This document shows, piece after piece, positions 1 to 64,000 of a DNA stretch of 64,000 nucleotides. The DNA is from Alloyangia pacifica (GTDB lineage: Bacteria; Pseudomonadota; Alphaproteobacteria; Rhodobacterales; Rhodobacteraceae), in assembly GCF_020524285.1 (NCBI RefSeq), contig NZ_JAIVKX010000019.1:62001-126000 (forward strand). The letters run 5' to 3'. Both the position numbers and the translations under genes were made by a program. The first letter of the stretch is position 1; each line of letters opens with the position of its first letter. The notes beneath the pieces are model-generated. The model made no database searches, was not told the origin of the DNA, and saw nothing but the letters and a program-made list of their open reading frames with translations.

Positions 1-542
1 TATGTCTGAGAGATGGCCTCGCTGGTACCGGAACCGTGTAGGAAATCGTGGTCCACATGCGATGTAAGTCGTTGGTATCATGTGGACCGGTTGTTCGGCC
101 CGAGTTCCATAATGGCGTTAGTTTTGCGGGAAATTTTGGCCTTTTGGTAAGTTCAGAAGTTCTTGAGCCCGTGCCTGCGGAGTACCCAGGCGAAGCGTCG
201 AGCATGCTTGAGGCGCTGGAGGAGGTTCGCCGCCGCGTCTGAAGCGGGGCTCCGGGCCCGGTTTGGGTCCGGATTGGCGTTTCCAAAGCCTCTGAAACGG
301 GTCCAAAGCGCGCTCAGAACGCGAACAAACGCCTGACATTTCGGGAAACGTGGCCCTCCGAAGGCGGCGGTCTATCCGGGTTTGCTGGACTCGATCCGCA
401 TGGTCGCAGTCAGCCCATAGCAGACGGACGACCGGGGCGCATTAGCCGACGAGGCGGGCTCACCACTCCATTGCTCAACGCGCGGCATGAGGTAAGGGAG
501 TGATCATCCCGCAGACGAGGCACCGGTTGGTCATTTATCCAT
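1..542. other. non-coding start of window
   Basis: I see no convincing gene here. Short open frames exist (for example 48-242), but none has a ribosome binding site, a recognisable domain or GC-rich third positions. The DNA is more AT-rich than the rest of the window, like the islet that follows to about 5.4 kb. Confidence 0.5.
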
Positions 543-2015
543 CTAAAGAAAATGCTCGAACGGCTTCCGCGTGTCCCCAAATACCTCATAAGTATATAGT
601 GCGCTCAGCTTGACACGCGAGTATTTCTCGACCATTTGCCGATCCAACCCATATCCTATAACCTCTTCCGTTAAAATTTTTTCGAGGCGGGCCGGGGCAA
701 TCAGGCGCACGAGAAGTGGGATGATACTCGAAAACACTTCGTCATAGTGTGCCCTGGGCTCGGCGATAAATAGAGAATATGCCTGCGCCATCCCGTCAAA
801 CGTCTTGAAGGGGCGCCACCATTCCACGCCATCGATCCGACCCGTTTGATATTCGCAGGAAACGGGTAGAGTAGGTGCCAAAATTTTCCCTAACTTCTCT
901 GGCGTGTCTGGGCCTCTAAAAAGTATGTCGCTGCCAAGATAGAGGCGGCGGCGCAAATGTTCCTTTGTGAGGCCATATTCAATAATGCTCCGCTTGATAT
1001 TGCCGAATTTCAAGAGGGAAATTGGACTAAGGAGGTCAAATAGCTCCGGTAGATCTTGAAGTGAAAGATAACGATCTAGGTCAAAATCTGCACTAGGGAA
1101 GTCCTTCGAATTACAGGTAAGTGAGGAAGCGAACTCAATTCTCTCCTGAAGAATAATGCTCTTTGTATACTTTAGTTCTCCATCTATCAGCTGATCGAAT
1201 GATTCTGAGAGAACACGATGAAAAAGTCCGGACTCGGCGCCGATCAAAGCGGTAGTAAATTCCTCAAGGGCGTTCCTGCAAATTTGGTAGGTTTCAAAAT
1301 ACTTTGAAGCCGCCTCGTCGAAATCACGCCATTTGCCAGTCTCTTCAATAACTAACAACCTAGCGCTCTTCCGAAGGTAGCTGTCCAGTTCGTATATGCC
1401 CCAGCCGGTCTTGGAGCTGAAACGTTTATCTTCGCTGCCGTAAAATTTTGCAGACGCTTCTTGTAGTGAAGCTTCAAGGGACTCCTGAATTTCGCCCGAA
1501 AATTGGCAGATCTTTTCCCTCAAATCATCATCTAAAACTCTCCAGTCTAGATCCCCCAGGTCCTCGATTGAAAATATCTCATCATTCTCATACTTTTCGG
1601 GGGCAAATTGTCCCATCTGCGTCTTCGATCTCGCCTTGGCAAGAATTGCGAAACGTAGAGCCCGGCCTGCATGCATGTTGTCGATGCAGGCGTCGATAAA
1701 ATCGCGCAGCTTGTCCTGCGCATTGTTAGCACTCTTTATTAGCTCAGATATCTCGCTGTCATGCAATCCGATGATTCCAGCCGTAATCTCCCTATCCGAG
1801 CTCTGGAGGGACTTTACAGCAAGGAGAAGGGCAACGACAGAAGCCACCGAAGTGATCGCGAGCCCCAGCGTTCCTTGCAAAAAATTGTACGAACCAGAAT
1901 CACCCTTTTCGATCGGAACCTCCATCACAATACTCAGGCCAAAGAGAATTGCGCCAAAGATGGCGGCGAGTGAGAGAACGAAGAAGATGACAGCGAGAAG
2001 CTTTCCTGGGTTCAT
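543..2015 (-). CDS. hypothetical protein with two N-terminal membrane helices
   Basis: The protein has 490 residues and I do not recognise its family. Two hydrophobic helices lie near the N-terminus (about residues 6-28 and 45-68). A long, charged, helix-rich region of more than 400 residues follows, probably cytoplasmic, with no motif I can name. An upstream in-frame GTG would add nine residues. I prefer the ATG at 2015 because a GGAAAT-type ribosome binding site precedes it and the extension is polar. Codon use is AT-rich (many AAT, ATA and TTA-type codons), unlike the GC-ending codons from 5.4 kb onward, which suggests recent acquisition. It stands alone, convergent with nothing and about 1 kb from the plus-strand cassette. 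Function is unknown; a membrane-anchored accessory or defence component is possible but not shown. Confidence 0.75.
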   Translation of the reverse strand: MNPGKLLAVIFFVLSLAAIFGAILFGLSIVMEVPIEKGDSGSYNFLQGTLGLAITSVASVVALLLAVKSLQSSDREITAGIIGLHDSEISELIKSANNAQDKLRDFIDACIDNMHAGRALRFAILAKARSKTQMGQFAPEKYENDEIFSIEDLGDLDWRVLDDDLREKICQFSGEIQESLEASLQEASAKFYGSEDKRFSSKTGWGIYELDSYLRKSARLLVIEETGKWRDFDEAASKYFETYQICRNALEEFTTALIGAESGLFHRVLSESFDQLIDGELKYTKSIILQERIEFASSLTCNSKDFPSADFDLDRYLSLQDLPELFDLLSPISLLKFGNIKRSIIEYGLTKEHLRRRLYLGSDILFRGPDTPEKLGKILAPTLPVSCEYQTGRIDGVEWWRPFKTFDGMAQAYSLFIAEPRAHYDEVFSSIIPLLVRLIAPARLEKILTEEVIGYGLDRQMVEKYSRVKLSALYTYEVFGDTRKPFEHFL

Positions 2016-3063
2016 CTTTTGATTTCCAATTGATCGTAGCACCGATCACTATGCCGATGCAGTTAGCTCGGAGGGCATTATGATCGCGCAGCCTTGCCCT
2101 GTCCTGATTGACTTAACGGCAGTTTTGCATCGAACGTGTCGGTTCGGTGCGAACGTGCCTAGGTGATGGTTCAGAAAGCGAAGTGTGAACCGCTTAGCTT
2201 CGCTTTTTCTCCACTGCTTATCTGTCCGTATTGGAGCAGCCTTAGCTAACCTCCACTGCAATCAGCGAGACAACTGTTCTTCAAATACTCATCTGGAGGG
2301 TAGATATTCTGCGTGGTCCTCCAGTGCAGCGCGGCGGCCGCCAGCAACTGCGCTTTCTTGCTGGTGATGGGCTAATCGTTGGAGGCCCGCTTGCTGCGCC
2401 TTGCTGCCGACCGAGCCAGGCGGTGTGCACGATCTAGGTCCACCTCCTAACTGAAGCTCGAGCCAAGCGCGGCAGTCGGCAGGAGGCAGCCCAAACTTGC
2501 CCTTCTCCTCGCGCCGCCGGGTCCGGTGAAGCGGACCTTCATCCCAAGACCATTGGACGAGCGAGGAGCGGGACTTTCCGGCCATCCGGCGATTAGCTGG
2601 TGCAATTGCAGTATGACGAAGGAATTACTCGCAGCCGCAGCAAGCGGGGTTCTGCGCCGCAGCGCAAATCACGTTAGCGGTCGTTCAAGGCCGCTCCAAA
2701 TCCGGGAGCCTAAACCCGCCATTCGCTGCGCCTTGCCGCAGCGCCGCCGATGCGGACCTTCCTGCCGTTCGCTTCGCATGCAGCGTTGGTTGTGAGCAGC
2801 GGCAGCAATGCGCAGGATGCGGACCTCGCTCTGCTCGCGCTGCGACCCGAAAGCTGCCGTTCAGGCTGAATAATGCGATCGGCCCTTCGTGCCCTAGCGG
2901 AATATACATGAGAATTCTGGCCGGCGTCGCGCGAAAGACGCCTGATCCCGCTTCCAAGACGCCCATATGTGGGCCATGCTAGCAGAGGTCCTTCGGCTTG
3001 CCGCCAATTTTCTAGCCCAAGTGGGCGACTGAAGGACCGCACACTACCAAAGCAGGTGCAGAG
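2016..3063. other. gene-free spacer with decayed repeats
   Basis: No credible gene is seen in this kilobase. It contains the left copy of a direct repeat (2403-2540), several echoes of a GCGGACCTTC word (2531-2540 and, as gcggaccttc, near 2753-2762), and CGAAAGCTGCCGTTCAG near 2849-2866, whose reverse complement recurs near 4877-4895. The promoter of the 3064 gene should lie at its right end. The mosaic looks like eroded intergenic repeats. Confidence 0.5.
2403..2540 (+). repeat. left copy of 138-bp direct repeat
   Basis: By eye, this segment aligns with 4933-5070 in the same orientation with about 18 mismatches and one small indel, or roughly 85-87% identity. A shared core reads GATCTAGGTCCACCTCCT. 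The two copies bracket the three-gene cassette at 3064-4655. No open frame or transposase is associated with either copy. Confidence 0.8.
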
Positions 3064-3663
3064 ATGAGCGACGACCCAGAGAAGTTCACCAAAGCAGCTT
3101 TTGAGGAATTTAAGCTCTTTTACGAGTCAACTGAGAAGGTGACCGACCGACGGCTTGAGTCGAACAGATGGAATTATTCCATTTGTGTGGCGATACTGGT
3201 GGCAGTGGCAGTAATAATAAACTGGAGCCTGGCGAGGCCCAGCTTCATATTGATGTCTGTTGGTGCAGTTATTGTTCTAAGCTTGATGGCGGCACTGTAC
3301 TGCACTTTGTGGATTGGCCAGATCAGAGATTACAAGGCCCTCAATAACGCAAAGTTTGATGTTTTGAACTCCATGGCGCCCCGCGTTGCGTTCGGGGAAT
3401 CCGAGGCCGATCCTAGAATTTCATTTCGCCCTTTCGAAAAAGAGTGGGAATCACTCCAACGAGCAAACGCAGTTGAGGAAGTATACCGCTCTAACATTGT
3501 TGCTTTAAGAGCCTCAAACATGGAGTACCTAATCCCTCGAGCTTTCAGAATTTTATTTGTATCGATTATAATTGGCGCAATATTTTTCTCCGCTTGGAAT
3601 TGGGAATCAGTCGTCACCATTCCAGCTATTGAAGGTGTCGCGCCGGGTAGCGCTGATGACTAG
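3064..3663 (+). CDS. small membrane protein, RipA-family-like
   Basis: The 199-residue protein has an N-terminal soluble helix containing FYESTEKVTDRR, two adjacent membrane helices (about residues 40-58 and 61-81), a cytoplasmic middle and a third hydrophobic stretch near 165-182. From memory the N-terminal motif and helix spacing resemble proteins annotated as RipA-family octameric membrane proteins; this was not confirmed by search. Its last 8 bases overlap the next start codon, so the two genes are translationally coupled. The start is preceded by GCAGAG and lies right after the gene-free repeat region. Base composition is near 50% GC, below the chromosomal background. It probably acts as the membrane partner or pore of the cassette, in the manner of SLATT-type effectors; that role is inference. 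Confidence 0.8.
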   Translation: MSDDPEKFTKAAFEEFKLFYESTEKVTDRRLESNRWNYSICVAILVAVAVIINWSLARPSFILMSVGAVIVLSLMAALYCTLWIGQIRDYKALNNAKFDVLNSMAPRVAFGESEADPRISFRPFEKEWESLQRANAVEEVYRSNIVALRASNMEYLIPRAFRILFVSIIIGAIFFSAWNWESVVTIPAIEGVAPGSADD

Positions 3664-4048
3664 CTCAGGAAATAGGTTCTTCTGTGTAATCATGCCGATC
3701 GGGTCGGATCCCAGCCACAGAGATAAGCTCAACATATTGGAGGCGCTAAGCTGCCCCAGTCTGGCCGCGCACTTTCCAAGCTACTCGGTGCAAGAGCAAA
3801 CTTTCCATCTCGAGGAAGCCCTTCAAGAACTTCGTGCTGCCGACTTTATCGTCGCTGACTTATCGCTAGAGCGGCCTAGTTGCTACTATGAGCTTGGGCT
3901 TGCGCATGCGCTAGGGATACGCGCCTATCTAATTTCCGAGGCGAAAACTCCAATTCACCAAGCAGACCGGAGAGATAAAGTCATCTTCTATCTGGGACTT
4001 GAGGAGTATGAAGAAGTGCTAAGAAGTATCTTAGAGATCGAGAGGTAG
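3656..4048 (+). CDS. nucleoside deoxyribosyltransferase/TIR-like glycosidase domain protein
   Basis: The 130-residue protein is essentially one Rossmann-like domain. It begins with a beta-strand plus loop FCVIMPIG (residues 9-16) and carries the family signature ADFIVADL (62-69) followed by YYELGLAHALG (77-87). In nucleoside 2-deoxyribosyltransferases and related TIR-like NAD glycohydrolases, the Glu of YELG (here E79) is the catalytic nucleophile. A longer reading from 3572 exists, but it would overlap the upstream gene by 92 bases. The ATG at 3656 gives an 8-base overlap and starts at the domain edge. Its neighbours are a membrane protein upstream and a NUDIX hydrolase downstream. It likely cleaves an N-glycosidic bond of a nucleotide or NAD-type substrate; which one cannot be read from the sequence. 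Confidence 0.8.
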   Translation: MTSSGNRFFCVIMPIGSDPSHRDKLNILEALSCPSLAAHFPSYSVQEQTFHLEEALQELRAADFIVADLSLERPSCYYELGLAHALGIRAYLISEAKTPIHQADRRDKVIFYLGLEEYEEVLRSILEIER

Positions 4049-4076
4049 GGCATTCCCTTCGCCCGATTTCAGCCCC

Positions 4077-4655
4077 ATGAACATACCAAAGGTGATATTC
4101 CGTAGAGTCTTAGGTGAAGGGAAAATCCTAACACTCGAATCAATAACTGTCGATTTCGGCCGAGAAAGTGGCGCACTCGATGAGCTAGACAAGATCACCC
4201 CAAAACACCCCGCCTCTGTTTTGGTAATTCCTTTCGATTTGGAATCTGGCGTCTGGCTGATTCGAGAATTTGGAGCCGGAACAGAACGCTCCGTCCTAAA
4301 ATTTCCAACCGGCCGCATAGAGTCTTCAGAAGACGCGCGTGCCGCAGCTGACCGTGAATTGGCTGAAGAGATAGGTTGCCGGGCAAAATCGTTGACGTAC
4401 ATTGGCTGCCTATTCGATGAACCAGGACACTCGAATGCGACGACGTGCATATTTTTCGCTGAACATTTGCGTTCGGGGAGCGCTGTCGGCGATGAACCGC
4501 AGCAGCCTGAAATTCTAAAGTTCCCCGCGAGCAACTTACTCGAGCTCATTCGGTCGGGACGCCTAATGGACTCACGTAGCATCGCAGCGGTAATGCAACT
4601 GATCGCACATAAGGGTTCTCCTATTGCAGAAGATTTCCTTCGCGTCCAACGATGA
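4077..4655 (+). CDS. NUDIX hydrolase, ADP-ribose pyrophosphatase-like
   Basis: The protein has 192 residues with a perfect NUDIX box: G, five residues, E, seven residues, then RELAEEIG, at about residues 80-102. The surrounding sequence (WLIREFGAGTERSVLKFPTG before the box) resembles the ADP-sugar/ADP-ribose pyrophosphatase branch, which hydrolyses ADP-ribose-type compounds to AMP plus a sugar phosphate. It starts 28 bases after the glycosidase gene on the same strand, so the three genes are probably one transcript. A glycosidase that could release ADP-ribose next to an enzyme that could degrade it is a coherent pair, but no substrate has been demonstrated. Composition is AT-richer than the backbone, and the right copy of the flanking repeat begins about 280 bases further on. 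Confidence 0.88.
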   Translation: MNIPKVIFRRVLGEGKILTLESITVDFGRESGALDELDKITPKHPASVLVIPFDLESGVWLIREFGAGTERSVLKFPTGRIESSEDARAAADRELAEEIGCRAKSLTYIGCLFDEPGHSNATTCIFFAEHLRSGSAVGDEPQQPEILKFPASNLLELIRSGRLMDSRSIAAVMQLIAHKGSPIAEDFLRVQR

Positions 4656-4932
4656 GGTGATCGCTACTCCCCCAACAATCCAAATCTATCGTTTCAATTT
4701 CTGATCAGTCGGCGCGTCGGTTGCCCAATGACCTCGCGATTAGGGTCAGCTTTATCGGCTTCGGCTGCTTTAGACTAAGGTCGCGTTTGGGCTGGATCCG
4801 GACGAATGCACCCGCAGCAAAGCTACGGCACGGTCCCGGGCAGTTTGGGCTCGGAGGGGCCGATCGCTGCTCTCCGTCTGAACGGCAGCTTTCGAAAAAC
4901 GAATTCAGCGGAGCCAGGTCCGCTTCCAGCGC

Positions 4933-5070
4933 GCTGCCGACCGAGCCAAGAGGTGCGCACGATCTAGGTCCACCTCCTGACTGCGGCTCGAGCAAAGCGC
5001 GGCAGTCGGCAGTAGCCATCCCAAAATTGCCGCTCGCCTCGAGCCGCAGGGGCCGGCGAAGCGGACCTTC
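4933..5070 (+). repeat. right copy of 138-bp direct repeat
   Basis: Partner of 2403-2540, same orientation, about 85-87% identical by eye. The last 13 bases (GAAGCGGACCTTC) are identical in both copies. Together they flank the 3064-4655 cassette. Confidence 0.8.
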
Positions 5071-5184
5071 CCGCCATGCGCATCGCGAGATCGCTCAGCG
5101 GGCATTGCTAACATCGAACTTCGGCTTCGAGGCAATGATAGGACAAGAAACGCGAAAGTTGGCCTGCTGGTCAGTAGGCGCCTC

Positions 5185-5336
5185 TCGGGTGCGCCATTTT
5201 CTCAATACCTTAGCGCGCTTTGCAGTTGGAACTTCTCTCGTAACCCATTGACGGCACGTTGCACCCAAAGTTGGAACTAAGCGCGCTAAGTAGCTTCATT
5301 GCTCCGTGCAGCGTTGTCCTATCGGGTGCGCCATTT
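5185..5336. repeat. short decayed direct repeats
   Basis: A 15-base word TCGGGTGCGCCATTT is repeated exactly at 5185 and 5322, and AGTTGGAACT is repeated at 5224 and 5269. GCGCGCT-containing words lie beside each. This suggests an old local duplication rather than a functional array. Confidence 0.45.
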
Positions 5337-5442
5337 CTCCATTGATACCACGTTTCCCCTTCAAAGCATGCCAGCAAGCGACTTCGGCGTGGCGAAGCGG
5401 GCTGCCTTTTGATCGCCCGCTCCGTCATTTGCGCCAAGGAAA

Positions 5443-7365
5443 TCACATCGGGCTGTACCAGATTGGCGAGGTATAGGCGCGCTCGGTGGTGATCATCGGC
5501 ACGTCTTCGGGCATCTCGACGCCGAACCTCTTGGCCTCGTAGGCCGTCCAGCGCGGTGTCGGAATTTCGATGACACGCGCATAGTAGAACGCCGGCAGCG
5601 CCGCGTCGAAATCGGGATCCTCCCAGACGCTGATGAGCTCGGGAGAACCGATCGAATTGGTCCAGCTGGCATTCGCGACATCGACGGTGTTGCCCACGTC
5701 CGGCAACTTGCCGGTCTCGTCCGGCGCCCGGTCGCCCGACCAGACCACGTCGTAAACTTTCTCGTGGGTCTCGCCTTCGGTGTCGATCCAGCCCTTCACG
5801 ATCTGGATGCGGTCGAGGTTGCCAGAGATCGGATCCTTCAGCGCGGCGACGAGGAAGCTCGGTGCGACGCCCTCGGGGGCCGGGCCGAGATCGCCGCCCA
5901 TGGGCACGCCCTTGGCGTATCCGGCATCCGCGGGCAGGCGGGTGATCGTATCGGCTTTGGTGAAATCGTAGCCGCCGAAAAAGCGCACCGTCATGCGTGA
6001 GCCGGTGGTGGCGTAAGTCTCCTTGCGCATCATCGCGTCGAAGATCGCCGCGCGGCTGTTCTCCGTAGCCCAGACCGCGCCGAGGCCGCCGGCGGCCTGC
6101 TTCCACCCGTAGATGGTCAGCGCGGGATCCGGCGCCTCGATCACCACGTGCTCCCAGCGGTGCGGTTCGGGCTCGACGCCGGAGTGCTTGCCGAAGAAGT
6201 TGTCCTCCTGCGCGGTCGCCATGCCGGTGTGGGAATCCGTTGCGCCGACCATACCGAACTTGAAGGGGTTCACCCCGAGGTCGCGCTCGATGTCGAGGCC
6301 GCGTTTCAGCGCTTCGCGGGCGTATTCGCCGGCCAGCATGTCCGGCGTCTTGACCTCGGTGCCGTTGAGGTTCGAGGCGTCCCATGTGTCGTGATCGGCG
6401 AACTCGTCGTCGGGGCTGAGGAAGGGATGCGCCTCGCCGTCGCCCTTGATCTGGGTCGGCTCGTAGAGCGGCTCGAACCGCGCCCGCATCTGCGCGATCT
6501 CCTCGGTCAGCGCCGAGCCGTCGTAGGCGTTCAGCGAGAACATCCGCCCGTTCGACAGGTTGCCATTGTGCGGGATCGCCAGTACCTCGGCGCCGCTGCG
6601 TGCCTCGTAGTCGGCGAGATAGGTCCAGAGATCCTCGGGGTTCTTGCTGTCGTACTGCGAAAACGGCCGGGTCTGGTTTGCCCGCATCGCATCGTCGCGG
6701 AACAGCACGTTGCGGTGCAGGTTGTTGGCACCCTCGGTGGTGTATTCGTAGCCGATGATCGCCGAGAAGACTCCGGGCTCGTTGTAGCGGTCGGCGAGCG
6801 CGGTGTAGCTCTCCCAGGCGTGCTTGATGGCCTTGGGGTTGTCGATCGGCGGCTCCTCGCCCGACAGCGAGGCGACGATCTCCATGGCGGTGTCGAAGGC
6901 GCGCTGCGCGTCACCCGCTGTCAGCGCCTCGTACCAGAGCCGTCCCTGCTCGGTGGCCAACACCTGTGCGTCCCCCGACAGCAACTGCGGCATCAGCCCG
7001 TACATCTCGGCATGGTCCGAGATCACCAGCCAGTCGAGCGGGCGCGAGAGCTTGGCACGCAGTCCATGGGTGGTGGTGACCTCCTCGCCGCGGGCAAAGC
7101 GGTAGGCGTCTTCCTGTGACAGGCGCGTCATGGTGCCGGCATCGACCGAAACCATGGTGTGCAGATGCGAGTCTCCCCACAGCGGCGCCTGCGGGAAATT
7201 CCGCCCGGCATAGGGCGAGAAGGCATCGGGCGCGAGCACGACCTCGGTGTCGGCTTGCTCGGTGGCGTATTCCTGCGCGGACGCGGAAAGCGGCTGGAGC
7301 GCGGCGCCGAGCGCCAGCACGTATCGAAATGATAAGGCGTATCTATGATTGAAGAAATGCGGCAT
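5443..7365 (-). CDS. secreted DUF3604 domain protein
   Basis: The protein has 640 residues from the ATG at 7365, which follows a strong GGGGAGGAG ribosome binding site; longer frames upstream lack one. Residues 1-31 form a signal peptide ending near ASA, so the product is exported. DUF3604 proteins resemble PHP-type metal-dependent hydrolases. Here GDSHLHTMVS (about residue 68), ISDHAEMYG and GATDSHTG supply the expected metal-binding histidines and aspartates, and the family region YATTGSRM lies late in the protein. The reaction of this family is not established. The gene is monocistronic, and its C-terminus abuts the islet spacer. Confidence 0.9.
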   Translation of the reverse strand: MPHFFNHRYALSFRYVLALGAALQPLSASAQEYATEQADTEVVLAPDAFSPYAGRNFPQAPLWGDSHLHTMVSVDAGTMTRLSQEDAYRFARGEEVTTTHGLRAKLSRPLDWLVISDHAEMYGLMPQLLSGDAQVLATEQGRLWYEALTAGDAQRAFDTAMEIVASLSGEEPPIDNPKAIKHAWESYTALADRYNEPGVFSAIIGYEYTTEGANNLHRNVLFRDDAMRANQTRPFSQYDSKNPEDLWTYLADYEARSGAEVLAIPHNGNLSNGRMFSLNAYDGSALTEEIAQMRARFEPLYEPTQIKGDGEAHPFLSPDDEFADHDTWDASNLNGTEVKTPDMLAGEYAREALKRGLDIERDLGVNPFKFGMVGATDSHTGMATAQEDNFFGKHSGVEPEPHRWEHVVIEAPDPALTIYGWKQAAGGLGAVWATENSRAAIFDAMMRKETYATTGSRMTVRFFGGYDFTKADTITRLPADAGYAKGVPMGGDLGPAPEGVAPSFLVAALKDPISGNLDRIQIVKGWIDTEGETHEKVYDVVWSGDRAPDETGKLPDVGNTVDVANASWTNSIGSPELISVWEDPDFDAALPAFYYARVIEIPTPRWTAYEAKRFGVEMPEDVPMITTERAYTSPIWYSPM

Positions 7366-7981
7366 TGGATATCTCCTCCCCAAGACCAAAACCGAAAAGA
7401 AGAACCAGGAAACCCACGGGTATGCCTTTACCACAATTTCGCATGCCGAGGAACGAATGCAGGGTGGGTGCCGCCCTTGAAGTCGGCTCCGCCATCGTGA
7501 TCCTGGCGCATGAAACGACCGCACCGCCACGCTTTCTGATGACCAGCGTTTTTGTCTTGGAGGTCTCGTCCCGGGTCTGGTTGCGGGCGGCAGTGTCGCG
7601 TTCGAGGCTAGGTCACCCCTTCGGGCCCAGGGAGTTTCTGCCGTGTTGCGCGCCTGCTTGCGGACCGTTGCAAGCATCTTGTCAGATCGCCCCTAGCGGG
7701 AGATCATTTGAGCATGACAAAGCCACATCGCCATTCAAGCCACGCCAAGACCGGAGCCGGGCTGAACCCTTGCGAAACGGCGCTACGCTCGGGCATCGGG
7801 GCGGGAGTGGAGGCGCGTCCGGACCTCAATATCGGGACGCGGTTGGCTTCGGTTAGACATGCGCGGCAAACCGCAGAAAAGCCGCTCGTCCAAGGTCATG
7901 TCGACCACGGCCTCGACGCGGACGGCCCCAGACACGACGGGGCCGAGCGCACGGCCCTCACCTGCTTCCTTTGAGGTCCTC
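7366..7981. other. divergent intergenic region
   Basis: This region lies between the divergently transcribed DUF3604 and MFS genes and I see no gene in it. Open frames here are antisense or lack ribosome binding sites. A lone TGAAAC (7511) and a weak pair TGAACC/CGAAAC (7763 and 7773) recall the motif seen from 9485 onward, but their spacing is 10, not 9, and the third half-site is missing. Confidence 0.5.
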
Positions 7982-9301
7982 ATGCTGGACATCCTGAAAG
8001 ACCGCACCTACCGGCATCTCTTCCTTGCGCAGGTCGTGGCCCTCTTGGGGACTGGCCTTGCCACCGTGGCCCTCGGGCTGCTGGCCTATGATCTCGCCGG
8101 CGACAGCGCGGCCATGGTGCTGGGCACGGTCTTCACCATCAAGATGGTGGCCTATGTCGGGATCGCGCCCATCGCCGGGGCCTTCGCGGACCGGGTGAAC
8201 CGCCGCGCGCTGCTGGTGGCGCTCGACCTCGTGCGCGCCGCCTGTGCACTGATGCTGCCCTTCGTCACCGAGGCCTGGCAGGTCTACGTGCTGATCTTCC
8301 TGCTGCAATCGGCCTCGGCGGGTTTCACCCCGACCTTCCAGGCGACGATCCCGGACGTGCTGCCCGAGGAGGCGCGCTACACCCGCGCCCTCTCGCTCTC
8401 GCGCCTCGCGTACGATCTCGAGAACATCGTCAGCCCGACGCTGGCCGCGCTGCTGCTGGCGGTGATGAGCTACAACACGCTGTTCCTCGGCACGCTCGCG
8501 GGCTTCATCGCTTCGGCGCTGCTTGTGGTCTCGGTGCTGCTGCCGAGCCCCAGGGCCTCGGAGCCGCGCGGCATCTACGACCGCACGACCCGCGGCATCC
8601 GCATCTACCTCGCCACGCCGCGCCTGCGCGGGCTGCTGGCGCTGAACCTCGCCGTCGCGGCGGCAGGGGCGATGGTGCTGGTGAACTCGGTGGTGCTTGT
8701 GCGCGGCACGCTCGGCCTATCCGAGAGCGCGCTGGCCTGGACGATGTTCGCCTTCGGCGCAGGGTCGATGGCGGCGGCGCTGCTGCTGCCGCGGTTGCTC
8801 GACCGTCTGCCGGACCGACCGGTCATGCTTGTGGGGGCCGGGCTGATGGTGGTGACGCTGCTCGGGCTGGCGGCCGCGATCCTGACGTCGGGCCTGCACT
8901 GGGGCGTGCTGCTACTGGCCTGGCTGTTGGTCGGCTTCGGCTATTCCGCCGTCCAGACGCCCTCCGGGCGCCTGCTGCGCCGCTCGGCCCACCCCGAGGA
9001 CCGCCCGGCGCTCTTTGCCGCGCAATTCGCCCTGAGCCACGCCTGCTGGCTGCTGTGCTATCCGCTCTCGGGCTGGCTGATGACCCGCTTCGGAGCGGTA
9101 CCCGCGCTGCTCGTCCTCGCGCTGCTGGCGGGGGCCGGGATCCTGCTCGCCCTGCGTCTCTGGCCCGCGGGCGATCCTACCGAGGTTGCGCACAGCCACG
9201 AAAACCTGCCGCCTGACCATCCGCACCTGCGGGACGGGCGCCGTCACAGCCATGCGCTGGTGATCGACGACGCGCATCCCCGCTGGGCGACGCGCTTCTG
9301 A
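7982..9301 (+). CDS. MFS transporter, DHA3-like exporter
   Basis: The 439-residue protein has about 12 predicted membrane helices and a typical MFS loop between helices 2 and 3 (AGAFADRVNRRALL). Overall it resembles the DHA3/enterobactin-exporter type of drug or siderophore efflux permease. I chose the ATG at 7982 because a GAGGTC site precedes it and the first helix begins soon after. The frame stays open upstream to 7859, but that stretch is polar and unlikely to be translated. The C-terminal tail (last 40 residues) is rich in histidine (HSHENLPPDHPH), possibly metal-binding and unusual for this family. The substrate is unknown. About 180 bases separate it from the first TGAAAC element, so it is not clearly part of the following regulon. 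Confidence 0.88.
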   Translation: MLDILKDRTYRHLFLAQVVALLGTGLATVALGLLAYDLAGDSAAMVLGTVFTIKMVAYVGIAPIAGAFADRVNRRALLVALDLVRAACALMLPFVTEAWQVYVLIFLLQSASAGFTPTFQATIPDVLPEEARYTRALSLSRLAYDLENIVSPTLAALLLAVMSYNTLFLGTLAGFIASALLVVSVLLPSPRASEPRGIYDRTTRGIRIYLATPRLRGLLALNLAVAAAGAMVLVNSVVLVRGTLGLSESALAWTMFAFGAGSMAAALLLPRLLDRLPDRPVMLVGAGLMVVTLLGLAAAILTSGLHWGVLLLAWLLVGFGYSAVQTPSGRLLRRSAHPEDRPALFAAQFALSHACWLLCYPLSGWLMTRFGAVPALLVLALLAGAGILLALRLWPAGDPTEVAHSHENLPPDHPHLRDGRRHSHALVIDDAHPRWATRF

Positions 9302-9484
9302 GTTGCAGACGGGAGGCAGCTCACGGGGGCTATCCTTCCAGAAGGGTCTTCTGCCCGCCGGCGTCCTCGTGTGTCTCGGACGCCAAGGTCAGCGCCTAAA
9401 GGGCCGGGGCACGTGCAATTCCCTAAAGCTCCCGCAGCGCATTCCAAGGCCGTAAGGCGCGCGGCGAGGTCGGAATTCCCCGCG

Positions 9485-9522
9485 TGAAACGAATGAAACA
9501 GCCCGCGCAATCGGCCTGAAAC
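9485..9522 (+). promoter_or_regulatory. TGAAAC element 1, upstream of the OsmC-like gene
   Basis: TGAAAC occurs at 9485 and 9494 (start-to-start 9 bp) and again at 9517, 23 bp after the second half-site. Ten bases after the third half-site is CAG. The same doublet-plus-third-site layout recurs at 10531, 13492 and 17693 with 33 bp instead of 23, a difference of one helical turn. The third half-site is 88 bp upstream of the 9605 start. Confidence 0.6.
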
Positions 9523-9604
9523 GCGAGGCCGTCAGAACTTCTGTCCATCGGAAGGGCACAGCGCCCGACGAGTTCACCAGCCCCCAATGGACAGGAGTTC
9601 AGCC

Positions 9605-10183
9605 ATGACGACCCAAACCCTCGAGAAGCCCGCCAAGACCGCCATGAACGGCGTCGACGTCCCCACCTTCCTCGCCACGCTCGGCGTGGTGGGAGAGACC
9701 CCGCAGATCGCCCAGTTCACCTTCCGCGCCGATGGCGAATGGCTCTCGGGCACGCACAGCCGGACCGCCTTCACCGGCTTCCACGGCGCCATGCAGGACA
9801 TGCAGCACCGCCGCGACTACGCCGTCGAATGCGACCACCCGCAGGTGCTCTGCGGGGCCGACAACGGCGTGACCCCGGTCGAGCTGCTGCTGGCGGCGCT
9901 GGCCTCCTGCATCACCGCAGGCATCGGCAATATTGCCTCGATCCGGCAGGTGAAGCTGCATGCGGTCGAGACCAAAATCGAGGGCGACATCAACCTCAAC
10001 GGCATCCTCGGCCTCGACAAGTCCGCCCGCAACGGTTTCACCGGCGTCCGCATGGCGGTGAGCATCCGCGGCGACGCCCCGCAGGAGAAGCTGCGCGAGA
10101 TCGTCGAGCAGTCGGTCGCCCGCTCCGCCGTCTTCGATGTGCTGAGCAACGGCGTGCCGGTATCGGTCGAGATGGCCGCATGA
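9605..10183 (+). CDS. OsmC-family protein
   Basis: The 192-residue protein belongs to the OsmC/Ohr superfamily, whose members reduce organic hydroperoxides or bind sulfur/thiol compounds with two reactive cysteines. Both cysteines are visible: one in VLCGADNG and one in LAALASCITAG, at the usual spacing. The N-terminal roughly 30 residues are an extension beyond the core. The ATG at 9605 follows ACAGGAG; an upstream in-frame ATG at 9587 lacks a site. The gene lies downstream of a TGAAAC element and is followed after 77 bases by a 56-residue gene on the same strand, probably one transcript ending at a hairpin near 10475-10504. A thiol or peroxide detoxification role fits the rest of the block. 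Confidence 0.88.
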   Translation: MTTQTLEKPAKTAMNGVDVPTFLATLGVVGETPQIAQFTFRADGEWLSGTHSRTAFTGFHGAMQDMQHRRDYAVECDHPQVLCGADNGVTPVELLLAALASCITAGIGNIASIRQVKLHAVETKIEGDINLNGILGLDKSARNGFTGVRMAVSIRGDAPQEKLREIVEQSVARSAVFDVLSNGVPVSVEMAA

Positions 10184-10260
10184 ACCTCCCCAGCAAGACC
10201 GCCCGCGCCGACCGGGGCGCGGGCCAACCCCGCCACCCCCTCATTGAAAGGACGCCCCCC

Positions 10261-10431
10261 ATGCCCCGTTTCCACGCTCCCGCCGCGACCCCCAGCTACG
10301 GCTCCGGCTTCGACAGCGTCGCCCTGCGCGACACCTTCGCCGACTTCCGCAACTGGTGGGACCGCAATTGCCTGCTGGACGACGCTGAGCCGCAGGCCGA
10401 GCAGGAGGCCTCGCTGGCAAGGGCCGCCTGA
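10261..10431 (+). CDS. small protein, 56 residues
   Basis: The reading frame begins at an ATG preceded by GAAAGGACG and ends at a TGA at 10429. The product is a soluble 56-residue protein with an aromatic segment FADFRNWWDRNC near the middle and an alanine/glutamate-rich tail. I do not recognise it. It is positioned as the second gene of the OsmC-like transcript, and codon use matches its neighbours, which supports a real gene. Function is unknown. Confidence 0.6.
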   Translation: MPRFHAPAATPSYGSGFDSVALRDTFADFRNWWDRNCLLDDAEPQAEQEASLARAA

Positions 10432-10474
10432 GGCCCGCCTGCCTTTCCTCTGACCTGCCTCCCGACCTCCCCCG

Positions 10475-10504
10475 ACGGCCCGCCGCCTTTGCGCTGCGGG
10501 CCGT
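10475..10504 (+). terminator. hairpin after the 56-residue gene
   Basis: ACGGCCCGC and GCGGGCCGT form a 9-bp perfect stem around a 12-base loop. Only a short T-poor stretch follows, so it may be an intrinsic terminator of modest strength. Confidence 0.45.
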
Positions 10505-10530
10505 TCGCGTTCCGGACCGCCGGGCCGGGC

Positions 10531-10578
10531 TGAAACACTCGAAACCCGAACGCCCGTTGCCCGAGGCATGGGTGAAAC
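10531..10578 (+). promoter_or_regulatory. TGAAAC element 2, upstream of the first flavoprotein
   Basis: TGAAAC at 10531 and CGAAAC at 10540 (9 bp apart) are followed by TGAAAC at 10573, 33 bp after the second half-site. CAG lies ten bases beyond. The third half-site is 48 bp from the 10621 start codon. Confidence 0.65.
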
Positions 10579-10620
10579 GCGGCGGGTCCAGTCTTCGGGA
10601 AACCGCACTGGAGTTGACCC

Positions 10621-11868
10621 ATGAGCACTGCAACCAGCGTCCTGATCCTCGGAGCCGGCCAGGCCGGCCTCGCCCTCAGCCGGGCCCTGTCGCACCGCGG
10701 CATCGACCACGTCCTGCTCGAGCGCGGGCGGGTGGGCGAGCGCTGGCACTCTGAGCGCTGGCCGGGGCTGCACCTGCTGACCCCGAACTGGATGAACCGC
10801 CTGCCGGGGCCGTGGCCCGAGGCCGAACCTGACGGCTTCATGTCCGCCGCCGAGTTTGCTGCCCGGCTCGAGCGCTACAGCGCGGCCATCTCGGCGCCGG
10901 TGGTGACGGGCTGCGAGGTGCAGTCGGTCGCGCGCGAGAACGGCCGTTTCCGCGTGGTCGCGGGCGGACGGCAATGGTTCGCCAGGGCAGTGGTCATCGC
11001 CACGGGCGCCTGCGACCGGCCCGCGGTGCCGGCCTGGGCCAGCACCTTGCCAAAGAAGATCACCCAGATCGTGCCCACCCGTTACCGCGGCGCGGAGCGC
11101 CTGCCCGAGGGCGGTGTGCTGATCGTCGGCGCGTCTGCCACCGGGGTGCAGCTGGCCGCCGAGATACAGGGCTCGGGGCGTCCGGTGACGCTGGCCGTGG
11201 GCCGCCATGTCCGCGCGCCGCGCCGCTACCGGGGACGGGAAGTCTTCGAGCTGCTCTCGCAGAGCGGGTTTCTGGGCAGCCCGCGCCCCGCGGATGCTCA
11301 TCCGGCGCATTTGATGACACTTCCGTCGTTGCAGCTCACCGGCTCCGGCGGCGGCGAGGCGCTTGGTCTCGACCGGTTGCAGGCCGTGGGCGTGCATCTG
11401 GTGGGGCGGGCGCTCGGGGCGGAGGGTGGCGTGCTGCGTCTCGATCCTGCGCTTGGCGCCGAGATCGCCGCCGGCGAGCGGCGGCGGCGCAAGTTGCTGA
11501 CCCTTCTCGAGACCTACCTCGCGGAGACCGGCAGCGCGCTGCCCGATGATCCCGGCGCCTGGCACGCGCCGGACCTGCCGCACGCCGGGCCGGACCGCCT
11601 CGATCTGACAGCCCGGGGCATCCGGACCATCGTCTGGGCCACCGGCTTTCGTCGCGCCTACCCGTGGCTGCACCTGCCGGTGCTGGGCGCCGCGGGCGAA
11701 CTCGAGACCGACCGCGGGGTCACCGCCGAGCCCGGCCTCTACGCGCTCGGCCTGCCGTTCCTGCGCCACCGGGCCTCGGCCTTCATCCACGGGGTCGGGC
11801 GCGATGCCGAAGAGCTCGCCCCGCATATCGCCGCCGGCCTGCGCCGGGGCATCTCGCGTGCCGCCTGA
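10621..11868 (+). CDS. FAD/NAD(P)-dependent oxidoreductase, CzcO-like monooxygenase
   Basis: The 415-residue protein begins with an FAD-binding Rossmann motif (LILGAGQAGLALS, residues 8-20). It has the aromatic stretch typical of flavin-containing monooxygenases (ERWHSERWPGLHLLTP, about 40-55). A second dinucleotide fold, VLIVGASATGVQLA, near residue 165 should bind NAD(P)H. A late motif IVWATGFR matches the CzcO/flavin-containing monooxygenase group. Such enzymes oxygenate nucleophilic N or S atoms of small molecules; the substrate here is unknown. It starts 48 bp after a TGAAAC element and is followed after 40 bases by a second flavoprotein. Confidence 0.85.
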   Translation: MSTATSVLILGAGQAGLALSRALSHRGIDHVLLERGRVGERWHSERWPGLHLLTPNWMNRLPGPWPEAEPDGFMSAAEFAARLERYSAAISAPVVTGCEVQSVARENGRFRVVAGGRQWFARAVVIATGACDRPAVPAWASTLPKKITQIVPTRYRGAERLPEGGVLIVGASATGVQLAAEIQGSGRPVTLAVGRHVRAPRRYRGREVFELLSQSGFLGSPRPADAHPAHLMTLPSLQLTGSGGGEALGLDRLQAVGVHLVGRALGAEGGVLRLDPALGAEIAAGERRRRKLLTLLETYLAETGSALPDDPGAWHAPDLPHAGPDRLDLTARGIRTIVWATGFRRAYPWLHLPVLGAAGELETDRGVTAEPGLYALGLPFLRHRASAFIHGVGRDAEELAPHIAAGLRRGISRAA

Positions 11869-11908
11869 CAGAGTTCAACCCGACACGGAACCACAAGGGA
11901 ATTTCGAC

Positions 11909-13045
11909 ATGACCATAGAGACTTACGACGCACTCATCGTTGGGGCCCGCTGCGCCGGGGCCGCCACGGCCCTGCAACTGGCCCGCAGCGGGGCAAAGGT
12001 GCTGCTGATCGACAGCGCGCGCGGCGGGAGCGACACCATGTCGACCCATGCGCTGATGCGCGGCGCGGTGATGTTGCTCGAGCGCTGGGGCCTTGCCGCG
12101 CCGCTGCGCGCCGCCGGAACACCGCAGATCGCGCGCACCAGCTTCATCTACGGCGAGGACGCCTTCGACATCGACCTGCGCCCCGAACATGGCGTCGAGA
12201 CCCTGATGGCGCCGCGGCGCCACCTGCTCGACCGGATGCTCGCGGAGGCCGCTGCCGAGGCCGGGGCCGAGCTGCGCTTCGAGACCAGTTGCACCGAGCT
12301 CATCAAGGACGCGCAGGGCAGGGTCACCGGCGCACGTGTGTCGCTGCCGGATGGGCGCACGCGCGAGGTCTCCGCTGGGCTGGTCATCGGCGCCGACGGC
12401 AAGCGCTCGCGCGTCGCGCGGCTGGTGGGCGCCGAGGTCACGCGTCAGGCCCGCCACACGGTCGCCTGCGCCTATCAATATGTCTCGGGCCTGCCCAACC
12501 GCGGTTTCCGCTGGCATTTCGCCGAAGCCGCGGCGGGCGGAATAATCCCCACCAACGGCGGCGGCAGCTGCGCATTCGTCGCGCTGCCGGAACACGCTGC
12601 TGCCGAGCTGCGCAGCGCCTCGGTGCAGGAATTGGCCGCGCGCCACATGCCGGTGATGGCCGAGGACATGACCGGCGCGGAACCGCTCGAGGCACGGGTG
12701 ATCTTCGCGGGGCTCAAGGGCTACATGCGGCGCTGTGCAGGCCCCGGCTGGGCGCTGGTCGGCGATGCCAGCTGGTTCCGTGATCCGATCACCGCCCATG
12801 GCATCACCGATGCCTTCCGCGACTCCGAGATGCTCGTCAAGGCGGTGAAGACAGGCACGCTCGGCTGCTACGAGGCGCAGCGGGATCGCCTGTCGCTGCC
12901 GATCTTCGAGCTTTCCGACCGTATCGCAAGCTTCGACTGGTCGCTGGGTGACCTGGCCGGGCTGCACAAGCAGCTGAACCGGGTGATGAAGGCCAACCAG
13001 GCGTGGATTGCCGGGACGCGGGACGAGGTGCGGCGGGTGGCGTGA
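11909..13045 (+). CDS. FAD-dependent monooxygenase/reductase, PHBH-like fold
   Basis: The 378-residue protein has a GXGXXG-type FAD motif (ALIVGARCAGAATA, about residues 7-20), the second FAD contact VIGADGKRSRVAR near 155 and the late GDAS motif (LVGDASWFRDP, about 290). That order is typical of p-hydroxybenzoate-hydroxylase and geranylgeranyl-reductase type flavoproteins. The ATG at 11909 is preceded by AAGGGA; the frame is open further upstream only because it runs over the previous gene. It is likely co-transcribed with the 10621 oxidoreductase. The substrate cannot be inferred. A perfect hairpin at 13181-13207 lies 135 bases after its stop. Confidence 0.85.
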   Translation: MTIETYDALIVGARCAGAATALQLARSGAKVLLIDSARGGSDTMSTHALMRGAVMLLERWGLAAPLRAAGTPQIARTSFIYGEDAFDIDLRPEHGVETLMAPRRHLLDRMLAEAAAEAGAELRFETSCTELIKDAQGRVTGARVSLPDGRTREVSAGLVIGADGKRSRVARLVGAEVTRQARHTVACAYQYVSGLPNRGFRWHFAEAAAGGIIPTNGGGSCAFVALPEHAAAELRSASVQELAARHMPVMAEDMTGAEPLEARVIFAGLKGYMRRCAGPGWALVGDASWFRDPITAHGITDAFRDSEMLVKAVKTGTLGCYEAQRDRLSLPIFELSDRIASFDWSLGDLAGLHKQLNRVMKANQAWIAGTRDEVRRVA

Positions 13046-13180
13046 AGGCGCCCCGCCAGTGCACCGAGAGCCGGGCGAGGGCCTCCCTGCGGCGACGGGG
13101 CGGCCCTCGTCCGGCGGCCTTGCCTCGGTTGCGGGCGGATGAGCGCGGCGCGACGTTACCAACATCATGACCGAAAGCAG

Positions 13181-13207
13181 AAGGACCCGCCACTTCGGCG
13201 GGTCCTT
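13181..13207. terminator. hairpin between convergent genes
   Basis: AAGGACCCGCC and GGCGGGTCCTT form a perfect 11-bp stem with a 5-base loop. It sits between the stop of the plus-strand flavoprotein and the stop of the minus-strand 49-residue gene (21 bases away). On the minus strand a short T-containing run follows. It may terminate both. Confidence 0.7.
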
Positions 13208-13228
13208 CGCGGTGTCCGTCTGCGTATT

Positions 13229-13378
13229 TCAGCAATTGTGGATGCGCCGGTAGATGCGCTGGCGCTCGGCTTCGACGATCTCGTCGGTGCCGCCGGGCAG
13301 GGCGCGCAGGGCGCGGCGCAGGCGGCGCTCGGCGCGGCGATGTTGCAGGGCATCGTGCAGATCGTTCAGGGCTTTCAT
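13229..13378 (-). CDS. small arginine-rich protein, 49 residues
   Basis: This gene is shorter than most ORF cut-offs. It reads from an ATG at 13378 with GAAGGA eight bases upstream to TGA at 13229, just before a strong hairpin. The product is basic and helical (HRRAERRLRRALRAL in the middle, RQRIYRRIHNC at the end) with one C-terminal cysteine. I do not recognise the family. On its own strand, TGAAAC lies about 50 bases upstream of the start (plus-strand complement at 13428-13433), with the same AG ten to twelve bases later as in the four TGAAAC elements. It diverges from the hemoglobin operon, so both may share control. Confidence 0.6.
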   Translation of the reverse strand: MKALNDLHDALQHRRAERRLRRALRALPGGTDEIVEAERQRIYRRIHNC

Positions 13379-13427
13379 TTGTAGTATCCTTCTTCATCAG
13401 GGTGATGAGGAAGTCTCGCCCGCAGCG

Positions 13428-13433
13428 GTTTCA
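13428..13433 (-). promoter_or_regulatory. single TGAAAC half-site facing the 49-residue gene
   Basis: TGAAAC is read on the minus strand, followed ten bases later by GAG. It lacks the upstream doublet on that strand, but the plus-strand doublet at 13492-13506 is only about 60 bp away. Confidence 0.35.
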
Positions 13434-13491
13434 GCCCGATGTCGGCCCGGCGCCGGAAAGGTATCCGCCGTATCGCCGGTCATCCCGCGCC

Positions 13492-13539
13492 TGAAACAAT
13501 CGAAACAAAGCCGCGCCCACTACGACACGCGCCTGAAAC
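13492..13539 (+). promoter_or_regulatory. TGAAAC element 3, upstream of the hemoglobin-kinase operon
   Basis: TGAAAC at 13492, CGAAAC at 13501 (9 bp apart) and TGAAAC at 13534 (33 bp after the second) reproduce exactly the spacing seen at 10531 and 17693. AAG lies ten bases after the third half-site. The start codon of the globin gene is 141 bp downstream of the third half-site. Confidence 0.65.
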
Positions 13540-13674
13540 ATGTGCCGCCAAGGCTGGACTCTCCCCGCCCGACGAAAACCTTGCCACAGAGGTGCAAGAT
13601 CCCGCATGTTTGTAGAACATTACAAAACAGCGCATTCTTACGCCGAGGAGCCCCGCGCTCCGGGGGAGGTGGCC

Positions 13675-14031
13675 ATGGAAAAGTCCCTGTTCGACAAGTA
13701 CGGCGGCTTTTCCGTCGTCAGCAAGATCGTCCTCGACCTCTACGACCGGCTGCTCGACGACGATGACGTCGGGCCGTTCTTCGACGAGATCGACATGGCC
13801 CGGATCGTCGATCACCAGACCAAGTTCGTCTCCTCGCTGATGGGAGGCCCGGCCTCCTACACCGACGACCAGATCCGCAAGATGCACGCGCATCTCGAGA
13901 TCCATCAGCTGCATTTCGACAAGCTGCAATCGCTGCTCCGCGCCACGCTGGCCGATCACGGGGTGGCGCCCGAAGATCAGGACGCGATCCTTGCCGCCTT
14001 CGAGGCGCGGCGCAACCTGGTGACGGAATAG
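13675..14031 (+). CDS. group I truncated hemoglobin
   Basis: The 118-residue protein has the size of a group I (trHbN) truncated globin. It shows LFDKYGGF at the start, DHQTKFVSSLMGGP in the middle and KMHAHLEIHQLHFD, where H71 aligns with the proximal heme-binding histidine. The ATG at 13675 follows GGGGAGG. Truncated hemoglobins bind O2 or NO and often serve NO detoxification or gas sensing. It is the first gene of an operon: 10 bases separate it from the cyclase-fold gene, and the hybrid kinase and response regulator follow without gaps. That arrangement suggests it supplies or modulates a gaseous signal for the kinase; this is inference. Confidence 0.88.
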   Translation: MEKSLFDKYGGFSVVSKIVLDLYDRLLDDDDVGPFFDEIDMARIVDHQTKFVSSLMGGPASYTDDQIRKMHAHLEIHQLHFDKLQSLLRATLADHGVAPEDQDAILAAFEARRNLVTE

Positions 14032-14041
14032 GAGAGGCGCC

Positions 14042-15091
14042 ATGACCATCGCCGCGATCAACGAGCAGCTGCTGAGGGCGATCGGGGTCGGGGTGGCGCT
14101 GCTCGACCTGCAGAGTCTGCGCCTGCGCTTCGGCAACGACACCTTCCGCGGCTGGTTCGGCGAGATCGAGGTGGGCTCCAACCTGCTCGAGCAGTTCCAG
14201 GATTTCGACGTGGAGGCCCTGCGCGCGGCGCTGGCCGCCGAAGGGCGCTACACCACCGAGACCACCTTCCGGCTGCGCCGCCGCACGATGACCGTGGCGA
14301 TGGACTTCAACCGCGCGCTCGACGAGGAAGAGCCGATCGCGGTGCTGGTGTGCCAGAACATCTCGCGCATCAAGGAGCTGGAGTCGATGATCGACAGCTA
14401 CTCGATGATGGTCGAGCGCAACACCCGCGAGATCAAGCGCGAGAAGGAGCAGGTCGAGAAGCTGCTGCTCAACATGATGCCGCGCTCGGTCTACGAGGAA
14501 TACAAGACCTTCGGCATCGTCACGCCGCGGCTCTACGATCCGGTGTCGGTGGTCTGCCTCGACTTCGTCGGCTTTTCCGAAATGGTCAGCGCGCATGAGC
14601 CGGCGGTGATCGTCTCGGAGCTCAATGACATCTACACCGCCTTCGACCGCATCGGCGAGCAGTTCGGCTGCGCGCGGATCCGGGCGGTGGGCGATCTCTA
14701 CATCGGCGTCGCGGGGCTGCCCGATCCTACCGACGATCATGCGCAGGCCGCCGCCAATGCCGCCATCCGCTTCATGCGCTATCTCAACCAGCGAAACGGC
14801 AGCCACCCGATCCAGTGGCGCTGCCGGGTCGGCATCGCCGCGGGCGCCGTGGTCGGCTCTGTCGTCGGCGTGCAGAAATACATCTACGACGTCTTCGGCC
14901 CGGCGGTGATCACCGCCAGCCAGCTGCGCTACAAGGCTGAGCCGATGACCATTTCCGGAAATCGTGCGGTGGTCGAGCGGCTCGGTGACGCGTTCACCGC
15001 CGCCGAGGCGGGCAGCATCACGCTCTCTGACGGCAGCGAGGAGGCGGTGTTCCGCATCGCCGCCGAGATGCGCGCGGCGCAGGAGCGCTGA
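14042..15091 (+). CDS. PAS plus class III cyclase-fold protein, catalytic residues altered
   Basis: The 349-residue protein has three parts: a PAS-like N-terminus (about 1-115), a signalling helix (about 118-160, LESMIDSYSMMVERN onward) and a class III nucleotidyl cyclase domain (about 175-320). The two metal-binding aspartates are present (LDFVGF and AVGDLY). However, where active enzymes have the transition-state pair in a VNVASR-type motif, this protein reads VITASQ, so Asn and Arg are replaced by Ile and Gln. It may therefore be a non-catalytic sensor, or have very low activity. It sits between the truncated hemoglobin and a hybrid kinase, and its stop overlaps the spacer before the kinase start by only one base. 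It probably relays a signal to the kinase. Confidence 0.83.
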   Translation: MTIAAINEQLLRAIGVGVALLDLQSLRLRFGNDTFRGWFGEIEVGSNLLEQFQDFDVEALRAALAAEGRYTTETTFRLRRRTMTVAMDFNRALDEEEPIAVLVCQNISRIKELESMIDSYSMMVERNTREIKREKEQVEKLLLNMMPRSVYEEYKTFGIVTPRLYDPVSVVCLDFVGFSEMVSAHEPAVIVSELNDIYTAFDRIGEQFGCARIRAVGDLYIGVAGLPDPTDDHAQAAANAAIRFMRYLNQRNGSHPIQWRCRVGIAAGAVVGSVVGVQKYIYDVFGPAVITASQLRYKAEPMTISGNRAVVERLGDAFTAAEAGSITLSDGSEEAVFRIAAEMRAAQER

Positions 15092-15092
15092 G

Positions 15093-17000
15093 ATGGCAGT
15101 GCGCTTCGACCCTTCGGTCCCGGAAGCGGGGGACGGCGCGGGGCACCGCCCGGCGGATATGCTCGAAGGGGTGATCGACGCGCTTTCCGAGGGGTTGGCG
15201 ATCTTCGACGAGAATGCCCTGCTGCTGCGCTTCAACCGCGGCTTTGCTGAGATGAACCCGGCGGTGGCGGACCTGCTGGCCGAGGGGCTCGACTGGTCCA
15301 TCCTGCTGCGCGAATGGGTGATCCGCGGCGGTCTGACTGCCGGGGACGCTGAGCGGCTCAGCTTCATGGAGGCGCGGCTGGCGGGCGGCGACTGGATGGT
15401 GACCCCGCTGGAGATCGAGGGCGGCGACCGGGTTACCGAGATCCTGTTGCGCAGCACCGCCGCGGGCGGCTTCGTGCTGGTGCAGACCGACATCACCGAG
15501 CGCCGCGCCTTCGAGGAAACCGAGCGCGCCGCCGACCAGCTGGTGCGCAAGGTGCTGGAGAGCTGCCCCGCGAACATCATCATGTCGCGCGTCGGCGATG
15601 GCGAGGTGATCTACCGCTCGCCCGCCGCCAGCGAGCTTCTGGGCAGCGCCGAGCATACCCACGCCCATTTCGCCTCGCGCGCCGAGCGGGCCGATTTCAT
15701 CACCGCCGTGCTGCCCGACGGTCGGGTCGACGACATGCCGGTGACCGGCATCCGCGCCGATGGCGCGCGCTTCCCGAGCCTCGTCTCGGCGCGGCTGATC
15801 CAGTATCGGGGCGAGGATGTGCTGGTCTCGGCGACGGTGGATGTCTCGAAGGAAGTGGACCTGCGCCGTCGCCTCGCCGCACAGCGCGAACAGATCTTCC
15901 AGGCCGAGAAGATGTCGGCGCTCGGCGAGTTGCTGGCCGGGGTGGCGCATGAGCTGAACAACCCGCTCTCGGTGGTCGTCGGCCACGCGCTGATGCTGCG
16001 CGACGAAGAGATTTCCGACGATGTGCGCCGCCGGGTCGAGAAGATCTCCGACGCCGCAGAGCGCTGCGCGCGGATCGTGAAGTCCTTCCTCGCCATGGCC
16101 CGCCAGCAGCCGGCGCGGCTGGTGCCCATGGATATCGCCGAGACCGTCGAGACCGCCGTGGGCGCGCTTTCGCAAAGCGCCGAGGGGCTGCGGGCGGAGG
16201 TGTCGCTGGAGATCGCGCCGGACCTGCCGCCGGTGCGCGGCGACGCCCACCAGATCGCGCAGGTGGTGATCAACCTCGTGACCAACGCCGATCAGGCCAT
16301 CGGCGAGAGCGGCACGGGCGGGCGGATCGACATATCCCTCAGCCACGACCCCGCGGCGCAGGTGGTCGAGCTGCGCGTCGCCGACGACGGGCCGGGCATC
16401 CCGAAGGACATCCGCAGCCGCATCTTCGACCCGCTCTTCACCACCAAGCCGGTCGGTTCGGGCACCGGCATCGGGCTGGCGCTCTGCCACCGCATCGTCA
16501 CCGCCCATTCCGGCGCCATTTCCCTGGCCGCGGCAGGGCAGGGTGCGACTCTCGTGGTGCGCCTGCCGACCACTGAGGCGGATACGGCGCAGGCCCCGGG
16601 CAAGACGACAACCGAGACCCCCGCCGGGCGCGGAGCGGTGCTGGTGGTGGACGACGAGGAGGACGTCTCGGACCTCATCCGCGAGATCCTTCTGCGTGAC
16701 GGGTTCGAGGTGACCGTGGCGAACTCAGCCGAAACCGCGCTCGATCTGCTGGCAGGGCGGGACTTCGCGCTGATCCTCACCGATCTCAACATGCCGGGGC
16801 TCGGTGGGCGCGGCTTCTACGAGCGGCTCCTGCGCGACCGCCCCGCGATGGCGCGCCGCATGGGCTTCGTCACGGGCGATACGATGAGCCCGCAGGCGCG
16901 CGGCTTCCTCGACGGCGCCGGACGGCCGTTTCTCGAGAAGCCCATCGCCCCCGAAGAGCTGCGGCGGCTCGCGCGCACCATGCTGGAGGGCGGCGCATGA
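15093..17000 (+). CDS. hybrid histidine kinase with PAS domains
   Basis: The 635-residue protein has no obvious membrane helix, so it is probably cytoplasmic. In order it shows a PAS-like region (about 20-140), a second PAS (about 150-255), a HisKA domain with the phospho-acceptor in AHELNNP (H286), and an HATPase domain with N, G1 and G2 boxes (VTNADQAI, DDGPGIP, GSGTGIGLAL). It ends with a receiver domain whose acceptor lies in LTDLNMPG (D564). The start at 15093 is one base after the cyclase-fold stop, and the end overlaps the response regulator by four bases (ATGA). The receiver tail may feed back on, or branch from, phosphotransfer to the separate regulator. The signal is unknown; the globin next door points to a gas or redox cue. 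Confidence 0.92.
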   Translation: MAVRFDPSVPEAGDGAGHRPADMLEGVIDALSEGLAIFDENALLLRFNRGFAEMNPAVADLLAEGLDWSILLREWVIRGGLTAGDAERLSFMEARLAGGDWMVTPLEIEGGDRVTEILLRSTAAGGFVLVQTDITERRAFEETERAADQLVRKVLESCPANIIMSRVGDGEVIYRSPAASELLGSAEHTHAHFASRAERADFITAVLPDGRVDDMPVTGIRADGARFPSLVSARLIQYRGEDVLVSATVDVSKEVDLRRRLAAQREQIFQAEKMSALGELLAGVAHELNNPLSVVVGHALMLRDEEISDDVRRRVEKISDAAERCARIVKSFLAMARQQPARLVPMDIAETVETAVGALSQSAEGLRAEVSLEIAPDLPPVRGDAHQIAQVVINLVTNADQAIGESGTGGRIDISLSHDPAAQVVELRVADDGPGIPKDIRSRIFDPLFTTKPVGSGTGIGLALCHRIVTAHSGAISLAAAGQGATLVVRLPTTEADTAQAPGKTTTETPAGRGAVLVVDDEEDVSDLIREILLRDGFEVTVANSAETALDLLAGRDFALILTDLNMPGLGGRGFYERLLRDRPAMARRMGFVTGDTMSPQARGFLDGAGRPFLEKPIAPEELRRLARTMLEGGA

Positions 17001-17695
17001 GCGATCACGTCCTCATCTGCGACGACGAGCAGGACCTGCGCGAGATGGTCGGCGAGTACCTCGGCAAGCGCGGCTACCGCACCACGCTGGCGGGCGGGGC
17101 GGACGAGCTGCGCGAGAAACTGGCGCAGGACCGGCCCGACCTTATTCTGCTCGACATCAACATGCCGGGTGAAGACGGGCTTTCCGTGCTGCGCAGCCTG
17201 CAGGGCCCCGAGGCACCGATGGTCATCATGCTGACCGCTGCAGGCGAGGTGATCGACCGGGTGGTCGGCCTCGAGATGGGGGCCGACGACTACCTAGCCA
17301 AACCCGTGGATCTGCGCGAGCTCGCCTCGCGGATCAAGGCGGTGCTGCGCCGCCAGACCTCGGCCCCCGAGGAGGCGCCGCGCGAGCGCACCCGCTTCCG
17401 CTTCGGCAAGACATGGCTCGATCTCGACGCGGCGAAACTCTTCGACGAGGAGGGCATCGAGCTGCCGCTCACCGCCATGGAGTTCAACCTTCTCAAGCTC
17501 TTTGCCCGCAACCGGGGCCGGGTTCTCAATCGCGACCAGATCCTCGAGGGGGCGCACGACCGGGCGTGGGATCCCTTCGACCGGTCGATCGACATCCGCA
17601 TCTCGCGCATCCGCAAGAAGATCGAGGTGAACCCGGCCAAGCCCGAGGTGATCCGCACCGTGCGCGGGGTTGGCTACATCTACGATCCGGGCTGA
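16997..17695 (+). CDS. OmpR/PhoB-family response regulator
   Basis: The 232-residue protein has an N-terminal receiver domain with the acidic pocket DDEQD and phospho-acceptor D53 in LLDINMPG, the conserved threonine in MLTAAGE and lysine in LAKPVD. A winged-helix DNA-binding domain follows (about 130-230, TAMEFNLLKLFARNRGRVLNR and VRGVGYIYDPG). It overlaps the kinase gene by ATGA, so the pair is translationally coupled. Regulators of this class bind direct repeats, so the TGAAAC-N3-YGAAAC elements at 9485, 10531, 13492 and 17693 are natural candidate targets, including its own operon promoter. The 17693 element starts in the last codons of this gene. Confidence 0.93.
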   Translation: MSDHVLICDDEQDLREMVGEYLGKRGYRTTLAGGADELREKLAQDRPDLILLDINMPGEDGLSVLRSLQGPEAPMVIMLTAAGEVIDRVVGLEMGADDYLAKPVDLRELASRIKAVLRRQTSAPEEAPRERTRFRFGKTWLDLDAAKLFDEEGIELPLTAMEFNLLKLFARNRGRVLNRDQILEGAHDRAWDPFDRSIDIRISRIRKKIEVNPAKPEVIRTVRGVGYIYDPG

Positions 17696-17740
17696 AACCT
17701 TTGAAACACCGGCGCGCTAGGGCGGAAACAGGGCGGAAAC
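17693..17740 (+). promoter_or_regulatory. TGAAAC element 4, upstream of the second globin
   Basis: TGAAAC at 17693 and 17702 (9 bp apart) are followed by GGAAAC at 17735, 33 bp after the second, with an extra GGAAAC at 17724. CAG lies ten bases after the third half-site. The element overlaps the stop codon of the response regulator gene, and the next start is 53 bp from the third half-site. Confidence 0.65.
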
Positions 17741-17787
17741 CCGGGGCGCGCAGACTGGCTGCATCATCCGATCCAGAGGAGAGCGCC

Positions 17788-18225
17788 ATGAGCCTGACAC
17801 CGCAGAACATTTCCGACATCCGCGCCAGCTGGCAGGTGCTGGCCGCCGATGCCGATGGGTTCACCGCCGATTTCTACGCCGCGCTGTTCCGCCGCGATCC
17901 GGCGCTGCGCCCGCTCTTTGCCCAGACCGACCTGCCTGCGCAGCGCAAGAAGCTCGTCGCGGCGCTGGCGCTGGTGGTGCGGAATGCGGACGATCTGTCG
18001 GCCGTGCTCGGCCCGCTCGAAGAGATGGGGACCCGCCACGTCGGTTACGGCGTGAAGGACAGCGACTACACCACCGTGGGCGGCGCGCTGATCGAGACCA
18101 TGGAAGCGCACCTGCAAGAGGGGTTCACCGCCGAGGTGCGCGACGCCTGGATCACCGCCTACGGCGCGGTGGCCGGCACGATGATGGCCGGCGCGCAGGC
18201 CGCCGAAGCCCGCAAGTCGGCCTGA
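17788..18225 (+). CDS. single-domain globin
   Basis: The 145-residue protein is a full-length globin of the flavohemoglobin-N-terminal or single-domain hemoglobin type. It opens with an A helix (LTPQNISDIRASWQVL) and has H84 in GTRHVGYG as the proximal histidine, then the segment TAEVRDAWITAYGAVAGTMM. The ATG follows AGAGGAGAG. No reductase domain is attached. The preceding TGAAAC element suggests it answers to the adjacent two-component system. A 43-residue gene begins 10 bases after its stop, then the cysteine synthase fusion. Binding of O2 or NO is expected; its physiological ligand is not known. Confidence 0.88.
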   Translation: MSLTPQNISDIRASWQVLAADADGFTADFYAALFRRDPALRPLFAQTDLPAQRKKLVAALALVVRNADDLSAVLGPLEEMGTRHVGYGVKDSDYTTVGGALIETMEAHLQEGFTAEVRDAWITAYGAVAGTMMAGAQAAEARKSA

Positions 18226-18235
18226 GGAGCGCGCC

Positions 18236-18367
18236 ATGCCCAATGCTCCCGCCCCCTCGATCCCGCCCGCCGCCTTCAAGGCGGCGGGGCCGCGCAGGCT
18301 CCTCGCCGCCGCTGCGCTCGCCTCGGCCTTCGGGGTCTTCGCCCATTGCATTCTCCCGCTCCTCTGA
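18236..18367 (+). CDS. small membrane protein, 43 residues
   Basis: The frame begins at an ATG preceded by TGAGGAGCG and ends at TGA at 18365, between the globin and the cysteine synthase fusion. After a proline/alanine-rich start, residues 22-43 form one hydrophobic segment (LLAAAALASAFGVFAHCILPLL), so it is probably a single-pass membrane peptide. It contains a cysteine and a histidine near its end. I do not recognise it. Good ribosome binding and tight spacing on both sides support translation. Confidence 0.5.
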   Translation: MPNAPAPSIPPAAFKAAGPRRLLAAAALASAFGVFAHCILPLL

Positions 18368-18392
18368 GCGCTTTTCACAAGAGGACTTTCCG

Positions 18393-19892
18393 ATGACCAA
18401 GGCTTTCCAGAACATCCTGCAAACCGTCGGCAACACGCCCATCGTGCGCATCACCAGGCTCGCGCCCGAGGGTGTCGAGCTTTACGTCAAGCTCGAGGCG
18501 TTCAACCCGATGAGCTCGGTCAAGGATCGGCTGGCGCTGGGGATCATCGAGGCCGCCGAGGCCGACGGTTCGCTCAAGTCCGGCCAGACCGTGGTCGAGG
18601 CGACGAGCGGAAACACCGGCATCGGCCTCGCCATGGTTTGCGCCGCCAAGGGGTACCCGCTGGTGGTCACCATGGCCGAGAGCTTCAGCATCGAGCGCCG
18701 CAAGCTGATGCGCTTCCTCGGCGCCAAGGTCATCCTCACCCCGGCCTCGGAAAAGGGTTCGGGCATGATCGCCAAGGCGCGCGAGCTGGCCGAGAAGCAC
18801 GGCTGGTTCCTCGCCCGGCAGTTCGAGAACGAGGCAGGCCCCGACATCCACTCGCGCACCACCGCGCAGGAGATCCTCGACTGCTTCGAGGATGCCCCGC
18901 TTGACTACTGGGTCAGCGGCTTCGGCACCGGCGGCACGCTCAAGGGTGTCGCCCGCAGGCTGAAGGCCGAGAGCCCGGACACGAAGATCGTCGCCGCCGA
19001 GCCGGACAATTCCGCGCTCATCGCCTCGGGATTTTGCCAACCTTACAATGCGGACGGCTCGCCTGCCGCCAGCCACCCCGCGTTTCGCCCGCACCTGATG
19101 CAGGGCTGGACGCCGGATTTCGTGCCGAAGCTGGTCAACGACGTGCTGCAGGAAGAGTGGATCGACGAATTGCAGCCGGTGGCGGGCGCCGATGCCATGA
19201 CCTGCGCGCAGGATCTGGCGCGCTACGAGGGCATCCTCTGCGGCACCTCCGGCGGCGCGACCTTTGCCGCCGCACTGGAGGTGGCGCGGCGCGCGCCGAA
19301 AGGGTCTCGCATTCTCGCCATGTTGCCCGACACCGGCGAGCGCTATCTCTCGACCCCGCTCTTTGCCGAGATCGAGGAGGTGATGAACGTCGAGGAACTG
19401 GACATCGCCGCCTCCACCCCGCGCTTCCGCTTCGATGCGGGCGCAAGTGCCCCGGCGCCGCAGGCCGCGCCCGTCGCGGCGACCGAGGAGGCGAAGGCCG
19501 ACCTCGAGGCGCTGATCTCGGACCCCGACCAGCCGGTGGTCTTCTTCGCGCTGGAGTGGTGCGAGTTCTGCTGGTCGGTGCGCAAGCTCTTCGCCGCGGC
19601 GGAGATCGAGTACCTGTCGGTCGACCTCGACGGCGCGGCCTATCGCGAGGACGACCGCGGCGGGGCCCTGCGCAGGGCGCTGGCCGAGAAGACCGGCGCG
19701 GTGACCATTCCGCAGATCTTCATCGGCGGGCAACACGTCGGCGGCGCGACCGAGACCTTCGACGCCTTCAACAGCGGTACGTTGCAGGAAATGCTGGCCG
19801 CCGAGGGGCGCGAGGTCCATACCGAGGGCATCGGAAATGCCTACGGCTTCCTGCCCGCCTGGCTGCATCCGCGCAAGCCGGCCACCGCCTGA
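18393..19892 (+). CDS. cysteine synthase fused to a glutaredoxin domain
   Basis: The 499-residue protein is a fusion. Residues 1-325 form a fold-type II PLP cysteine synthase A: PLP lysine K44 in SSVKDRLALG, substrate loop EATSGNTGIGLA near 70, and the PLP-phosphate loop GTGGTLKG near 180. Residues about 365-480 form a glutaredoxin domain with the active site WCEFCWSVRK and the glutathione-site motif TIPQIFIGG. The synthase makes cysteine from O-acetylserine and sulfide; the added domain should reduce disulfides or act on its sulfur product. The ATG follows AGAGGAC. It lies in the globin transcript, 25 bases after the small membrane protein and 12 before an MFS gene. Stand-alone synthases are about 310-340 residues, so the fusion is clear. 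Confidence 0.93.
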   Translation: MTKAFQNILQTVGNTPIVRITRLAPEGVELYVKLEAFNPMSSVKDRLALGIIEAAEADGSLKSGQTVVEATSGNTGIGLAMVCAAKGYPLVVTMAESFSIERRKLMRFLGAKVILTPASEKGSGMIAKARELAEKHGWFLARQFENEAGPDIHSRTTAQEILDCFEDAPLDYWVSGFGTGGTLKGVARRLKAESPDTKIVAAEPDNSALIASGFCQPYNADGSPAASHPAFRPHLMQGWTPDFVPKLVNDVLQEEWIDELQPVAGADAMTCAQDLARYEGILCGTSGGATFAAALEVARRAPKGSRILAMLPDTGERYLSTPLFAEIEEVMNVEELDIAASTPRFRFDAGASAPAPQAAPVAATEEAKADLEALISDPDQPVVFFALEWCEFCWSVRKLFAAAEIEYLSVDLDGAAYREDDRGGALRRALAEKTGAVTIPQIFIGGQHVGGATETFDAFNSGTLQEMLAAEGREVHTEGIGNAYGFLPAWLHPRKPATA

Positions 19893-19904
19893 GGAGGAGA
19901 GACG

Positions 19905-21146
19905 ATGGAACAGGTCAAGGACAGCCCGGTGGAGCCGGACCGCTACCGCTGGATCATCGTCGGTACCGCCTCGGTGGTGCTGGCGGTGGCCATGGGGCAG
20001 CTGGTCAACGGGCTCTCGGCCTTCTTCACCCCGCTCGAAGAGAGCGAGGGCTGGAGCCGGGGCGACATCGCGCTGATCAACTCGGCGGGGCTGATCGGCC
20101 TCGCGGTGGGCGGCATCGCCATGGGCTGGCTCGCCGACCGGGTCGAGACGCGCAAGGTGGTGCTGGCCGGCGCCGTGGTCACCGGGCTCTGCGTCACGGC
20201 GGCTGGTTTTGCCACCACGCTCTGGCAGCTCTACGGGCTGTTCTTCGTTGCGGGCGCGCTTGGCGGCGGGGCGCTGTTTGCGCCGCTCTTCGCGCTTGTC
20301 GGAAGCTGGTTCCGCACCGGCGCGGGGTTGGCGATCGGCATTGTCTCGGCCGGTCAGGCCATGGGGCAGGGCGGCATCCCGCTCGCCAATGCCATGCTGA
20401 TCGGCGCCTTCGGCTGGCGCGGGGCCTTTGTCGCCATCGGCATTGCCTCGCTGGTCATCATGGTGCCGCTGGCGCTGCTGGCGCGCGCCCCGAAGACCGA
20501 AGACGGTGGCCCCGGCGCGCAGGTCGAGGAGGATGCCCCCGCCGTTCGCCCTGCCGTTGTCGTGGTGCTGATGAGCCTTGGCGTCATCTTCTGCTGCGCG
20601 CTGATGTCGGTGCCGCTGATGCACCTCGCGCCGCTGGTCGAGCTTTGCGGGGCGACCGGCCCCGAGGCCGGGGGCGTTCTCTTCGTGATGATGCTGACCG
20701 CCATCGCGGGCCGGGTCGCCTTTGGCAAGCTGGCGGACATGATCGGTGCGCTGCCGGCCTACCTCGCGGCCAGCGCCTGGCAGACCGCGCTGGTCTACGT
20801 CTTCATCCAGATCGACGACATCGGGCTCTTCTACCTCTTCGCGCCGATCTACGGCTTCGGCTACGCCGGGGTGATGACCGGGGTGCTGACCACCATCCGC
20901 GCGCTGATCCCGGCCTACTGCCGAGCCGGTGCAAGCGGCATCATCATTGCCTTTGCCTGGGGCGGTCACGGGTTGGGAGGCTGGCTCGGCGGCGCCTTCT
21001 TCGACATGACCGGCAGCTACGGGCTGACCTTCGGCGTGGCGGCGCTGGCAGGGGTGGCGAACCTCGGGTTGATCCTCACGCTGGGCGCCCTGGTGCTGCG
21101 CGGCAGGGCAGGCCCGCCCGCGCCGGAGGTGGCCAGCGCCGCCTAG
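19905..21146 (+). CDS. MFS transporter, OFA-type
   Basis: The 413-residue protein has about 12 membrane helices in two six-helix halves joined by an acidic cytoplasmic linker (PKTEDGGPGAQVEED). The helix 2-3 loop (GWLADRVETRKVV) and general pattern match the oxalate:formate antiporter and monocarboxylate branch of MFS. The ATG follows GAGGAGAGACG, 12 bases after the cysteine synthase fusion, so it is probably the last gene of that transcript. Its stop overlaps by four bases the stop of the convergent gene at 21143. Substrate not known; an organic acid or a sulfur-containing anion are both possible. Confidence 0.85.
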   Translation: MEQVKDSPVEPDRYRWIIVGTASVVLAVAMGQLVNGLSAFFTPLEESEGWSRGDIALINSAGLIGLAVGGIAMGWLADRVETRKVVLAGAVVTGLCVTAAGFATTLWQLYGLFFVAGALGGGALFAPLFALVGSWFRTGAGLAIGIVSAGQAMGQGGIPLANAMLIGAFGWRGAFVAIGIASLVIMVPLALLARAPKTEDGGPGAQVEEDAPAVRPAVVVVLMSLGVIFCCALMSVPLMHLAPLVELCGATGPEAGGVLFVMMLTAIAGRVAFGKLADMIGALPAYLAASAWQTALVYVFIQIDDIGLFYLFAPIYGFGYAGVMTGVLTTIRALIPAYCRAGASGIIIAFAWGGHGLGGWLGGAFFDMTGSYGLTFGVAALAGVANLGLILTLGALVLRGRAGPPAPEVASAA

Positions 21147-21502
21147 AGCTTCGGCACCGGAACCCGCGGCAGGGCAGAGCCGTGCAGGGCCGTCCCGCGC
21201 AGGGGCGGCCTGTCCCAGTCGGCCCGCCTCTTGAGCGCATGGGTGTAGCGCATCACCAGCCAGGCATCCACGGCGATGACCATGGAGTTCAGGGCATAGA
21301 GCCAGACGATCGGCGGCAGCGCCCCCGTCTCGTGCCAGATCAGCAGCTTCGAGGCGACCCCGCAGAGGTAGCCGAAACAGATCACCAGCACGAAGGGCAG
21401 ACTCTTGCCGCGCGCCTCGCGAGTGCGGAGCATCTTGAAGATCGAGCAGTACCAGCCGGTAGAAAAGGCCACCAGCATGAGCGCTTCCAGGGCATCGGAC
21501 AT
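21143..21502 (-). CDS. small multi-pass membrane protein, PQ-loop-like
   Basis: The 119-residue protein has three to four predicted helices. A motif RTREARGKSLPFVLV between helices 1 and 2 resembles the loop of PQ-loop/SemiSWEET-like proteins, although no exact PQ pair is present. The C-terminal 30 residues are basic and proline-rich. It converges on the MFS gene, sharing four bases of the stop region, and ends before the TRAP operon. A carrier-like role is possible; I cannot assign a substrate. Confidence 0.65.
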   Translation of the reverse strand: MSDALEALMLVAFSTGWYCSIFKMLRTREARGKSLPFVLVICFGYLCGVASKLLIWHETGALPPIVWLYALNSMVIAVDAWLVMRYTHALKRRADWDRPPLRGTALHGSALPRVPVPKL

Positions 21503-21625
21503 CGTCGTTCTCCCGCAATTCCGGAGGGCCTGAAGACCCCCGAGACCGAGACGGCGGCGGGTCTGCAGGAGCTGGAGCCATGCTGCGGGGCGATTGTTGC
21601 AGGAGTGTTAGAAACGGCGATCCGG

Positions 21626-21647
21626 GCGGGGCGTAAGGCCGCCCCGC
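21626..21647 (-). terminator. possible terminator of the TRAP operon
   Basis: GCGGGGC and GCCCCGC form a 7-bp stem just past the dctM-like stop codon, followed on the minus strand by a sequence with a TTT run. Moderate support. Confidence 0.4.
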
Positions 21648-21653
21648 GCAGCC

Positions 21654-22958
21654 TCAGAGCATCCCGGCGGCGCGCGGCAGCCAGAGCACGAGGTCCGGCA
21701 CGAAGGTCAGCACCAGGAGCAGCGCGATGAGGATCGCCAGGAACACCCAGACCTCGCGGATCATCTCGCTCACCGGGATGCCGTTCAGTGCCTTGATGAT
21801 GAACAGCAATATTCCGTAGGGCGGGGTGATCAGCCCGATCATCATGTTGAAGACCAGAACCACGCCGAGGTGCGTCAGGTCGATCCCCAGCGCCGCCGCC
21901 GAGGGCAGGAACAGCGGGGTGACCACCAGCATGATCGTCGACACGTCGAGAAAACACCCCATCGCCAGATAGAGCAGGTTGAGCAGGATCAGCAGTTGGA
22001 TGGCGTTCAGGTCCATGCTCTCGAAGAACGCGAAGACGCTGGCCGGCACCCGCTCGACGGTGATCACGTAGTTGAAGATGAAAGCGCCGCAGAGAACGAT
22101 GGTGACCACGGCGGTTGTCCGCACCGTGGCGCGGACCACGTCGAGGAACGCTCGCAGGCCCAGCACCCGGTAGGCGAAGACCGACAGCAGCAGCGCGTAG
22201 AAGGCCGAGACGGCGGCGGCTTCGGTCGGGGTGAAGACGCCGGTGTAGATGCCGCCGAGCAGGATCGCCGGCATCATCAGCGCCGGCGCGGCGCGCAGGA
22301 AGACCAGCGGGAAGGTGCGCCAGGGGATCGCCGCCTCGACCGGGAAGCCGCGGAGCCTTGCCATGACCATCACCGCAATGCCCAGCACCACGACCAGCAG
22401 CACCGCCGGGATCACCCCGCCGAGGAAGAGCGCGCCCACGGACGTCGAGGAGATCAGCGCGTAGAACACCATCGGGATCGAGGGCGGGAAGATCGGGCCG
22501 ACCACCGCCGAGGTCGCGGTGATCGCGCCCGCAAAGCCGCGCGGGTAGCGCCCGTCTTTGGTCATCATGTCGGTGATCACCTTGCCGACCCCCGCCGCGT
22601 CCGAGATCGCCGATCCCGACATGCCCGAGAAGATCAGCGAGGTCAGGATGTTGACCTGCGCAAGCCCGCCCGGCACCCGGCCCACCAGCGCCAGCGCAAA
22701 GGTGAGCAGCCGATCCGACACCTTGCCCGCGTTCATGATGTTGGCGGCGAAGATGAACAGCGGCACCGCCAGCGCGACGAAGTTGCCGAAGACCCCGTTC
22801 AGCACGTTCTCGGCGGCCAGCCCGATGTCGCGCCCGGCCATCAGCAGGTAGAAGACGCTCGAGACGATCATCGCGAGGCCCATGGGAAGCCCGGCCACGG
22901 TGATCATGACCAGCAGCCCGATCATCAGCAGCAGGGCGTTGTCGGCAAAGAATTCCAT
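21654..22958 (-). CDS. dctM: TRAP transporter large permease (DctM)
   Basis: The 434-residue protein has about 12 membrane helices and the typical TRAP large-subunit features: an opening helix LLLMIGLLVMITVAGLP, GMSGSAISDAAGVG near residue 115 and the late LGVVLVFNMMIGLITPP. It forms the sodium-coupled channel part of a tripartite importer. It is the last gene of a three-gene operon (solute binding, small permease, large permease), separated by 26 bases from dctQ, with an inverted repeat after its stop. Confidence 0.95.
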   Translation of the reverse strand: MEFFADNALLLMIGLLVMITVAGLPMGLAMIVSSVFYLLMAGRDIGLAAENVLNGVFGNFVALAVPLFIFAANIMNAGKVSDRLLTFALALVGRVPGGLAQVNILTSLIFSGMSGSAISDAAGVGKVITDMMTKDGRYPRGFAGAITATSAVVGPIFPPSIPMVFYALISSTSVGALFLGGVIPAVLLVVVLGIAVMVMARLRGFPVEAAIPWRTFPLVFLRAAPALMMPAILLGGIYTGVFTPTEAAAVSAFYALLLSVFAYRVLGLRAFLDVVRATVRTTAVVTIVLCGAFIFNYVITVERVPASVFAFFESMDLNAIQLLILLNLLYLAMGCFLDVSTIMLVVTPLFLPSAAALGIDLTHLGVVLVFNMMIGLITPPYGILLFIIKALNGIPVSEMIREVWVFLAILIALLLVLTFVPDLVLWLPRAAGML

Positions 22959-22984
22959 TGATGTCCCTTGGGGTCGGAGGGGAG

Positions 22985-23521
22985 TCAGAGGGCGTCGCGC
23001 CAGCGCGGCCCGAAGAGCCGCAGCAGGCGACCGAGCATTTTCAGCGTCAGGCCGACGACGAAGAGCAGGTAGCAGCCGTAGATCCAGTGCATCGGCAGGC
23101 GCAGCACAGGGCTCTTCTTGCGGGTGAGAAAGTCGAGGTAGTCCAGCGTCGGCAGGATCAGCAGGCCGAAGGCGACGAGCGCAACGACCATGGTGAAGAT
23201 CGCCATCACCCGCTGCGTGCGCGGCGAGACCACGTCATAGACCACGTCGAAGGTCACGTGCTCGCGGATCGGCACGAGGAATGCTGCGGCCCAGAACACC
23301 GTCCAGATGAAGGCGATCATCACGAACTCTTCGGACCAGACCAGCGGCGTGCCCATCACGTAGCGGAAGAAGATCTGCACGATGAACCCGGCGAAGGCGG
23401 CAAGGAACATCACGATGCCGACTGCATCGGCCGCCCGCGCAAGCAGGCGGCCAAGGGTTTCCAGAGCGCCGGGGCGGGTCGCCTCGGTCTCGGGGTCGGT
23501 GCGGGCCGTCACGCGGATCAC
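22985..23521 (-). CDS. dctQ: TRAP transporter small permease (DctQ)
   Basis: The 178-residue protein has four predicted helices. The family hallmark is visible as WSEEFVMIAFIWTVFWAAA near the middle. It starts with GTG, whose bases overlap the stop of the upstream binding-protein gene (GTGA), so the two are translationally coupled. It anchors the binding protein interaction at the membrane together with DctM. Confidence 0.93.
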   Translation of the reverse strand: MIRVTARTDPETEATRPGALETLGRLLARAADAVGIVMFLAAFAGFIVQIFFRYVMGTPLVWSEEFVMIAFIWTVFWAAAFLVPIREHVTFDVVYDVVSPRTQRVMAIFTMVVALVAFGLLILPTLDYLDFLTRKKSPVLRLPMHWIYGCYLLFVVGLTLKMLGRLLRLFGPRWRDAL

Positions 23522-24507
23522 TCCGCCAGGGCGTTGATCTTCTCGGCCCAGCCTTCGGGCCAGTCGGCCGAGCGGTCAGAGCTGAAGTAGACATCCTGCA
23601 CGTGGCTGCGGAAGGCGTCCACGTCGGGCTCGGTGACCTGCAGCCCTTCGGACTTGAAGAAGTCCACAAGCCGCTCCTCGTTGGCCACGCGCTCGGCGTT
23701 GTTCCAGTCGCAGGAGGCGACGGCGGCCTCGGTCATCGCGGTCTTTTCCTCGTCCGAGAGCTGGTCCCAGGTCTCGTTGTTGATCGCGATGTTGATGCCG
23801 TCGACAAGGTGGCTGGTCAGCACGATCTGCTCGGTGACCTCGTAGAACTTCGCGGCCTCGACGGTGGGCAGCGGGTTATCCTGCGCGTCGATGGTGCCGG
23901 TCTGCAGGCCGAGGTAGACCTCGCCGAAGGGCAGCGGCGTCGGCGCGGCGCCGAGCGCGCTGCCGAGGAACAGCCAGGCGTCGGAGCCGGGCATGCGCAG
24001 CTTCAGCCCCGCGAGGTCGTCCGGCGTGCTCACGTCACGCGCGCTGCGCAGGTTGAGCTGGCGGGTGCCTAGATAGCAGGTGTCGAGCAGTTGCACGTCC
24101 ATCTCGTCCGAGACGGTCTGCTTGAACTCGGCACCGATGTCGGAGCTCAGGAAGGCGCGGTAGTGCTCGGGGCTCTGGAACAGGTAGCCGGCGGTCAGCA
24201 GCCCGTAGGCGGGGATCGCGTCGGCAATCAGCTGGTACGACAGGTAGGTCATCTCGGCATTGCCTCGCTGCAGCGCGTCGAGATCGGCGCCCTGCGCGAA
24301 GAGCGAGCCGGAATCGTAGAGCTGCACGTCGAAGCGGCCGGGCACGCGGGCCTCGAGCTCGTCCTTGAACACCTGCATCGCCTTGGTGTGCAGGTCGGTC
24401 GGTACCGAGGCGGTGGTGTATTTGATCTCGATCTGGTCGGCGGCGAGCGCCGGGGTCACCAGCGCCGTGCCGAGGGCAAGCGCGGTCAGCGTGCGTGTGA
24501 ATGTCAT
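23518..24507 (-). CDS. dctP: TRAP transporter solute-binding protein (DctP)
   Basis: The 329-residue protein has a signal peptide (residues 1-22, ending ALA) and is periplasmic. The DctP-family signature is present: LKLRMPGSDAWLFLGSALGAAPTPLPFGEVYLGLQ-type sequence around residues 165-200, with the arginine of LRMPG expected to bind the substrate carboxylate. The substrate is therefore likely an organic or sugar acid. It is first in the operon and faces a DapA-family gene across a 190-base promoter containing a palindrome (24619-24633). Co-location with an aldolase, a GntR regulator and an alpha-L-rhamnosidase suggests a plant- or algal-sugar derivative. Confidence 0.93.
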   Translation of the reverse strand: MTFTRTLTALALGTALVTPALAADQIEIKYTTASVPTDLHTKAMQVFKDELEARVPGRFDVQLYDSGSLFAQGADLDALQRGNAEMTYLSYQLIADAIPAYGLLTAGYLFQSPEHYRAFLSSDIGAEFKQTVSDEMDVQLLDTCYLGTRQLNLRSARDVSTPDDLAGLKLRMPGSDAWLFLGSALGAAPTPLPFGEVYLGLQTGTIDAQDNPLPTVEAAKFYEVTEQIVLTSHLVDGINIAINNETWDQLSDEEKTAMTEAAVASCDWNNAERVANEERLVDFFKSEGLQVTEPDVDAFRSHVQDVYFSSDRSADWPEGWAEKINALAE

Positions 24508-24618
24508 ATCAGTCCTCCCTGAATTCCGTTTAAGGATTTTCGCCGCTTTGCCAATGGCCGGACCCTCCTCCGGCGGCGATTGCTGCAGACTTTACAAAGC
24601 GAAGTGGCTTATGTAAAC

Positions 24619-24633
24619 ACTGATTGTATCAGT
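24619..24633. promoter_or_regulatory. palindromic operator candidate
   Basis: ACTGAT-TGT-ATCAGT is a perfect 15-base palindrome in the AT-rich divergent promoter between the TRAP operon and the DapA-family gene. Its size and symmetry suit a GntR/FadR-type dimer, and such a regulator is encoded two genes away (25627-26307). Confidence 0.6.
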
Positions 24634-24697
24634 TATAGGATTAATAAAACAATCAAGCCGATACGGCTGGTTGTCCGGTGAATCGGAGGAGAACGGG

Positions 24698-25594
24698 ATG
24701 CGCGCAGGCACGGACTTCAGGGGGGTGGTCGGCGCCGCGGTGACGCCGGTGACCCCAGCGTGCGAGATCGACGTGCCGCGGCTGATCTCGCATTGCGACG
24801 CGATGCTGGAGGCCGGCTGCGCCTTCACCTCGGCCTTCGGCACGACGGGCGAGGGCGCGTCTTTTTCGACCGACCAGAAAATCGCGGCGCTGCAAGCGAT
24901 GAAGGATGCGGGCCATGACATGTCGCGGCAGGTGCCCGGCATCATCGCGTCCGCCGTCGAGGATGCGGCCCGGCTCTACCGGGCCTGCGCGGACCTTCGC
25001 TGCCGCGCGGCGCTGATCATCCCGCCGTTCTACTACACGCCTTCGTCTGACGAGGCGGTGGCCGAGTTCTACGCGGCGGTGGCCGAGAAGGCAGGCAATC
25101 CCGGCCTCGATATCGTGCTCTACAACTTCCCGCATTTCTCGGGCGTCACATTCACCCCGGCGCTGGTGCGCGCGGTGCAGGCGAGGCTCGGCGAACTGGT
25201 CATCGGCATCAAGGATTCCACCGGCGACCTCGAGGGCGGGCTCGAGTTGATCCACGCCTTTCCCGAGCTGTCTGTCTTCACCGGCGACGACCGCATCCTG
25301 ACGCGCATGGTCGCGGCGGGTGGCGCTGGGATGATCGGCGGGCTGGTCAACCTCTTCCCGGCGGACAGCGTTACGCTCTGCGGTGGCAAGGTGGATGCAG
25401 CTTTCGAGAAACGCGCGGCGATGCGGATCGAGGCGGTTGACGCTCACGGCGGCCTGGTGGTTCTGAAAGCGCTCGTGGCGGCCCGCTACGGCGACGACGG
25501 TTATCGCCGCACCGTGCCGCCGCTGGCGCCGCTGGAGGCCGGGCTCAGCGCCCGTCTCGCCGAGGAACTGGGCTTCACGGGCGCGACGCTCTGA
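24698..25594 (+). CDS. DapA-family aldolase/lyase
   Basis: The 298-residue TIM-barrel protein belongs to the dihydrodipicolinate synthase/N-acetylneuraminate lyase family. The Schiff-base lysine is K172 (IGIKDSTGD) and the partner tyrosine is Y142 (VLYNFPH); the FGTTGEG loop that binds the pyruvate carboxylate is near residue 47. The ATG at 24698 follows CGGAGGAG, and the extra nine residues upstream in frame overlap that site. The context (TRAP importer, GntR regulator, rhamnosidase) argues for catabolism of a 2-keto-3-deoxy sugar acid rather than lysine synthesis. The exact substrate is unknown. Confidence 0.9.
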   Translation: MRAGTDFRGVVGAAVTPVTPACEIDVPRLISHCDAMLEAGCAFTSAFGTTGEGASFSTDQKIAALQAMKDAGHDMSRQVPGIIASAVEDAARLYRACADLRCRAALIIPPFYYTPSSDEAVAEFYAAVAEKAGNPGLDIVLYNFPHFSGVTFTPALVRAVQARLGELVIGIKDSTGDLEGGLELIHAFPELSVFTGDDRILTRMVAAGGAGMIGGLVNLFPADSVTLCGGKVDAAFEKRAAMRIEAVDAHGGLVVLKALVAARYGDDGYRRTVPPLAPLEAGLSARLAEELGFTGATL

Positions 25595-25626
25595 GCCGCC
25601 GCAGGAAAGACGACAGGAGACAGCTT

Positions 25627-26307
25627 ATGCCGGGCAACCGCGCCGAGGAGACCCAGAAGCGCCACGACGGCCGGGTCCGGCAATCGGGCTACGAGCAATT
25701 CCAGAAGGCGCTGCTCGACGGCCGCCTCCGGCCCGGCCAGTTGGTCAGCCAGCGCGATCTCGTGGCCATGCTCGGCCTGTCGATCGGGGCGCTGCGCGAG
25801 CTGTTGCCGCGACTGGAATCCGAGGGTCTGATCAACGTGCTGCCGCAGCGCGGGATCCAGATTCCCGCGATCGACCTGCCGATGATCCGCGACGCCTTCC
25901 AGATGCGCGCGGCGCTTGAGCGCGAGGCGGTGCTCAACGCGGTGCGGACCCTGCCCGACGAGGTCATCCGCGCGCAGCTCGCGTTGCACCGCGAGGTGCT
26001 GGCGCAGGTGAAGGCTGACCCCAGCGAGGCGGTTCTGGAACGCGGGCAGGAGATCGACACGGGTTTCCACGCTCTGCTGATCGGCGCGACGAAGAACGAG
26101 CTGATCATCTCGGCCTATGACATCAACTCGATCCGCATCCGGCTGATCAAGCTCGACCGTATCCGCCTCAGCCCGGTGACATTGCCTGCCGCCTTTGCCG
26201 ACCATATCGCGGTGATCGAGGCGCTTCTGGCGCGCGATCCGGTGGCAGCCACGGCGGCGATGGACCGCCATATCGCCAATGCCCGCGAGCGGGCGCTGGA
26301 AATCTGA
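25627..26307 (+). CDS. GntR-family regulator, FCD type
   Basis: The 226-residue protein has an N-terminal winged helix (LLDGRLRPGQLVSQRDLVAMLGLSIGALRELLPRL-like region, about 25-60) and a C-terminal all-helical FCD effector domain (about 90-215) with metal/effector-type histidines (HREVL, HALLIG, HIAVIE). The start follows CAGGAGACAG. It is co-directional with the aldolase gene and the rhamnosidase gene. It probably represses the divergent TRAP and aldolase operons through the palindrome at 24619 and is released by a sugar-acid effector; this is inference from arrangement. Confidence 0.9.
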   Translation: MPGNRAEETQKRHDGRVRQSGYEQFQKALLDGRLRPGQLVSQRDLVAMLGLSIGALRELLPRLESEGLINVLPQRGIQIPAIDLPMIRDAFQMRAALEREAVLNAVRTLPDEVIRAQLALHREVLAQVKADPSEAVLERGQEIDTGFHALLIGATKNELIISAYDINSIRIRLIKLDRIRLSPVTLPAAFADHIAVIEALLARDPVAATAAMDRHIANARERALEI

Positions 26308-26346
26308 CCTCGAGACCCGACTTGAGATCTGAACTGGAGACCTGAC

Positions 26347-29007
26347 ATGGCCGCATATGGCGACCGATCCGCAGGCGCAGACCTGCGCCCCGTTGCGCTG
26401 CGCTGCGAGCTGCAGGCCGTCCCGAAGGGTCTGAACGACCTCACGCCCCGCCTGAGCTGGGGCTGCGAGGGGGAGGCGTCGCTGGCCGCGAGCCGGGTGG
26501 TGCTTGGTCGCGACCATGACGCGGTCGCCTCGGGGCACGGCGATCTCTGGGACAGCGGCTGGCTGCCGGGCACCCCGTCGCCGCTGCGCTACGCCGGCGC
26601 GTCTCTGCCGCGTGATTCGCGCCTGTGGTGGGCCGTGGGCCTGCGCGACGGGCAGGGCGCCGAGACATGGTCAGAGCCAGCGCCGATCTTCACCGGGCTC
26701 GATGCGGCGGACTGGGAGGCCGAGTGGATCGCTCGCTACTTCGTCCTGCCCGCCGGACGTGAGGTGCCGCAGGACAGCGCCTATGACAACCGCTTTCAGG
26801 CCCGGCCCGCCGACTACCTCCGCCGGACCTTCGATCTTCCCGAGGCCCCGGTGCGCGCCTTTGTCCATGTCACCGCCCTTGGCCTCTACGAGCTGCATCT
26901 CAACGGCGCGCGCATCGGCCAGGACGTGATGGCGCCGGGCTGGACCGACTACCACATCCGAACCGAATACACCGTGTATGACGTCACCGATCATCTGAAA
27001 GCAGGCCGCAACGCCCTCGGTGCGATCCTCGGCGAGGGCTGGTACTCGGGCCGCATCGGCCACAATCAGCGCCGCGCGGGCAACCATTACGGCGGACGCC
27101 CGGCCTTCCTGTGCCAGTTGCACCTCGAATTTGCCGATGGCCGGACCCGGCGCATCGTCACCGACGACCATTGGCGCACCCGTCAGGGGCCGGTCTGCTA
27201 CTCGGATTTCCTTGCAGGCGAGATGTATGACGCCCGGCTCGAAATGCTCGGCTGGGATACGGCGGACTTCGAGGAAATCAACTGGCAGCCGGTCGAGGTC
27301 TTCACCCCCGATCCCGTGGCACCTCAGCTCGACGCCGCCCGCGCGCCGCTGGCCCGAGAGGTCGCGTCGCTGGAGCCGCAAAGCGAAACCCGGGCCCCCG
27401 ACGGCGAGCGCATCTTCGACTTCGGCCAGAACCTCGCGGGCTACGTGAGCATGGAGGTCGAGGCCCCTGCGGGCACAGAGATCCGTTTGCGCCATGCCGA
27501 GCGGCTGGACGAAGAAGGCGCGCTCTACACCGCCAACCTGCGTTTCGCGGTCAGCGAGGACATCTACATCTGCAAGGGCGGCGGACCGGAACGCTTCACC
27601 CCGCGCTTCACATTCCATGGCTTTCAGTACGCTGGCCTCAGCGCCAGCGGCCCGCTCGAGCGGCTGACCCTGCGCGCCATCGCCATCCAGTCGGACCTGC
27701 CGCGTGCCGGGCAGATCGAGACCGGCCACCCGATGGTCAACCAGCTGATCTCGAACATCTTCTGGAGCCAGCGCGGCAATTTCCTCGCGGTGCCCACCGA
27801 CTGCCCGCAGCGCGACGAGCGTTACGGCTGGTCCGCCGACGCGCAGGTGTTCTGGCGCACCGCGGGCTATTTCATGGACGTCAGCGCCTTCACCGAGAAG
27901 TGGCTGCTGGACATGGTCGACGGCCAGTCCGCCGAGGGGGTCTTTCCCGATGTGGCGCCGACCAAGCCGCTCAACCCCTACCGGCTGACACCGCAGCCCG
28001 GCGCACCGGCCTGGGGCGACGCGCCGGTCATCCTGTGCCGCGACCATTGGCTGCGCTACGGCGATGCGGGGCTGCTGCGCCGCATGTGGGCGCCGCTGGT
28101 CGCGTGGATGGACTATATCGAGCGTGAGAACCCCGATGGCATCCGCACGCGGTCGGTGCACAACAACTACGGTGATTGGCTGTCGATCGGCCCGGCGACC
28201 GACCGGGCGCTGGTCGCCACCGCCTACTGGATCCACCTCGCCGACATCATGACAAGGCTGGCCGGGGTGCTGGGCGAGCCGGAAACGCGCTGGACCGAGC
28301 TTGCGACGCGGCTGCGCGCGGCGTTCCTCGACCGCTTCTGGCAGAACGGCCAGCTCAGCGGCGACACCCAGACCGCCTACCTGCTGGCGCTCGACTTTGC
28401 CCTGCTGCCCGAGGCCCTGCGCCCGCAGGCGGCGGCGCGGCTCGGCACCCTGCTCGACGCGGCGGAGGGCCACCTGCAGACCGGCTTTCTCGGCGTGCGC
28501 CACCTGGCGCCGGTGGTCTGCGACTGGCTGGGCCCGGAGCGGGCGGTCGACCTGCTGCTGAAGGATACCTATCCATCCTGGGGCTTCTCGATCCGCCACG
28601 GCGCGACGACGATCTGGGAGCGCTGGGACGGCTGGACTCCGGAAACTGGTTTTCAATCCACCGCGATGAATTCGTTCAATCATTACGCCTACGGAGCGGT
28701 CGGCGAATGGATCTGGGCGCGGCTGGCAGGGATCGACTGGAACGCCGCCGGGCCCGGCTATCGCAGGCTCACCATGCGCCCGGTCTTCGACCGCCGCATC
28801 GGTCATGTCAAAGCGCGCTACGAGGCGGCCACGGGGCCGGTCGAGAGTGCCTGGGTCTATGACGGCGCGGCCGTGATCTGGGACGTGTCGCTGCCCCCAG
28901 GCACCCGAGCCGATATCGCACTGCCCGAAGGCTGGCGCCGGGACGGGCAGGCCGCCTTCACGCTGGAGGCCGGGCGGCACAGGCTTGTCCTTCGCCAGGA
29001 CGGCTGA
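26347..29007 (+). CDS. alpha-L-rhamnosidase, GH78
   Basis: The 886-residue protein has the GH78 domain order: N-terminal Ig-like and carbohydrate-binding beta domains (about 15-330), the six-hairpin catalytic domain (about 440-790) and a C-terminal beta sandwich. Expected catalytic acids are visible: E491 in PQRDERYGWSADAQ and E758 in TIWERWDGW. It removes terminal alpha-L-rhamnose from glycosides or rhamnogalacturonan/ulvan-type oligosaccharides. There is no signal peptide, so it probably acts in the cytoplasm on imported oligosaccharides. It is the last gene of the aldolase-GntR-rhamnosidase run. Confidence 0.93.
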   Translation: MAAYGDRSAGADLRPVALRCELQAVPKGLNDLTPRLSWGCEGEASLAASRVVLGRDHDAVASGHGDLWDSGWLPGTPSPLRYAGASLPRDSRLWWAVGLRDGQGAETWSEPAPIFTGLDAADWEAEWIARYFVLPAGREVPQDSAYDNRFQARPADYLRRTFDLPEAPVRAFVHVTALGLYELHLNGARIGQDVMAPGWTDYHIRTEYTVYDVTDHLKAGRNALGAILGEGWYSGRIGHNQRRAGNHYGGRPAFLCQLHLEFADGRTRRIVTDDHWRTRQGPVCYSDFLAGEMYDARLEMLGWDTADFEEINWQPVEVFTPDPVAPQLDAARAPLAREVASLEPQSETRAPDGERIFDFGQNLAGYVSMEVEAPAGTEIRLRHAERLDEEGALYTANLRFAVSEDIYICKGGGPERFTPRFTFHGFQYAGLSASGPLERLTLRAIAIQSDLPRAGQIETGHPMVNQLISNIFWSQRGNFLAVPTDCPQRDERYGWSADAQVFWRTAGYFMDVSAFTEKWLLDMVDGQSAEGVFPDVAPTKPLNPYRLTPQPGAPAWGDAPVILCRDHWLRYGDAGLLRRMWAPLVAWMDYIERENPDGIRTRSVHNNYGDWLSIGPATDRALVATAYWIHLADIMTRLAGVLGEPETRWTELATRLRAAFLDRFWQNGQLSGDTQTAYLLALDFALLPEALRPQAAARLGTLLDAAEGHLQTGFLGVRHLAPVVCDWLGPERAVDLLLKDTYPSWGFSIRHGATTIWERWDGWTPETGFQSTAMNSFNHYAYGAVGEWIWARLAGIDWNAAGPGYRRLTMRPVFDRRIGHVKARYEAATGPVESAWVYDGAAVIWDVSLPPGTRADIALPEGWRRDGQAAFTLEAGRHRLVLRQDG

Positions 29008-29072
29008 GCTTCGCAGGGTGAAGGCCCGTGAAGGCGCCTTGCTCTCGAAGGAGAGCCGCCTCCCGCTTCGCC

Positions 29073-30584
<1,512 letters not shown>

Positions 30585-30649
30585 GGGTGTCTTTCGGCCT
30601 TTGTTTGAGTCGTTACGTGTTGCCCACCGTTGGGCCGGGCGTAGCGGGA

Positions 30650-30790
30650 GCCGGGCGGGCACCTGCCCGTGGGATGGCGCTGCAACGGTCGTGATCTGTG
30701 CTTTATCCTAGACAAAACGGGACGACTTCCGAACGTCGCGCGACGATGACACAGCGCCAGCCCGCCGGGACGGGCAGGCGCTTGCCCGGC
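30650..30790. repeat. 141-bp element with terminal inverted repeats, copy 1
   Basis: The ends GCCGGGCGGGCACCTGCCCG and CGGGCAGGCGCTTGCCCGGC pair as inverted repeats (18 of 21 positions counting one more base on each inner side). An element of exactly the same length, with similar ends and interior, lies at 33920-34060. It sits between glpV and glpK and has no coding potential. Confidence 0.7.
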
Positions 30791-30934
30791 GGCTTCGCCT
30801 CGATTCCGGGCGAAGTTGCGCATCTCTCAAGTCTCTCGACCAAAGAGCCTCCCGACATCTCTTCCCTATTTCAATCTCTTACTCAACTCGTATCGGCGAT
30901 GGCCCGACATGGCCATGGCGAAGACGAGCAAACG

Positions 30935-30956
30935 GGGGCGGGCCGAAGCCCGCCCC
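30935..30956 (-). terminator. hairpin after glpV
   Basis: GGGGCGGGC and GCCCGCCCC form a 9-bp stem with loop CGAA twelve bases after the glpV stop, followed on the minus strand by CCCGTTTG. It looks like a terminator or attenuator that would lower glpK expression relative to the transporter genes. Confidence 0.65.
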
Positions 30957-30968
30957 AGATCACCTAGC

Positions 30969-32672
<1,704 letters not shown>

Positions 32673-32712
32673 GGTTTCCTCCCTTATTGAACCGTTTTTG
32701 ACGTGTGCAGCG

Positions 32713-32735
32713 GTCCGGGCTCCTCCTGCCCGGAC
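32713..32735 (-). other. intercistronic hairpin upstream of glpV
   Basis: GTCCGGGC and GCCCGGAC form an 8-bp stem with a 7-base loop between glpU and glpV. A 17-base palindrome centred on the glpU stop (32745-32761) lies beside it. Such structures in ABC operons can protect or separate the transcript of the abundant binding protein. Confidence 0.5.
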
Positions 32736-32751
32736 GGGGTTCTTCTGGGTC

Positions 32752-33024
32752 TCAGACCCAGCGGAACACCGCCGCCGCGTAGATCAGGCAGACGACAAGC
32801 GCCGCCGGCTGCGCCTGGCCGACAAGGCCGAGCCAGGCGAGATTGATGAAGGCCGAGCCCAGCAGCGTGATGAACAGCCGGTCGCCGCGCGTGGTCTCGA
32901 TGCCCAGAACGCCGAGGCGCGGCGTCTCCGGAAAGCGGATCGCCAGCACGGTGAAGGTCACCAGCAGCGCCGCGATGGTCAGAAAGAAGGCCGCGGTGGG
33001 CCAGGTCCATGCCATCCAGTCCAT
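32752..33024 (-). CDS. glpU: DUF2160 membrane protein of the glycerol operon
   Basis: The 90-residue protein has three hydrophobic helices and begins MDWMAWTWPTAAFF, the usual start of DUF2160 proteins. In Rhizobium glycerol operons this gene (glpU) sits between the permease and the binding protein, exactly as here. Its role in transport is not defined. Only 12 bases separate it from glpQ. Confidence 0.9.
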   Translation of the reverse strand: MDWMAWTWPTAAFFLTIAALLVTFTVLAIRFPETPRLGVLGIETTRGDRLFITLLGSAFINLAWLGLVGQAQPAALVVCLIYAAAVFRWV

Positions 33025-33036
33025 TGCTCTCTCCTC

Positions 33037-33888
<852 letters not shown>

Positions 33889-33919
33889 GCGAGGCTCGCT
33901 TGAAGAAGATGGGAGGGGA

Positions 33920-34060
33920 GCCGGGCGAGCGCCTGCCCGTGGGCGGGAGCTACAACAGTCGAGCCCTGCGATTTATGCCAGCCAAGTCCGAGCGAGATCG
34001 AACCGGGGTGCACGGGCGTCCAAGCGCCAGCCCGCCGGGACGGGCAGGCGCTCGGCCGGC
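33920..34060. repeat. 141-bp element with terminal inverted repeats, copy 2
   Basis: Left end GCCGGGCGAGCGCCTGCCCG and right end CGGGCAGGCGCTCGGCCGGC are near-perfect inverted repeats. The total length equals that of copy 1 (30650-30790), and the stretch CAGCCCGCCGGGACGGGCAG near the right end is identical in the two. It lies inside the operon between glpP and glpQ. Confidence 0.7.
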
Positions 34061-34113
34061 GGCGTCGCCTTGATCCCGGGCGGGTCGAGGCCTGTGTCAG
34101 AGGTCGGCTCATC

Positions 34114-34982
<869 letters not shown>

Positions 34983-34983
<1 letters not shown>

Positions 34984-36065
34984 CAGGCGGCCTCCCCCGA
35001 GGGTGCGACGCGCCAGTCGTCGCGGTAGACGTTGACGTGCGCCGGATCGAACCGCACGCGGGTCATGTCCGGCCCGATGCTCTCGTCCTCGCCGGCGACG
35101 ATGTTGATGTCATGGCCGAAGAACTCGGCGCGGATGATCTTGTGACGCCCGGCATCCTCGACCCGGCGCACTTTCACCGGCAGCCCCTCGGTCTGGCTCA
35201 GGCGGGCGAATTCGGGGCGCACGCCGATCTCCACCTTGCCGTCCATGGCGCGGTAGCCGGCGCCGAGATCGAAGTCCGAGCCGTTGATATAGGCCCGGCT
35301 GCCCTCGACCTTGGCGGGGATCACGTTCATCCCCGGCGAGCCGATGAAATAGCCGACGAAGGTATGCTCGGGTCGCTCGAAGAGCTCCTCGGGCGTGCCG
35401 ATCTGCACCACCCGGCCATCGTACATCACCACCACCTTGTCGGCGAAGGTCAGCGCCTCGGTCTGGTCGTGGGTGACGTAGATCATTGTGTGGCCGAAAT
35501 CGTGGTGCAGCTTCTTGAGCTGGGTGCGCAGCTCCCACTTCATGTGCGGGTCGATCACCGTCAGCGGCTCGTCGAAGAGCAGGGCGTTCACGTCCTTGCG
35601 CACCATGCCGCGGCCAAGGCTGATCTTCTGCTTGGCGTCGGCGGTGAGCCCGGCGGCCTTGCGCTTGAGCATGTCCTCCATGCCGATCATCCGGGCGATC
35701 TCCTGCACGCGCTCGGCGACGTAGCTCTCGTCGCGGCCGCGGTTGCGCAGAGGGAAGGCGAGATTGTCGCGCACGGTCATCGTGTCGTAGACCACCGGGA
35801 ACTGGAACACCTGCGCAATATTGCGCTCGGCGGTCGGCGCGTGGGTCACGTCCTGCCCGTCGAAGAGCACGCGGCCCTGCGAGGGGATCAGCAGCCCCGA
35901 GATGATGTTGAGCAGCGTGGACTTGCCGCAGCCCGAGGAGCCGAGGAGCGCGTAGGCGCCGCCGTCGTCCCAGTCGTGGGTCATCTGCTTGAGCGCGAAA
36001 TCCGCCTCCGAGGCGGGGTTAGGCAGGTAGGAGTGGGCGAGATTGTCGAGCGTTATCTTGGCCAT
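34983..36065 (-). CDS. glpT: glycerol ABC transporter ATP-binding protein
   Basis: The 360-residue cytoplasmic ATPase has Walker A GSSGCGKST (about residue 42), a late Walker B (NALLFDEPLTVIDPH, about 155) and H-loop TMIYVTHDQTEAL, followed by a C-terminal TOBE-like regulatory domain. The C-loop signature is unusual: instead of LSGGQ it reads LTADAKQKISLGRG, as seen in this transporter's second ATPase. It probably pairs with GlpS, which has a normal signature, as an asymmetric heterodimer. The symbol here is the rhizobial GlpT (ATPase), not the E. coli antiporter of the same name. Confidence 0.92.
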
Positions 36066-36077
36066 GTCGCCATCTCC

Positions 36078-37166
36078 TCAGGCAGCCAGCGCATAGGCGG
36101 CGGGGGCGACGAGATCGCCGTTCTCGCCAAAGACGTAGACATGCCGGGGCGAGAGCCAGACGTCGAGCGGCTCACCGATCGGCAGGTGGTGCACGCCGCT
36201 CACCAGGCCGACCCAGCGTTCCCCGTGGTGATCCAGGTGCACGAAAGTCTCGGACCCGGTCAGCTCGCTCACCTGCAACTGGGTGCGGAAGCGCAGCGCC
36301 TCCGGGTCGTGCTGGAGGATCTCCAGGTGGTTGGGCCGGAAGCCCGCCATGTAGCGTCCGTCGGGCAGATCCTTGAGCTTGCCGGTTGCCGGCGCGCTCT
36401 GGCCCTCGCCGAACATCAGCCGGTCGCCGGTCTTGGAGATCTGCAGGAAGTTCATCGGCGGATCGCTGAAGACGCGCGCGGTGGTCGCGTCGAGCGGCTG
36501 TCGGTAGACCTCGGGCGTCGGGCCGAACTGGGTGACCCGTCCTTCCCAGAGCGTGGCGGTATGGCCGCCGAGCAGCAGCGCCTCTTCGGGTTCGGTGGTG
36601 GCGTAGACGAAGATCGAGCCGGAAGCCTCGAAAATCTTGGGGATTTCCACGCGCAGCTCTTCGCGCAGCTTGTAGTCTAGGTTGGCCAGCGGCTCGTCCA
36701 GAAGCACCAGCCCGGCGTTCTTCACCAGCGCCCGCGCCAGCGCGCAGCGCTGCTGCTGGCCACCCGACAGCTCCAGCGGCTTGCGCGTCAAGAAGGGGGT
36801 CAGCTTCATCAGTTCGGCGCTCTCGCGCACCCGGCGGTCGATCTCGGCTCGGTCCACGCCCATCAACTTCATCGGCGAGGCGATATTCTGGTAGACGGTC
36901 ATCGACGGGTAGTTGATGAACTGCTGGTAGACCATGGCCACCTTGCGGTCCTGAACCCGCATGCCCGTGACGTCCTTGCCTTCCCAGAAAATCTTGCCGG
37001 TGCTGGGCGCGTCGAGCCCGGCCATCAGTCGCATCAGCGACGTCTTGCCCGACAGGGTCGGGCCCAGCAGCACGTTCATCGTGCCATTGGCGAGCGTCAA
37101 ATCGGTGGGGGCAATATGGGTCTGCCCCTCGACGATCTTTGAAACGCCCTTCAGTTCCAGCGACAT
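36078..37166 (-). CDS. glpS: glycerol ABC transporter ATP-binding protein
   Basis: The 362-residue ATPase has a P-loop reading GPTLSGKTS (about residue 35), a canonical signature LSGGQQQR (about 135) and Walker B GLVLLDEPLANLD. The H-loop histidine is replaced: after Walker B the expected TH reads VYATTEPEEAL, so catalysis probably depends on the GlpT partner. A C-terminal TOBE domain is present. It lies between glpD and glpT, the order of the Rhizobium operon. Confidence 0.92.
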   Translation of the reverse strand: MSLELKGVSKIVEGQTHIAPTDLTLANGTMNVLLGPTLSGKTSLMRLMAGLDAPSTGKIFWEGKDVTGMRVQDRKVAMVYQQFINYPSMTVYQNIASPMKLMGVDRAEIDRRVRESAELMKLTPFLTRKPLELSGGQQQRCALARALVKNAGLVLLDEPLANLDYKLREELRVEIPKIFEASGSIFVYATTEPEEALLLGGHTATLWEGRVTQFGPTPEVYRQPLDATTARVFSDPPMNFLQISKTGDRLMFGEGQSAPATGKLKDLPDGRYMAGFRPNHLEILQHDPEALRFRTQLQVSELTGSETFVHLDHHGERWVGLVSGVHHLPIGEPLDVWLSPRHVYVFGENGDLVAPAAYALAA

Positions 37167-37202
37167 AAGGTCCTCCTCCCCGCGCCGTATGTCTCCGCCG
37201 TG

Positions 37203-38798
37203 CTATTCGGCGGCGTCGGCGCTTTGCCGGCGGGATGTCATCCAGCCGTCAAGTGCCGATATCTCCTCCGTGCTCAGGCGCAGCCCGAGCTTGGTGCGTC
37301 GCCACACCACATCCTCGGCCGTGCGGGCGAACTCCTGCCGCATCAGCCAGATCACTTCCGCCTCCGTGAGCGTCGCGCCGAAACCCCTCCCAAGGTCCTC
37401 CGCGCTCTGTGCCTCTCCCAGAAGCGTTTCTGCCTCGGTGCCGTAGGCGCGCACGAGCCGCCGCGCCCAAACCTCTCCAAGGAAGGGATATTTCCCGTTC
37501 AGAGCTTGCACCAGAGCGTCGAAGCCGTCGACCGGGAAATCGCCGCCGGGCATCGCCACGCCCGCCGTCCAGGGGCCGGACTTCAGCGCGATGTGCTCGC
37601 TGATCTTCTCCAGCGCGCTTTCTGCAAGCCGCCGGTAGGTGGTGATCTTGCCGCCGAAGACGTTGAGCACCGGCGCGCCGCCCTCCGCGTCCACTTTCAG
37701 CGTGTAATCCCGCGTCGCCGCCGTGGCGCTGGAGGCGCCGTCGTCATAGAGCGGACGCACGCCGGAGTAGGTCCAGACCACGTCCGCGTCCGAGATCGAC
37801 TGCGCGAAATACTGGTTGGCGAAGTTGATCAGGTAGCCCTGTTCCTCGGGCGTGCAGACGGGACGCCGATCCGGGGCCTTATGCTCGGCGTCGGTGGTGC
37901 CGATCAGGGTGAAATCGCGCTCGTAGGGGATGGCGAAGATGATCCGCCCGTCGGTGCCCTGGAAGAAGTAGCACTTGTCGTGATCGTAGAGGCGGCGGGT
38001 GACGATATGGCTGCCGCGCACCAAGCGTACGCCCTCGCGCGAGGGCAGGTCGATCTTGTCGTGGATCACGTCGCCGACCCACGGCCCGCCGGCATTGATC
38101 AGCATCTTCGCGTAATGCGTTGCTTTCGCGCCGGTCTCGGCATCCTCGGTCTCGACCCGCCAGAGCGCGCCGTCGCGCTGCGCATGGGTCACCTTGGTGC
38201 GGGTCATGATCGTCGCGCCACGCGCCTCGGCGTCGCGGGCGTTGAGCACCACCAAGCGCGAGTCCTCGACCCAGCAGTCGGAATACTCATAAGCGCGCTC
38301 GAAGCGCTCCTGTAGCGGCGCGCCTTCTTTCGTGCCCTTCAGCGACAGCGTCGCCGTGCCAGGCAGGATCTTCCGCCCGCCGAGATGGTCATACATGAAC
38401 AGCCCCATGCGGATCAGCCAGGCCGGGCGGCGGCCCTTCATCCAGGGCATGACAAGGCTGAGGCCCTTGGAAATCGGCGTCTCGCTCTCGAAGCGCATGT
38501 CCCTGTGGTAGGGCAGCACGAAGCGCATCGGCCAGCTGATATGCGGCATGGCGCGCAGCAGCACCTCGCGCTCGACCAGCGCCTCGCGCACCAGCCGCAC
38601 CTCGAGGTACTCGAGATAGCGCAGCCCGCCGTGGAACAGCTTCGTCGAGGCGGAAGAGGTCGCCGAGGCCAGATCCCCCATCTCGGCCAGCACCACCGAC
38701 GCGCCGCGCCCGGCCGCGTCCCGCGCGATGCCGCATCCGTTGATGCCGCCGCCGATGACGAAGAGATCTGCTGGGGTATCGGGGCTGGTCTTGCGCAC
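37203..38798 (-). CDS. glpD: aerobic glycerol-3-phosphate dehydrogenase
   Basis: The 531-residue FAD enzyme oxidises sn-glycerol 3-phosphate to dihydroxyacetone phosphate and feeds electrons to quinone at the inner membrane. The FAD motif VIGGGINGCGIARDAA is at residues 14-29, followed by SSASTKLFHGGLRYLE and GGKITTYRRLAE. It starts with GTG at 38798, with GAGGA upstream. It is the first gene of the operon, so glycerol uptake, phosphorylation and oxidation are transcribed together. Confidence 0.96.
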   Translation of the reverse strand: MRKTSPDTPADLFVIGGGINGCGIARDAAGRGASVVLAEMGDLASATSSASTKLFHGGLRYLEYLEVRLVREALVEREVLLRAMPHISWPMRFVLPYHRDMRFESETPISKGLSLVMPWMKGRRPAWLIRMGLFMYDHLGGRKILPGTATLSLKGTKEGAPLQERFERAYEYSDCWVEDSRLVVLNARDAEARGATIMTRTKVTHAQRDGALWRVETEDAETGAKATHYAKMLINAGGPWVGDVIHDKIDLPSREGVRLVRGSHIVTRRLYDHDKCYFFQGTDGRIIFAIPYERDFTLIGTTDAEHKAPDRRPVCTPEEQGYLINFANQYFAQSISDADVVWTYSGVRPLYDDGASSATAATRDYTLKVDAEGGAPVLNVFGGKITTYRRLAESALEKISEHIALKSGPWTAGVAMPGGDFPVDGFDALVQALNGKYPFLGEVWARRLVRAYGTEAETLLGEAQSAEDLGRGFGATLTEAEVIWLMRQEFARTAEDVVWRRTKLGLRLSTEEISALDGWMTSRRQSADAAE

Positions 38799-38860
38799 GG
38801 GGTCCTCTTTCGGGTTGGGGGCAGGCTAATCCCGGATCGCACATTCACGCAACAACTTTA

Positions 38861-38880
38861 TGTTCGTTTTTTTTCGTTCC
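38861..38880. promoter_or_regulatory. candidate GlpR box near glpD
   Basis: TTCGTTTT and TTTTCGTTC occur back to back in an AT-rich patch about 65 bases upstream of glpD. The reverse complement of the same TTTCGTTTTCG word lies beside glpR (39007-39029). Repeats of this kind are typical DeoR-family operators. Confidence 0.45.
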
Positions 38881-39006
38881 GCATGAAATCCGGTATTTCT
38901 TCCTATAAACCTGTGCTTGTCGTGCAAGTGGCATGGAAAACCGTGCGCTTGCAGCAAGGTTTTTGCTGGAATTTCGTCGTTGGCGCGGGTCTTCTGCTGC
39001 TAGAAT

Positions 39007-39029
39007 CTCGAAAACGAAAGAAACCGAAC
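39007..39029. promoter_or_regulatory. candidate GlpR box near glpR
   Basis: CTCGAAAACGAAAGAAACC contains GAAAACGAAA, the reverse complement of TTTCGTTTTC, mirroring the site at 38861. It ends five bases before the glpR start, a good position for autorepression. Confidence 0.45.
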
Positions 39030-39033
39030 ACTG

Positions 39034-39801
39034 ATGTCCCAGTCCCTGCGCCACCCGGAGATTCTCGAAATCGCCCGCCGCGACGGCAAGGTGACCGTCG
39101 AGGGGCTGGCGCAGCATTTCGGGGTCACCTTGCAGACCATCCGCCGGGACCTGAGCGATCTGGCCGATGGCGGCCGGCTGGAACGGGTGCACGGCGGGGC
39201 GGTGCTGCCCTCGGGCACGATGAACATCGGCTACGAAGAGCGGCGCCATCTCAACATGGACGCCAAGACCGCCATCGCCCGCGCCTGCGCCGAGCGCATC
39301 CCGCATGGCATCTCGCTGTTTCTCAACATCGGCACCAGCACCGAGGCAGTGGCGCGCGAGCTTCTGCACCACAAGGGGCTGATGGTGGTGACCAACAATA
39401 TGAACGTCGCCAATATCCTCGTCGCCAACCCAGATTGCGAGGTGCTGGTCAGCGGCGGCAGCCTGCGCCGCACCGACGGCGGGCTCATTGGCGCGCTGGC
39501 GACCGAGAGCATCCGGCAGTTCAAGTTCGACCTCGCCGTCATCGGCTGCTCGGCGCTGGATGCCGAGGGCGACATTCTCGATTTCGACATCCAGGAGGTC
39601 GGCGTCAGCCGCGCCATCCTGCGCCAGTCGCGCCGCACCTACCTCGTGGCCGACCAGTCGAAGTTCAAGCGCAGCGCCCCGGCGCGCATTGCCTCGCTGT
39701 CGGAGATCGACAAGTTCCTCACCGACGCACCGCTGGAGCCGGGCCTTGCCGCGGCCTGCGCCGACTGGGGTTGCGAGGTGGTGGTGGCGGCGCGGGGCTG
39801 A
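39034..39801 (+). CDS. glpR: DeoR-family repressor of glycerol genes
   Basis: The 255-residue protein has an N-terminal DeoR helix-turn-helix (VTVEGLAQHFGVTLQTIRRDL, about residues 17-37) and a sugar-phosphate sensor domain (SLFLNIGTSTEAVA and the late LVADQSKF). It is divergent from glpD, as in other glp regulons, and should be released by glycerol 3-phosphate. Candidate operators flank the shared promoter. Confidence 0.92.
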   Translation: MSQSLRHPEILEIARRDGKVTVEGLAQHFGVTLQTIRRDLSDLADGGRLERVHGGAVLPSGTMNIGYEERRHLNMDAKTAIARACAERIPHGISLFLNIGTSTEAVARELLHHKGLMVVTNNMNVANILVANPDCEVLVSGGSLRRTDGGLIGALATESIRQFKFDLAVIGCSALDAEGDILDFDIQEVGVSRAILRQSRRTYLVADQSKFKRSAPARIASLSEIDKFLTDAPLEPGLAAACADWGCEVVVAARG

Positions 39802-39845
39802 CCTCCGGCTTGCACGCCGCGCCGGCGGCGGTATAGCTCGAGACC

Positions 39846-40553
39846 ATGCGTTTCGAGACCCCGCTCATCCCCGCCCGCCTGCTGCGCCGCTACAAGCGCT
39901 TCCTCGCCGACTGCCGGCTCGAGGATGGCTCCGAGATCACCGCCCATGTGGCCAACCCGGGCAGCATGCTGGGCATGGCCGAGCCCGAGAGCAAGATCTG
40001 GCTCGAGCCCAACGACGATCCGAAGCGAAAGCTGAAATACGCCTGGCGGCTGATCGAGCACGAGAGCGGCGCCTTCACCGGCGTCGACACCGGCGTGCCC
40101 AATCGCGTGCTGCGCGCCGCGCTGGAGGCCGGGCAGGTCGCGGGGCTCGAGGGCTACGAGACGGTGCGCCCCGAGGTGAAATACGGAGAGAAGAGCCGCG
40201 TCGACTTCCTGCTGACCGGTGCCGGGCGCCGCGATTGCTATGTCGAGGTGAAATCGGTGACGCTCTCGCGCCGCCCCGGCCTTGCCGAGTTCCCCGACAG
40301 CGTCACGGCGCGCGGGGCCAAGCATCTCGCGGAGCTCTCGGCGATGGTCGCAGAGGGGCATCGTGCGGTGATGCTCTACCTCGTGCAGCGCACCGACGCC
40401 GCCGCGGTGACCCTCGCCGCCGATATCGATCCGACCTACGCCGCCGCCTTCGCCGCCGCGCGGGAGGCGGGCGTCGAGGTGCTCGCGCTCGGCTGCAAGA
40501 TCGGCCCCGACGAGATCACTCTCGGCAGCGCGTTGCCGTTCCAAGCGCCCTGA
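39846..40553 (+). CDS. sfsA: SfsA family protein
   Basis: The 235-residue protein matches SfsA along its length: NPGSMLGMAEP early, VDTGVPNRVLRAALE, and the nuclease-like core SRVDFLL with YVEVKSVTL, the D-ExK arrangement of a PD-(D/E)xK fold. SfsA proteins were named for sugar fermentation stimulation; the core suggests DNA or RNA nuclease activity. It starts 44 bases after glpR with no clear ribosome binding site. Confidence 0.94.
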   Translation: MRFETPLIPARLLRRYKRFLADCRLEDGSEITAHVANPGSMLGMAEPESKIWLEPNDDPKRKLKYAWRLIEHESGAFTGVDTGVPNRVLRAALEAGQVAGLEGYETVRPEVKYGEKSRVDFLLTGAGRRDCYVEVKSVTLSRRPGLAEFPDSVTARGAKHLAELSAMVAEGHRAVMLYLVQRTDAAAVTLAADIDPTYAAAFAAAREAGVEVLALGCKIGPDEITLGSALPFQAP

Positions 40554-40607
40554 CTCGCCCCGGGCGCTCTTTCCGGCGCTTTCGTCCCACCCGGGCTTTC
40601 GCCTAGG

Positions 40608-40657
40608 TCCAAATATCCCGGGGGAGTCCGCGTCAGCGGACGGGGGCAGAGCCCCCA
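40608..40657. repeat. paired palindromes between convergent genes
   Basis: After CCAAATATCCCGGGGGA come two hairpins: GTCCGC-GTCA-GCGGAC (40626-40641) and GGGGGC-AGA-GCCCCC (40642-40656). From memory this composite is a common intergenic sequence in Rhodobacteraceae. Here it lies between the stops of sfsA and the MscS gene and may end both transcripts. Confidence 0.6.
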
Positions 40658-40681
40658 TCCACCTCGCTCAAACAGCCCGCC

Positions 40682-41578
40682 TCAGACCAGCTGCGACCGC
40701 GGCTCCGCGCCGCTCTCCTCTGCGTCGTCCCGGGAAACGTGCAAGGTGCGGGTCGGGAAGGGGATGTCGACGCCATTGGCGTCCAGCGCCTCCTTGACCT
40801 TGCGCTTCATGTCGGCCTGGTACTGGAAGAAGTCGCCGCTCGCGACCCAGACCCGCACCAGGAAATCGACCGAGCTGTCGTTCAGCGCGTTGACCTGGAT
40901 GAAGGGCGCGGGATCGCTCATCGAGCGGTCGTCGGCCATGATGGTCTCGCGGATCACCTTCTCGGCGGTGGCGAGGTTGGCACCGTAGCCGACGCCAAAG
41001 GTCCATTCCGCCCGGCGGGTCTGGTAGATCGAGTAGTTCTCGATGACATTGCCCCAGACCTCGGAGTTCGGGACGATGATCTGGGTGTTGCTGAGGCTGG
41101 CAAGCTCGGTGGTGTTGAGCGTGATGTCCTTCACCGTGCCCGACTGGCCGGCGACCGAGACGAAGTCGCCCAGCTTGATCGGCCGGAAGACGATGATCAT
41201 CACCCCCGCGGCAACATTCGACAGGGTGCCCTGCAGCGCGAGACCGACCGCAAGCCCGGCGGCGCCGAGGGCGGCGATGATCGAAGTGGTCTGCACGCCG
41301 AAGGTGTTGAGCACGATCAGCACGGTGAAGATCAGCACCAGGTAGCGCGCGATATTGCCCAGGAAGTTGAAGAGCGTGTCGTCGAGCTTTGCGCTGCGCT
41401 CGGCCACGGCGGCGATCCGGCCCTTGACCCAGCGGCCGATGAAGAGGCCGATCAGCAGCAGCACGATGGCTGCCACCACGTTGCCGAGCATGCTCGCCAG
41501 GAAATCCAGCGTGAACACGTCGGAAAGCGACGTGCCGTTGTAGATCTCGGTGTTCATGACTTCGTTGATACTGTCCAT
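40682..41578 (-). CDS. mscS: small-conductance mechanosensitive channel, MscS family
   Basis: The 298-residue protein has three N-terminal helices, the third a glycine/alanine-rich pore helix (IIAALGAAGLAVGLALQGTL, about residues 115-134). The MscS beta domain (GTVKDITLNTTEL, IIVPNSEV) and a cytoplasmic alpha-beta domain follow. It opens on membrane tension to protect against osmotic downshock. The start follows GAGGGAC. Confidence 0.94.
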   Translation of the reverse strand: MDSINEVMNTEIYNGTSLSDVFTLDFLASMLGNVVAAIVLLLIGLFIGRWVKGRIAAVAERSAKLDDTLFNFLGNIARYLVLIFTVLIVLNTFGVQTTSIIAALGAAGLAVGLALQGTLSNVAAGVMIIVFRPIKLGDFVSVAGQSGTVKDITLNTTELASLSNTQIIVPNSEVWGNVIENYSIYQTRRAEWTFGVGYGANLATAEKVIRETIMADDRSMSDPAPFIQVNALNDSSVDFLVRVWVASGDFFQYQADMKRKVKEALDANGVDIPFPTRTLHVSRDDAEESGAEPRSQLV

Positions 41579-41833
41579 TGTCCCTCGTCGGTCCTTTTCT
41601 GCGCCTTGCGGCTTTCTTGCGCGCCGCTGCGACCGGCGCGTCTTTTGGTCGGATGCGCCTGATCCCCTTCAGGCGGTTTGGCATGCACTGCGGCCCCCGG
41701 GACGGCCATTTTCCGGCAGATCCCCGTCGCGGCCCGCTTCGCGGGTCGAAACGCAGGGGCATGGCATTGCGTTCCCCTGCCATCCTCTGGCAATGGAACA
41801 CAACACGCATTAAGTATTGAAGGGAAGAGACCA

Positions 41834-42661
41834 ATGGAGCGCCCCGTCTTGCGAAATGACACGAGCGGCCGTCTCACCCGCGACGGCATCCGCATTCACG
41901 AAACCGCCGATTTTGCCGGCATGCACAAGGCCGGTGCGCTGGCCGCCAAGATCCTCGACGATCTGGCGCCGCTGGTCGAGCCTGGCCAGACGACGGGCGT
42001 CATCGACGACTTCATCCGCAATGCGGTGGAAGAGGCGGGGGCGACCTCGGCGACGATCGGCTACAAGGGCTACCAGCACGCCAGCTGCATCTCGATCAAC
42101 CACGTGGTCTGCCATGGCATCCCCGGCGACAAGAAGCTGAAGGATGGCGACATTCTCAACGTCGACGTCACGGTGATCGTCGATGGCTGGTACGGCGATA
42201 CCTCGCGCATGTACGTGGCCGGAAAGCTCTCGCGCAAGGCCGAGCGGCTGATCCAGGTGACCCACGACTCGCTGATGCTGGGCATCGAGGCGGTGAAGCC
42301 GGGCAACACCTTCGGTGACATCGGCCACGCGATCCAGAGCTACGTCGAGGCGCAGCGCATGTCGGTGGTGCGTGACTTCTGCGGCCACGGCCTCGGCCGG
42401 GTGTTCCACGCGGCGCCCAACGTGCTGCACTACGGCCGTGCCGGCACTGGCCCGGTGCTGGAAGAGGGCATGTTCTTCACCATCGAGCCGATGGTGAACC
42501 TCGGCCGCCCCGAGACCAAGGTGCTCGCCGACGACTGGACCGCGGTGACCCGCGACAAGTCGCTCTCGGCGCAGTTCGAGCATTCGGTCGGGGTGACCGC
42601 CGATGGCGCCGAGATCTTCACGCTCTCGCCGGGCGGCAAGTTCCACCCGACGTGGGGTTGA
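41834..42661 (+). CDS. map: methionine aminopeptidase, type I
   Basis: The 275-residue metalloenzyme removes N-terminal methionine from new proteins. Metal ligands are visible in NVDVTVIVDGWYGDTS (two Asp), CGHGLGRVFH (His), FFTIEPM (Glu) and QFEHSVGV (Glu). The ATG at 41834 follows GAAGGGAAG; the long upstream frame is not conserved-looking. The gene is monocistronic and ends before a strong terminator. Confidence 0.96.
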   Translation: MERPVLRNDTSGRLTRDGIRIHETADFAGMHKAGALAAKILDDLAPLVEPGQTTGVIDDFIRNAVEEAGATSATIGYKGYQHASCISINHVVCHGIPGDKKLKDGDILNVDVTVIVDGWYGDTSRMYVAGKLSRKAERLIQVTHDSLMLGIEAVKPGNTFGDIGHAIQSYVEAQRMSVVRDFCGHGLGRVFHAAPNVLHYGRAGTGPVLEEGMFFTIEPMVNLGRPETKVLADDWTAVTRDKSLSAQFEHSVGVTADGAEIFTLSPGGKFHPTWG

Positions 42662-42715
42662 TCCGGGGCTGATCGGGGGGAGCCCCGACCGGCAAAGCGT
42701 TTGTCGAAAGTTCAT

Positions 42716-42754
42716 CGGGCCGTGCCAGCGGAGTGCTGGCACGGCCCGTTTGGT
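42716..42754 (+). terminator. intrinsic terminator after map
   Basis: A perfect 14-bp stem (CGGGCCGTGCCAGC with GCTGGCACGGCCCG) and a 5-base loop are followed by TTTGGTTT. Confidence 0.88.
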
Positions 42755-42780
42755 TTCACCGTTGGAAGCTGCCGGGCTTC

Positions 42781-43593
42781 TCAGCCCATCAGCGCCTTGC
42801 GCAGCATGTTGCCCGCCAGCACCAGCACGGTCAGCGCAAAGACCAGCCGCAGCCGGGCCGGGCTCAGGCTGTGGGCCAGCTTCACGCCGATCGGCACGGT
42901 CAGCAGCGAGGTCACCATGATCAGCAGCACGGCCGGCAGGTTGACGTAGCCGACGGTGCCCGGCGGCTTGCCGGTGATGTCCCAGCCGGTCAGCAGGAAG
43001 GCGATGAAGCCGGGGATCGAGATCAGCAGGCCGAAGCCCGGCGAGGTGCCCACGGCGCGGTGCGGCGGTACGTTGTAGGCGGTCAGCAGCGGCACGGTGA
43101 AGCTGCCGCCGCCGATGCCCATGAGCGCCGAGAAGAAGCCGATGATGCCGCCGTAGATCGCGCTCAGCCCCCGCCCGGGCAGCGTGTCCGAGAGCCGCCA
43201 GGTCTTCTTGCCGAGGAGCATGTAGAGCCCGAGGCAGACCCCGATGACACCGAAGACCAGCAGCAGCTGGTCGCTGCGCAGCACGGTGGCGGCCAGCACT
43301 CCGAGCACCGAGCCGATGGCGATGAACGGCCCCCAGCCCTTGATCAGCTCGAGGCTCACCGCGCCGCGCTTGTGGTGAGAGGTGACCGAGCGCAGCGAGG
43401 TCACGATGATCGTGCCGGTGGAGGTCGCCACGCAGATCTGCATGAGTTGCTCGGGCTGGTAGCCGAGCCCGGTGAACACGTAGTAGAAGGCCGGTACGAG
43501 AATGATCCCCCCACCGACGCCCAGCAGGCCCGAGATGATCCCGGCCACCGCGCCGGCGGCGGCGATGACGGCGAAAAGCGTGACGTAGTCCAT
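42781..43593 (-). CDS. TauE/SafE-family exporter
   Basis: The 270-residue protein has about eight membrane helices and the repeated family motif: GIISGLLGVGGGIILVPAF near the start and GFFSALMGIGGGSFTVPLL in the second half. Members move sulfite, sulfoacetate or other organosulfur anions. The start at 43593 follows AGGAAAGAG; upstream in-frame sequence is not gene-like. It is monocistronic. Substrate not determined. Confidence 0.92.
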   Translation of the reverse strand: MDYVTLFAVIAAAGAVAGIISGLLGVGGGIILVPAFYYVFTGLGYQPEQLMQICVATSTGTIIVTSLRSVTSHHKRGAVSLELIKGWGPFIAIGSVLGVLAATVLRSDQLLLVFGVIGVCLGLYMLLGKKTWRLSDTLPGRGLSAIYGGIIGFFSALMGIGGGSFTVPLLTAYNVPPHRAVGTSPGFGLLISIPGFIAFLLTGWDITGKPPGTVGYVNLPAVLLIMVTSLLTVPIGVKLAHSLSPARLRLVFALTVLVLAGNMLRKALMG

Positions 43594-43962
43594 AGGGGCT
43601 CTTTCCTGCAGGGCGGTGCGTGGCGGCGTCTTGCGCCGGCGGCGGCCTCTGGCCGGCCGGGCTGGCGCGGAATTCTGCCGCCCGAGAAACGCGGTGCCGG
43701 GCCGAAGGTCAAGGGCAGGCCAGCCGCCGCGCTGGCAACGCGCGGCGACTGAGGTGGGAATGCCGCGCTCTACGCGGCTCTGGCGCCGGCCCCTGCCATT
43801 GCCAGACAGAGCATCGCGCGCGCCGCTTGCGCTGCATGTTGCAGGGGCCGAGGCCCGTCGGTCAGGCAGGCCGCCGGTAGAACTGGGGGGCTCTCCGGCC
43901 CGCGCGCCGGTGCTGCGGGCCAGTGGGGGCGCGCTCACCGCACGTGGTGAGCGCGCCGTGCG
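43594..43962. other. intergenic region between two minus-strand genes
   Basis: Very GC-rich with no credible gene. It holds the promoter of the TauE/SafE gene at its left edge and a terminator hairpin at 43928-43957 at its right edge. Small open frames on both strands lack ribosome binding sites. Confidence 0.5.
43928..43957 (-). terminator. hairpin after the quinone oxidoreductase gene
   Basis: GGCGCGCTCACC and GGTGAGCGCGCC form a perfect 12-bp stem with a 6-base loop, six bases past the stop codon of the minus-strand gene. No clear T-run follows. Confidence 0.65.
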
Positions 43963-44943
43963 TTATCCGCGCAACAGGATCTTGCCGCTGCGCGCCGGGG
44001 TCTGCGCCGCCTTCATCGCCTCGCTGACCTGCTCGAGGTCGAAGATGCCGCCCACGTCGAGCGCAAGCTCGCCCTGCGCCGCCAGCGTCACCAGCTCGGT
44101 CAGCAGGCGCACCTGCGTCTCGTTGCTCAGCTCGCCGAACACGCGCGCGGCCCAGAAGCCGCGCACCGCGAGGTGCTTGGTGATCATCTCGCCGCTCGGC
44201 AGCTGCAGCGGCGCGCCGGTGGCGGTGCCGAAGACCACGTATTCGCCGTCCTTGCCCAGCAGCGCTGCCAGCGCCAGCCCCATCTCGGCGCCAACGGAGT
44301 CGATGGCCGAGACCGCGCCCGCCTCGCCGATCAGCGCCTTGGCGGCGTCGAGCCAACCCTCGTCGCCGGTGCAGAGCACATGCTCGGCACCGAGCGCCGT
44401 CAGTTCCTCGACCGCCTCGTCGCGGCGCACCAGGTTCAGCAGCTTGATGCCGCGCGCCTTGGCGAGGCTCACCATGATCTTGCCGACTGCACCGTTGGCG
44501 GCGGTCTGCACCAGCCACTCGCCCGCACCGACTTTCAGCGAGTCCAGAAGCGCGATGGCGCTGAACGGCATGGCGATGAGCTGCGCCGCCTCCTCGTCTT
44601 TGATGCTGTCGGGCAGCGGCACGACCGTCGCGGCCTTGGCGATGAAAAACTCGGCCCAGCTGCCGTGCACGCCGCCGACGGAAACGCGCTTGCCGATCAT
44701 CCCGGCGTCGACGCCTTCGCCGACGGCGGCAACCGCGCCCACTGCCTCGGAGCCGCCGATCTCGCCGGGCAGCTCGGGCACGTAGCCGTACTGGCCGCGG
44801 ATGGTCCACAGGTCGTGGTTGTGGATCGGCGACAGGATGGTCTTGATCAGCACCTCGCCCGCGCCGGGGGCGGGGGTGTCCATCTCGCCAAAGAGCATCA
44901 CCTCGGCGGGGTCGCCGAAGACGTCATGATATGCAGCACGCAT
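43963..44943 (-). CDS. zinc-type alcohol dehydrogenase-like/quinone oxidoreductase
   Basis: The 326-residue medium-chain dehydrogenase/reductase has an N-terminal GroES-like domain (GEIGGSEAVGAVAAVG) and a C-terminal NADPH-binding Rossmann domain (VQTAANGAVGKIMVSLAKARG, about 145-165). It lacks the cysteine set for structural zinc, so it fits the quinone oxidoreductase branch. It is 27 bases downstream of, and co-directional with, a TetR gene, so the regulator probably controls it in response to quinones or electrophiles. Confidence 0.9.
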   Translation of the reverse strand: MRAAYHDVFGDPAEVMLFGEMDTPAPGAGEVLIKTILSPIHNHDLWTIRGQYGYVPELPGEIGGSEAVGAVAAVGEGVDAGMIGKRVSVGGVHGSWAEFFIAKAATVVPLPDSIKDEEAAQLIAMPFSAIALLDSLKVGAGEWLVQTAANGAVGKIMVSLAKARGIKLLNLVRRDEAVEELTALGAEHVLCTGDEGWLDAAKALIGEAGAVSAIDSVGAEMGLALAALLGKDGEYVVFGTATGAPLQLPSGEMITKHLAVRGFWAARVFGELSNETQVRLLTELVTLAAQGELALDVGGIFDLEQVSEAMKAAQTPARSGKILLRG

Positions 44944-44973
44944 GTCGGGGTCCTTCGTATCGGGAAGTATGTG

Positions 44974-45573
44974 TCAGGTTAGGTCGGGAAACAGCCTGCG
45001 CGTGGTGTCGGCGCGGGCCTGTCGTAGCGGGGCGTCGTCCTGCGAGAGCTTCGACAGGATCGCCGCCCCAAGCCATTGCGCGTAGAGACCGGAGGCCGTG
45101 GCCTCGGGGTCGGGAAGCGGGCGCAGCGAGCCATCCTCGGCGCCCTCGGTCAGCAGCGCCGCGAGTCGAGACATGAGGTCAGAAACGCCCTCGTCGAGCA
45201 CGCGGCGCATATCGTCGGAAAGATCGGCAATCTCGGCGGCCAGTTTCACCACGAGACATCGGCTTGCGAGGCCCTCCGAGGCGGCCTCGCCGATCCATCC
45301 GTCCCAATAGGCGGCTATCCGGTCTCCGGCGCTGCCCGGGGTCTCGGCAAGCGCATCGAAGCTCTCGAGGTATTCGGCCACGTAGTCCTCGAGCAGGGCG
45401 CAGCCAAAGGCCTCCTTGGACGAGAAATAGTAGTAGAACGACCCCTTGGGGACGCCGCTTTCCTTGAGGATTTGCGACAGCCCCACGCCCGTGAAGCCGC
45501 CCCGCAGGACAAGCTCCCGCCCGGTGCTCAGGATCTTTTGGCGGGTGGCTTCGGATTTGCTCGGCTCGGTCAT
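44974..45573 (-). CDS. TetR-family regulator
   Basis: The 199-residue protein has an N-terminal helix-turn-helix (TRQKILSTGRELVLRGGF, then VGLSQILKESGVPKGSFYYYF, about residues 10-50) and a C-terminal ligand domain like that of AcuR/NemR-type regulators. The ATG at 45573 is chosen because the domain begins there. A palindrome TAGAC-N5-GTCTA lies 20 bases upstream (45594-45608) and probably is its operator, repressing its own gene, the downstream dehydrogenase and possibly the divergent acetyltransferase. Confidence 0.92.
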   Translation of the reverse strand: MTEPSKSEATRQKILSTGRELVLRGGFTGVGLSQILKESGVPKGSFYYYFSSKEAFGCALLEDYVAEYLESFDALAETPGSAGDRIAAYWDGWIGEAASEGLASRCLVVKLAAEIADLSDDMRRVLDEGVSDLMSRLAALLTEGAEDGSLRPLPDPEATASGLYAQWLGAAILSKLSQDDAPLRQARADTTRRLFPDLT

Positions 45574-45593
45574 GCCGGGATAGATAGTCAAAT

Positions 45594-45608
45594 TAGACCG
45601 GTCGTCTA
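45594..45608. promoter_or_regulatory. TetR operator candidate
   Basis: TAGACCGGTCGTCTA has the inverted arms TAGAC and GTCTA around five bases, with GACCGGTC as an inner palindrome. It lies between the TetR start and the divergent acetyltransferase gene. Confidence 0.65.
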
Positions 45609-45698
45609 GTGCCGGGGGCAGAGTGCCACAAGATGACGTCGCGAAACAGGGGGCGGCGTGATAGGCTGATCCATCAGCCGTCAGGGGAGGACTGGCAG

Positions 45699-46283
45699 AT
45701 GATCGACCTATCGCCGCCGTATCGGCTCGCCACGCCCGACGATGCTCGGGAACTGGCGGACCTTGTGAATTTCGCCGGGGAGGGGCTACCGCTGCACCTC
45801 TGGCGGGAACTGGCCGGGGAGGGCGAAGACCCCTGGGAGGTGGGCCGGACACGCCAGGCGGAGAAGACGCGTGAGGGACAGGTCGTGGTCGTCGATTTCG
45901 GCGTTGGCGCGGTTGCCGCGCTGACCGGCTACGCGATCGACGCCAATCCCGCGCCCGTGCCGGACGATCTGCCTCCGGTCTTTCGCCCCTTGCAGGAGCT
46001 GGAGAACGAGGCGCCGGGAAGCTGGTACGTCAACGTTCTGGCCTGCTACCCGGAGCACCGCGGGATGGGGCTCGGTTCGGGCCTTCTGCGGCTGGCCGAG
46101 CAGATCGCCCGCGCCGAGGGGCTGGAGCGCATGAGCATCATCGTCGCCGGAGACAACGAGGGCGCGCGGAGGCTCTACGAGCGGCAGGGTTACGCCGAGG
46201 CTGCGCGGCGACCCTGCGTGCATGGCGGCTGGGAGAGCGGCCAGGAAGATTGGGTGCTGCTGGTGAAGGCGCTCGAGACCTAG
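45699..46283 (+). CDS. GNAT-family N-acetyltransferase
   Basis: The 194-residue protein carries the GNAT core with the acetyl-CoA pyrophosphate loop EHRGMGLGSGLLRLAEQIA (about 130-148) and a late NEGARRLYERQGYAE segment. The ATG at 45699 follows GGGGAGG. Its stop overlaps by four bases the stop of the convergent FMN reductase. The acceptor substrate cannot be predicted. Confidence 0.88.
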   Translation: MIDLSPPYRLATPDDARELADLVNFAGEGLPLHLWRELAGEGEDPWEVGRTRQAEKTREGQVVVVDFGVGAVAALTGYAIDANPAPVPDDLPPVFRPLQELENEAPGSWYVNVLACYPEHRGMGLGSGLLRLAEQIARAEGLERMSIIVAGDNEGARRLYERQGYAEAARRPCVHGGWESGQEDWVLLVKALET

Positions 46284-46822
46284 GCGAGACTGTCGGCGAA
46301 GCCGTTCAAATAGCCCTGCAATTGCTCGCGCACCTCGGTCTCGCTGAGGTTGCCCTTGTCGTCGAAGGATTTGCCCGCCCGCGACACCATCAGCTTTGCC
46401 CCGAACCACGGCCGCGCGCCGAGCTGGCGCAGCACCGGCAGCCAATGCGCCTGCGACAGGATCGTGCCGAAGCCGCCGGGCGAGGCACCGATCACCGCGA
46501 CCGGCTTGCCCTTGAAGGCCTTGCCGCCGTCGCCGCGCGACATCCAGTCGATGGCGTTCTTGAAGACGCCGGGAATGCCGCCGTTGTACTCGGGTGTGAC
46601 CAGCAGCAGGGCGTCGGCCTCGAAGAGCTGCGCCTGCAGGGTCTTCACCGCGACGGGCAGCCCTTCTGCGGATTCCGCGTCGGCGTTGAACAGCGGCACC
46701 TCGTGGATCGAGCCGGGCAGGACCGGGCATCCCTCGGGCGCCAGGTCCATCGCAGCGCGCAGCAGGCCAGCGTTGTAGGAGGCGGCGCGCAGGCTGCCGC
46801 AAAGGCCGAGAATTCGGGGCAT
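46280..46822 (-). CDS. NADPH-dependent FMN reductase
   Basis: The 180-residue flavodoxin-like protein has the FMN phosphate loop GSLRAASYN (residues 9-17) and the family motif TPEYNGGIPGVFKNAIDW (about 82-99). It reduces FMN or quinone/azo substrates with NADPH. It is monocistronic, convergent with the acetyltransferase. Confidence 0.92.
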   Translation of the reverse strand: MPRILGLCGSLRAASYNAGLLRAAMDLAPEGCPVLPGSIHEVPLFNADAESAEGLPVAVKTLQAQLFEADALLLVTPEYNGGIPGVFKNAIDWMSRGDGGKAFKGKPVAVIGASPGGFGTILSQAHWLPVLRQLGARPWFGAKLMVSRAGKSFDDKGNLSETEVREQLQGYLNGFADSLA

Positions 46823-46907
46823 GGGTCCGTCCTTCCGCTAGGTCAGGCGTAGCATGGCCCGCGGCGGCGCATCGGGCAAGACATTGATGCGCGCAGAAAA
46901 TGAGCGG

Positions 46908-47351
46908 TCAGTCGAACTTTCGCGAAGGCGCGAGCACCTTGGCCTCGCCGACGAGCACCGGCTTGCCATCGACCGAGCATTTGCAGTCCAGCATCACCCG
47001 GCGCTTCGAGAAGTCTATGTCGGTCACCGTGACCTCGGCCAGCACCGTGTCGCCGGGGCGCACCGGGCCGATGAACTTCAGCGTCTGGCCGAGGTAGACC
47101 GTGCCGTGGCCGGGAAGCTGCTCGCCGATCACCGCCGAGATCAGCCCGGCGGTGAGCATGCCATGGGCGATCCGCCCCTCGAAGATCGTGTCCTGCGCGT
47201 AGGCGTCGTCGAGATGCACCGGGTTGTGGTCAGTGGAGACCTCGGCAAAGAGCGCGATGTCGCGGTCGGTCACCTGCTTGCGCAGGTGGCGCGACATGCC
47301 CATCTCGATGTCCTCGATGCAGATCGTCCCGCGGGGCAGGTTGTCGAGCAT
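46908..47351 (-). CDS. MaoC-like (R)-specific enoyl-CoA hydratase
   Basis: The 147-residue hot-dog fold protein has the hydratase motif (FAEVSTDHNPVHLDDAYA, about residues 35-52), where the Asp and His form the catalytic pair, and GRIAHGMLTAGLIS. It hydrates enoyl-CoA to (R)-3-hydroxyacyl-CoA, often for polyhydroxyalkanoate or lipid metabolism. In-frame starts exist upstream at 47405 and 47363, but GGAGGAG sits just before the ATG at 47351. Confidence 0.9.
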   Translation of the reverse strand: MLDNLPRGTICIEDIEMGMSRHLRKQVTDRDIALFAEVSTDHNPVHLDDAYAQDTIFEGRIAHGMLTAGLISAVIGEQLPGHGTVYLGQTLKFIGPVRPGDTVLAEVTVTDIDFSKRRVMLDCKCSVDGKPVLVGEAKVLAPSRKFD

Positions 47352-47460
47352 CTTCTCCTCCATGATCTGCGACCCGGTAATAAATCGACGCCATGACAGC
47401 GTCATTGGGTAATTTTATTACTTCGCGGCCGCAGAAAATCAAGGGGAGAATTTGTATCTT

Positions 47461-48333
47461 TCAGCGCAGGAAGCCGATCGAGTAGGTCGGCGCCATCTGT
47501 TGCGCGTCCAGGTAGCGCTCGAGCGCCTCTGACTCGGGCTGCTCGCCGGTCTTCGTCTCTTTCGCAGCGAGCCCGCCGGTGATGAACAGCGAGTCGATGT
47601 CCTCGCCCACCGCGCCGAGGATGTCGGTGCGGATGCCGTCGCCGATGCAGAGGATCGAACTGTCGGGCACGCTGCGGTCGATCTCGGCAAGGCGGCGGCG
47701 GGCCAGGTCGTAGACCGGCGGGTGCGGCTTGCCGAAGTAGAGGCTCTCGCCGCCCATCTCAGTGTAGAGCTGCGCCACCGCGCCGGCGCACCACTCGCGG
47801 GTGTCGCCGCGGTCGACAACGATGTCGGGGTTGGCGCAGAGCAGCTTCATGCCTTTCTGCTTGGCGTAGAGCAGCTGCGGGCGCAGCTCGGAGGGATCGG
47901 CCTGCGCATCGAACGGGCCGCAGCAGACGATGCCCTCGGCCTCTTCCAGCGCGACGCGCTCGATCTCCAGCGGATTCTCCAGCAGCTTGATCGGCTCGAA
48001 GAAGGGCTCGTCGAACTCGGTGCCCATGAAGTAGACCTTCTGGCCGACCTCGCCGCGGAACATGGCGACACGGGCGCTGTCGCCGGAGGTGGCGATATTG
48101 TCCCAGGCGTCCTCGGGCACACCGAAGACCTCGAGTTGCTTGACCACCTCGTGGCGCGAGCGCGGGGCGTTGGTCAGCAGCACCACGGTGCCGCCCTGGG
48201 CGCGGAAACCGCGCAGTGCCTCGATGGCCGCCGGAAAGGCCTTCACGCCGTCATGCACGCAGCCCCAGAGGTCGACGAAAGTCGCCTCGTAATTCTGCGA
48301 GATCTCGGAAAGCGACTGGATGATGCGGGTCAT
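47461..48333 (-). CDS. HAD-IIA family phosphatase
   Basis: The 290-residue protein has HAD motif I in the form FVDLWGCVHDG (residues about 19-29); the second Asp of the usual DxD is replaced (DLW), as in one subgroup of these proteins. Motif II LLTNAPRS, the lysine in YFGKPHPPVY and motif IV CIGDGIRTDILGA follow. It belongs to the NagD/p-nitrophenylphosphatase-like class acting on small phosphorylated metabolites. The substrate is unknown. Confidence 0.9.
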   Translation of the reverse strand: MTRIIQSLSEISQNYEATFVDLWGCVHDGVKAFPAAIEALRGFRAQGGTVVLLTNAPRSRHEVVKQLEVFGVPEDAWDNIATSGDSARVAMFRGEVGQKVYFMGTEFDEPFFEPIKLLENPLEIERVALEEAEGIVCCGPFDAQADPSELRPQLLYAKQKGMKLLCANPDIVVDRGDTREWCAGAVAQLYTEMGGESLYFGKPHPPVYDLARRRLAEIDRSVPDSSILCIGDGIRTDILGAVGEDIDSLFITGGLAAKETKTGEQPESEALERYLDAQQMAPTYSIGFLR

Positions 48334-48413
48334 GGGAAGCCTTTTTCGGACTTTGAGTGAGAGGTTTGCGCCCTTGATAGGGCAGCGCGGGCACTGTGGC
48401 CAGCGCGGGCTGT

Positions 48414-49280
48414 TCAGAGATGCGGGGTGACGGTGTAGCCGAACCGTGCCGTCTCGAGGGGGGCGAGGCTGAGCGCGCCGGGACGCTCCGAGAGCTGTGC
48501 CGAGGCGCCAGTGGGCGCGTGCATCCCGTGCCAGGGCTCGACGCAGAGGAAGGGCGCGCCGGGCTTCTGCCAAAGGGCAAGGAAGGGCAGGTTCTCGAAG
48601 GTGAAATCCAGGCGCGGGCCGTCATCGGCGCCGTAGCTGAGCGCCGAGCCCGCGCCCTCGGGGAAGATCATCGCATCGGCTTCGAACTGGTCGTGCGAGA
48701 GGGTGAGCTTGCCGTTCCTGAAGGGCGAGGGCAGGCGGGCTTCGGGCAGGCGGCCACCGTCGATCCGGGCCAGCGCCGGTTCGGCACAGTTCGCGAGCGT
48801 GACCCTATGCGGACGGTCCTCGGCGCCGGGCAGCGGCCAGGCGAAGGCGGGATGGAAGCCGAGGCAGAAGGGCAGCGGCGTATCGCCCGCGTTGGCGACC
48901 TCGGCGGTGATTTCGAGCCTTCCGCCCGCCAGCGCGTGGGTGATCGCCAGGCGGAAGGCGAAGGGATATTGCGCGCGTGTCATCTCATCATCGGTCAGCA
49001 CGTGGCGGCAGGAGGTTGCGCTGCGTTCTTCGAGCGAAAAGCTGCGACGCCGGGCAAAGCCGTGCTGGCCCATCTCCGCCTCAAAGTCGCCGATGCGGAT
49101 CCGCCCCTCGGGCGCCGGGCCGACGATGGGGAAGAGGATCGGTGCGCGGCCCGACCACCAGTCCGCATCGCCCTGCCAGAGCAGTTCCTTGCCGGCCTTG
49201 GTAAAGCTCTGCATCTCGGCGCCGAGCGGGGACACGGCGAGGGTGAGGTCGGCGTCGGAGAGGGTGACGGGATCGGTCAT
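48414..49280 (-). CDS. aldose 1-epimerase family protein
   Basis: The 288-residue beta-sandwich protein resembles the YihR/LacX-type epimerase group: GAEMQSFTKAGKELLWQGD near the start, LGFHPAFAWPL in the middle with the catalytic-type histidine, and VEPWHGMH late. It likely interconverts anomers of a sugar or hexose phosphate. It is followed on the same strand by the HAD phosphatase gene after 80 bases. Confidence 0.87.
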   Translation of the reverse strand: MTDPVTLSDADLTLAVSPLGAEMQSFTKAGKELLWQGDADWWSGRAPILFPIVGPAPEGRIRIGDFEAEMGQHGFARRRSFSLEERSATSCRHVLTDDEMTRAQYPFAFRLAITHALAGGRLEITAEVANAGDTPLPFCLGFHPAFAWPLPGAEDRPHRVTLANCAEPALARIDGGRLPEARLPSPFRNGKLTLSHDQFEADAMIFPEGAGSALSYGADDGPRLDFTFENLPFLALWQKPGAPFLCVEPWHGMHAPTGASAQLSERPGALSLAPLETARFGYTVTPHL

Positions 49281-49313
49281 GGGAGGGCTCCGGTCAGGGT
49301 AAGGGGCGGCATG

Positions 49314-49340
49314 AAAAAGGGCACCCGCTGGGGTGCCCTT
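49314..49340 (-). terminator. intrinsic terminator after ppaC
   Basis: AAGGGCACCC and GGGTGCCCTT form a 10-bp stem. On the minus strand the stem is followed by TTTTTCAT, 25 bases past the ppaC stop. Confidence 0.85.
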
Positions 49341-49364
49341 GGAAGTTCTGCGCGGCGCGATGGC

Positions 49365-50285
49365 TCACACCTTCAGGTTCGGGATGATCTGCTTCTTGCG
49401 CGACATGACGCCCGGCAGCACCACCAGGTCGCCCTCGACCGTCGCGCCGAAGCTCTTCTCCGCCACGGTCTTCACCAGATCGTTCGGCACCAGCAGCGTC
49501 GCCTCTTCCTTCAGGATGTCCACGACGAAGAGCAGCACCTCGTCGACGCCGTCCTCGGCGGCCACGGTCTTGAAGGCCTCCATGAGGCTTTCCTTGCGGC
49601 CGAGCGGGATCTCGGGGGCGGTGGTCTCGAGCACCGAGACGCGGAACTTGGTGCCGCCGACCTCGTATTCCTTGCTGTCCATGCGGATCAGCTCGGCGTC
49701 GGAGAACTCGGACACGTCCGACTTGGCGGCGAACATCTGCGCGGCGAACTCGGTGATCTCGATGCCGAGGTCGGCGGCCAGCGTCTCGGCCACGGCGCGG
49801 TCATGCGGCGTGGTGGTCGGCGAGCGGAATTCCAGCGTGTCGGACAGGATGCAGGTCAGCGCCGCGCCCTTGATCGCCTCGGGCATCTTCACGAAGTCCT
49901 TGCCCATCAGGTCGACCATGATGGTGGCGGTGCAGGCCAGCGGGCGCACGGTGATGTCGATCGGGCCCTTGGTTTCCAGCCCGCCGACCAGCTTGTGGTG
50001 GTCGATGATGGCGCGGATGTCGGCGTCGTTGATCGAGGCGGGCAGCTCGGCGGGATTGTTCGTGTCGACGATGACGACCGGCGCATCCGCCTCGACGTCA
50101 GCGATGATCTCGGGCTTCTCGAGGCCCCAGTGCTCCAGCATGAAGGCGGCTTCGGTGTTGGGCTCGCCCAGCAGCACGGGCTTGGCGTCCACGCCCTTCA
50201 CCTCGTTCAGGTACCACGACCAGATGATCGGGCTGCCGGTGGAGTCGGTGTCGGGGGACTTGTGGCCAAAAACCAGGGTGGTCAT
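49365..50285 (-). CDS. ppaC: manganese-dependent inorganic pyrophosphatase, family II
   Basis: The 306-residue DHH-family enzyme hydrolyses pyrophosphate to phosphate. Metal-site motifs are GHKSPDTDS (residues 7-15), VDTNNPAE (about 74) and IDHHKLVG (about 94), and the substrate motif SRKKQIIP is at the C-terminus. The ATG at 50285 follows GAGGAG. It ends at a strong terminator. Confidence 0.96.
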   Translation of the reverse strand: MTTLVFGHKSPDTDSTGSPIIWSWYLNEVKGVDAKPVLLGEPNTEAAFMLEHWGLEKPEIIADVEADAPVVIVDTNNPAELPASINDADIRAIIDHHKLVGGLETKGPIDITVRPLACTATIMVDLMGKDFVKMPEAIKGAALTCILSDTLEFRSPTTTPHDRAVAETLAADLGIEITEFAAQMFAAKSDVSEFSDAELIRMDSKEYEVGGTKFRVSVLETTAPEIPLGRKESLMEAFKTVAAEDGVDEVLLFVVDILKEEATLLVPNDLVKTVAEKSFGATVEGDLVVLPGVMSRKKQIIPNLKV

Positions 50286-50476
50286 GCGGAAAAACTCCTC
50301 GGGGTCAAAGGGAGGTGCATCGGAGTGCATTGCGGCTTTCGCGTGGGGTTATAGGCAGATGGCCGGGGCTTGTCACGCGGCCAAATGCTGCGGCTGCAGC
50401 CACGTTTGCGCAAACCTTCGCGGTGTCATGGAACCGCGCCCGCCGCGCCGCGTTGTGTGCCCCATAAGGAGGAAAC

Positions 50477-50692
50477 ATGATGAGTTTCATGACCAGCCCG
50501 CGCACCATCGACGCCGCCATGGACGTGCCGCCCGATCCGCGCCAGCCGATGACCGCCGAACAGGAGCAGCGCCTGCGCGAGCTTTCGGAGCGCGCCGGAG
50601 AGGCATTCGACGCCGAGTTGACGCTCTGGCAGGCCGAGCGCCGCATCGCCGAGCTCGACGACCTCGCCGGAACCACCCCGCCGGCCGCCTGA
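50477..50692 (+). CDS. DUF3072 domain protein
   Basis: The 71-residue protein has the compact DUF3072 pattern PMTAEQEQRLRELSERAGEAF followed by LTLWQAERRIAEL. A strong AAGGAGGAAAC site precedes ATGATG. Function of the domain is not known. A 20-bp perfect palindrome follows the stop. Confidence 0.85.
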   Translation: MMSFMTSPRTIDAAMDVPPDPRQPMTAEQEQRLRELSERAGEAFDAELTLWQAERRIAELDDLAGTTPPAA

Positions 50693-50725
50693 GGCCTGAT
50701 CCGGCACCGATCCGACCCTGTTCCG

Positions 50726-50745
50726 GCGGGCGGCGCGCCGCCCGC
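50726..50745 (+). terminator. palindrome after the DUF3072 gene
   Basis: GCGGGCGGCG and CGCCGCCCGC form an uninterrupted 20-base inverted repeat 34 bases after the stop, a likely terminator stem without a T-run. Confidence 0.5.
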
Positions 50746-50874
50746 TCCTACACAGCCGTGATGCGCTGTCCGGCGTTTTTCGTTTACCGGCTGTCGAAAT
50801 CCTGATACCCGGCCCCCGAGCCCGCATGGGCAGATTGTTCAACGTTGAACCATCTTCGTTGGGAGGCCTACGAC

Positions 50875-53154
50875 ATGACCGATACCGCTCAGGAGAGCCT
50901 GCGCCAGGCGGCACTCTTCTACCACGAAAACCCCAAGCCCGGAAAACTCGAGGTCCGCGCCACCAAGCCCTTGGCGAACGGTCGCGATCTCAGCCGCGCC
51001 TATTCCCCCGGCGTTGCCGAGGCGTGCCTGGAGATCAAGGCCGACCCCGCCAACGCCGCGCGCTACACCTCGCGCGGGAACCTTGTCGCGGTGGTCTCGA
51101 ACGGCACCGCGGTGCTGGGCCTCGGCAACATCGGCCCGCTGGCATCGAAGCCGGTGATGGAGGGCAAGGCGGTCCTCTTCAAGAAATTCGCTAATATCGA
51201 CTGCTTCGACCTCGAGCTGAACGAGCCCGACCCCGAGAAACTGGCCGAGATCGTCTGCGCGCTCGAGCCGACCTTCGGGGCGATCAACCTCGAGGACATC
51301 AAGGCCCCCGACTGCTTTATCGTCGAGAAAATCTGCCGCGAGCGGATGAACATCCCGGTCTTCCATGACGACCAGCACGGCACCGCCATCGTGGTCGGCG
51401 CCGCGGCGACCAACGCGCTGCACGTGGCCGGCAAGTCCTTCGAGGACATCAAGATCGTCTCCACCGGCGGCGGCGCGGCCGGCATCGCCTGCCTCAACAT
51501 GCTGCTGAAGCTCGGCGTCAAGCGCGAGAACATCTGGCTGTGCGACATCCACGGCCTCGTATACGAGGGCCGCGAAGAGGACATGAACCCGCAGAAGGCG
51601 GCCTTCGCGCAGCCCTCGGACCTGCGCACACTGGACGATGTGATCGAGGGCGCGGACCTCTTCCTCGGCCTGTCCGGCCCCGGCGTGCTGAAGCCCGAGC
51701 AGGTGGCCAAGATGACCGCCCGCCCGATCATCTTTGCGCTGGCCAACCCGACGCCCGAGATCATGCCCGACCTCGCGCGCAGCGTCGCGCCGGATGCGAT
51801 CATCGCCACGGGCCGCAGCGATTTCCCGAACCAGGTCAACAATGTCCTGTGCTTCCCCTTCATCTTCCGCGGCGCGCTCGATGTCGGCGCGACCGAGATC
51901 AACGACGCCATGCAGGTCGCCTGTGTCGAGGGCATCGCGGCGCTGGCCCGCGCCACCACCTCGGCCGAGGCTGCCGCCGCCTACCATGGCGAGCAGCTGA
52001 CCTTCGGCGCCGATTACCTGATCCCCAAGCCCTTCGACCCGCGTCTGTCGTCGGTGGTGTCCTCGGCCGTGGCCAAGGCGGCGATGGAAACCGGCGTGGC
52101 CGAGCGCCCGCTGCCGGACCTCAAGGCCTACAAGGACTCGCTCAACGCGTCGGTCTTCAAGTCGGCGCTGCTGATGCGCCCGGTGTTCGACGCGGCGGCG
52201 ACCGCGGCGCGCAAGATCGTCTTTGCCGAAGGCGAGGACGAGCGCGTGCTGCGCGCGGCGCAGGCCGTCCTGGAAGAAACGACGGAGACGCCGATCCTCA
52301 TCGGTCGCCCCGAGGTGCTGGAGATGCGCTGCGAACGGCTCGGCCTGACGGTGCGCCCGGGCCGCGACTTCCACGTGGTCAACCCCGAGAACGACCCACG
52401 CTACCGCGACTACTGGGAGACCTACCATGGGATCATGGCGCGGCGTGGCGTGACGCCGGATCTGGCGCGCGCGGTGATGCGCACCAACCTGACCGCCATC
52501 GGCGCGGTCATGGTGCACCGCGGCGAGGCCGACAGCCTGATCTGCGGCACCTTCGGTGAATACCGATGGCACCTGAACTACGTCACGCAAGTGCTTGGCA
52601 GCGAACGCATGAAGCCGCATGGCGCGCTATCGCTGATGATCCTCGAGGACGGTCCGCTGTTCATCTCGGACACGCAGATCTGGATCGAGCCGACGCCCGA
52701 GCAGATCGCGCTGACGGCCATTGGCGCGGCGCGGCACGTGCGGCGCTTCGGCCTCGAGCCCAAGGTCGCGCTCTGCTCGCGCTCGCAGTTCGGCAACCAT
52801 GCCGACGGCTCCGGCCCGCGCATCCGCAAGGCACTGGAGATCCTTGACAGCGCGCCGCGCGACTTCGTCTACGAGGGCGAGATGCACGTGGACTCCGCGC
52901 TCGACCCCGAGCTGCGCGAACGTCTGCTGCCGAATGGCCGGATGCAGGGCGCGGCGAACGTGCTGGTCTTTGCCGAGGCCGATGCCGCCTCGGGCGTGCG
53001 CAACATCCTGAAGGTGAAGGCGGGCGGCCTCGAGGTCGGCCCGATCCTGATGGGGATGGGCAACCGCGCGCATATCGTGACCCCCTCGATCACCACGCGC
53101 GGCCTGCTGAACATGGCCGCCGTCGCCGGCACCCCGGTCGCGCACTACGGCTGA
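50875..53154 (+). CDS. maeB: NADP-dependent malic enzyme with phosphotransacetylase-like domain
   Basis: The 759-residue protein decarboxylates malate to pyruvate with NADP+. Residues about 15-425 form the malic enzyme: [13 protein letters not shown], the catalytic-region [11 protein letters not shown] and the dinucleotide-binding [12 protein letters not shown]. Residues about 440-755 are a phosphotransacetylase-like domain ([15 protein letters not shown]), typical of alphaproteobacterial MaeB, where it is usually regulatory rather than catalytic. The ATG at 50875 follows GGGAGGC. Confidence 0.96.
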
Positions 53155-53162
53155 AGCCGCCC

Positions 53163-53190
53163 GGGCCGCGGCAGAGCCCTGCCGCGGCCC
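53163..53190 (+). terminator. hairpin after maeB
   Basis: GGGCCGCGGCAG and CTGCCGCGGCCC form a 12-bp stem with loop AGCC, 8 bases past the stop, followed by TCTAT. Confidence 0.65.
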
Positions 53191-53345
53191 TCTATGCCTG
53201 TGTTTCCGCCGGGGCTGATCGCGCGGCGGGGCCATCATGGCGCCGCCATCGGCATATTCCCGCCCGCAGATCCGGTGCGGTGGCCCGCCTTGGGCCGCAT
53301 CTCCCACGGGGACCAGGGGATTCTACGGCCCGGCGCCGCGCCGAA

Positions 53346-53437
53346 TTTGCAAAAATCGGGATGATTTGCAGAAGAATTTGCAGCCGAGGACGGTTTGCAA
53401 AGTTTTCTGCGCCGAACTTCGCAAAAAATAGCAAATC
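53346..53437. promoter_or_regulatory. cluster of TTTGCAAA boxes upstream of prpE (ScfR/PccR type)
   Basis: TTTGCA-core boxes occur at 53346 (TTTGCAAA), 53365, 53377 and 53394 (TTTGCAAA), plus TTCGCAAA at 53418 and AGCAAATC at 53430. The pairs 53365/53377 and 53418/53430 have exactly four bases between 8-base boxes, the TTTGCAAA-N4-TTTGCAAA arrangement described for PccR of Rhodobacter sphaeroides. The prpE gene downstream makes propionyl-CoA, which fits. The rest of the 388-base spacer shows only the maeB terminator. Confidence 0.7.
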
Positions 53438-53542
53438 TCTGCGTCCATCTGTCCCTGTGCGCGGTAACAGGCTTGCCCGCCGGCCGCCCCGAGTCCTATC
53501 AAATTGTGCACCGACGTGGAGACGGCGCTAGGAGGAGGCACC

Positions 53543-55441
53543 ATGGGCTACAAGGACATCTATGACCGCTGGGCATCGGATCCCGAGGGATTCTGGATGC
53601 AGGCCGCCGAGGCGATCGACTGGGACAAGGCCCCGTCCAAGGCGCTCTTCGACAAGGGCGAAGGCATGTTCGAATGGTTCGCCGACGGGATGACCAACAC
53701 CTGCTGGAACGCCGTCGACCGCCATGTCGAGAACGGACGGGGCGAGCAGGTGGCGATCATCTGGGACAGTCCGATCACCCACACCAAGCGCGAGATCACC
53801 TACGTCGAGCTGCGCAACCGCGTTGCCACGCTGGCCGGCGCGCTGCGCGCCAAGGGCGTCGAGAAGGGCGATCGCGTCATCATCTACATGCCGATGATCC
53901 CCGAGGCGCTCGAGGCCATGCTCGCCTGCGCCCGGCTCGGCGCGATCCATTCGGTGGTCTTCGGCGGCTTTGCCGCGCATGAACTGGCGGTGCGGATCGA
54001 CGACGCCAAGCCTAAGTGCATCATCGCCGCCTCCTGCGGGCTCGAGCCGAACCGCGTGGTGCATTACAAGCCGCTGCTCGATGGCGCGATCGACCAAGCC
54101 ACCCACAAGCCCGACTTCTGCGTCATCTTCCAGCGCGAGCAGGAGGTGGCAACGCTGACCGAGGGCCGCGACGTGAACTGGCACGGCTTCCAGTACGGCG
54201 TGGAGCCCGCCGAATGCGTCCCGGTCGAGGGCAACCACCCGGCCTATATCCTCTATACCTCCGGCACCACCGGCCAGCCGAAGGGCGTCGTGCGCCACAC
54301 CGGCGGGCATCTCGTGGCGCTGAACTGGACGATGAAGAACATCTACAACGTCGAGCCCGGCGACCGCTTCTGGGCCGCCTCGGACGTCGGTTGGGTCGTC
54401 GGTCACAGCTACATCTGCTACGCGCCGCTGATCCATGGCAACACCACCGTCGTCTTCGAGGGCAAGCCCATCGGCACTCCCGACGCGGGCACCTTCTGGC
54501 GGGTGATCTCGGAGCACAAGGTGAAGAGCTTCTTCACCGCGCCGACCGCGTTCAGGGCTGTGAAACGCGAGGATCCGAAGGGTGAATTTGTTAAGAAGTA
54601 CGACCTCAGCTGCCTGAACGCCGTCTACCTCGCCGGCGAGCGCGCCGACCCGGACACCATCCAATGGGCGCAGCAGCAGCTCAACGTGCCGGTGATCGAC
54701 CACTGGTGGCAGACCGAGACCGGCTTTGCCATCGCCGCCAACCCGCTGGGGATCGAGGAGCTGCCGGTCAAGCTGGGCTCGCCCTCGGTGCCCATGCCGG
54801 GCTACGACGTGCGCATCCTCGACGAGGGCGGTCACGAGGTGAAGGACGGCGAGCTGGGCGCCATTGCCATCAAGCTGCCGCTGCCGCCGGGCACGCTGCC
54901 GACGCTGTGGAATGCCGAGGAGCGCTTCAAGTCGGCCTATCTCACCCATTTCCCCGGCTACTACGAGACCGGCGACGCGGGCATGAAGGACGAGGACGGC
55001 TATCTCTACATCATGTCCCGCACCGACGACGTGATCAATGTCGCGGGGCACCGGCTCTCGACCGGCGCGATGGAGGAAGTGCTCTCGAACCATCCCGATG
55101 TCGCCGAATGCGCGGTGATCGGCGTCACCGACCCGCTCAAGGGCCAGCTGCCCATGGGCTTCCTCTGCCTGAACTCCGGCTGCGACCGGCCGCATGACGA
55201 GGTGGTCAAGGAGGCGGTGAAGCTCGTGCGCGACCAGATCGGCCCGGTGGCGGCCTTCAAGCTCTGCACCGTGGTCGACCGGCTGCCGAAGACCCGCTCT
55301 GGCAAAATCCTGCGCGCCACCATGGTCAAGATCGCCGATGGCGCCGAGTTTAAGACCCCCGCGACGATCGACGATCCCGCCATCCTCGGCGAGATCCGCG
55401 AGGCGGTCGCGCCGCTCGGATACGCCAAGGAGCCCGCCTGA
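53543..55441 (+). CDS. prpE: propionyl-CoA synthetase
   Basis: The 632-residue AMP-forming acyl-CoA synthetase shows the ATP-binding loop YTSGTTGQPKGVVRH (about residue 235), the acyl-site region DHWWQTETGFAI (about 390) and the catalytic C-terminal lysine in TRSGKILR (about 590). Similarity along the length is to PrpE, which activates propionate (and acetate less well). The ATG at 53543 follows AGGAGG; an in-frame GTG upstream is less likely. The TTTGCAAA boxes suggest induction by a short-chain acyl-CoA regulator encoded elsewhere. Confidence 0.94.
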   Translation: MGYKDIYDRWASDPEGFWMQAAEAIDWDKAPSKALFDKGEGMFEWFADGMTNTCWNAVDRHVENGRGEQVAIIWDSPITHTKREITYVELRNRVATLAGALRAKGVEKGDRVIIYMPMIPEALEAMLACARLGAIHSVVFGGFAAHELAVRIDDAKPKCIIAASCGLEPNRVVHYKPLLDGAIDQATHKPDFCVIFQREQEVATLTEGRDVNWHGFQYGVEPAECVPVEGNHPAYILYTSGTTGQPKGVVRHTGGHLVALNWTMKNIYNVEPGDRFWAASDVGWVVGHSYICYAPLIHGNTTVVFEGKPIGTPDAGTFWRVISEHKVKSFFTAPTAFRAVKREDPKGEFVKKYDLSCLNAVYLAGERADPDTIQWAQQQLNVPVIDHWWQTETGFAIAANPLGIEELPVKLGSPSVPMPGYDVRILDEGGHEVKDGELGAIAIKLPLPPGTLPTLWNAEERFKSAYLTHFPGYYETGDAGMKDEDGYLYIMSRTDDVINVAGHRLSTGAMEEVLSNHPDVAECAVIGVTDPLKGQLPMGFLCLNSGCDRPHDEVVKEAVKLVRDQIGPVAAFKLCTVVDRLPKTRSGKILRATMVKIADGAEFKTPATIDDPAILGEIREAVAPLGYAKEPA

Positions 55442-55531
55442 CGCGGCGGGCCCTTGCGGCGTCGCACGTCCTGCCTCGGGAGGGGCAGGGCGCGTTTAAC
55501 ATCAGGGCGACCGACACAGCGGCGGTGCGGC

Positions 55532-56269
55532 TCAGCCGTGGCTCATTGCCGAGCCATGCGCATGGCTCCCGCCCGAGTGATGGTCATGATGGTGGTCATG
55601 CGCCCCGGCGTGGCCTTCGCCGTGGTCGGTCATCCGCGGGTCCATCATGCCCTCCTTCACGCCGAACTTCAGCAGCAGCAGGTTCACCGGGTAGGCGGCG
55701 AACAGACCGCAGCTCAGTGAGACGATCATCGACGACCAGAAAAGCACGTCTCCCATGCCGGCATTCCCCGCCAGCGAGAGGTCGACGCCGATGGCGACGA
55801 TCTCCATGACCGCGATCGAGGGGCTTTCCGCCAGGAACGTGTCCTTCAGCGCCTTGCGCAGCGGCATGCCGTCTTGCACCAGCGGGCCAAGCGTCAGCAG
55901 GAAGCCGATCACATAGGCAAAGGCAAAAGTGGTCAGCGCGGTGCCGAGGTTGCCGAAGCGCAGCAGCCCGACGGCGAGCGTCACGCCGACGATCTCGCCG
56001 AGGCCGCAGCCCGAGTAGCAATGCGCCACCGAGCGGAAGCCGCGCCGCCAGAGGCTGTCGGTCGCGATCTCCTTGCGGCCGCAGGTCCAGTAGACGGCGA
56101 GGCCGATGGGACCGGAGTAGAGCACGGTCAGCCCCCAGACGAGTTTCATCAGGCTCATCAAGTGCGCGTTGTTCCGTTTCAGGTCGCGGATCAGTACGAT
56201 CTCTGACGGGATCATCAGCGCGAGCCAGACGACGAGGAACCAGGCGGACGAGAAGATTGTGGTCAGCAT
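55532..56269 (-). CDS. DUF4396 membrane protein
   Basis: The 245-residue protein has about six hydrophobic helices, a conserved-looking CGRKE and SVAHCYSGCGLGEIVG (cysteine/histidine cluster, about residues 85-105), and a histidine-rich C-terminal tail (GAHDHHHDHHSGGSHAHGS). The family is DUF4396; function unknown, but the tail and cluster suggest metal binding. The ATG at 56269 follows AAGGAGG. It is 54 bases downstream of the AraC-type regulator gene on the same strand. Confidence 0.88.
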   Translation of the reverse strand: MLTTIFSSAWFLVVWLALMIPSEIVLIRDLKRNNAHLMSLMKLVWGLTVLYSGPIGLAVYWTCGRKEIATDSLWRRGFRSVAHCYSGCGLGEIVGVTLAVGLLRFGNLGTALTTFAFAYVIGFLLTLGPLVQDGMPLRKALKDTFLAESPSIAVMEIVAIGVDLSLAGNAGMGDVLFWSSMIVSLSCGLFAAYPVNLLLLKFGVKEGMMDPRMTDHGEGHAGAHDHHHDHHSGGSHAHGSAMSHG

Positions 56270-56323
56270 GCGGGCCTCCTTGCAAAAGGCCAACCCGTCG
56301 CGGCGCGGCAGGGTTCCGACCGG

Positions 56324-57367
56324 TCAGTCGACGTTCGGCAGCAGCACCCCCACGGCAAGCTCCGGCTCGCTGCCGCCGCCCTGCGCCTTGCGGTATTCGG
56401 CGGGGGTGATGCCGCGCTCGGCCTTGAGCGTGCGCGACAGGTGCGGCCCGTCGCAGAAGCCGCAGGCCAGCGCCACCTCGGTGACCGAGGCATCGGTGCT
56501 GCGCAGCCGGATCAGCGCGCGCTCGAGCCGCAGCTCGGTGTAGGCCTTGAGCGGCGTCTGGCGCAGGTCCGCGAGGAAACGCCGCTCCAGCGTGCGCCGC
56601 CCCACGCCCAGTTCGCGGGCGATCTCGTCGATGGGCTTGGGCATCTCGATGTGCTGCTGCATGCGCAGCACCGCGCGCTTCACCAGCTCGTCGCTGGCGC
56701 GGCGGGTGAGCGCCTGCCCGGGCTGCGCCTTCTCGCCGCTCATCGCCTCGTCGATCATCATGATGTTGAGGCTCTTGATCGCCGCCGACTGGCCGATATG
56801 GCGCTGCACGAGAAAGGCCGCGAGATGCGCCGCGCCATGCCCGCCCGAACAGGTCAGCCGATCGCGGTCGACCACGAAGATCTGGTCCGACACGGGGGTC
56901 TCCGCCTCGAACCGGTCGACGAAGTCCTGATGGTGGAACCAGCTCACGCAGCAGCGGTAGCCCTTGAGCAGCCCCAGTTCCTGCAGGATGAACACGCCGG
57001 TGCAGAGCCCGACCACCGGCACCCCCGCCGCCGCCTGCCGCCGGAGGAAGGCCAACTCGGCGGGGCTCAGCGCCACCTCGTCGCTGATCAGCCCGCCGAC
57101 CACCACGAGGTAGTCGTAGCTGCCCGCGTTGCGCAGCCGCGTGTCGGGCTGCACCCGCACGCCGCAGCTCGAGCGGACCGGGCCGAGCGTGTCCGACAGC
57201 ACGGTCCACTCGCAGAGGATCGGTCGGGACATGTCGGCCTCGTCGGCAGCGAGGCGCAGCACGTCGACGAAATTGGCAAAGGCCGAGAGGGTGAACCGCC
57301 CGGCAAGAAGAAAGGCGACACGCAGGCGCTTGTTGGGCTGAACAGGGGGCATGGCGGAAATCTTCAT
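56324..57367 (-). CDS. GlxA-type AraC-family regulator
   Basis: The 347-residue protein has an N-terminal class I amidotransferase-like domain (about 15-190, RVAFLLAGRFTLSAFANFVDVL and VVGLCTGVFILQELG) and a C-terminal AraC double helix-turn-helix (about 240-335, IDEIARELGVGRRTLERRF and VTEVALACGFCDGPHLSRTLKAERG). This architecture is shared with GbdR and SouR, which control glycine betaine and sarcosine catabolism in Pseudomonas. It is divergent from the sarcosine oxidase operon, so it is a good candidate activator of it. The start could also be the ATG five codons later; neither has a strong ribosome binding site. Confidence 0.88.
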   Translation of the reverse strand: MKISAMPPVQPNKRLRVAFLLAGRFTLSAFANFVDVLRLAADEADMSRPILCEWTVLSDTLGPVRSSCGVRVQPDTRLRNAGSYDYLVVVGGLISDEVALSPAELAFLRRQAAAGVPVVGLCTGVFILQELGLLKGYRCCVSWFHHQDFVDRFEAETPVSDQIFVVDRDRLTCSGGHGAAHLAAFLVQRHIGQSAAIKSLNIMMIDEAMSGEKAQPGQALTRRASDELVKRAVLRMQQHIEMPKPIDEIARELGVGRRTLERRFLADLRQTPLKAYTELRLERALIRLRSTDASVTEVALACGFCDGPHLSRTLKAERGITPAEYRKAQGGGSEPELAVGVLLPNVD

Positions 57368-57428
57368 GGTTTGGCGGAAATGTACAGGAGTGAAGCGGAT
57401 GGCGGAAGGGGCATAAGGCGCTGCGCAA

Positions 57429-57580
57429 ACCGGGCGCGCATCTGCCGGTGGGTCGGCGCCGCAACGAGCGAGGTCTGCACTTTGTCCCGCCAAATCCCGA
57501 CCAAGTCTTAGCTTCCTGCGAACGCCGCGCATTGGTGAGACTGCGCCGATCCGTCGGGGCGGCATCGTGCATCGGGCTTG
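57429..57580. repeat. degenerate copy 3 of the 141-bp element
   Basis: The left part (CCGGGCGCGCATCTGCCGG, then GCAACGAGCGAGGTCTGC) aligns with copies at 30650 and 33920, and CTGCGCCGATCCGTCGGGGC resembles their right part after about ten extra bases. The right terminal repeat is eroded. It lies in the divergent spacer 57368-57769 between the AraC-type gene and soxB; I see nothing else there except the soxB promoter region. Confidence 0.5.
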
Positions 57581-57769
57581 GTCCGATGGCGCCACGTTGA
57601 GCAACGGCTCGTCCGGTGGATTGGGCTTGAGGCCGGGCGAGGACGCGCTGGGTCAGAAAACTGTCACATGACGCTTCAGTTCATTTTCGGTGGCGCATTT
57701 CTTCACATCGGCCACCTGCGGATGATTTAGCAGGGAGTCACGCACTCCCACCACAGCCGGGGCACGCCC

Positions 57770-59023
57770 ATGACGCGGTTCAACGCCTTCACCCTTCTCA
57801 AGAACGCCGTCACCGGTCACAAGGACTGGACCGAGCAATGGCCGGACAGCCAGCCGAAAGCCGAGTATGACGTGGTCATCGTCGGCGCGGGCGGCCATGG
57901 CCTCGGCGCGGCCTACTACCTCGCCACCCAGCACGGGATCACCAATATCGCGGTGATCGACAAGGGCTGGCTCGGCGGCGGCAACACCGGGCGCAACACC
58001 ACGATCATTCGCTCCAACTACCTCTACGACGAGAGCGCGCGGCTGTTCGATCACTCGGTCGACCTGTGGCAGAATCTCAGCCAGGAGCTGAACTACAACG
58101 TCATGTACTCCAACCGTGGCTGCCTGATGCTGGCGCACAACGTGCATGACGTGCAGAGCTTCAAGCGCCACGTCCATGCCAACCGTCTCAACGGCGTCGA
58201 CAACCGCTGGCTGACGCCGGAGGAGTGCAAAGAGTACTGCCCGCCGATCAATATCGCCAAGGACGCGCGCTACCCGGTCATGGGCGGTGCGCTGCAGGAG
58301 CGCGCGGGCACGGCGCGGCACGACGCGGTGGCCTGGGGCTATGCCCGCGGCGCGGCGGCGCGCGGCGTCGACATCATCCAGAACTGCGCCGTGACCGCGA
58401 TCCGCCGCAACCCCGACGGCTCGGTTGCCGGCGTCGACACCGAGAAGGGCTTCATCAAGGCGGGGAAGGTCGCGGTTTCGGCCTCGGGCCACAACACCCA
58501 GGTCATGGCCACCGCCGATGTGCGGCTGCCGCTGGAGAGCATGCCGCTGCAGGCGCTGGTGTCGGAGCCGGTGAAGCCGATCTTCCCCTGCGTGGTTATG
58601 TCGAACGCCGTGCACGCCTATTGCAGCCAGTCCGACAAGGGCGAGCTGGTGATCGGTTCGGGCACCGACCAATACGTCAGCTACAGCCAGCGCGGCGGCC
58701 TGCCGCTGATCGAGCACACGGTCGCGGCGATCTCCGAGGTCTTCCCGATCTTCAACCGCATGCGGATGCTGCGCAAATGGGCGGGGATCACCGACAACAC
58801 CCCGGACCGCTCGCCGATAATCGGCAAGACCCCGGTGAAGAACCTCTACGTCAACTGCGGCTGGGGGACGGGCGGCTTCAAGGCCACCCCGGGCTCGGCG
58901 CATGTCTTCGCCTGGACCATCGCCAAGGACGAGCCGCACCCGATCAACGCCCCCTTCACGCTCGACCGGTTCCGCACCGGCCGCCTGATCGACGAAGCGG
59001 CAGCCGCCGCGGTCGCGCACTGA
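57770..59023 (+). CDS. soxB: sarcosine oxidase beta subunit
   Basis: The 417-residue FAD subunit begins with MTRFNAFTLLKNAV and the dinucleotide motif VVIVGAGGHGLGAAYYLA (about residues 35-52). The family motif GGGNTGRNTTIIRSNY follows, and NCGWGTGGFKATPGS is near the end. Heterotetrameric sarcosine oxidase converts sarcosine, O2 and tetrahydrofolate to glycine, H2O2 and methylene-tetrahydrofolate; the beta subunit carries FAD and the covalent FMN site and binds sarcosine. First gene of soxBDAG-purU. Confidence 0.96.
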   Translation: MTRFNAFTLLKNAVTGHKDWTEQWPDSQPKAEYDVVIVGAGGHGLGAAYYLATQHGITNIAVIDKGWLGGGNTGRNTTIIRSNYLYDESARLFDHSVDLWQNLSQELNYNVMYSNRGCLMLAHNVHDVQSFKRHVHANRLNGVDNRWLTPEECKEYCPPINIAKDARYPVMGGALQERAGTARHDAVAWGYARGAAARGVDIIQNCAVTAIRRNPDGSVAGVDTEKGFIKAGKVAVSASGHNTQVMATADVRLPLESMPLQALVSEPVKPIFPCVVMSNAVHAYCSQSDKGELVIGSGTDQYVSYSQRGGLPLIEHTVAAISEVFPIFNRMRMLRKWAGITDNTPDRSPIIGKTPVKNLYVNCGWGTGGFKATPGSAHVFAWTIAKDEPHPINAPFTLDRFRTGRLIDEAAAAAVAH

Positions 59024-59062
59024 CATGCGCGCCATAATGACTGCCCACTAAGGACGACGACC

Positions 59063-59377
59063 ATGCTTCTGATCCATTGCCCCTATTGCGAAGAGACGCT
59101 GCCCGAGGTCGAGTTCACCTATGCCGGTGAAGCCCATATCGCGCGTCCGGAAAATCCCGCCGAGATGAGCGACGAGGACTGGCAGCAGTTCCTCTTCATG
59201 CGCGACAACGTCAAGGGCGACCACTTCGAACGCTGGCGCCACCTGCATGGTTGCGGCCGCTTCTTCAACGCGGTGCGCAACACCATCACCGACAAGTTCC
59301 TCACCACCTACGAGGCGGGCGCCCCGCGTCCCGACCTTGCCGCACTCAAGTCCAGCGTCTCGGAGGGCCAGAAATGA
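59063..59377 (+). CDS. soxD: sarcosine oxidase delta subunit
   Basis: The 104-residue subunit has the zinc-binding CPYC motif at residues 6-9 (HCPYCEETL), later HLHGCGRFFN with another cysteine and histidines, and the usual MSDEDWQQFLFMRDN. It is a structural zinc subunit of the heterotetramer. Its stop overlaps the soxA start (ATGA). Confidence 0.96.
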   Translation: MLLIHCPYCEETLPEVEFTYAGEAHIARPENPAEMSDEDWQQFLFMRDNVKGDHFERWRHLHGCGRFFNAVRNTITDKFLTTYEAGAPRPDLAALKSSVSEGQK

Positions 59378-62364
59378 GCAGCTATCGCGTTTCCGGCAAG
59401 GGTCGCGTCAACCAGACCCGCCCGGTGAACTTCACCTTCGACGGCAAGACCTATCAGGGCTTCGAGGGCGACACCGTCGCCTCGGCTCTGCTGGCAAGCG
59501 GTGTGCATCTGATGGGCCGCTCGTTCAAGTACCACCGCCCGCGCGGGCCGGTGGCGGCGGGCTCGGAAGAGCCCAACGCGCTGATCGGCACCCGCCGCGG
59601 CCCGGGCCGCTTCGAGCCAAACACCCGCGCCACGGTGCAGGAGATCTGGGGAGGGCTCGAGACCACGTCGCAGAACAAGTTCCCGAGCCTCAAGTTCGAC
59701 GTCGGCGCGGTGAACGACGGCGCCTACATGCTGTTCTCGGCCGGTTTCTACTACAAGACGTTCATGTGGCCGCGCAGCTTCTGGGACAAGGTTTACGAGC
59801 CCTTCATCCGCGCCGCCGCCGGTCTGGGTGTCAGCCCGACCGAGGAGGATCCGGACAGCTACGCCTCGCGCAACCTGCATTGCGACGTGCTGATCGTCGG
59901 CGCGGGCCCCTCGGGCCTCGCCGCGGCGCGCGTGGCGGCGGAGGCGGGCCTCAAGGTCGTGCTGGTCGACGAGAACCCGGAGGTGGGCGGCACGCTGCTG
60001 TCGGAGCCGCAGGCGCAGATCGACGGCGCCGCGGCCTGGGATTGGGTCGCCGCCGAGCTGGCCGCGCTCAAGGCCGCGGGCGTCAAGGTCATGACCCGCA
60101 CCACCGCCATCGGCTATTACCACCAGAACCTCATCGGCCTCTGCGAGCGGCTGACCGACCATCTGCCCAATCTGCCCGCCGACACCCCGCGCGAGCGGCT
60201 GTGGCGGGTGCGCGCCAAGCAGGTCGTGCTGGCGCAGGGCGCGCTGGAAAAGCCGCTGGTGTTCCACGGCAACGACCGCCCCGGCGTCATGCTGGCGGGC
60301 TCGGCGCAGACCTACCTGAACCGCTACGGCGTGCTGGTCGGGCAGCGCCCCGTCGTGCTGACCTCGCATGACAGCGCCTGGTACGCCGCCTTTGATCTCG
60401 CCGATGCAGGCGCCAAGGTGCAGGCCATCGCCGACACCCGGGCCAGCGTTGACGAGGCGCTGCTGGCCGGGGCCCGCGCGCGCGGCATCCCGGTCAAGCT
60501 CGGCCGCACTGCCACCGCCACCAAGGGCCGCCTGCGGGTCAGCTCCATCCGCATCAACCCGGTCTCCGGCAGCACTGTCGGGTCGGGCGAGGACATCGCC
60601 TGCGACGCGGTGCTGATGTCGGGCGGCTGGACCCCCTCGCTGCACCTCTTCTCGCACACCAAGGGCACGCTGGCCTGGGACGACGACCGCACCACCTTCC
60701 TGCCCGAGCGCACCCCCGAGGATTGCGTCATCGCGGGCGCGAGCCGCGGTCTCTGGGGCCTCGAGGCGGTGCTCAACGACGGCGCCGAGAAGGGCCGCGA
60801 GGTCGTGGCCGCACTCGGCAAGTCTGCCGGAGCCGACGCATATGAAGTCGCGCAGGACCGTCCCGGCACCGGCGTGTCGCACAAGGAGCTGCCGACCGAC
60901 CTGTCGGCCGGCAAGGCCAAGGCCTTCGTCGACTACCAGAACGACGTGACCGCCAAGGACCTGCGCCTTGCGGTGCGCGAGGGCATGCGCTCGATCGAGC
61001 ACGTCAAGCGCTACACCACCAACGGCATGGCCACCGACCAGGGCAAGATGTCCAATATCAACGGCCTCAACATCGCCTCGGATGCGCTTGGAAAGAAACA
61101 GCCCCAGGTCGGTCTGACCACCTTCCGCCCGCCCTATACGCCGACCAGCTTCGGCGCCTTCGCGGGCTACCACCGCGGCAGCCACTTCGAGGTGACCCGC
61201 AAGACCCAGATCGACCTCTGGGCCGAGGAGAAGGGCGCGGTCTTCGAGCCGGTCAGCCAGTGGCGCCGGGCCTGGTACTTCCCGCAGACGGGCGAGGACA
61301 TGGAGGCCGCCGTTTCCCGCGAGTGCAAGGCGACCCGCGCCAGCGTCGGCATCTTCGATGCCTCGACGCTGGGCAAGATCGAGGTCGTCGGCCCCGATGC
61401 GGTCGAGTTCATGAACCGCATGTACACCAACCCCTGGACCAAGCTCGCCCCGGGCCGCTGCCGCTATGGCCTGCTCTGCGGCGACGACGGCTTCATCCGC
61501 GACGACGGTGTCATCGGCCGCATGAGCGACGACACGTTCCACGTCACCACCACCACCGGTGGCGCGGCGCGGGTTCTGAACATGATGGAGGACTACCTGC
61601 AGACCGAGTGGCCCGAGCTCAACGTCTGGCTGACCTCGACCACGGAGCAATGGTCGACCATCGCGCTCAACGGCCCGAACGCCGCCAAGCTGCTCGCCCC
61701 CTTCGTCGAAGGGGTGGAGCTGACCGAGGAGACCTTCCCGCACATGTCCTGCGTGGAATGCACCGTCGCGGGCATGCCCGCGCGGCTGTTCCGGGTCAGC
61801 TTCACCGGCGAGATCGGCTTCGAGGTCAACGTGCCCGCCCCCATGGGCCGCAAGCTCTGGGAGACCCTCTGGGAAGCCGGGCAGCAGTACGACATCTGCG
61901 CCTATGGCACAGAGACCATGCACGTTCTGCGCGCCGAGAAGGGCTACATCATCGTCGGCCAGGACACCGACGGCACCGTCACGCCCTATGACGCGGGCAT
62001 GGGCTGGGCCGTGGGCAAGAAGAAGCCCGACTTCGTCGGCATGCGCGGCCTCGCGCGGCCCGACCTGGTGGCATCCGGCCGCAAGCAGCTTGTCGGCCTG
62101 CTGACCGAGGATGGCAGCAAGCTGGAGGAGGGGGCGCAGATCGTCTTCGACCCCAAGCAGGCGATCCCGATGACCATGGTCGGACATGTGACCTCCTCCT
62201 ACCACTCCGACGCGGCGGGCCGTCCCATCGCGCTGGCGCTGGTGCAGGGCGGGCACGACCGGATGGGCGAGACGGTGCACATCCCGATGCCGGACCGCAC
62301 CATCGCCGCCAAGATCACCTCGACGGTCTTCGTCGATCCCGAAAACGCCCGCCTGAAGATCTGA
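59374..62364 (+). CDS. soxA: sarcosine oxidase alpha subunit
   Basis: The 996-residue subunit has an N-terminal ferredoxin-like domain (about 15-95, FTFDGKTYQGFEGDTVASALL), an NAD-binding Rossmann domain (DVLIVGAGPSGLAAARVAA, about 170-188), a further FAD/NAD-type region, and a C-terminal aminomethyltransferase domain (about 600-990) that binds folate. The ATG at 59374 overlaps the soxD stop, so translation is coupled; the frame continues upstream only over soxD. The formaldehyde made in the beta subunit is passed to folate here. Confidence 0.96.
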   Translation: MSSYRVSGKGRVNQTRPVNFTFDGKTYQGFEGDTVASALLASGVHLMGRSFKYHRPRGPVAAGSEEPNALIGTRRGPGRFEPNTRATVQEIWGGLETTSQNKFPSLKFDVGAVNDGAYMLFSAGFYYKTFMWPRSFWDKVYEPFIRAAAGLGVSPTEEDPDSYASRNLHCDVLIVGAGPSGLAAARVAAEAGLKVVLVDENPEVGGTLLSEPQAQIDGAAAWDWVAAELAALKAAGVKVMTRTTAIGYYHQNLIGLCERLTDHLPNLPADTPRERLWRVRAKQVVLAQGALEKPLVFHGNDRPGVMLAGSAQTYLNRYGVLVGQRPVVLTSHDSAWYAAFDLADAGAKVQAIADTRASVDEALLAGARARGIPVKLGRTATATKGRLRVSSIRINPVSGSTVGSGEDIACDAVLMSGGWTPSLHLFSHTKGTLAWDDDRTTFLPERTPEDCVIAGASRGLWGLEAVLNDGAEKGREVVAALGKSAGADAYEVAQDRPGTGVSHKELPTDLSAGKAKAFVDYQNDVTAKDLRLAVREGMRSIEHVKRYTTNGMATDQGKMSNINGLNIASDALGKKQPQVGLTTFRPPYTPTSFGAFAGYHRGSHFEVTRKTQIDLWAEEKGAVFEPVSQWRRAWYFPQTGEDMEAAVSRECKATRASVGIFDASTLGKIEVVGPDAVEFMNRMYTNPWTKLAPGRCRYGLLCGDDGFIRDDGVIGRMSDDTFHVTTTTGGAARVLNMMEDYLQTEWPELNVWLTSTTEQWSTIALNGPNAAKLLAPFVEGVELTEETFPHMSCVECTVAGMPARLFRVSFTGEIGFEVNVPAPMGRKLWETLWEAGQQYDICAYGTETMHVLRAEKGYIIVGQDTDGTVTPYDAGMGWAVGKKKPDFVGMRGLARPDLVASGRKQLVGLLTEDGSKLEEGAQIVFDPKQAIPMTMVGHVTSSYHSDAAGRPIALALVQGGHDRMGETVHIPMPDRTIAAKITSTVFVDPENARLKI

Positions 62365-62374
62365 GGAGGCCTTG

Positions 62375-62920
62375 ATGAACGCTCCGCTTTCCGCCTTCCC
62401 ACCCGCCACGCTGGCCGAGACCTCGGCCGCCAAGGTGAGCTCGATCCTGCCCAAGGTGCGCTTCTCGCTGCGCGCCCGGGGCGATCTCGCGCCGCTCGAT
62501 CAGGCGCTCGGCGTCGCGCTGCCGCGCAGGATCGGCGAGACCGTGAAGGGGGCCGTCGAGGTGGCCTGCCTCGGTCCCGACGAATGGCTGGTGCTGGCCT
62601 CCGAGGCCGCGCCCGTCGCCCAGGCCTGCGCCGGGGTCTACGCGACCCTGCCGCACAGCCTGGTGGAGATCTCGGCCCGCGAGGTGACCTTCGTCATCGA
62701 CGGCCCGCGCGCGTCTGAGCTGATGACCATCGGCTGCGCCCGCGACATCGACGCGATCGCGGTTGGCTCGGCCCGCCGCACCCTCTTCGACGGCGCCACC
62801 GTTACGCTGTGGCGCGATGCCGAGGACCGCTTCCGCATGGACGTGTGGAACAGCTTTGCCCCGCACCTGCTGCACCTGCTGCAGGTCGGCGCACGTGAAC
62901 TTGCAGCGGAAAGTGTCTGA
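62375..62920 (+). CDS. soxG: sarcosine oxidase gamma subunit
   Basis: The 181-residue subunit is the smaller folate-domain-like partner (DEWLVLASEAAPVAQAC in the middle, VEISAREVTFVIDGPRASELM later). I use the ATG at 62375, five bases after AGGAGG; a TTG one codon earlier is possible. It completes the soxBDAG heterotetramer. Confidence 0.95.
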   Translation: MNAPLSAFPPATLAETSAAKVSSILPKVRFSLRARGDLAPLDQALGVALPRRIGETVKGAVEVACLGPDEWLVLASEAAPVAQACAGVYATLPHSLVEISAREVTFVIDGPRASELMTIGCARDIDAIAVGSARRTLFDGATVTLWRDAEDRFRMDVWNSFAPHLLHLLQVGARELAAESV

Positions 62921-62986
62921 CACATGGGCGTTTTGACGGATATTAAGGCGCCCGCAGCGCCGATCGCGAACGAGGGGTCCCAGACC

Positions 62987-63868
62987 ATGTCCTACCTTCT
63001 GACCGTGTCCTGCCCGGTGCGCACCGGCATCGTCGCGGCGATCTCGGGATACCTTGCCGAACAGGGCTGCAACATCCACGACAGCGCGCAGTTCTCGGAC
63101 CTCGCCAATGACCGCTTCTTCATGCGCCTGAGCTTCCGCTCGGAGCAGGGCCAGAGCCTCGAGGCGCTGGAGGCGGGCTTTGCGGGGATCGCGGACGAGA
63201 TGGAAATGGACTTCGCCTTCCATGACCCCAGCCGCAAGACCAAGGTCGCGATCATGGTGAGCCGCTTCGGGCACTGCCTGAACGACCTGCTCTACCGTTC
63301 GCGCATCGGCGCGCTGCCAGTGGAGATCGTCGCGGTCATCTCCAACCACCTCGACTACCAGAAGGTCGTGGTCAACCACGACATTCCCTACTACTGCGTC
63401 AAGGTCACCAAGGAGAACAAGCCCGAAGCCGAGGCCGAGCAGATGCGCATCCTGCGCGACAGCGGCGCCGAGTTGGTGGTGCTGGCCCGCTACATGCAGG
63501 TGCTGAGCGACGAGATGTGCACCGAGATGTCGGGGCGGATCATCAACATCCACCACTCCTTCCTGCCGAGCTTCAAGGGCGCCAACCCCTACAAGCAGGC
63601 CTATGAGCGCGGGGTGATGCTGATCGGGGCGACGGCGCATTACGTGACCGCCGATCTCGACGAAGGGCCGATCATCGAACAGGACGTCATCCGCGTGACC
63701 CATGCGCAGAGCGCCTCGGACTACGTCTCGCTGGGCCGCGACGTCGAGAGCCAGGTGCTGGCGCGGGCGATTCACGCGCATATCCATCGCCGGGTTTTCC
63801 TGAACGGAAACAAGACGGTCGTCTTCCCGGCGAGCCCAGGCGAATACGCCTCGGAGCGCATGGGCTGA
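62987..63868 (+). CDS. purU: formyltetrahydrofolate deformylase
   Basis: The 293-residue enzyme hydrolyses 10-formyl-tetrahydrofolate to formate and tetrahydrofolate. An N-terminal ACT domain (LTVSCPVRTGIVAAISGYLA) precedes a formyltransferase domain with IMVSRFGHCLNDLLYR, the catalytic NIHHSFLPSFKGANPY and DEGPIIEQD. The ATG at 62987 is at the ACT start; the ATG at 62924 would add 21 unrelated residues without a ribosome binding site. Placed after soxG it regenerates folate for sarcosine oxidase. Confidence 0.95.
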   Translation: MSYLLTVSCPVRTGIVAAISGYLAEQGCNIHDSAQFSDLANDRFFMRLSFRSEQGQSLEALEAGFAGIADEMEMDFAFHDPSRKTKVAIMVSRFGHCLNDLLYRSRIGALPVEIVAVISNHLDYQKVVVNHDIPYYCVKVTKENKPEAEAEQMRILRDSGAELVVLARYMQVLSDEMCTEMSGRIINIHHSFLPSFKGANPYKQAYERGVMLIGATAHYVTADLDEGPIIEQDVIRVTHAQSASDYVSLGRDVESQVLARAIHAHIHRRVFLNGNKTVVFPASPGEYASERMG

Positions 63869-63890
63869 CACCAGCGCCGACGACATTGCA

Positions 63891-63922
63891 AAAGGCCCGC
63901 CGCGACATCCACGGCGGGCCTT
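63891..63922. terminator. intrinsic terminator after purU
   Basis: AAGGCCCGCCG and CGGCGGGCCTT form an 11-bp stem with a 9-base loop; an A-run precedes and TT follows, so it may act on both strands (it also lies after the stop of the minus-strand gene at 63966). Confidence 0.75.
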
Positions 63923-63965
63923 CGCTTTGCGTGGCGCGGCGGGCAGGGCGCCCGCCGATCGCGGC

Positions 63966-64000
63966 TTACCAGGAGGTCAGCACGGTGCCGTGGTACTTCT
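63966..64000 (-). CDS. 3' end of an unidentified gene
   Basis: On the minus strand a frame enters from the window edge and stops at TAA (63966-63968). The visible C-terminus reads KYHGTVLTSW, close before a terminator hairpin. Ten residues are too few to name the family; the end resembles that of some periplasmic binding proteins, which would suit a betaine/sarcosine locus, but this is a guess. Confidence 0.4.
   Translation of the reverse strand, partial: KYHGTVLTSW

Follow-up and report, generated by a model that had tools for sequence, protein, structure and literature searches.

Each copy of a four-part direct-repeat element in a stretch of Alloyangia pacifica DNA (Rhodobacteraceae; GCF_020524285.1, contig NZ_JAIVKX010000019.1, positions 62,001 to 126,000 of the forward strand; 64,000 nt, referred to here as the window) is probably an operator through which the OmpR-type response regulator encoded at 16997 activates transcription; the regulator would bind two pairs of half-sites, A-B and C-D, at sigma70 promoters that lack a -35 (Table 1). 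This reading is built from the arrangement of the element, its occurrence together with the regulator gene across genomes, and a matrix whose performance was measured on loci fetched afterwards.

Table 1. Half-sites, candidate -10 hexamers and associated genes in the window (bases between paired half-sites are set apart).
Feature	Sequence	Position	Strand	Remarks
A-B	TGAAAC GAA TGAAAC	9485..9499	+	upstream of OsmC-like gene
C-D	CGCAAT cggcc TGAAAC	9506..9522	+	11 bp apart; B to D 23 bp
Candidate -10	CAGAAC	9533..9538	+	10 nt past D; OsmC ATG at 9605
OsmC-like protein gene		9605..10183	+	predicted target; Pfam OsmC 7.1e-18
A-B	TGAAAC ACT CGAAAC	10531..10545	+	upstream of flavoprotein genes
C-D	CGAGGC atggg TGAAAC	10562..10578	+	B to D 33 bp
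Candidate -10	CAGTCT	10589..10594	+	ATG at 10621
Two flavoprotein genes		10621..13045	+	predicted targets; Pfam Pyr_redox_3 5.2e-18, FAD_binding_3 2.6e-26
49-residue gene		13229..13378	-	likely target
Candidate -10	GAGACT	13412..13417	-	ATG at 13378
C-D	CGACAT cgggc TGAAAC	13428..13444	-	49-residue gene promoter; 19.9 bits by matrix
Degenerate A-B	CGATAC GGC GGATAC	13461..13475	-	49-residue gene promoter; uncertain; recurs in L065, L068, L064
A-B	TGAAAC AAT CGAAAC	13492..13506	+	upstream of globin-cyclase-kinase-regulator genes
C-D	CGACAC gcgcc TGAAAC	13523..13539	+	B to D 33 bp
Candidate -10	AAGGCT	13550..13555	+	globin ATG at 13675
Truncated globin (nearest group 1 globins), nucleotide cyclase, PAS hybrid histidine kinase		13675..17000	+	
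OmpR-type response regulator		16997..17695	+	proposed binder; Pfam Response_reg 2.3e-27, Trans_reg_C 3e-23
A-B	TGAAAC CTT TGAAAC	17693..17707	+	upstream of second globin
C-D	GGAAAC agggc GGAAAC	17724..17740	+	B to D 33 bp
Candidate -10	CAGACT	17751..17756	+	ATG at 17788
Second globin gene		17788..18225	+	predicted target; Pfam Globin 5.8e-17

Occurrence of the element in the window and genome

The first-pass annotation had reported TGAAAC-N3-YGAAAC doublets at 9485, 10531, 13492 and 17693, and all four are present as exact matches. A search allowing one mismatch returned just these four in 64 kb, all on the forward strand, where 0.19 would be expected, and none of 100 shuffles reached four. 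The genome has six exact doublets on both strands of 5.73 Mb: the four window sites, C5:29060, which has an additional TGAAAC 23 bp past its second half-site, and C23:57813, which lies within and antisense to an ORF that we take by eye to be isochorismatase-like, and which has no third site. We set aside C23:57813 and a further genome match, C3:352520, as likely chance occurrences, together with doublets in L031, L032, L033, L188 and L073, where the third-site gap was odd or the remainder of the element was lacking. An RNA element reading was rejected, there being no Rfam family at gathering threshold anywhere in the window. Plasmid relatives sought by DNA similarity came to three partial matches, with 2-5% of the query covered.

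The third half-site had been placed 33 bp after the second in three cases and 23 bp in one, and the coordinates bear this out (10540 to 10573, 13501 to 13534 and 17702 to 17735; 9494 to 9517). An AG at +17/+18, counted from where the third half-site starts, recurs in all four sites as described, although it is not a free trailer: it sits inside a -10-like hexamer. The first TGA of the A-B pair at 17693 doubles as the stop codon of the regulator gene. From their spacing, the globin, cyclase, kinase and regulator genes would form one operon.

Architecture of the element

The element consists of four half-sites on the same strand and a downstream -10-like hexamer. The distal pair, with a 9-bp period, is made up of A (YGWWAC; loosely (T/C)G(A/T)(A/T)AC) and B (YGAAAC), and the proximal pair, with an 11-bp period, of C (nGA[C/A]A), a degenerate half-site that had been overlooked, and D (nGAAAC). 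The B-to-C distance is 22 bp, with alternatives of 21 or, one turn less, 12 bp. The 9-bp period once assigned to the whole operator is thus confined to A-B; C-D has the ordinary spacing of OmpR/PhoB-type half-sites, which is 10-11 bp. The idea that the pairs are kept in helical phase fits the data: when the window and the 21 listed loci were scanned with gaps of 15-29 allowed, matches above 33 bits, a cut set post hoc after a 31.4-bit, gap-22 match resembling a terminator, had gaps of 17, 26 or 27 only. A gap of 18 was seen in one 23.3-bit matrix match.

With A left free and the search anchored on the -10 and half-sites B, C and D, 3.57 Mb of strand gave 31 distinct matches (none in the control), 23 of them from the genus; a YGAnA half-site lay 9 bp before B in 30 of the 31, including seven of the eight from outside the genus, and 10 bp before it in one. 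Each base of the GAAAC core of B and D was kept in 35-40 of 40 representative elements, and the second position of C was G in 38 of the 40, counts that lean towards the consensus because the table was hand-picked from matrix hits and the matrix fixes the distance from D to the -10. That table omits within-genus repeat copies, L085 (close to L083), L226 (on L084's contig) and the weak L225 and L228 matches; the A-free search, a family-wide B-C-D scan and a -10 set selected blind to the hexamer are less biased.

Exactly 10 nt past D at the four doublet sites is a candidate sigma70-type -10 of the form YAGnnn with a nearly invariant A; in YgjV promoters the distance is 11 nt. In a set selected blind to the hexamer, the 41 of 44 doublets whose gap to a third site is 16-18 or 26-28, the A was kept in 37 (28/31 in the genus and 9/10 outside it). 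A column profile of 24 sequences, 19 of them from the genus, had no conserved -35; downstream of D its strong columns were +17 (2.54 bits) and +21 (1.40 bits), none from +22 to +27 exceeded 0.62 bits, and +28 reached 0.96 bits. Of ten N26 kinase promoters, eight have their ATG starting 6-7 nt past the -10, as in a leaderless message, and on this spacing the kinase messages are apparently leaderless.

The site facing the 49-residue gene had been described as a single half-site. The half-site is there (13433, minus strand), but it is accompanied by its C-D partner, a -10 and a distal pair, CGATACGGCGGATAC, which is degenerate and lies at the standard 33 bp. The other three aligned genomes (L065, L068 and L064) have the same arrangement, and conservation in these four genomes is what suggests the distal pair, which we regard as uncertain. 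This site was scored separately, since the main scan discarded any match with a stronger one within 30 bp; by a matrix trained outside the genus its whole element scored 11.0 bits (A-B -8.9, C-D 19.9), a background level. The 49-residue protein matched no Pfam family at E <= 0.01.

Co-occurrence of the element and the regulator gene

The full pattern, at up to three mismatches, was found in all eight genus genomes with a close orthologue of the regulator (89-100% identity) and in none of the 12 without one; 24 of the 25 matches lay at homologous promoters, the other being a 3-mismatch match elsewhere in one genome, and a reversed-pattern control gave none in 20 genomes. Conservation at orthologous promoters was a check that the first-pass annotation had proposed. 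At the OsmC-like gene, the 15 bases of A-B are identical in seven of these eight genomes, with the variant TGAAACAAACGAAAC in G001. Across the family, the B-C-D pattern gave 14 matches in 9 of 295 genomes (control, 0), and carriers made up 7 of the 12 genomes with a regulator of at least 59% identity versus 2 of 283 others (G273 and G319, with no detected orthologue). Four of the seven carriers (G000, G023, G039 and G055) had contributed to the design of the pattern; with these and G226 left out, the comparison was 3/7 versus 2/283. Fisher values were 7.9e-6 and 7.7e-10, and 8.5e-5 without the pattern-shaping genomes, and they overstate independence because the genomes are related. A regulator of at least 59% identity was present in 12 of 294 family genera sampled.

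Matches without a detected orthologue also came from a shorter pattern (G032, G049 and G109; 5 control matches in 148 genomes) and from the N17 pattern (G018; 2 control matches in 20 genomes). A small ORF with an N17 element in the sister genomes L199, L200 and L203 was not found in the A. pacifica genome with a 31-residue query, a weak test.

The matrix trained outside the genus scored the four window sites at 43, 41, 41 and 25 bits, with 9 bits for the next best; the C-D pair of the flavoprotein element is weak (0.8 bits). The matrix was then fixed before eight new loci with regulators of 59-68% identity were fetched, and at gaps of 16-18 and 26-28 a match above 20 bits appeared in seven of the eight, preceding the kinase gene in five (44.6, 45.4, 46.8, 59.9 and, in L229, 24.5 bits); L225 and L228 had only 27.9 and 26.2 bits, away from the kinase gene, and at the eighth locus the contig ends shortly past a partial kinase match. 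None of three loci with regulators of 46-48% had a match, and reversed DNA gave none in 475,527 bp. Other results count against the reading: 3 of 71 distant-regulator loci had matches (21.6-25.1 bits), L086 (62%) reached only 14.7 bits, L087 (60%) 23.3 and 19.1 bits, no element was present at the orthologue loci G016 (55%) and L089 (54%), and the matrix scan did not find one in L223.

In other genera the element marks the kinase-regulator genes' own promoter, and in G015 the regulator is on contig C1 while the OsmC and flavoprotein genes with their elements are on C2. Together with the co-occurrence, these observations support the earlier assignment of the sites to the 16997 regulator as a local regulon, apart from its 9-bp period throughout. 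Another regulator of the same distribution may show the same co-occurrence.

A proposed mechanism and its alternatives

The 16997 protein has the receiver domain and C-terminal winged helix of OmpR/PhoB-type regulators (Table 1), and D53, by family analogy the presumed phospho-acceptor, is invariant across seven aligned orthologues. We infer the binding, activation, phosphorylation, stoichiometry and signal in the following scheme, sequence, spacing, conservation and co-occurrence being what was observed. The PAS hybrid kinase would phosphorylate the regulator; one regulator dimer would anchor on the information-rich A-B pair, a second would occupy C-D at the expected -35 position, as PhoB does, and RNA polymerase would be recruited to the weak -10. 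Because the kinase and regulator genes lie within the regulon, the proposed loop would be autoregulatory. As for the signal, the presence of globins, a cyclase and thiol enzymes points tentatively to stress of the NO, redox or electrophile kind.

The halves of A-B fall ~51 degrees short of a full turn, and proteins on the pair would therefore not form the usual same-face tandem dimer. Tentatively, and with the odds somewhat against it, its spacing may reflect a binding geometry undescribed for the OmpR family, with two protomers 9 bp apart and an 11-bp proximal dimer at set helical distances activating -35-less promoters; any such novelty would concern A-B only. Alternatively, C-D and the -10 could belong to this regulator while A-B would serve another protein conserved in the same locus, either an architectural factor or an additional activator. 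The difference in period agrees with this, as do extra conserved bases found in A-B and not in C-D (in most, an AAT separating the halves), and the ACAATTGAAAC form, whose partial dyad symmetry around CAATTG may indicate another kind of site; however, the same GAAAC-type core occurs in B and D, both on one strand, and the distance from A-B to C-D takes only certain set values; we consider a separate binder unlikely.

Repression or dual regulation through the same operators is less likely again: C-D overlaps the expected -35 position and could block polymerase, yet weak -10s and the missing -35 are as expected of activated promoters. We rejected, on spacing, the very improbable reading of D as the -35 of an ECF-type sigma factor with the doublet incidental. 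TGAAAC does look like the -35 of certain ECF sigma factors (Bacillus SigW is one), and the +28 column might be cited in favour, but ECF spacers are ~16-17 nt, the conserved hexamer begins 10 nt past D, the profile is flat between its strong columns and +28, and A, B and C would be left unexplained. Chance, or duplication of functionless promoter sequence between adjacent genes, has next to no probability given the excess of doublets in the window, the matrix and prospective results, the conservation that already contradicts it, and inter-half-site spacers that vary in sequence and stay constant in length across genomes.

Relation to known OmpR-family operators

Among NCBIfam models the regulator scored best against OmpR (NF007005, 214.5 bits; cut-off 331); this score and those against VirG (NF010430, 170.8; cut-off 344) and PhoB (TIGR02154, 158.8; cut-off 296.2) are each below the cut-off. 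PhoB, which at phoA leaves 10 nt between its second half-site and the -10, also differs in its half-site, TGTCA rather than GAAAC, and in having no extra distal pair. The longer form of the vir box is TNCAATTGAAAY, to which the kinase promoters of L084, L088, G212, G292, G200 and G269 conform in their TACAATTGAAAC core.

The half-site TG(A/T)AA(C/T) of the Agrobacterium vir box, bound by the OmpR-family VirG, covers TGAAAC, and no four-part spacing accompanies it in the passages that give it (PMC10432156). The actinomycete OmpR-type GlnR recognises gTnAc-n6-GaAAc, 11 bp apart, typical targets having two boxes (PMC3087709, PMC5826061); the C-D columns of the matrix-selected 40-element table have this form, a looser upstream half, 6 nt and a GAAAC half, a likeness of sites only, whereas GlnR boxes succeed one another at 11 bp and here the distal pair has 9 bp and stands back by roughly two turns, or by one. 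Tandem half-sites of the Pho box overlap the -35, as C-D does its position (PMC3348028). C-D also fits the TGA-N8-TGA direct repeat of Rhodobacter sphaeroides CenR, an OmpR-family regulator (period given as 10, 11 bp by count), which differs in being a motif of two half-sites controlling cell-envelope genes (PMC9275681). GAAAC half-sites, already described for VirG and GlnR, and 11-bp pairs have precedents in the set VirG, GlnR and CenR; the 9-bp distal pair is unusual. Among the literature matches listed, none describes this operator, its regulon or its two-component system.

The element defines, from sequence alone, a compact conserved regulon of globins, a nucleotide cyclase, thiol and flavin enzymes and small proteins, with an operator precise enough to predict further members. 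Its mix of 9-bp and 11-bp pairs offers a natural test of how flexibly OmpR-type dimers are arranged on DNA. Because the kinase messages appear to be leaderless, 5'-end mapping could check the promoter assignment.

Architecture of the element

When up to one mismatch was allowed, the doublet pattern TGAAAC-N3-YGAAAC matched the window at four places and nowhere else, against 0.19 matches expected, and these are the positions assigned to it by the first-pass annotation, as are the distances of 33, 33, 33 and 23 bp from the second to the third half-site. The whole element comprises four same-strand half-sites, a distal pair (A and B) and a proximal pair (C and D, D being the third half-site of the earlier description), followed by a -10-like hexamer. 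Half-site C sits 11 bp upstream of D; it is degenerate in the genus of the window (CGACAC, CGAGGC, GGAAAC and CGCAAT) and plain in other taxa, where it reads TGAAAT (KLH11, Ruegeria EL01 and locus L084), TGAAAA (genome G023), CGAAAA (G055) or CGAAAT (L091). The AG dinucleotide that had been noticed to recur downstream is present, and its place is bases 2-3 of the hexamer, which lies 10 nt after D.

A column profile was built from 24 aligned elements with 27 bases between B and D, 19 of them from the genus and all selected by A, B and D alone. Among the remaining columns, those that stand out are the G and A of site C (24/24 each), the A of the hexamer (24/24) and the C preceding it, and an A and a T between the distal halves. 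In a wider set of 41, selected on the same three half-sites only, the hexamer A is found in 37; the four without it are three YgjV promoters, with TAnnnT one base further on, and one match in L073. The regulator gene's stop codon (window 17693-17695) doubles as the first three bases of the second globin's operator, which ties the operator to the end of the coding sequence.

Geometry of the half-sites

When B, C, D and the -10 hexamer served as anchors and A was left free, 3.57 Mb of strand yielded 31 distinct matches, 23 of them from the genus, and the control none. YGAnA stands exactly 9 bp before B in 30 of the 31, and in 7 of the 8 from outside the genus. The sole exception, L116, comes from a gammaproteobacterial assembly with a 47% identical regulator and has TGAAAC 10 bp before B. 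Although TGAAAC, as originally proposed, is one form of half-site A, the site is looser than this, since GAAAC, GATAC and GTTAC all occur; the TGAAAC direct repeat is thus one form of YGWWACAATYGAAAC. In a matrix-selected table of 40 elements the gap between B and D is 27 bases in 27, 26 in nine and 17 in four, and the 26-base class is confined to promoters of the kinase gene (9/9). A divergent element accompanies the kinase promoter in L072, L074, L083, L084, L221, L222, L224, L227 and L229, at A-to-A distances of 86, 76, 83, 87, 76, 86, 86, 86 and 65 bp, respectively, which mostly step by about one helical turn.

Predicted start codons lie close to the hexamer. Ten kinase promoters have 26 bases between B and D; in eight of them (G055, KLH11, EL01, L084, G212, G292, G200 and G269, of which KLH11 and EL01 are near relatives) an ATG follows 6-7 nt after the hexamer; G023 has one at 3 nt and a second at 6, and G306 has a GTG at 66 nt. 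In those eight and in G023 the hexamer starts with TAG. An ATG at 6-7 nt would be the expected look of a leaderless message from such a -10. PhoB-activated promoters share the architecture seen here, a short fixed distance from half-site to -10 and no -35; in phoA the distance is 10 nt. PhoB half-sites overlap the -35 position, according to a passage in one account (PMC3348028).

In passages of the respective papers, the VirG vir box is given as TG(A/T)AA(C/T) (PMC10432156), the GlnR box as gTnAc-n6-GaAAc (PMC3087709, PMC5826061) and the CenR motif as TGA-N8-TGA (PMC9275681), and the half-site and the 11-bp proximal pair are therefore not new. What is unusual is the 9-bp spacing of the distal pair, together with the steps of nearly whole turns that separate the two pairs. 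Of the NCBIfam models, OmpR gives the regulator its highest score, yet for none of the 25 models listed does the score reach the cut-off.

Out-of-sample tests and co-occurrence with the regulator

A weight matrix made from nine elements outside the genus gave the window elements 43.3, 41.1, 40.6 and 24.6 bits. Of the other window places listed, the best reached 9.3 bits; reversal of the window gave 11.3, and codon shuffling, in ten windows, no more than 9.2. The same matrix was then run on eight newly fetched loci with regulators 59-68% identical, and seven had matches above 20 bits: four strong (44.6-59.9 bits) and one weak (24.5, L229) before kinase-regulator genes, and two weak (26.2 and 27.9) elsewhere in the locus. 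There was no match in the eighth, L223, whose contig stops ~250 bp past a partial kinase match, nor in three loci with 46-48% regulators or in 475,527 bp of reversed DNA, and 71 distant-regulator loci (L092-L162, 1.27 Mb) yielded three, of 21.6-25.1 bits. Earlier orthologue loci scored 14.7 (L086), 23.3 and 19.1 (L087) and 37.0 bits (L088, 55% identity), with nothing above 14 bits in G016 and L089. The element is not kept at every orthologue locus, G016, L089 and L223 being without it.

Within the genus, a regulator orthologue (89-100% identity) occurs in 8 of 20 genomes, source included, and the full element in exactly these eight, which upholds the proposed tie to the 16997 regulator; in a ninth genome, G016, where only a relative at 55% identity is present, the element is absent. 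In a family sample of 295 genomes the regulator was matched (E <= 1e-60) in 15, with at least 59% identity in 12. A B-C-D pattern (up to one mismatch, A not required) had 14 matches in nine family genomes and none in the reversed control; positive were 7 of the 12 with a regulator of at least 59% identity vs 2 of the 283 others, four of the seven having shaped the pattern. Without these four and G226, left out as the same contig as L084, the counts are 3/7 vs 2/283. Probabilities computed from such co-occurrence are optimistic, the genomes being related to each other. In G015 the OsmC and flavoprotein genes lie with their elements on contig C2, away from the regulator genes on C1, as expected of a trans-acting regulator. 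We consider it quite likely that the sites are activating operators of the 16997 regulator, a confidence reduced by the weak distal pair at the 49-residue gene and by the inclusion of pattern-shaping genomes in the family count.

Probable regulon members and likely targets

The 49-residue gene had been credited with a single half-site; D is indeed there, but so are C, the hexamer and a possible, degenerate distal pair. The same arrangement is found in three other genomes (L065, L068 and L064), where the gene was located by tblastn and aligned. With the out-of-genus matrix this element scores 11.0 bits (A-B -8.9, C-D 19.9), which is background level, so that its distal pair is supported by conservation alone.

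Genome-wide, the 27-spaced pattern (up to three mismatches) found three window promoters only, and the 17-spaced pattern (up to two) found OsmC and two other places; weak sites would escape both. Across the 20 genus genomes the latter had 20 matches (8 OsmC, 4 YgjV, 3 small ORF and 5 others; control 2). The detectable regulon here would thus comprise four or five window promoters and one distant promoter. In regulator-bearing genomes, three extra pattern matches (G055, G023 and G269, listed below) fall beyond the loci that had been fetched. At the YgjV gene, AGACC-centred palindromes overlie the element in the -10 region, and in the source genome a TetR gene is divergent from it; this suggests activation combined with TetR repression.

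Positions of elements and associated genes
Feature	Place	Strand	Remarks
Doublet, OsmC-like	window 9485		17-base B-D gap
Doublet, flavoproteins	window 10531		27-base gap
Doublet, globin-cyclase-kinase	window 13492		27-base gap
Doublet, second globin	window 17693		27-base gap
49-residue gene start	window 13378	minus	D, C: CGACAT, GAGACT at standard places; A-B place: CGATAC GGC GGATAC
17-spaced match, source genome	C5:29060 (L082:9061)		precedes YgjV, DsrE and rhodanese genes
17-spaced match, source genome	C3:352520		taken for chance
YgjV-gene element, other loci	L065:5209, L066:5086, L069:4713 (minus strand)		
17-spaced element, three sister genomes	L199, L200, L203 near 1501		before small ORF of 31, 37, 31 residues ending RFTDWA(S/A)I
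Extra match, regulator-bearing genome	G055:C42:38645 (L241)		possible further regulon member
Extra match, regulator-bearing genome	G023:C942:226559 (L248)		possible further regulon member
Extra match, regulator-bearing genome	G269:C68:174122 (L244)		possible further regulon member
Similar element	L116:7124	minus	A-B 10 bp apart; divergent from regulator gene
DUF1127 small protein gene	L084:7301-7528	minus	between element and cysteine-synthase-glutaredoxin gene

Judged by position, the likely targets over several genera are the kinase-regulator genes, a cysteine-synthase-glutaredoxin gene, and genes for OsmC-like proteins and for alpha/beta hydrolases; the hydrolases were identified with Pfam in KLH11 and by eye in G055 and G212. 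Those of the window's genus are likely to be the truncated globin-cyclase-kinase-regulator set, the second globin, flavoproteins and small proteins, and single genomes probably add others: in G023 an ABC-transporter-like gene along with a methyltransferase, in G039 an RTX-repeat protein. Compared with solved structures, the truncated globin comes closest to globins of group 1, and the cyclase is nearest to adenylate cyclases. Our guess is that the signal may be NO, redox or electrophile stress.
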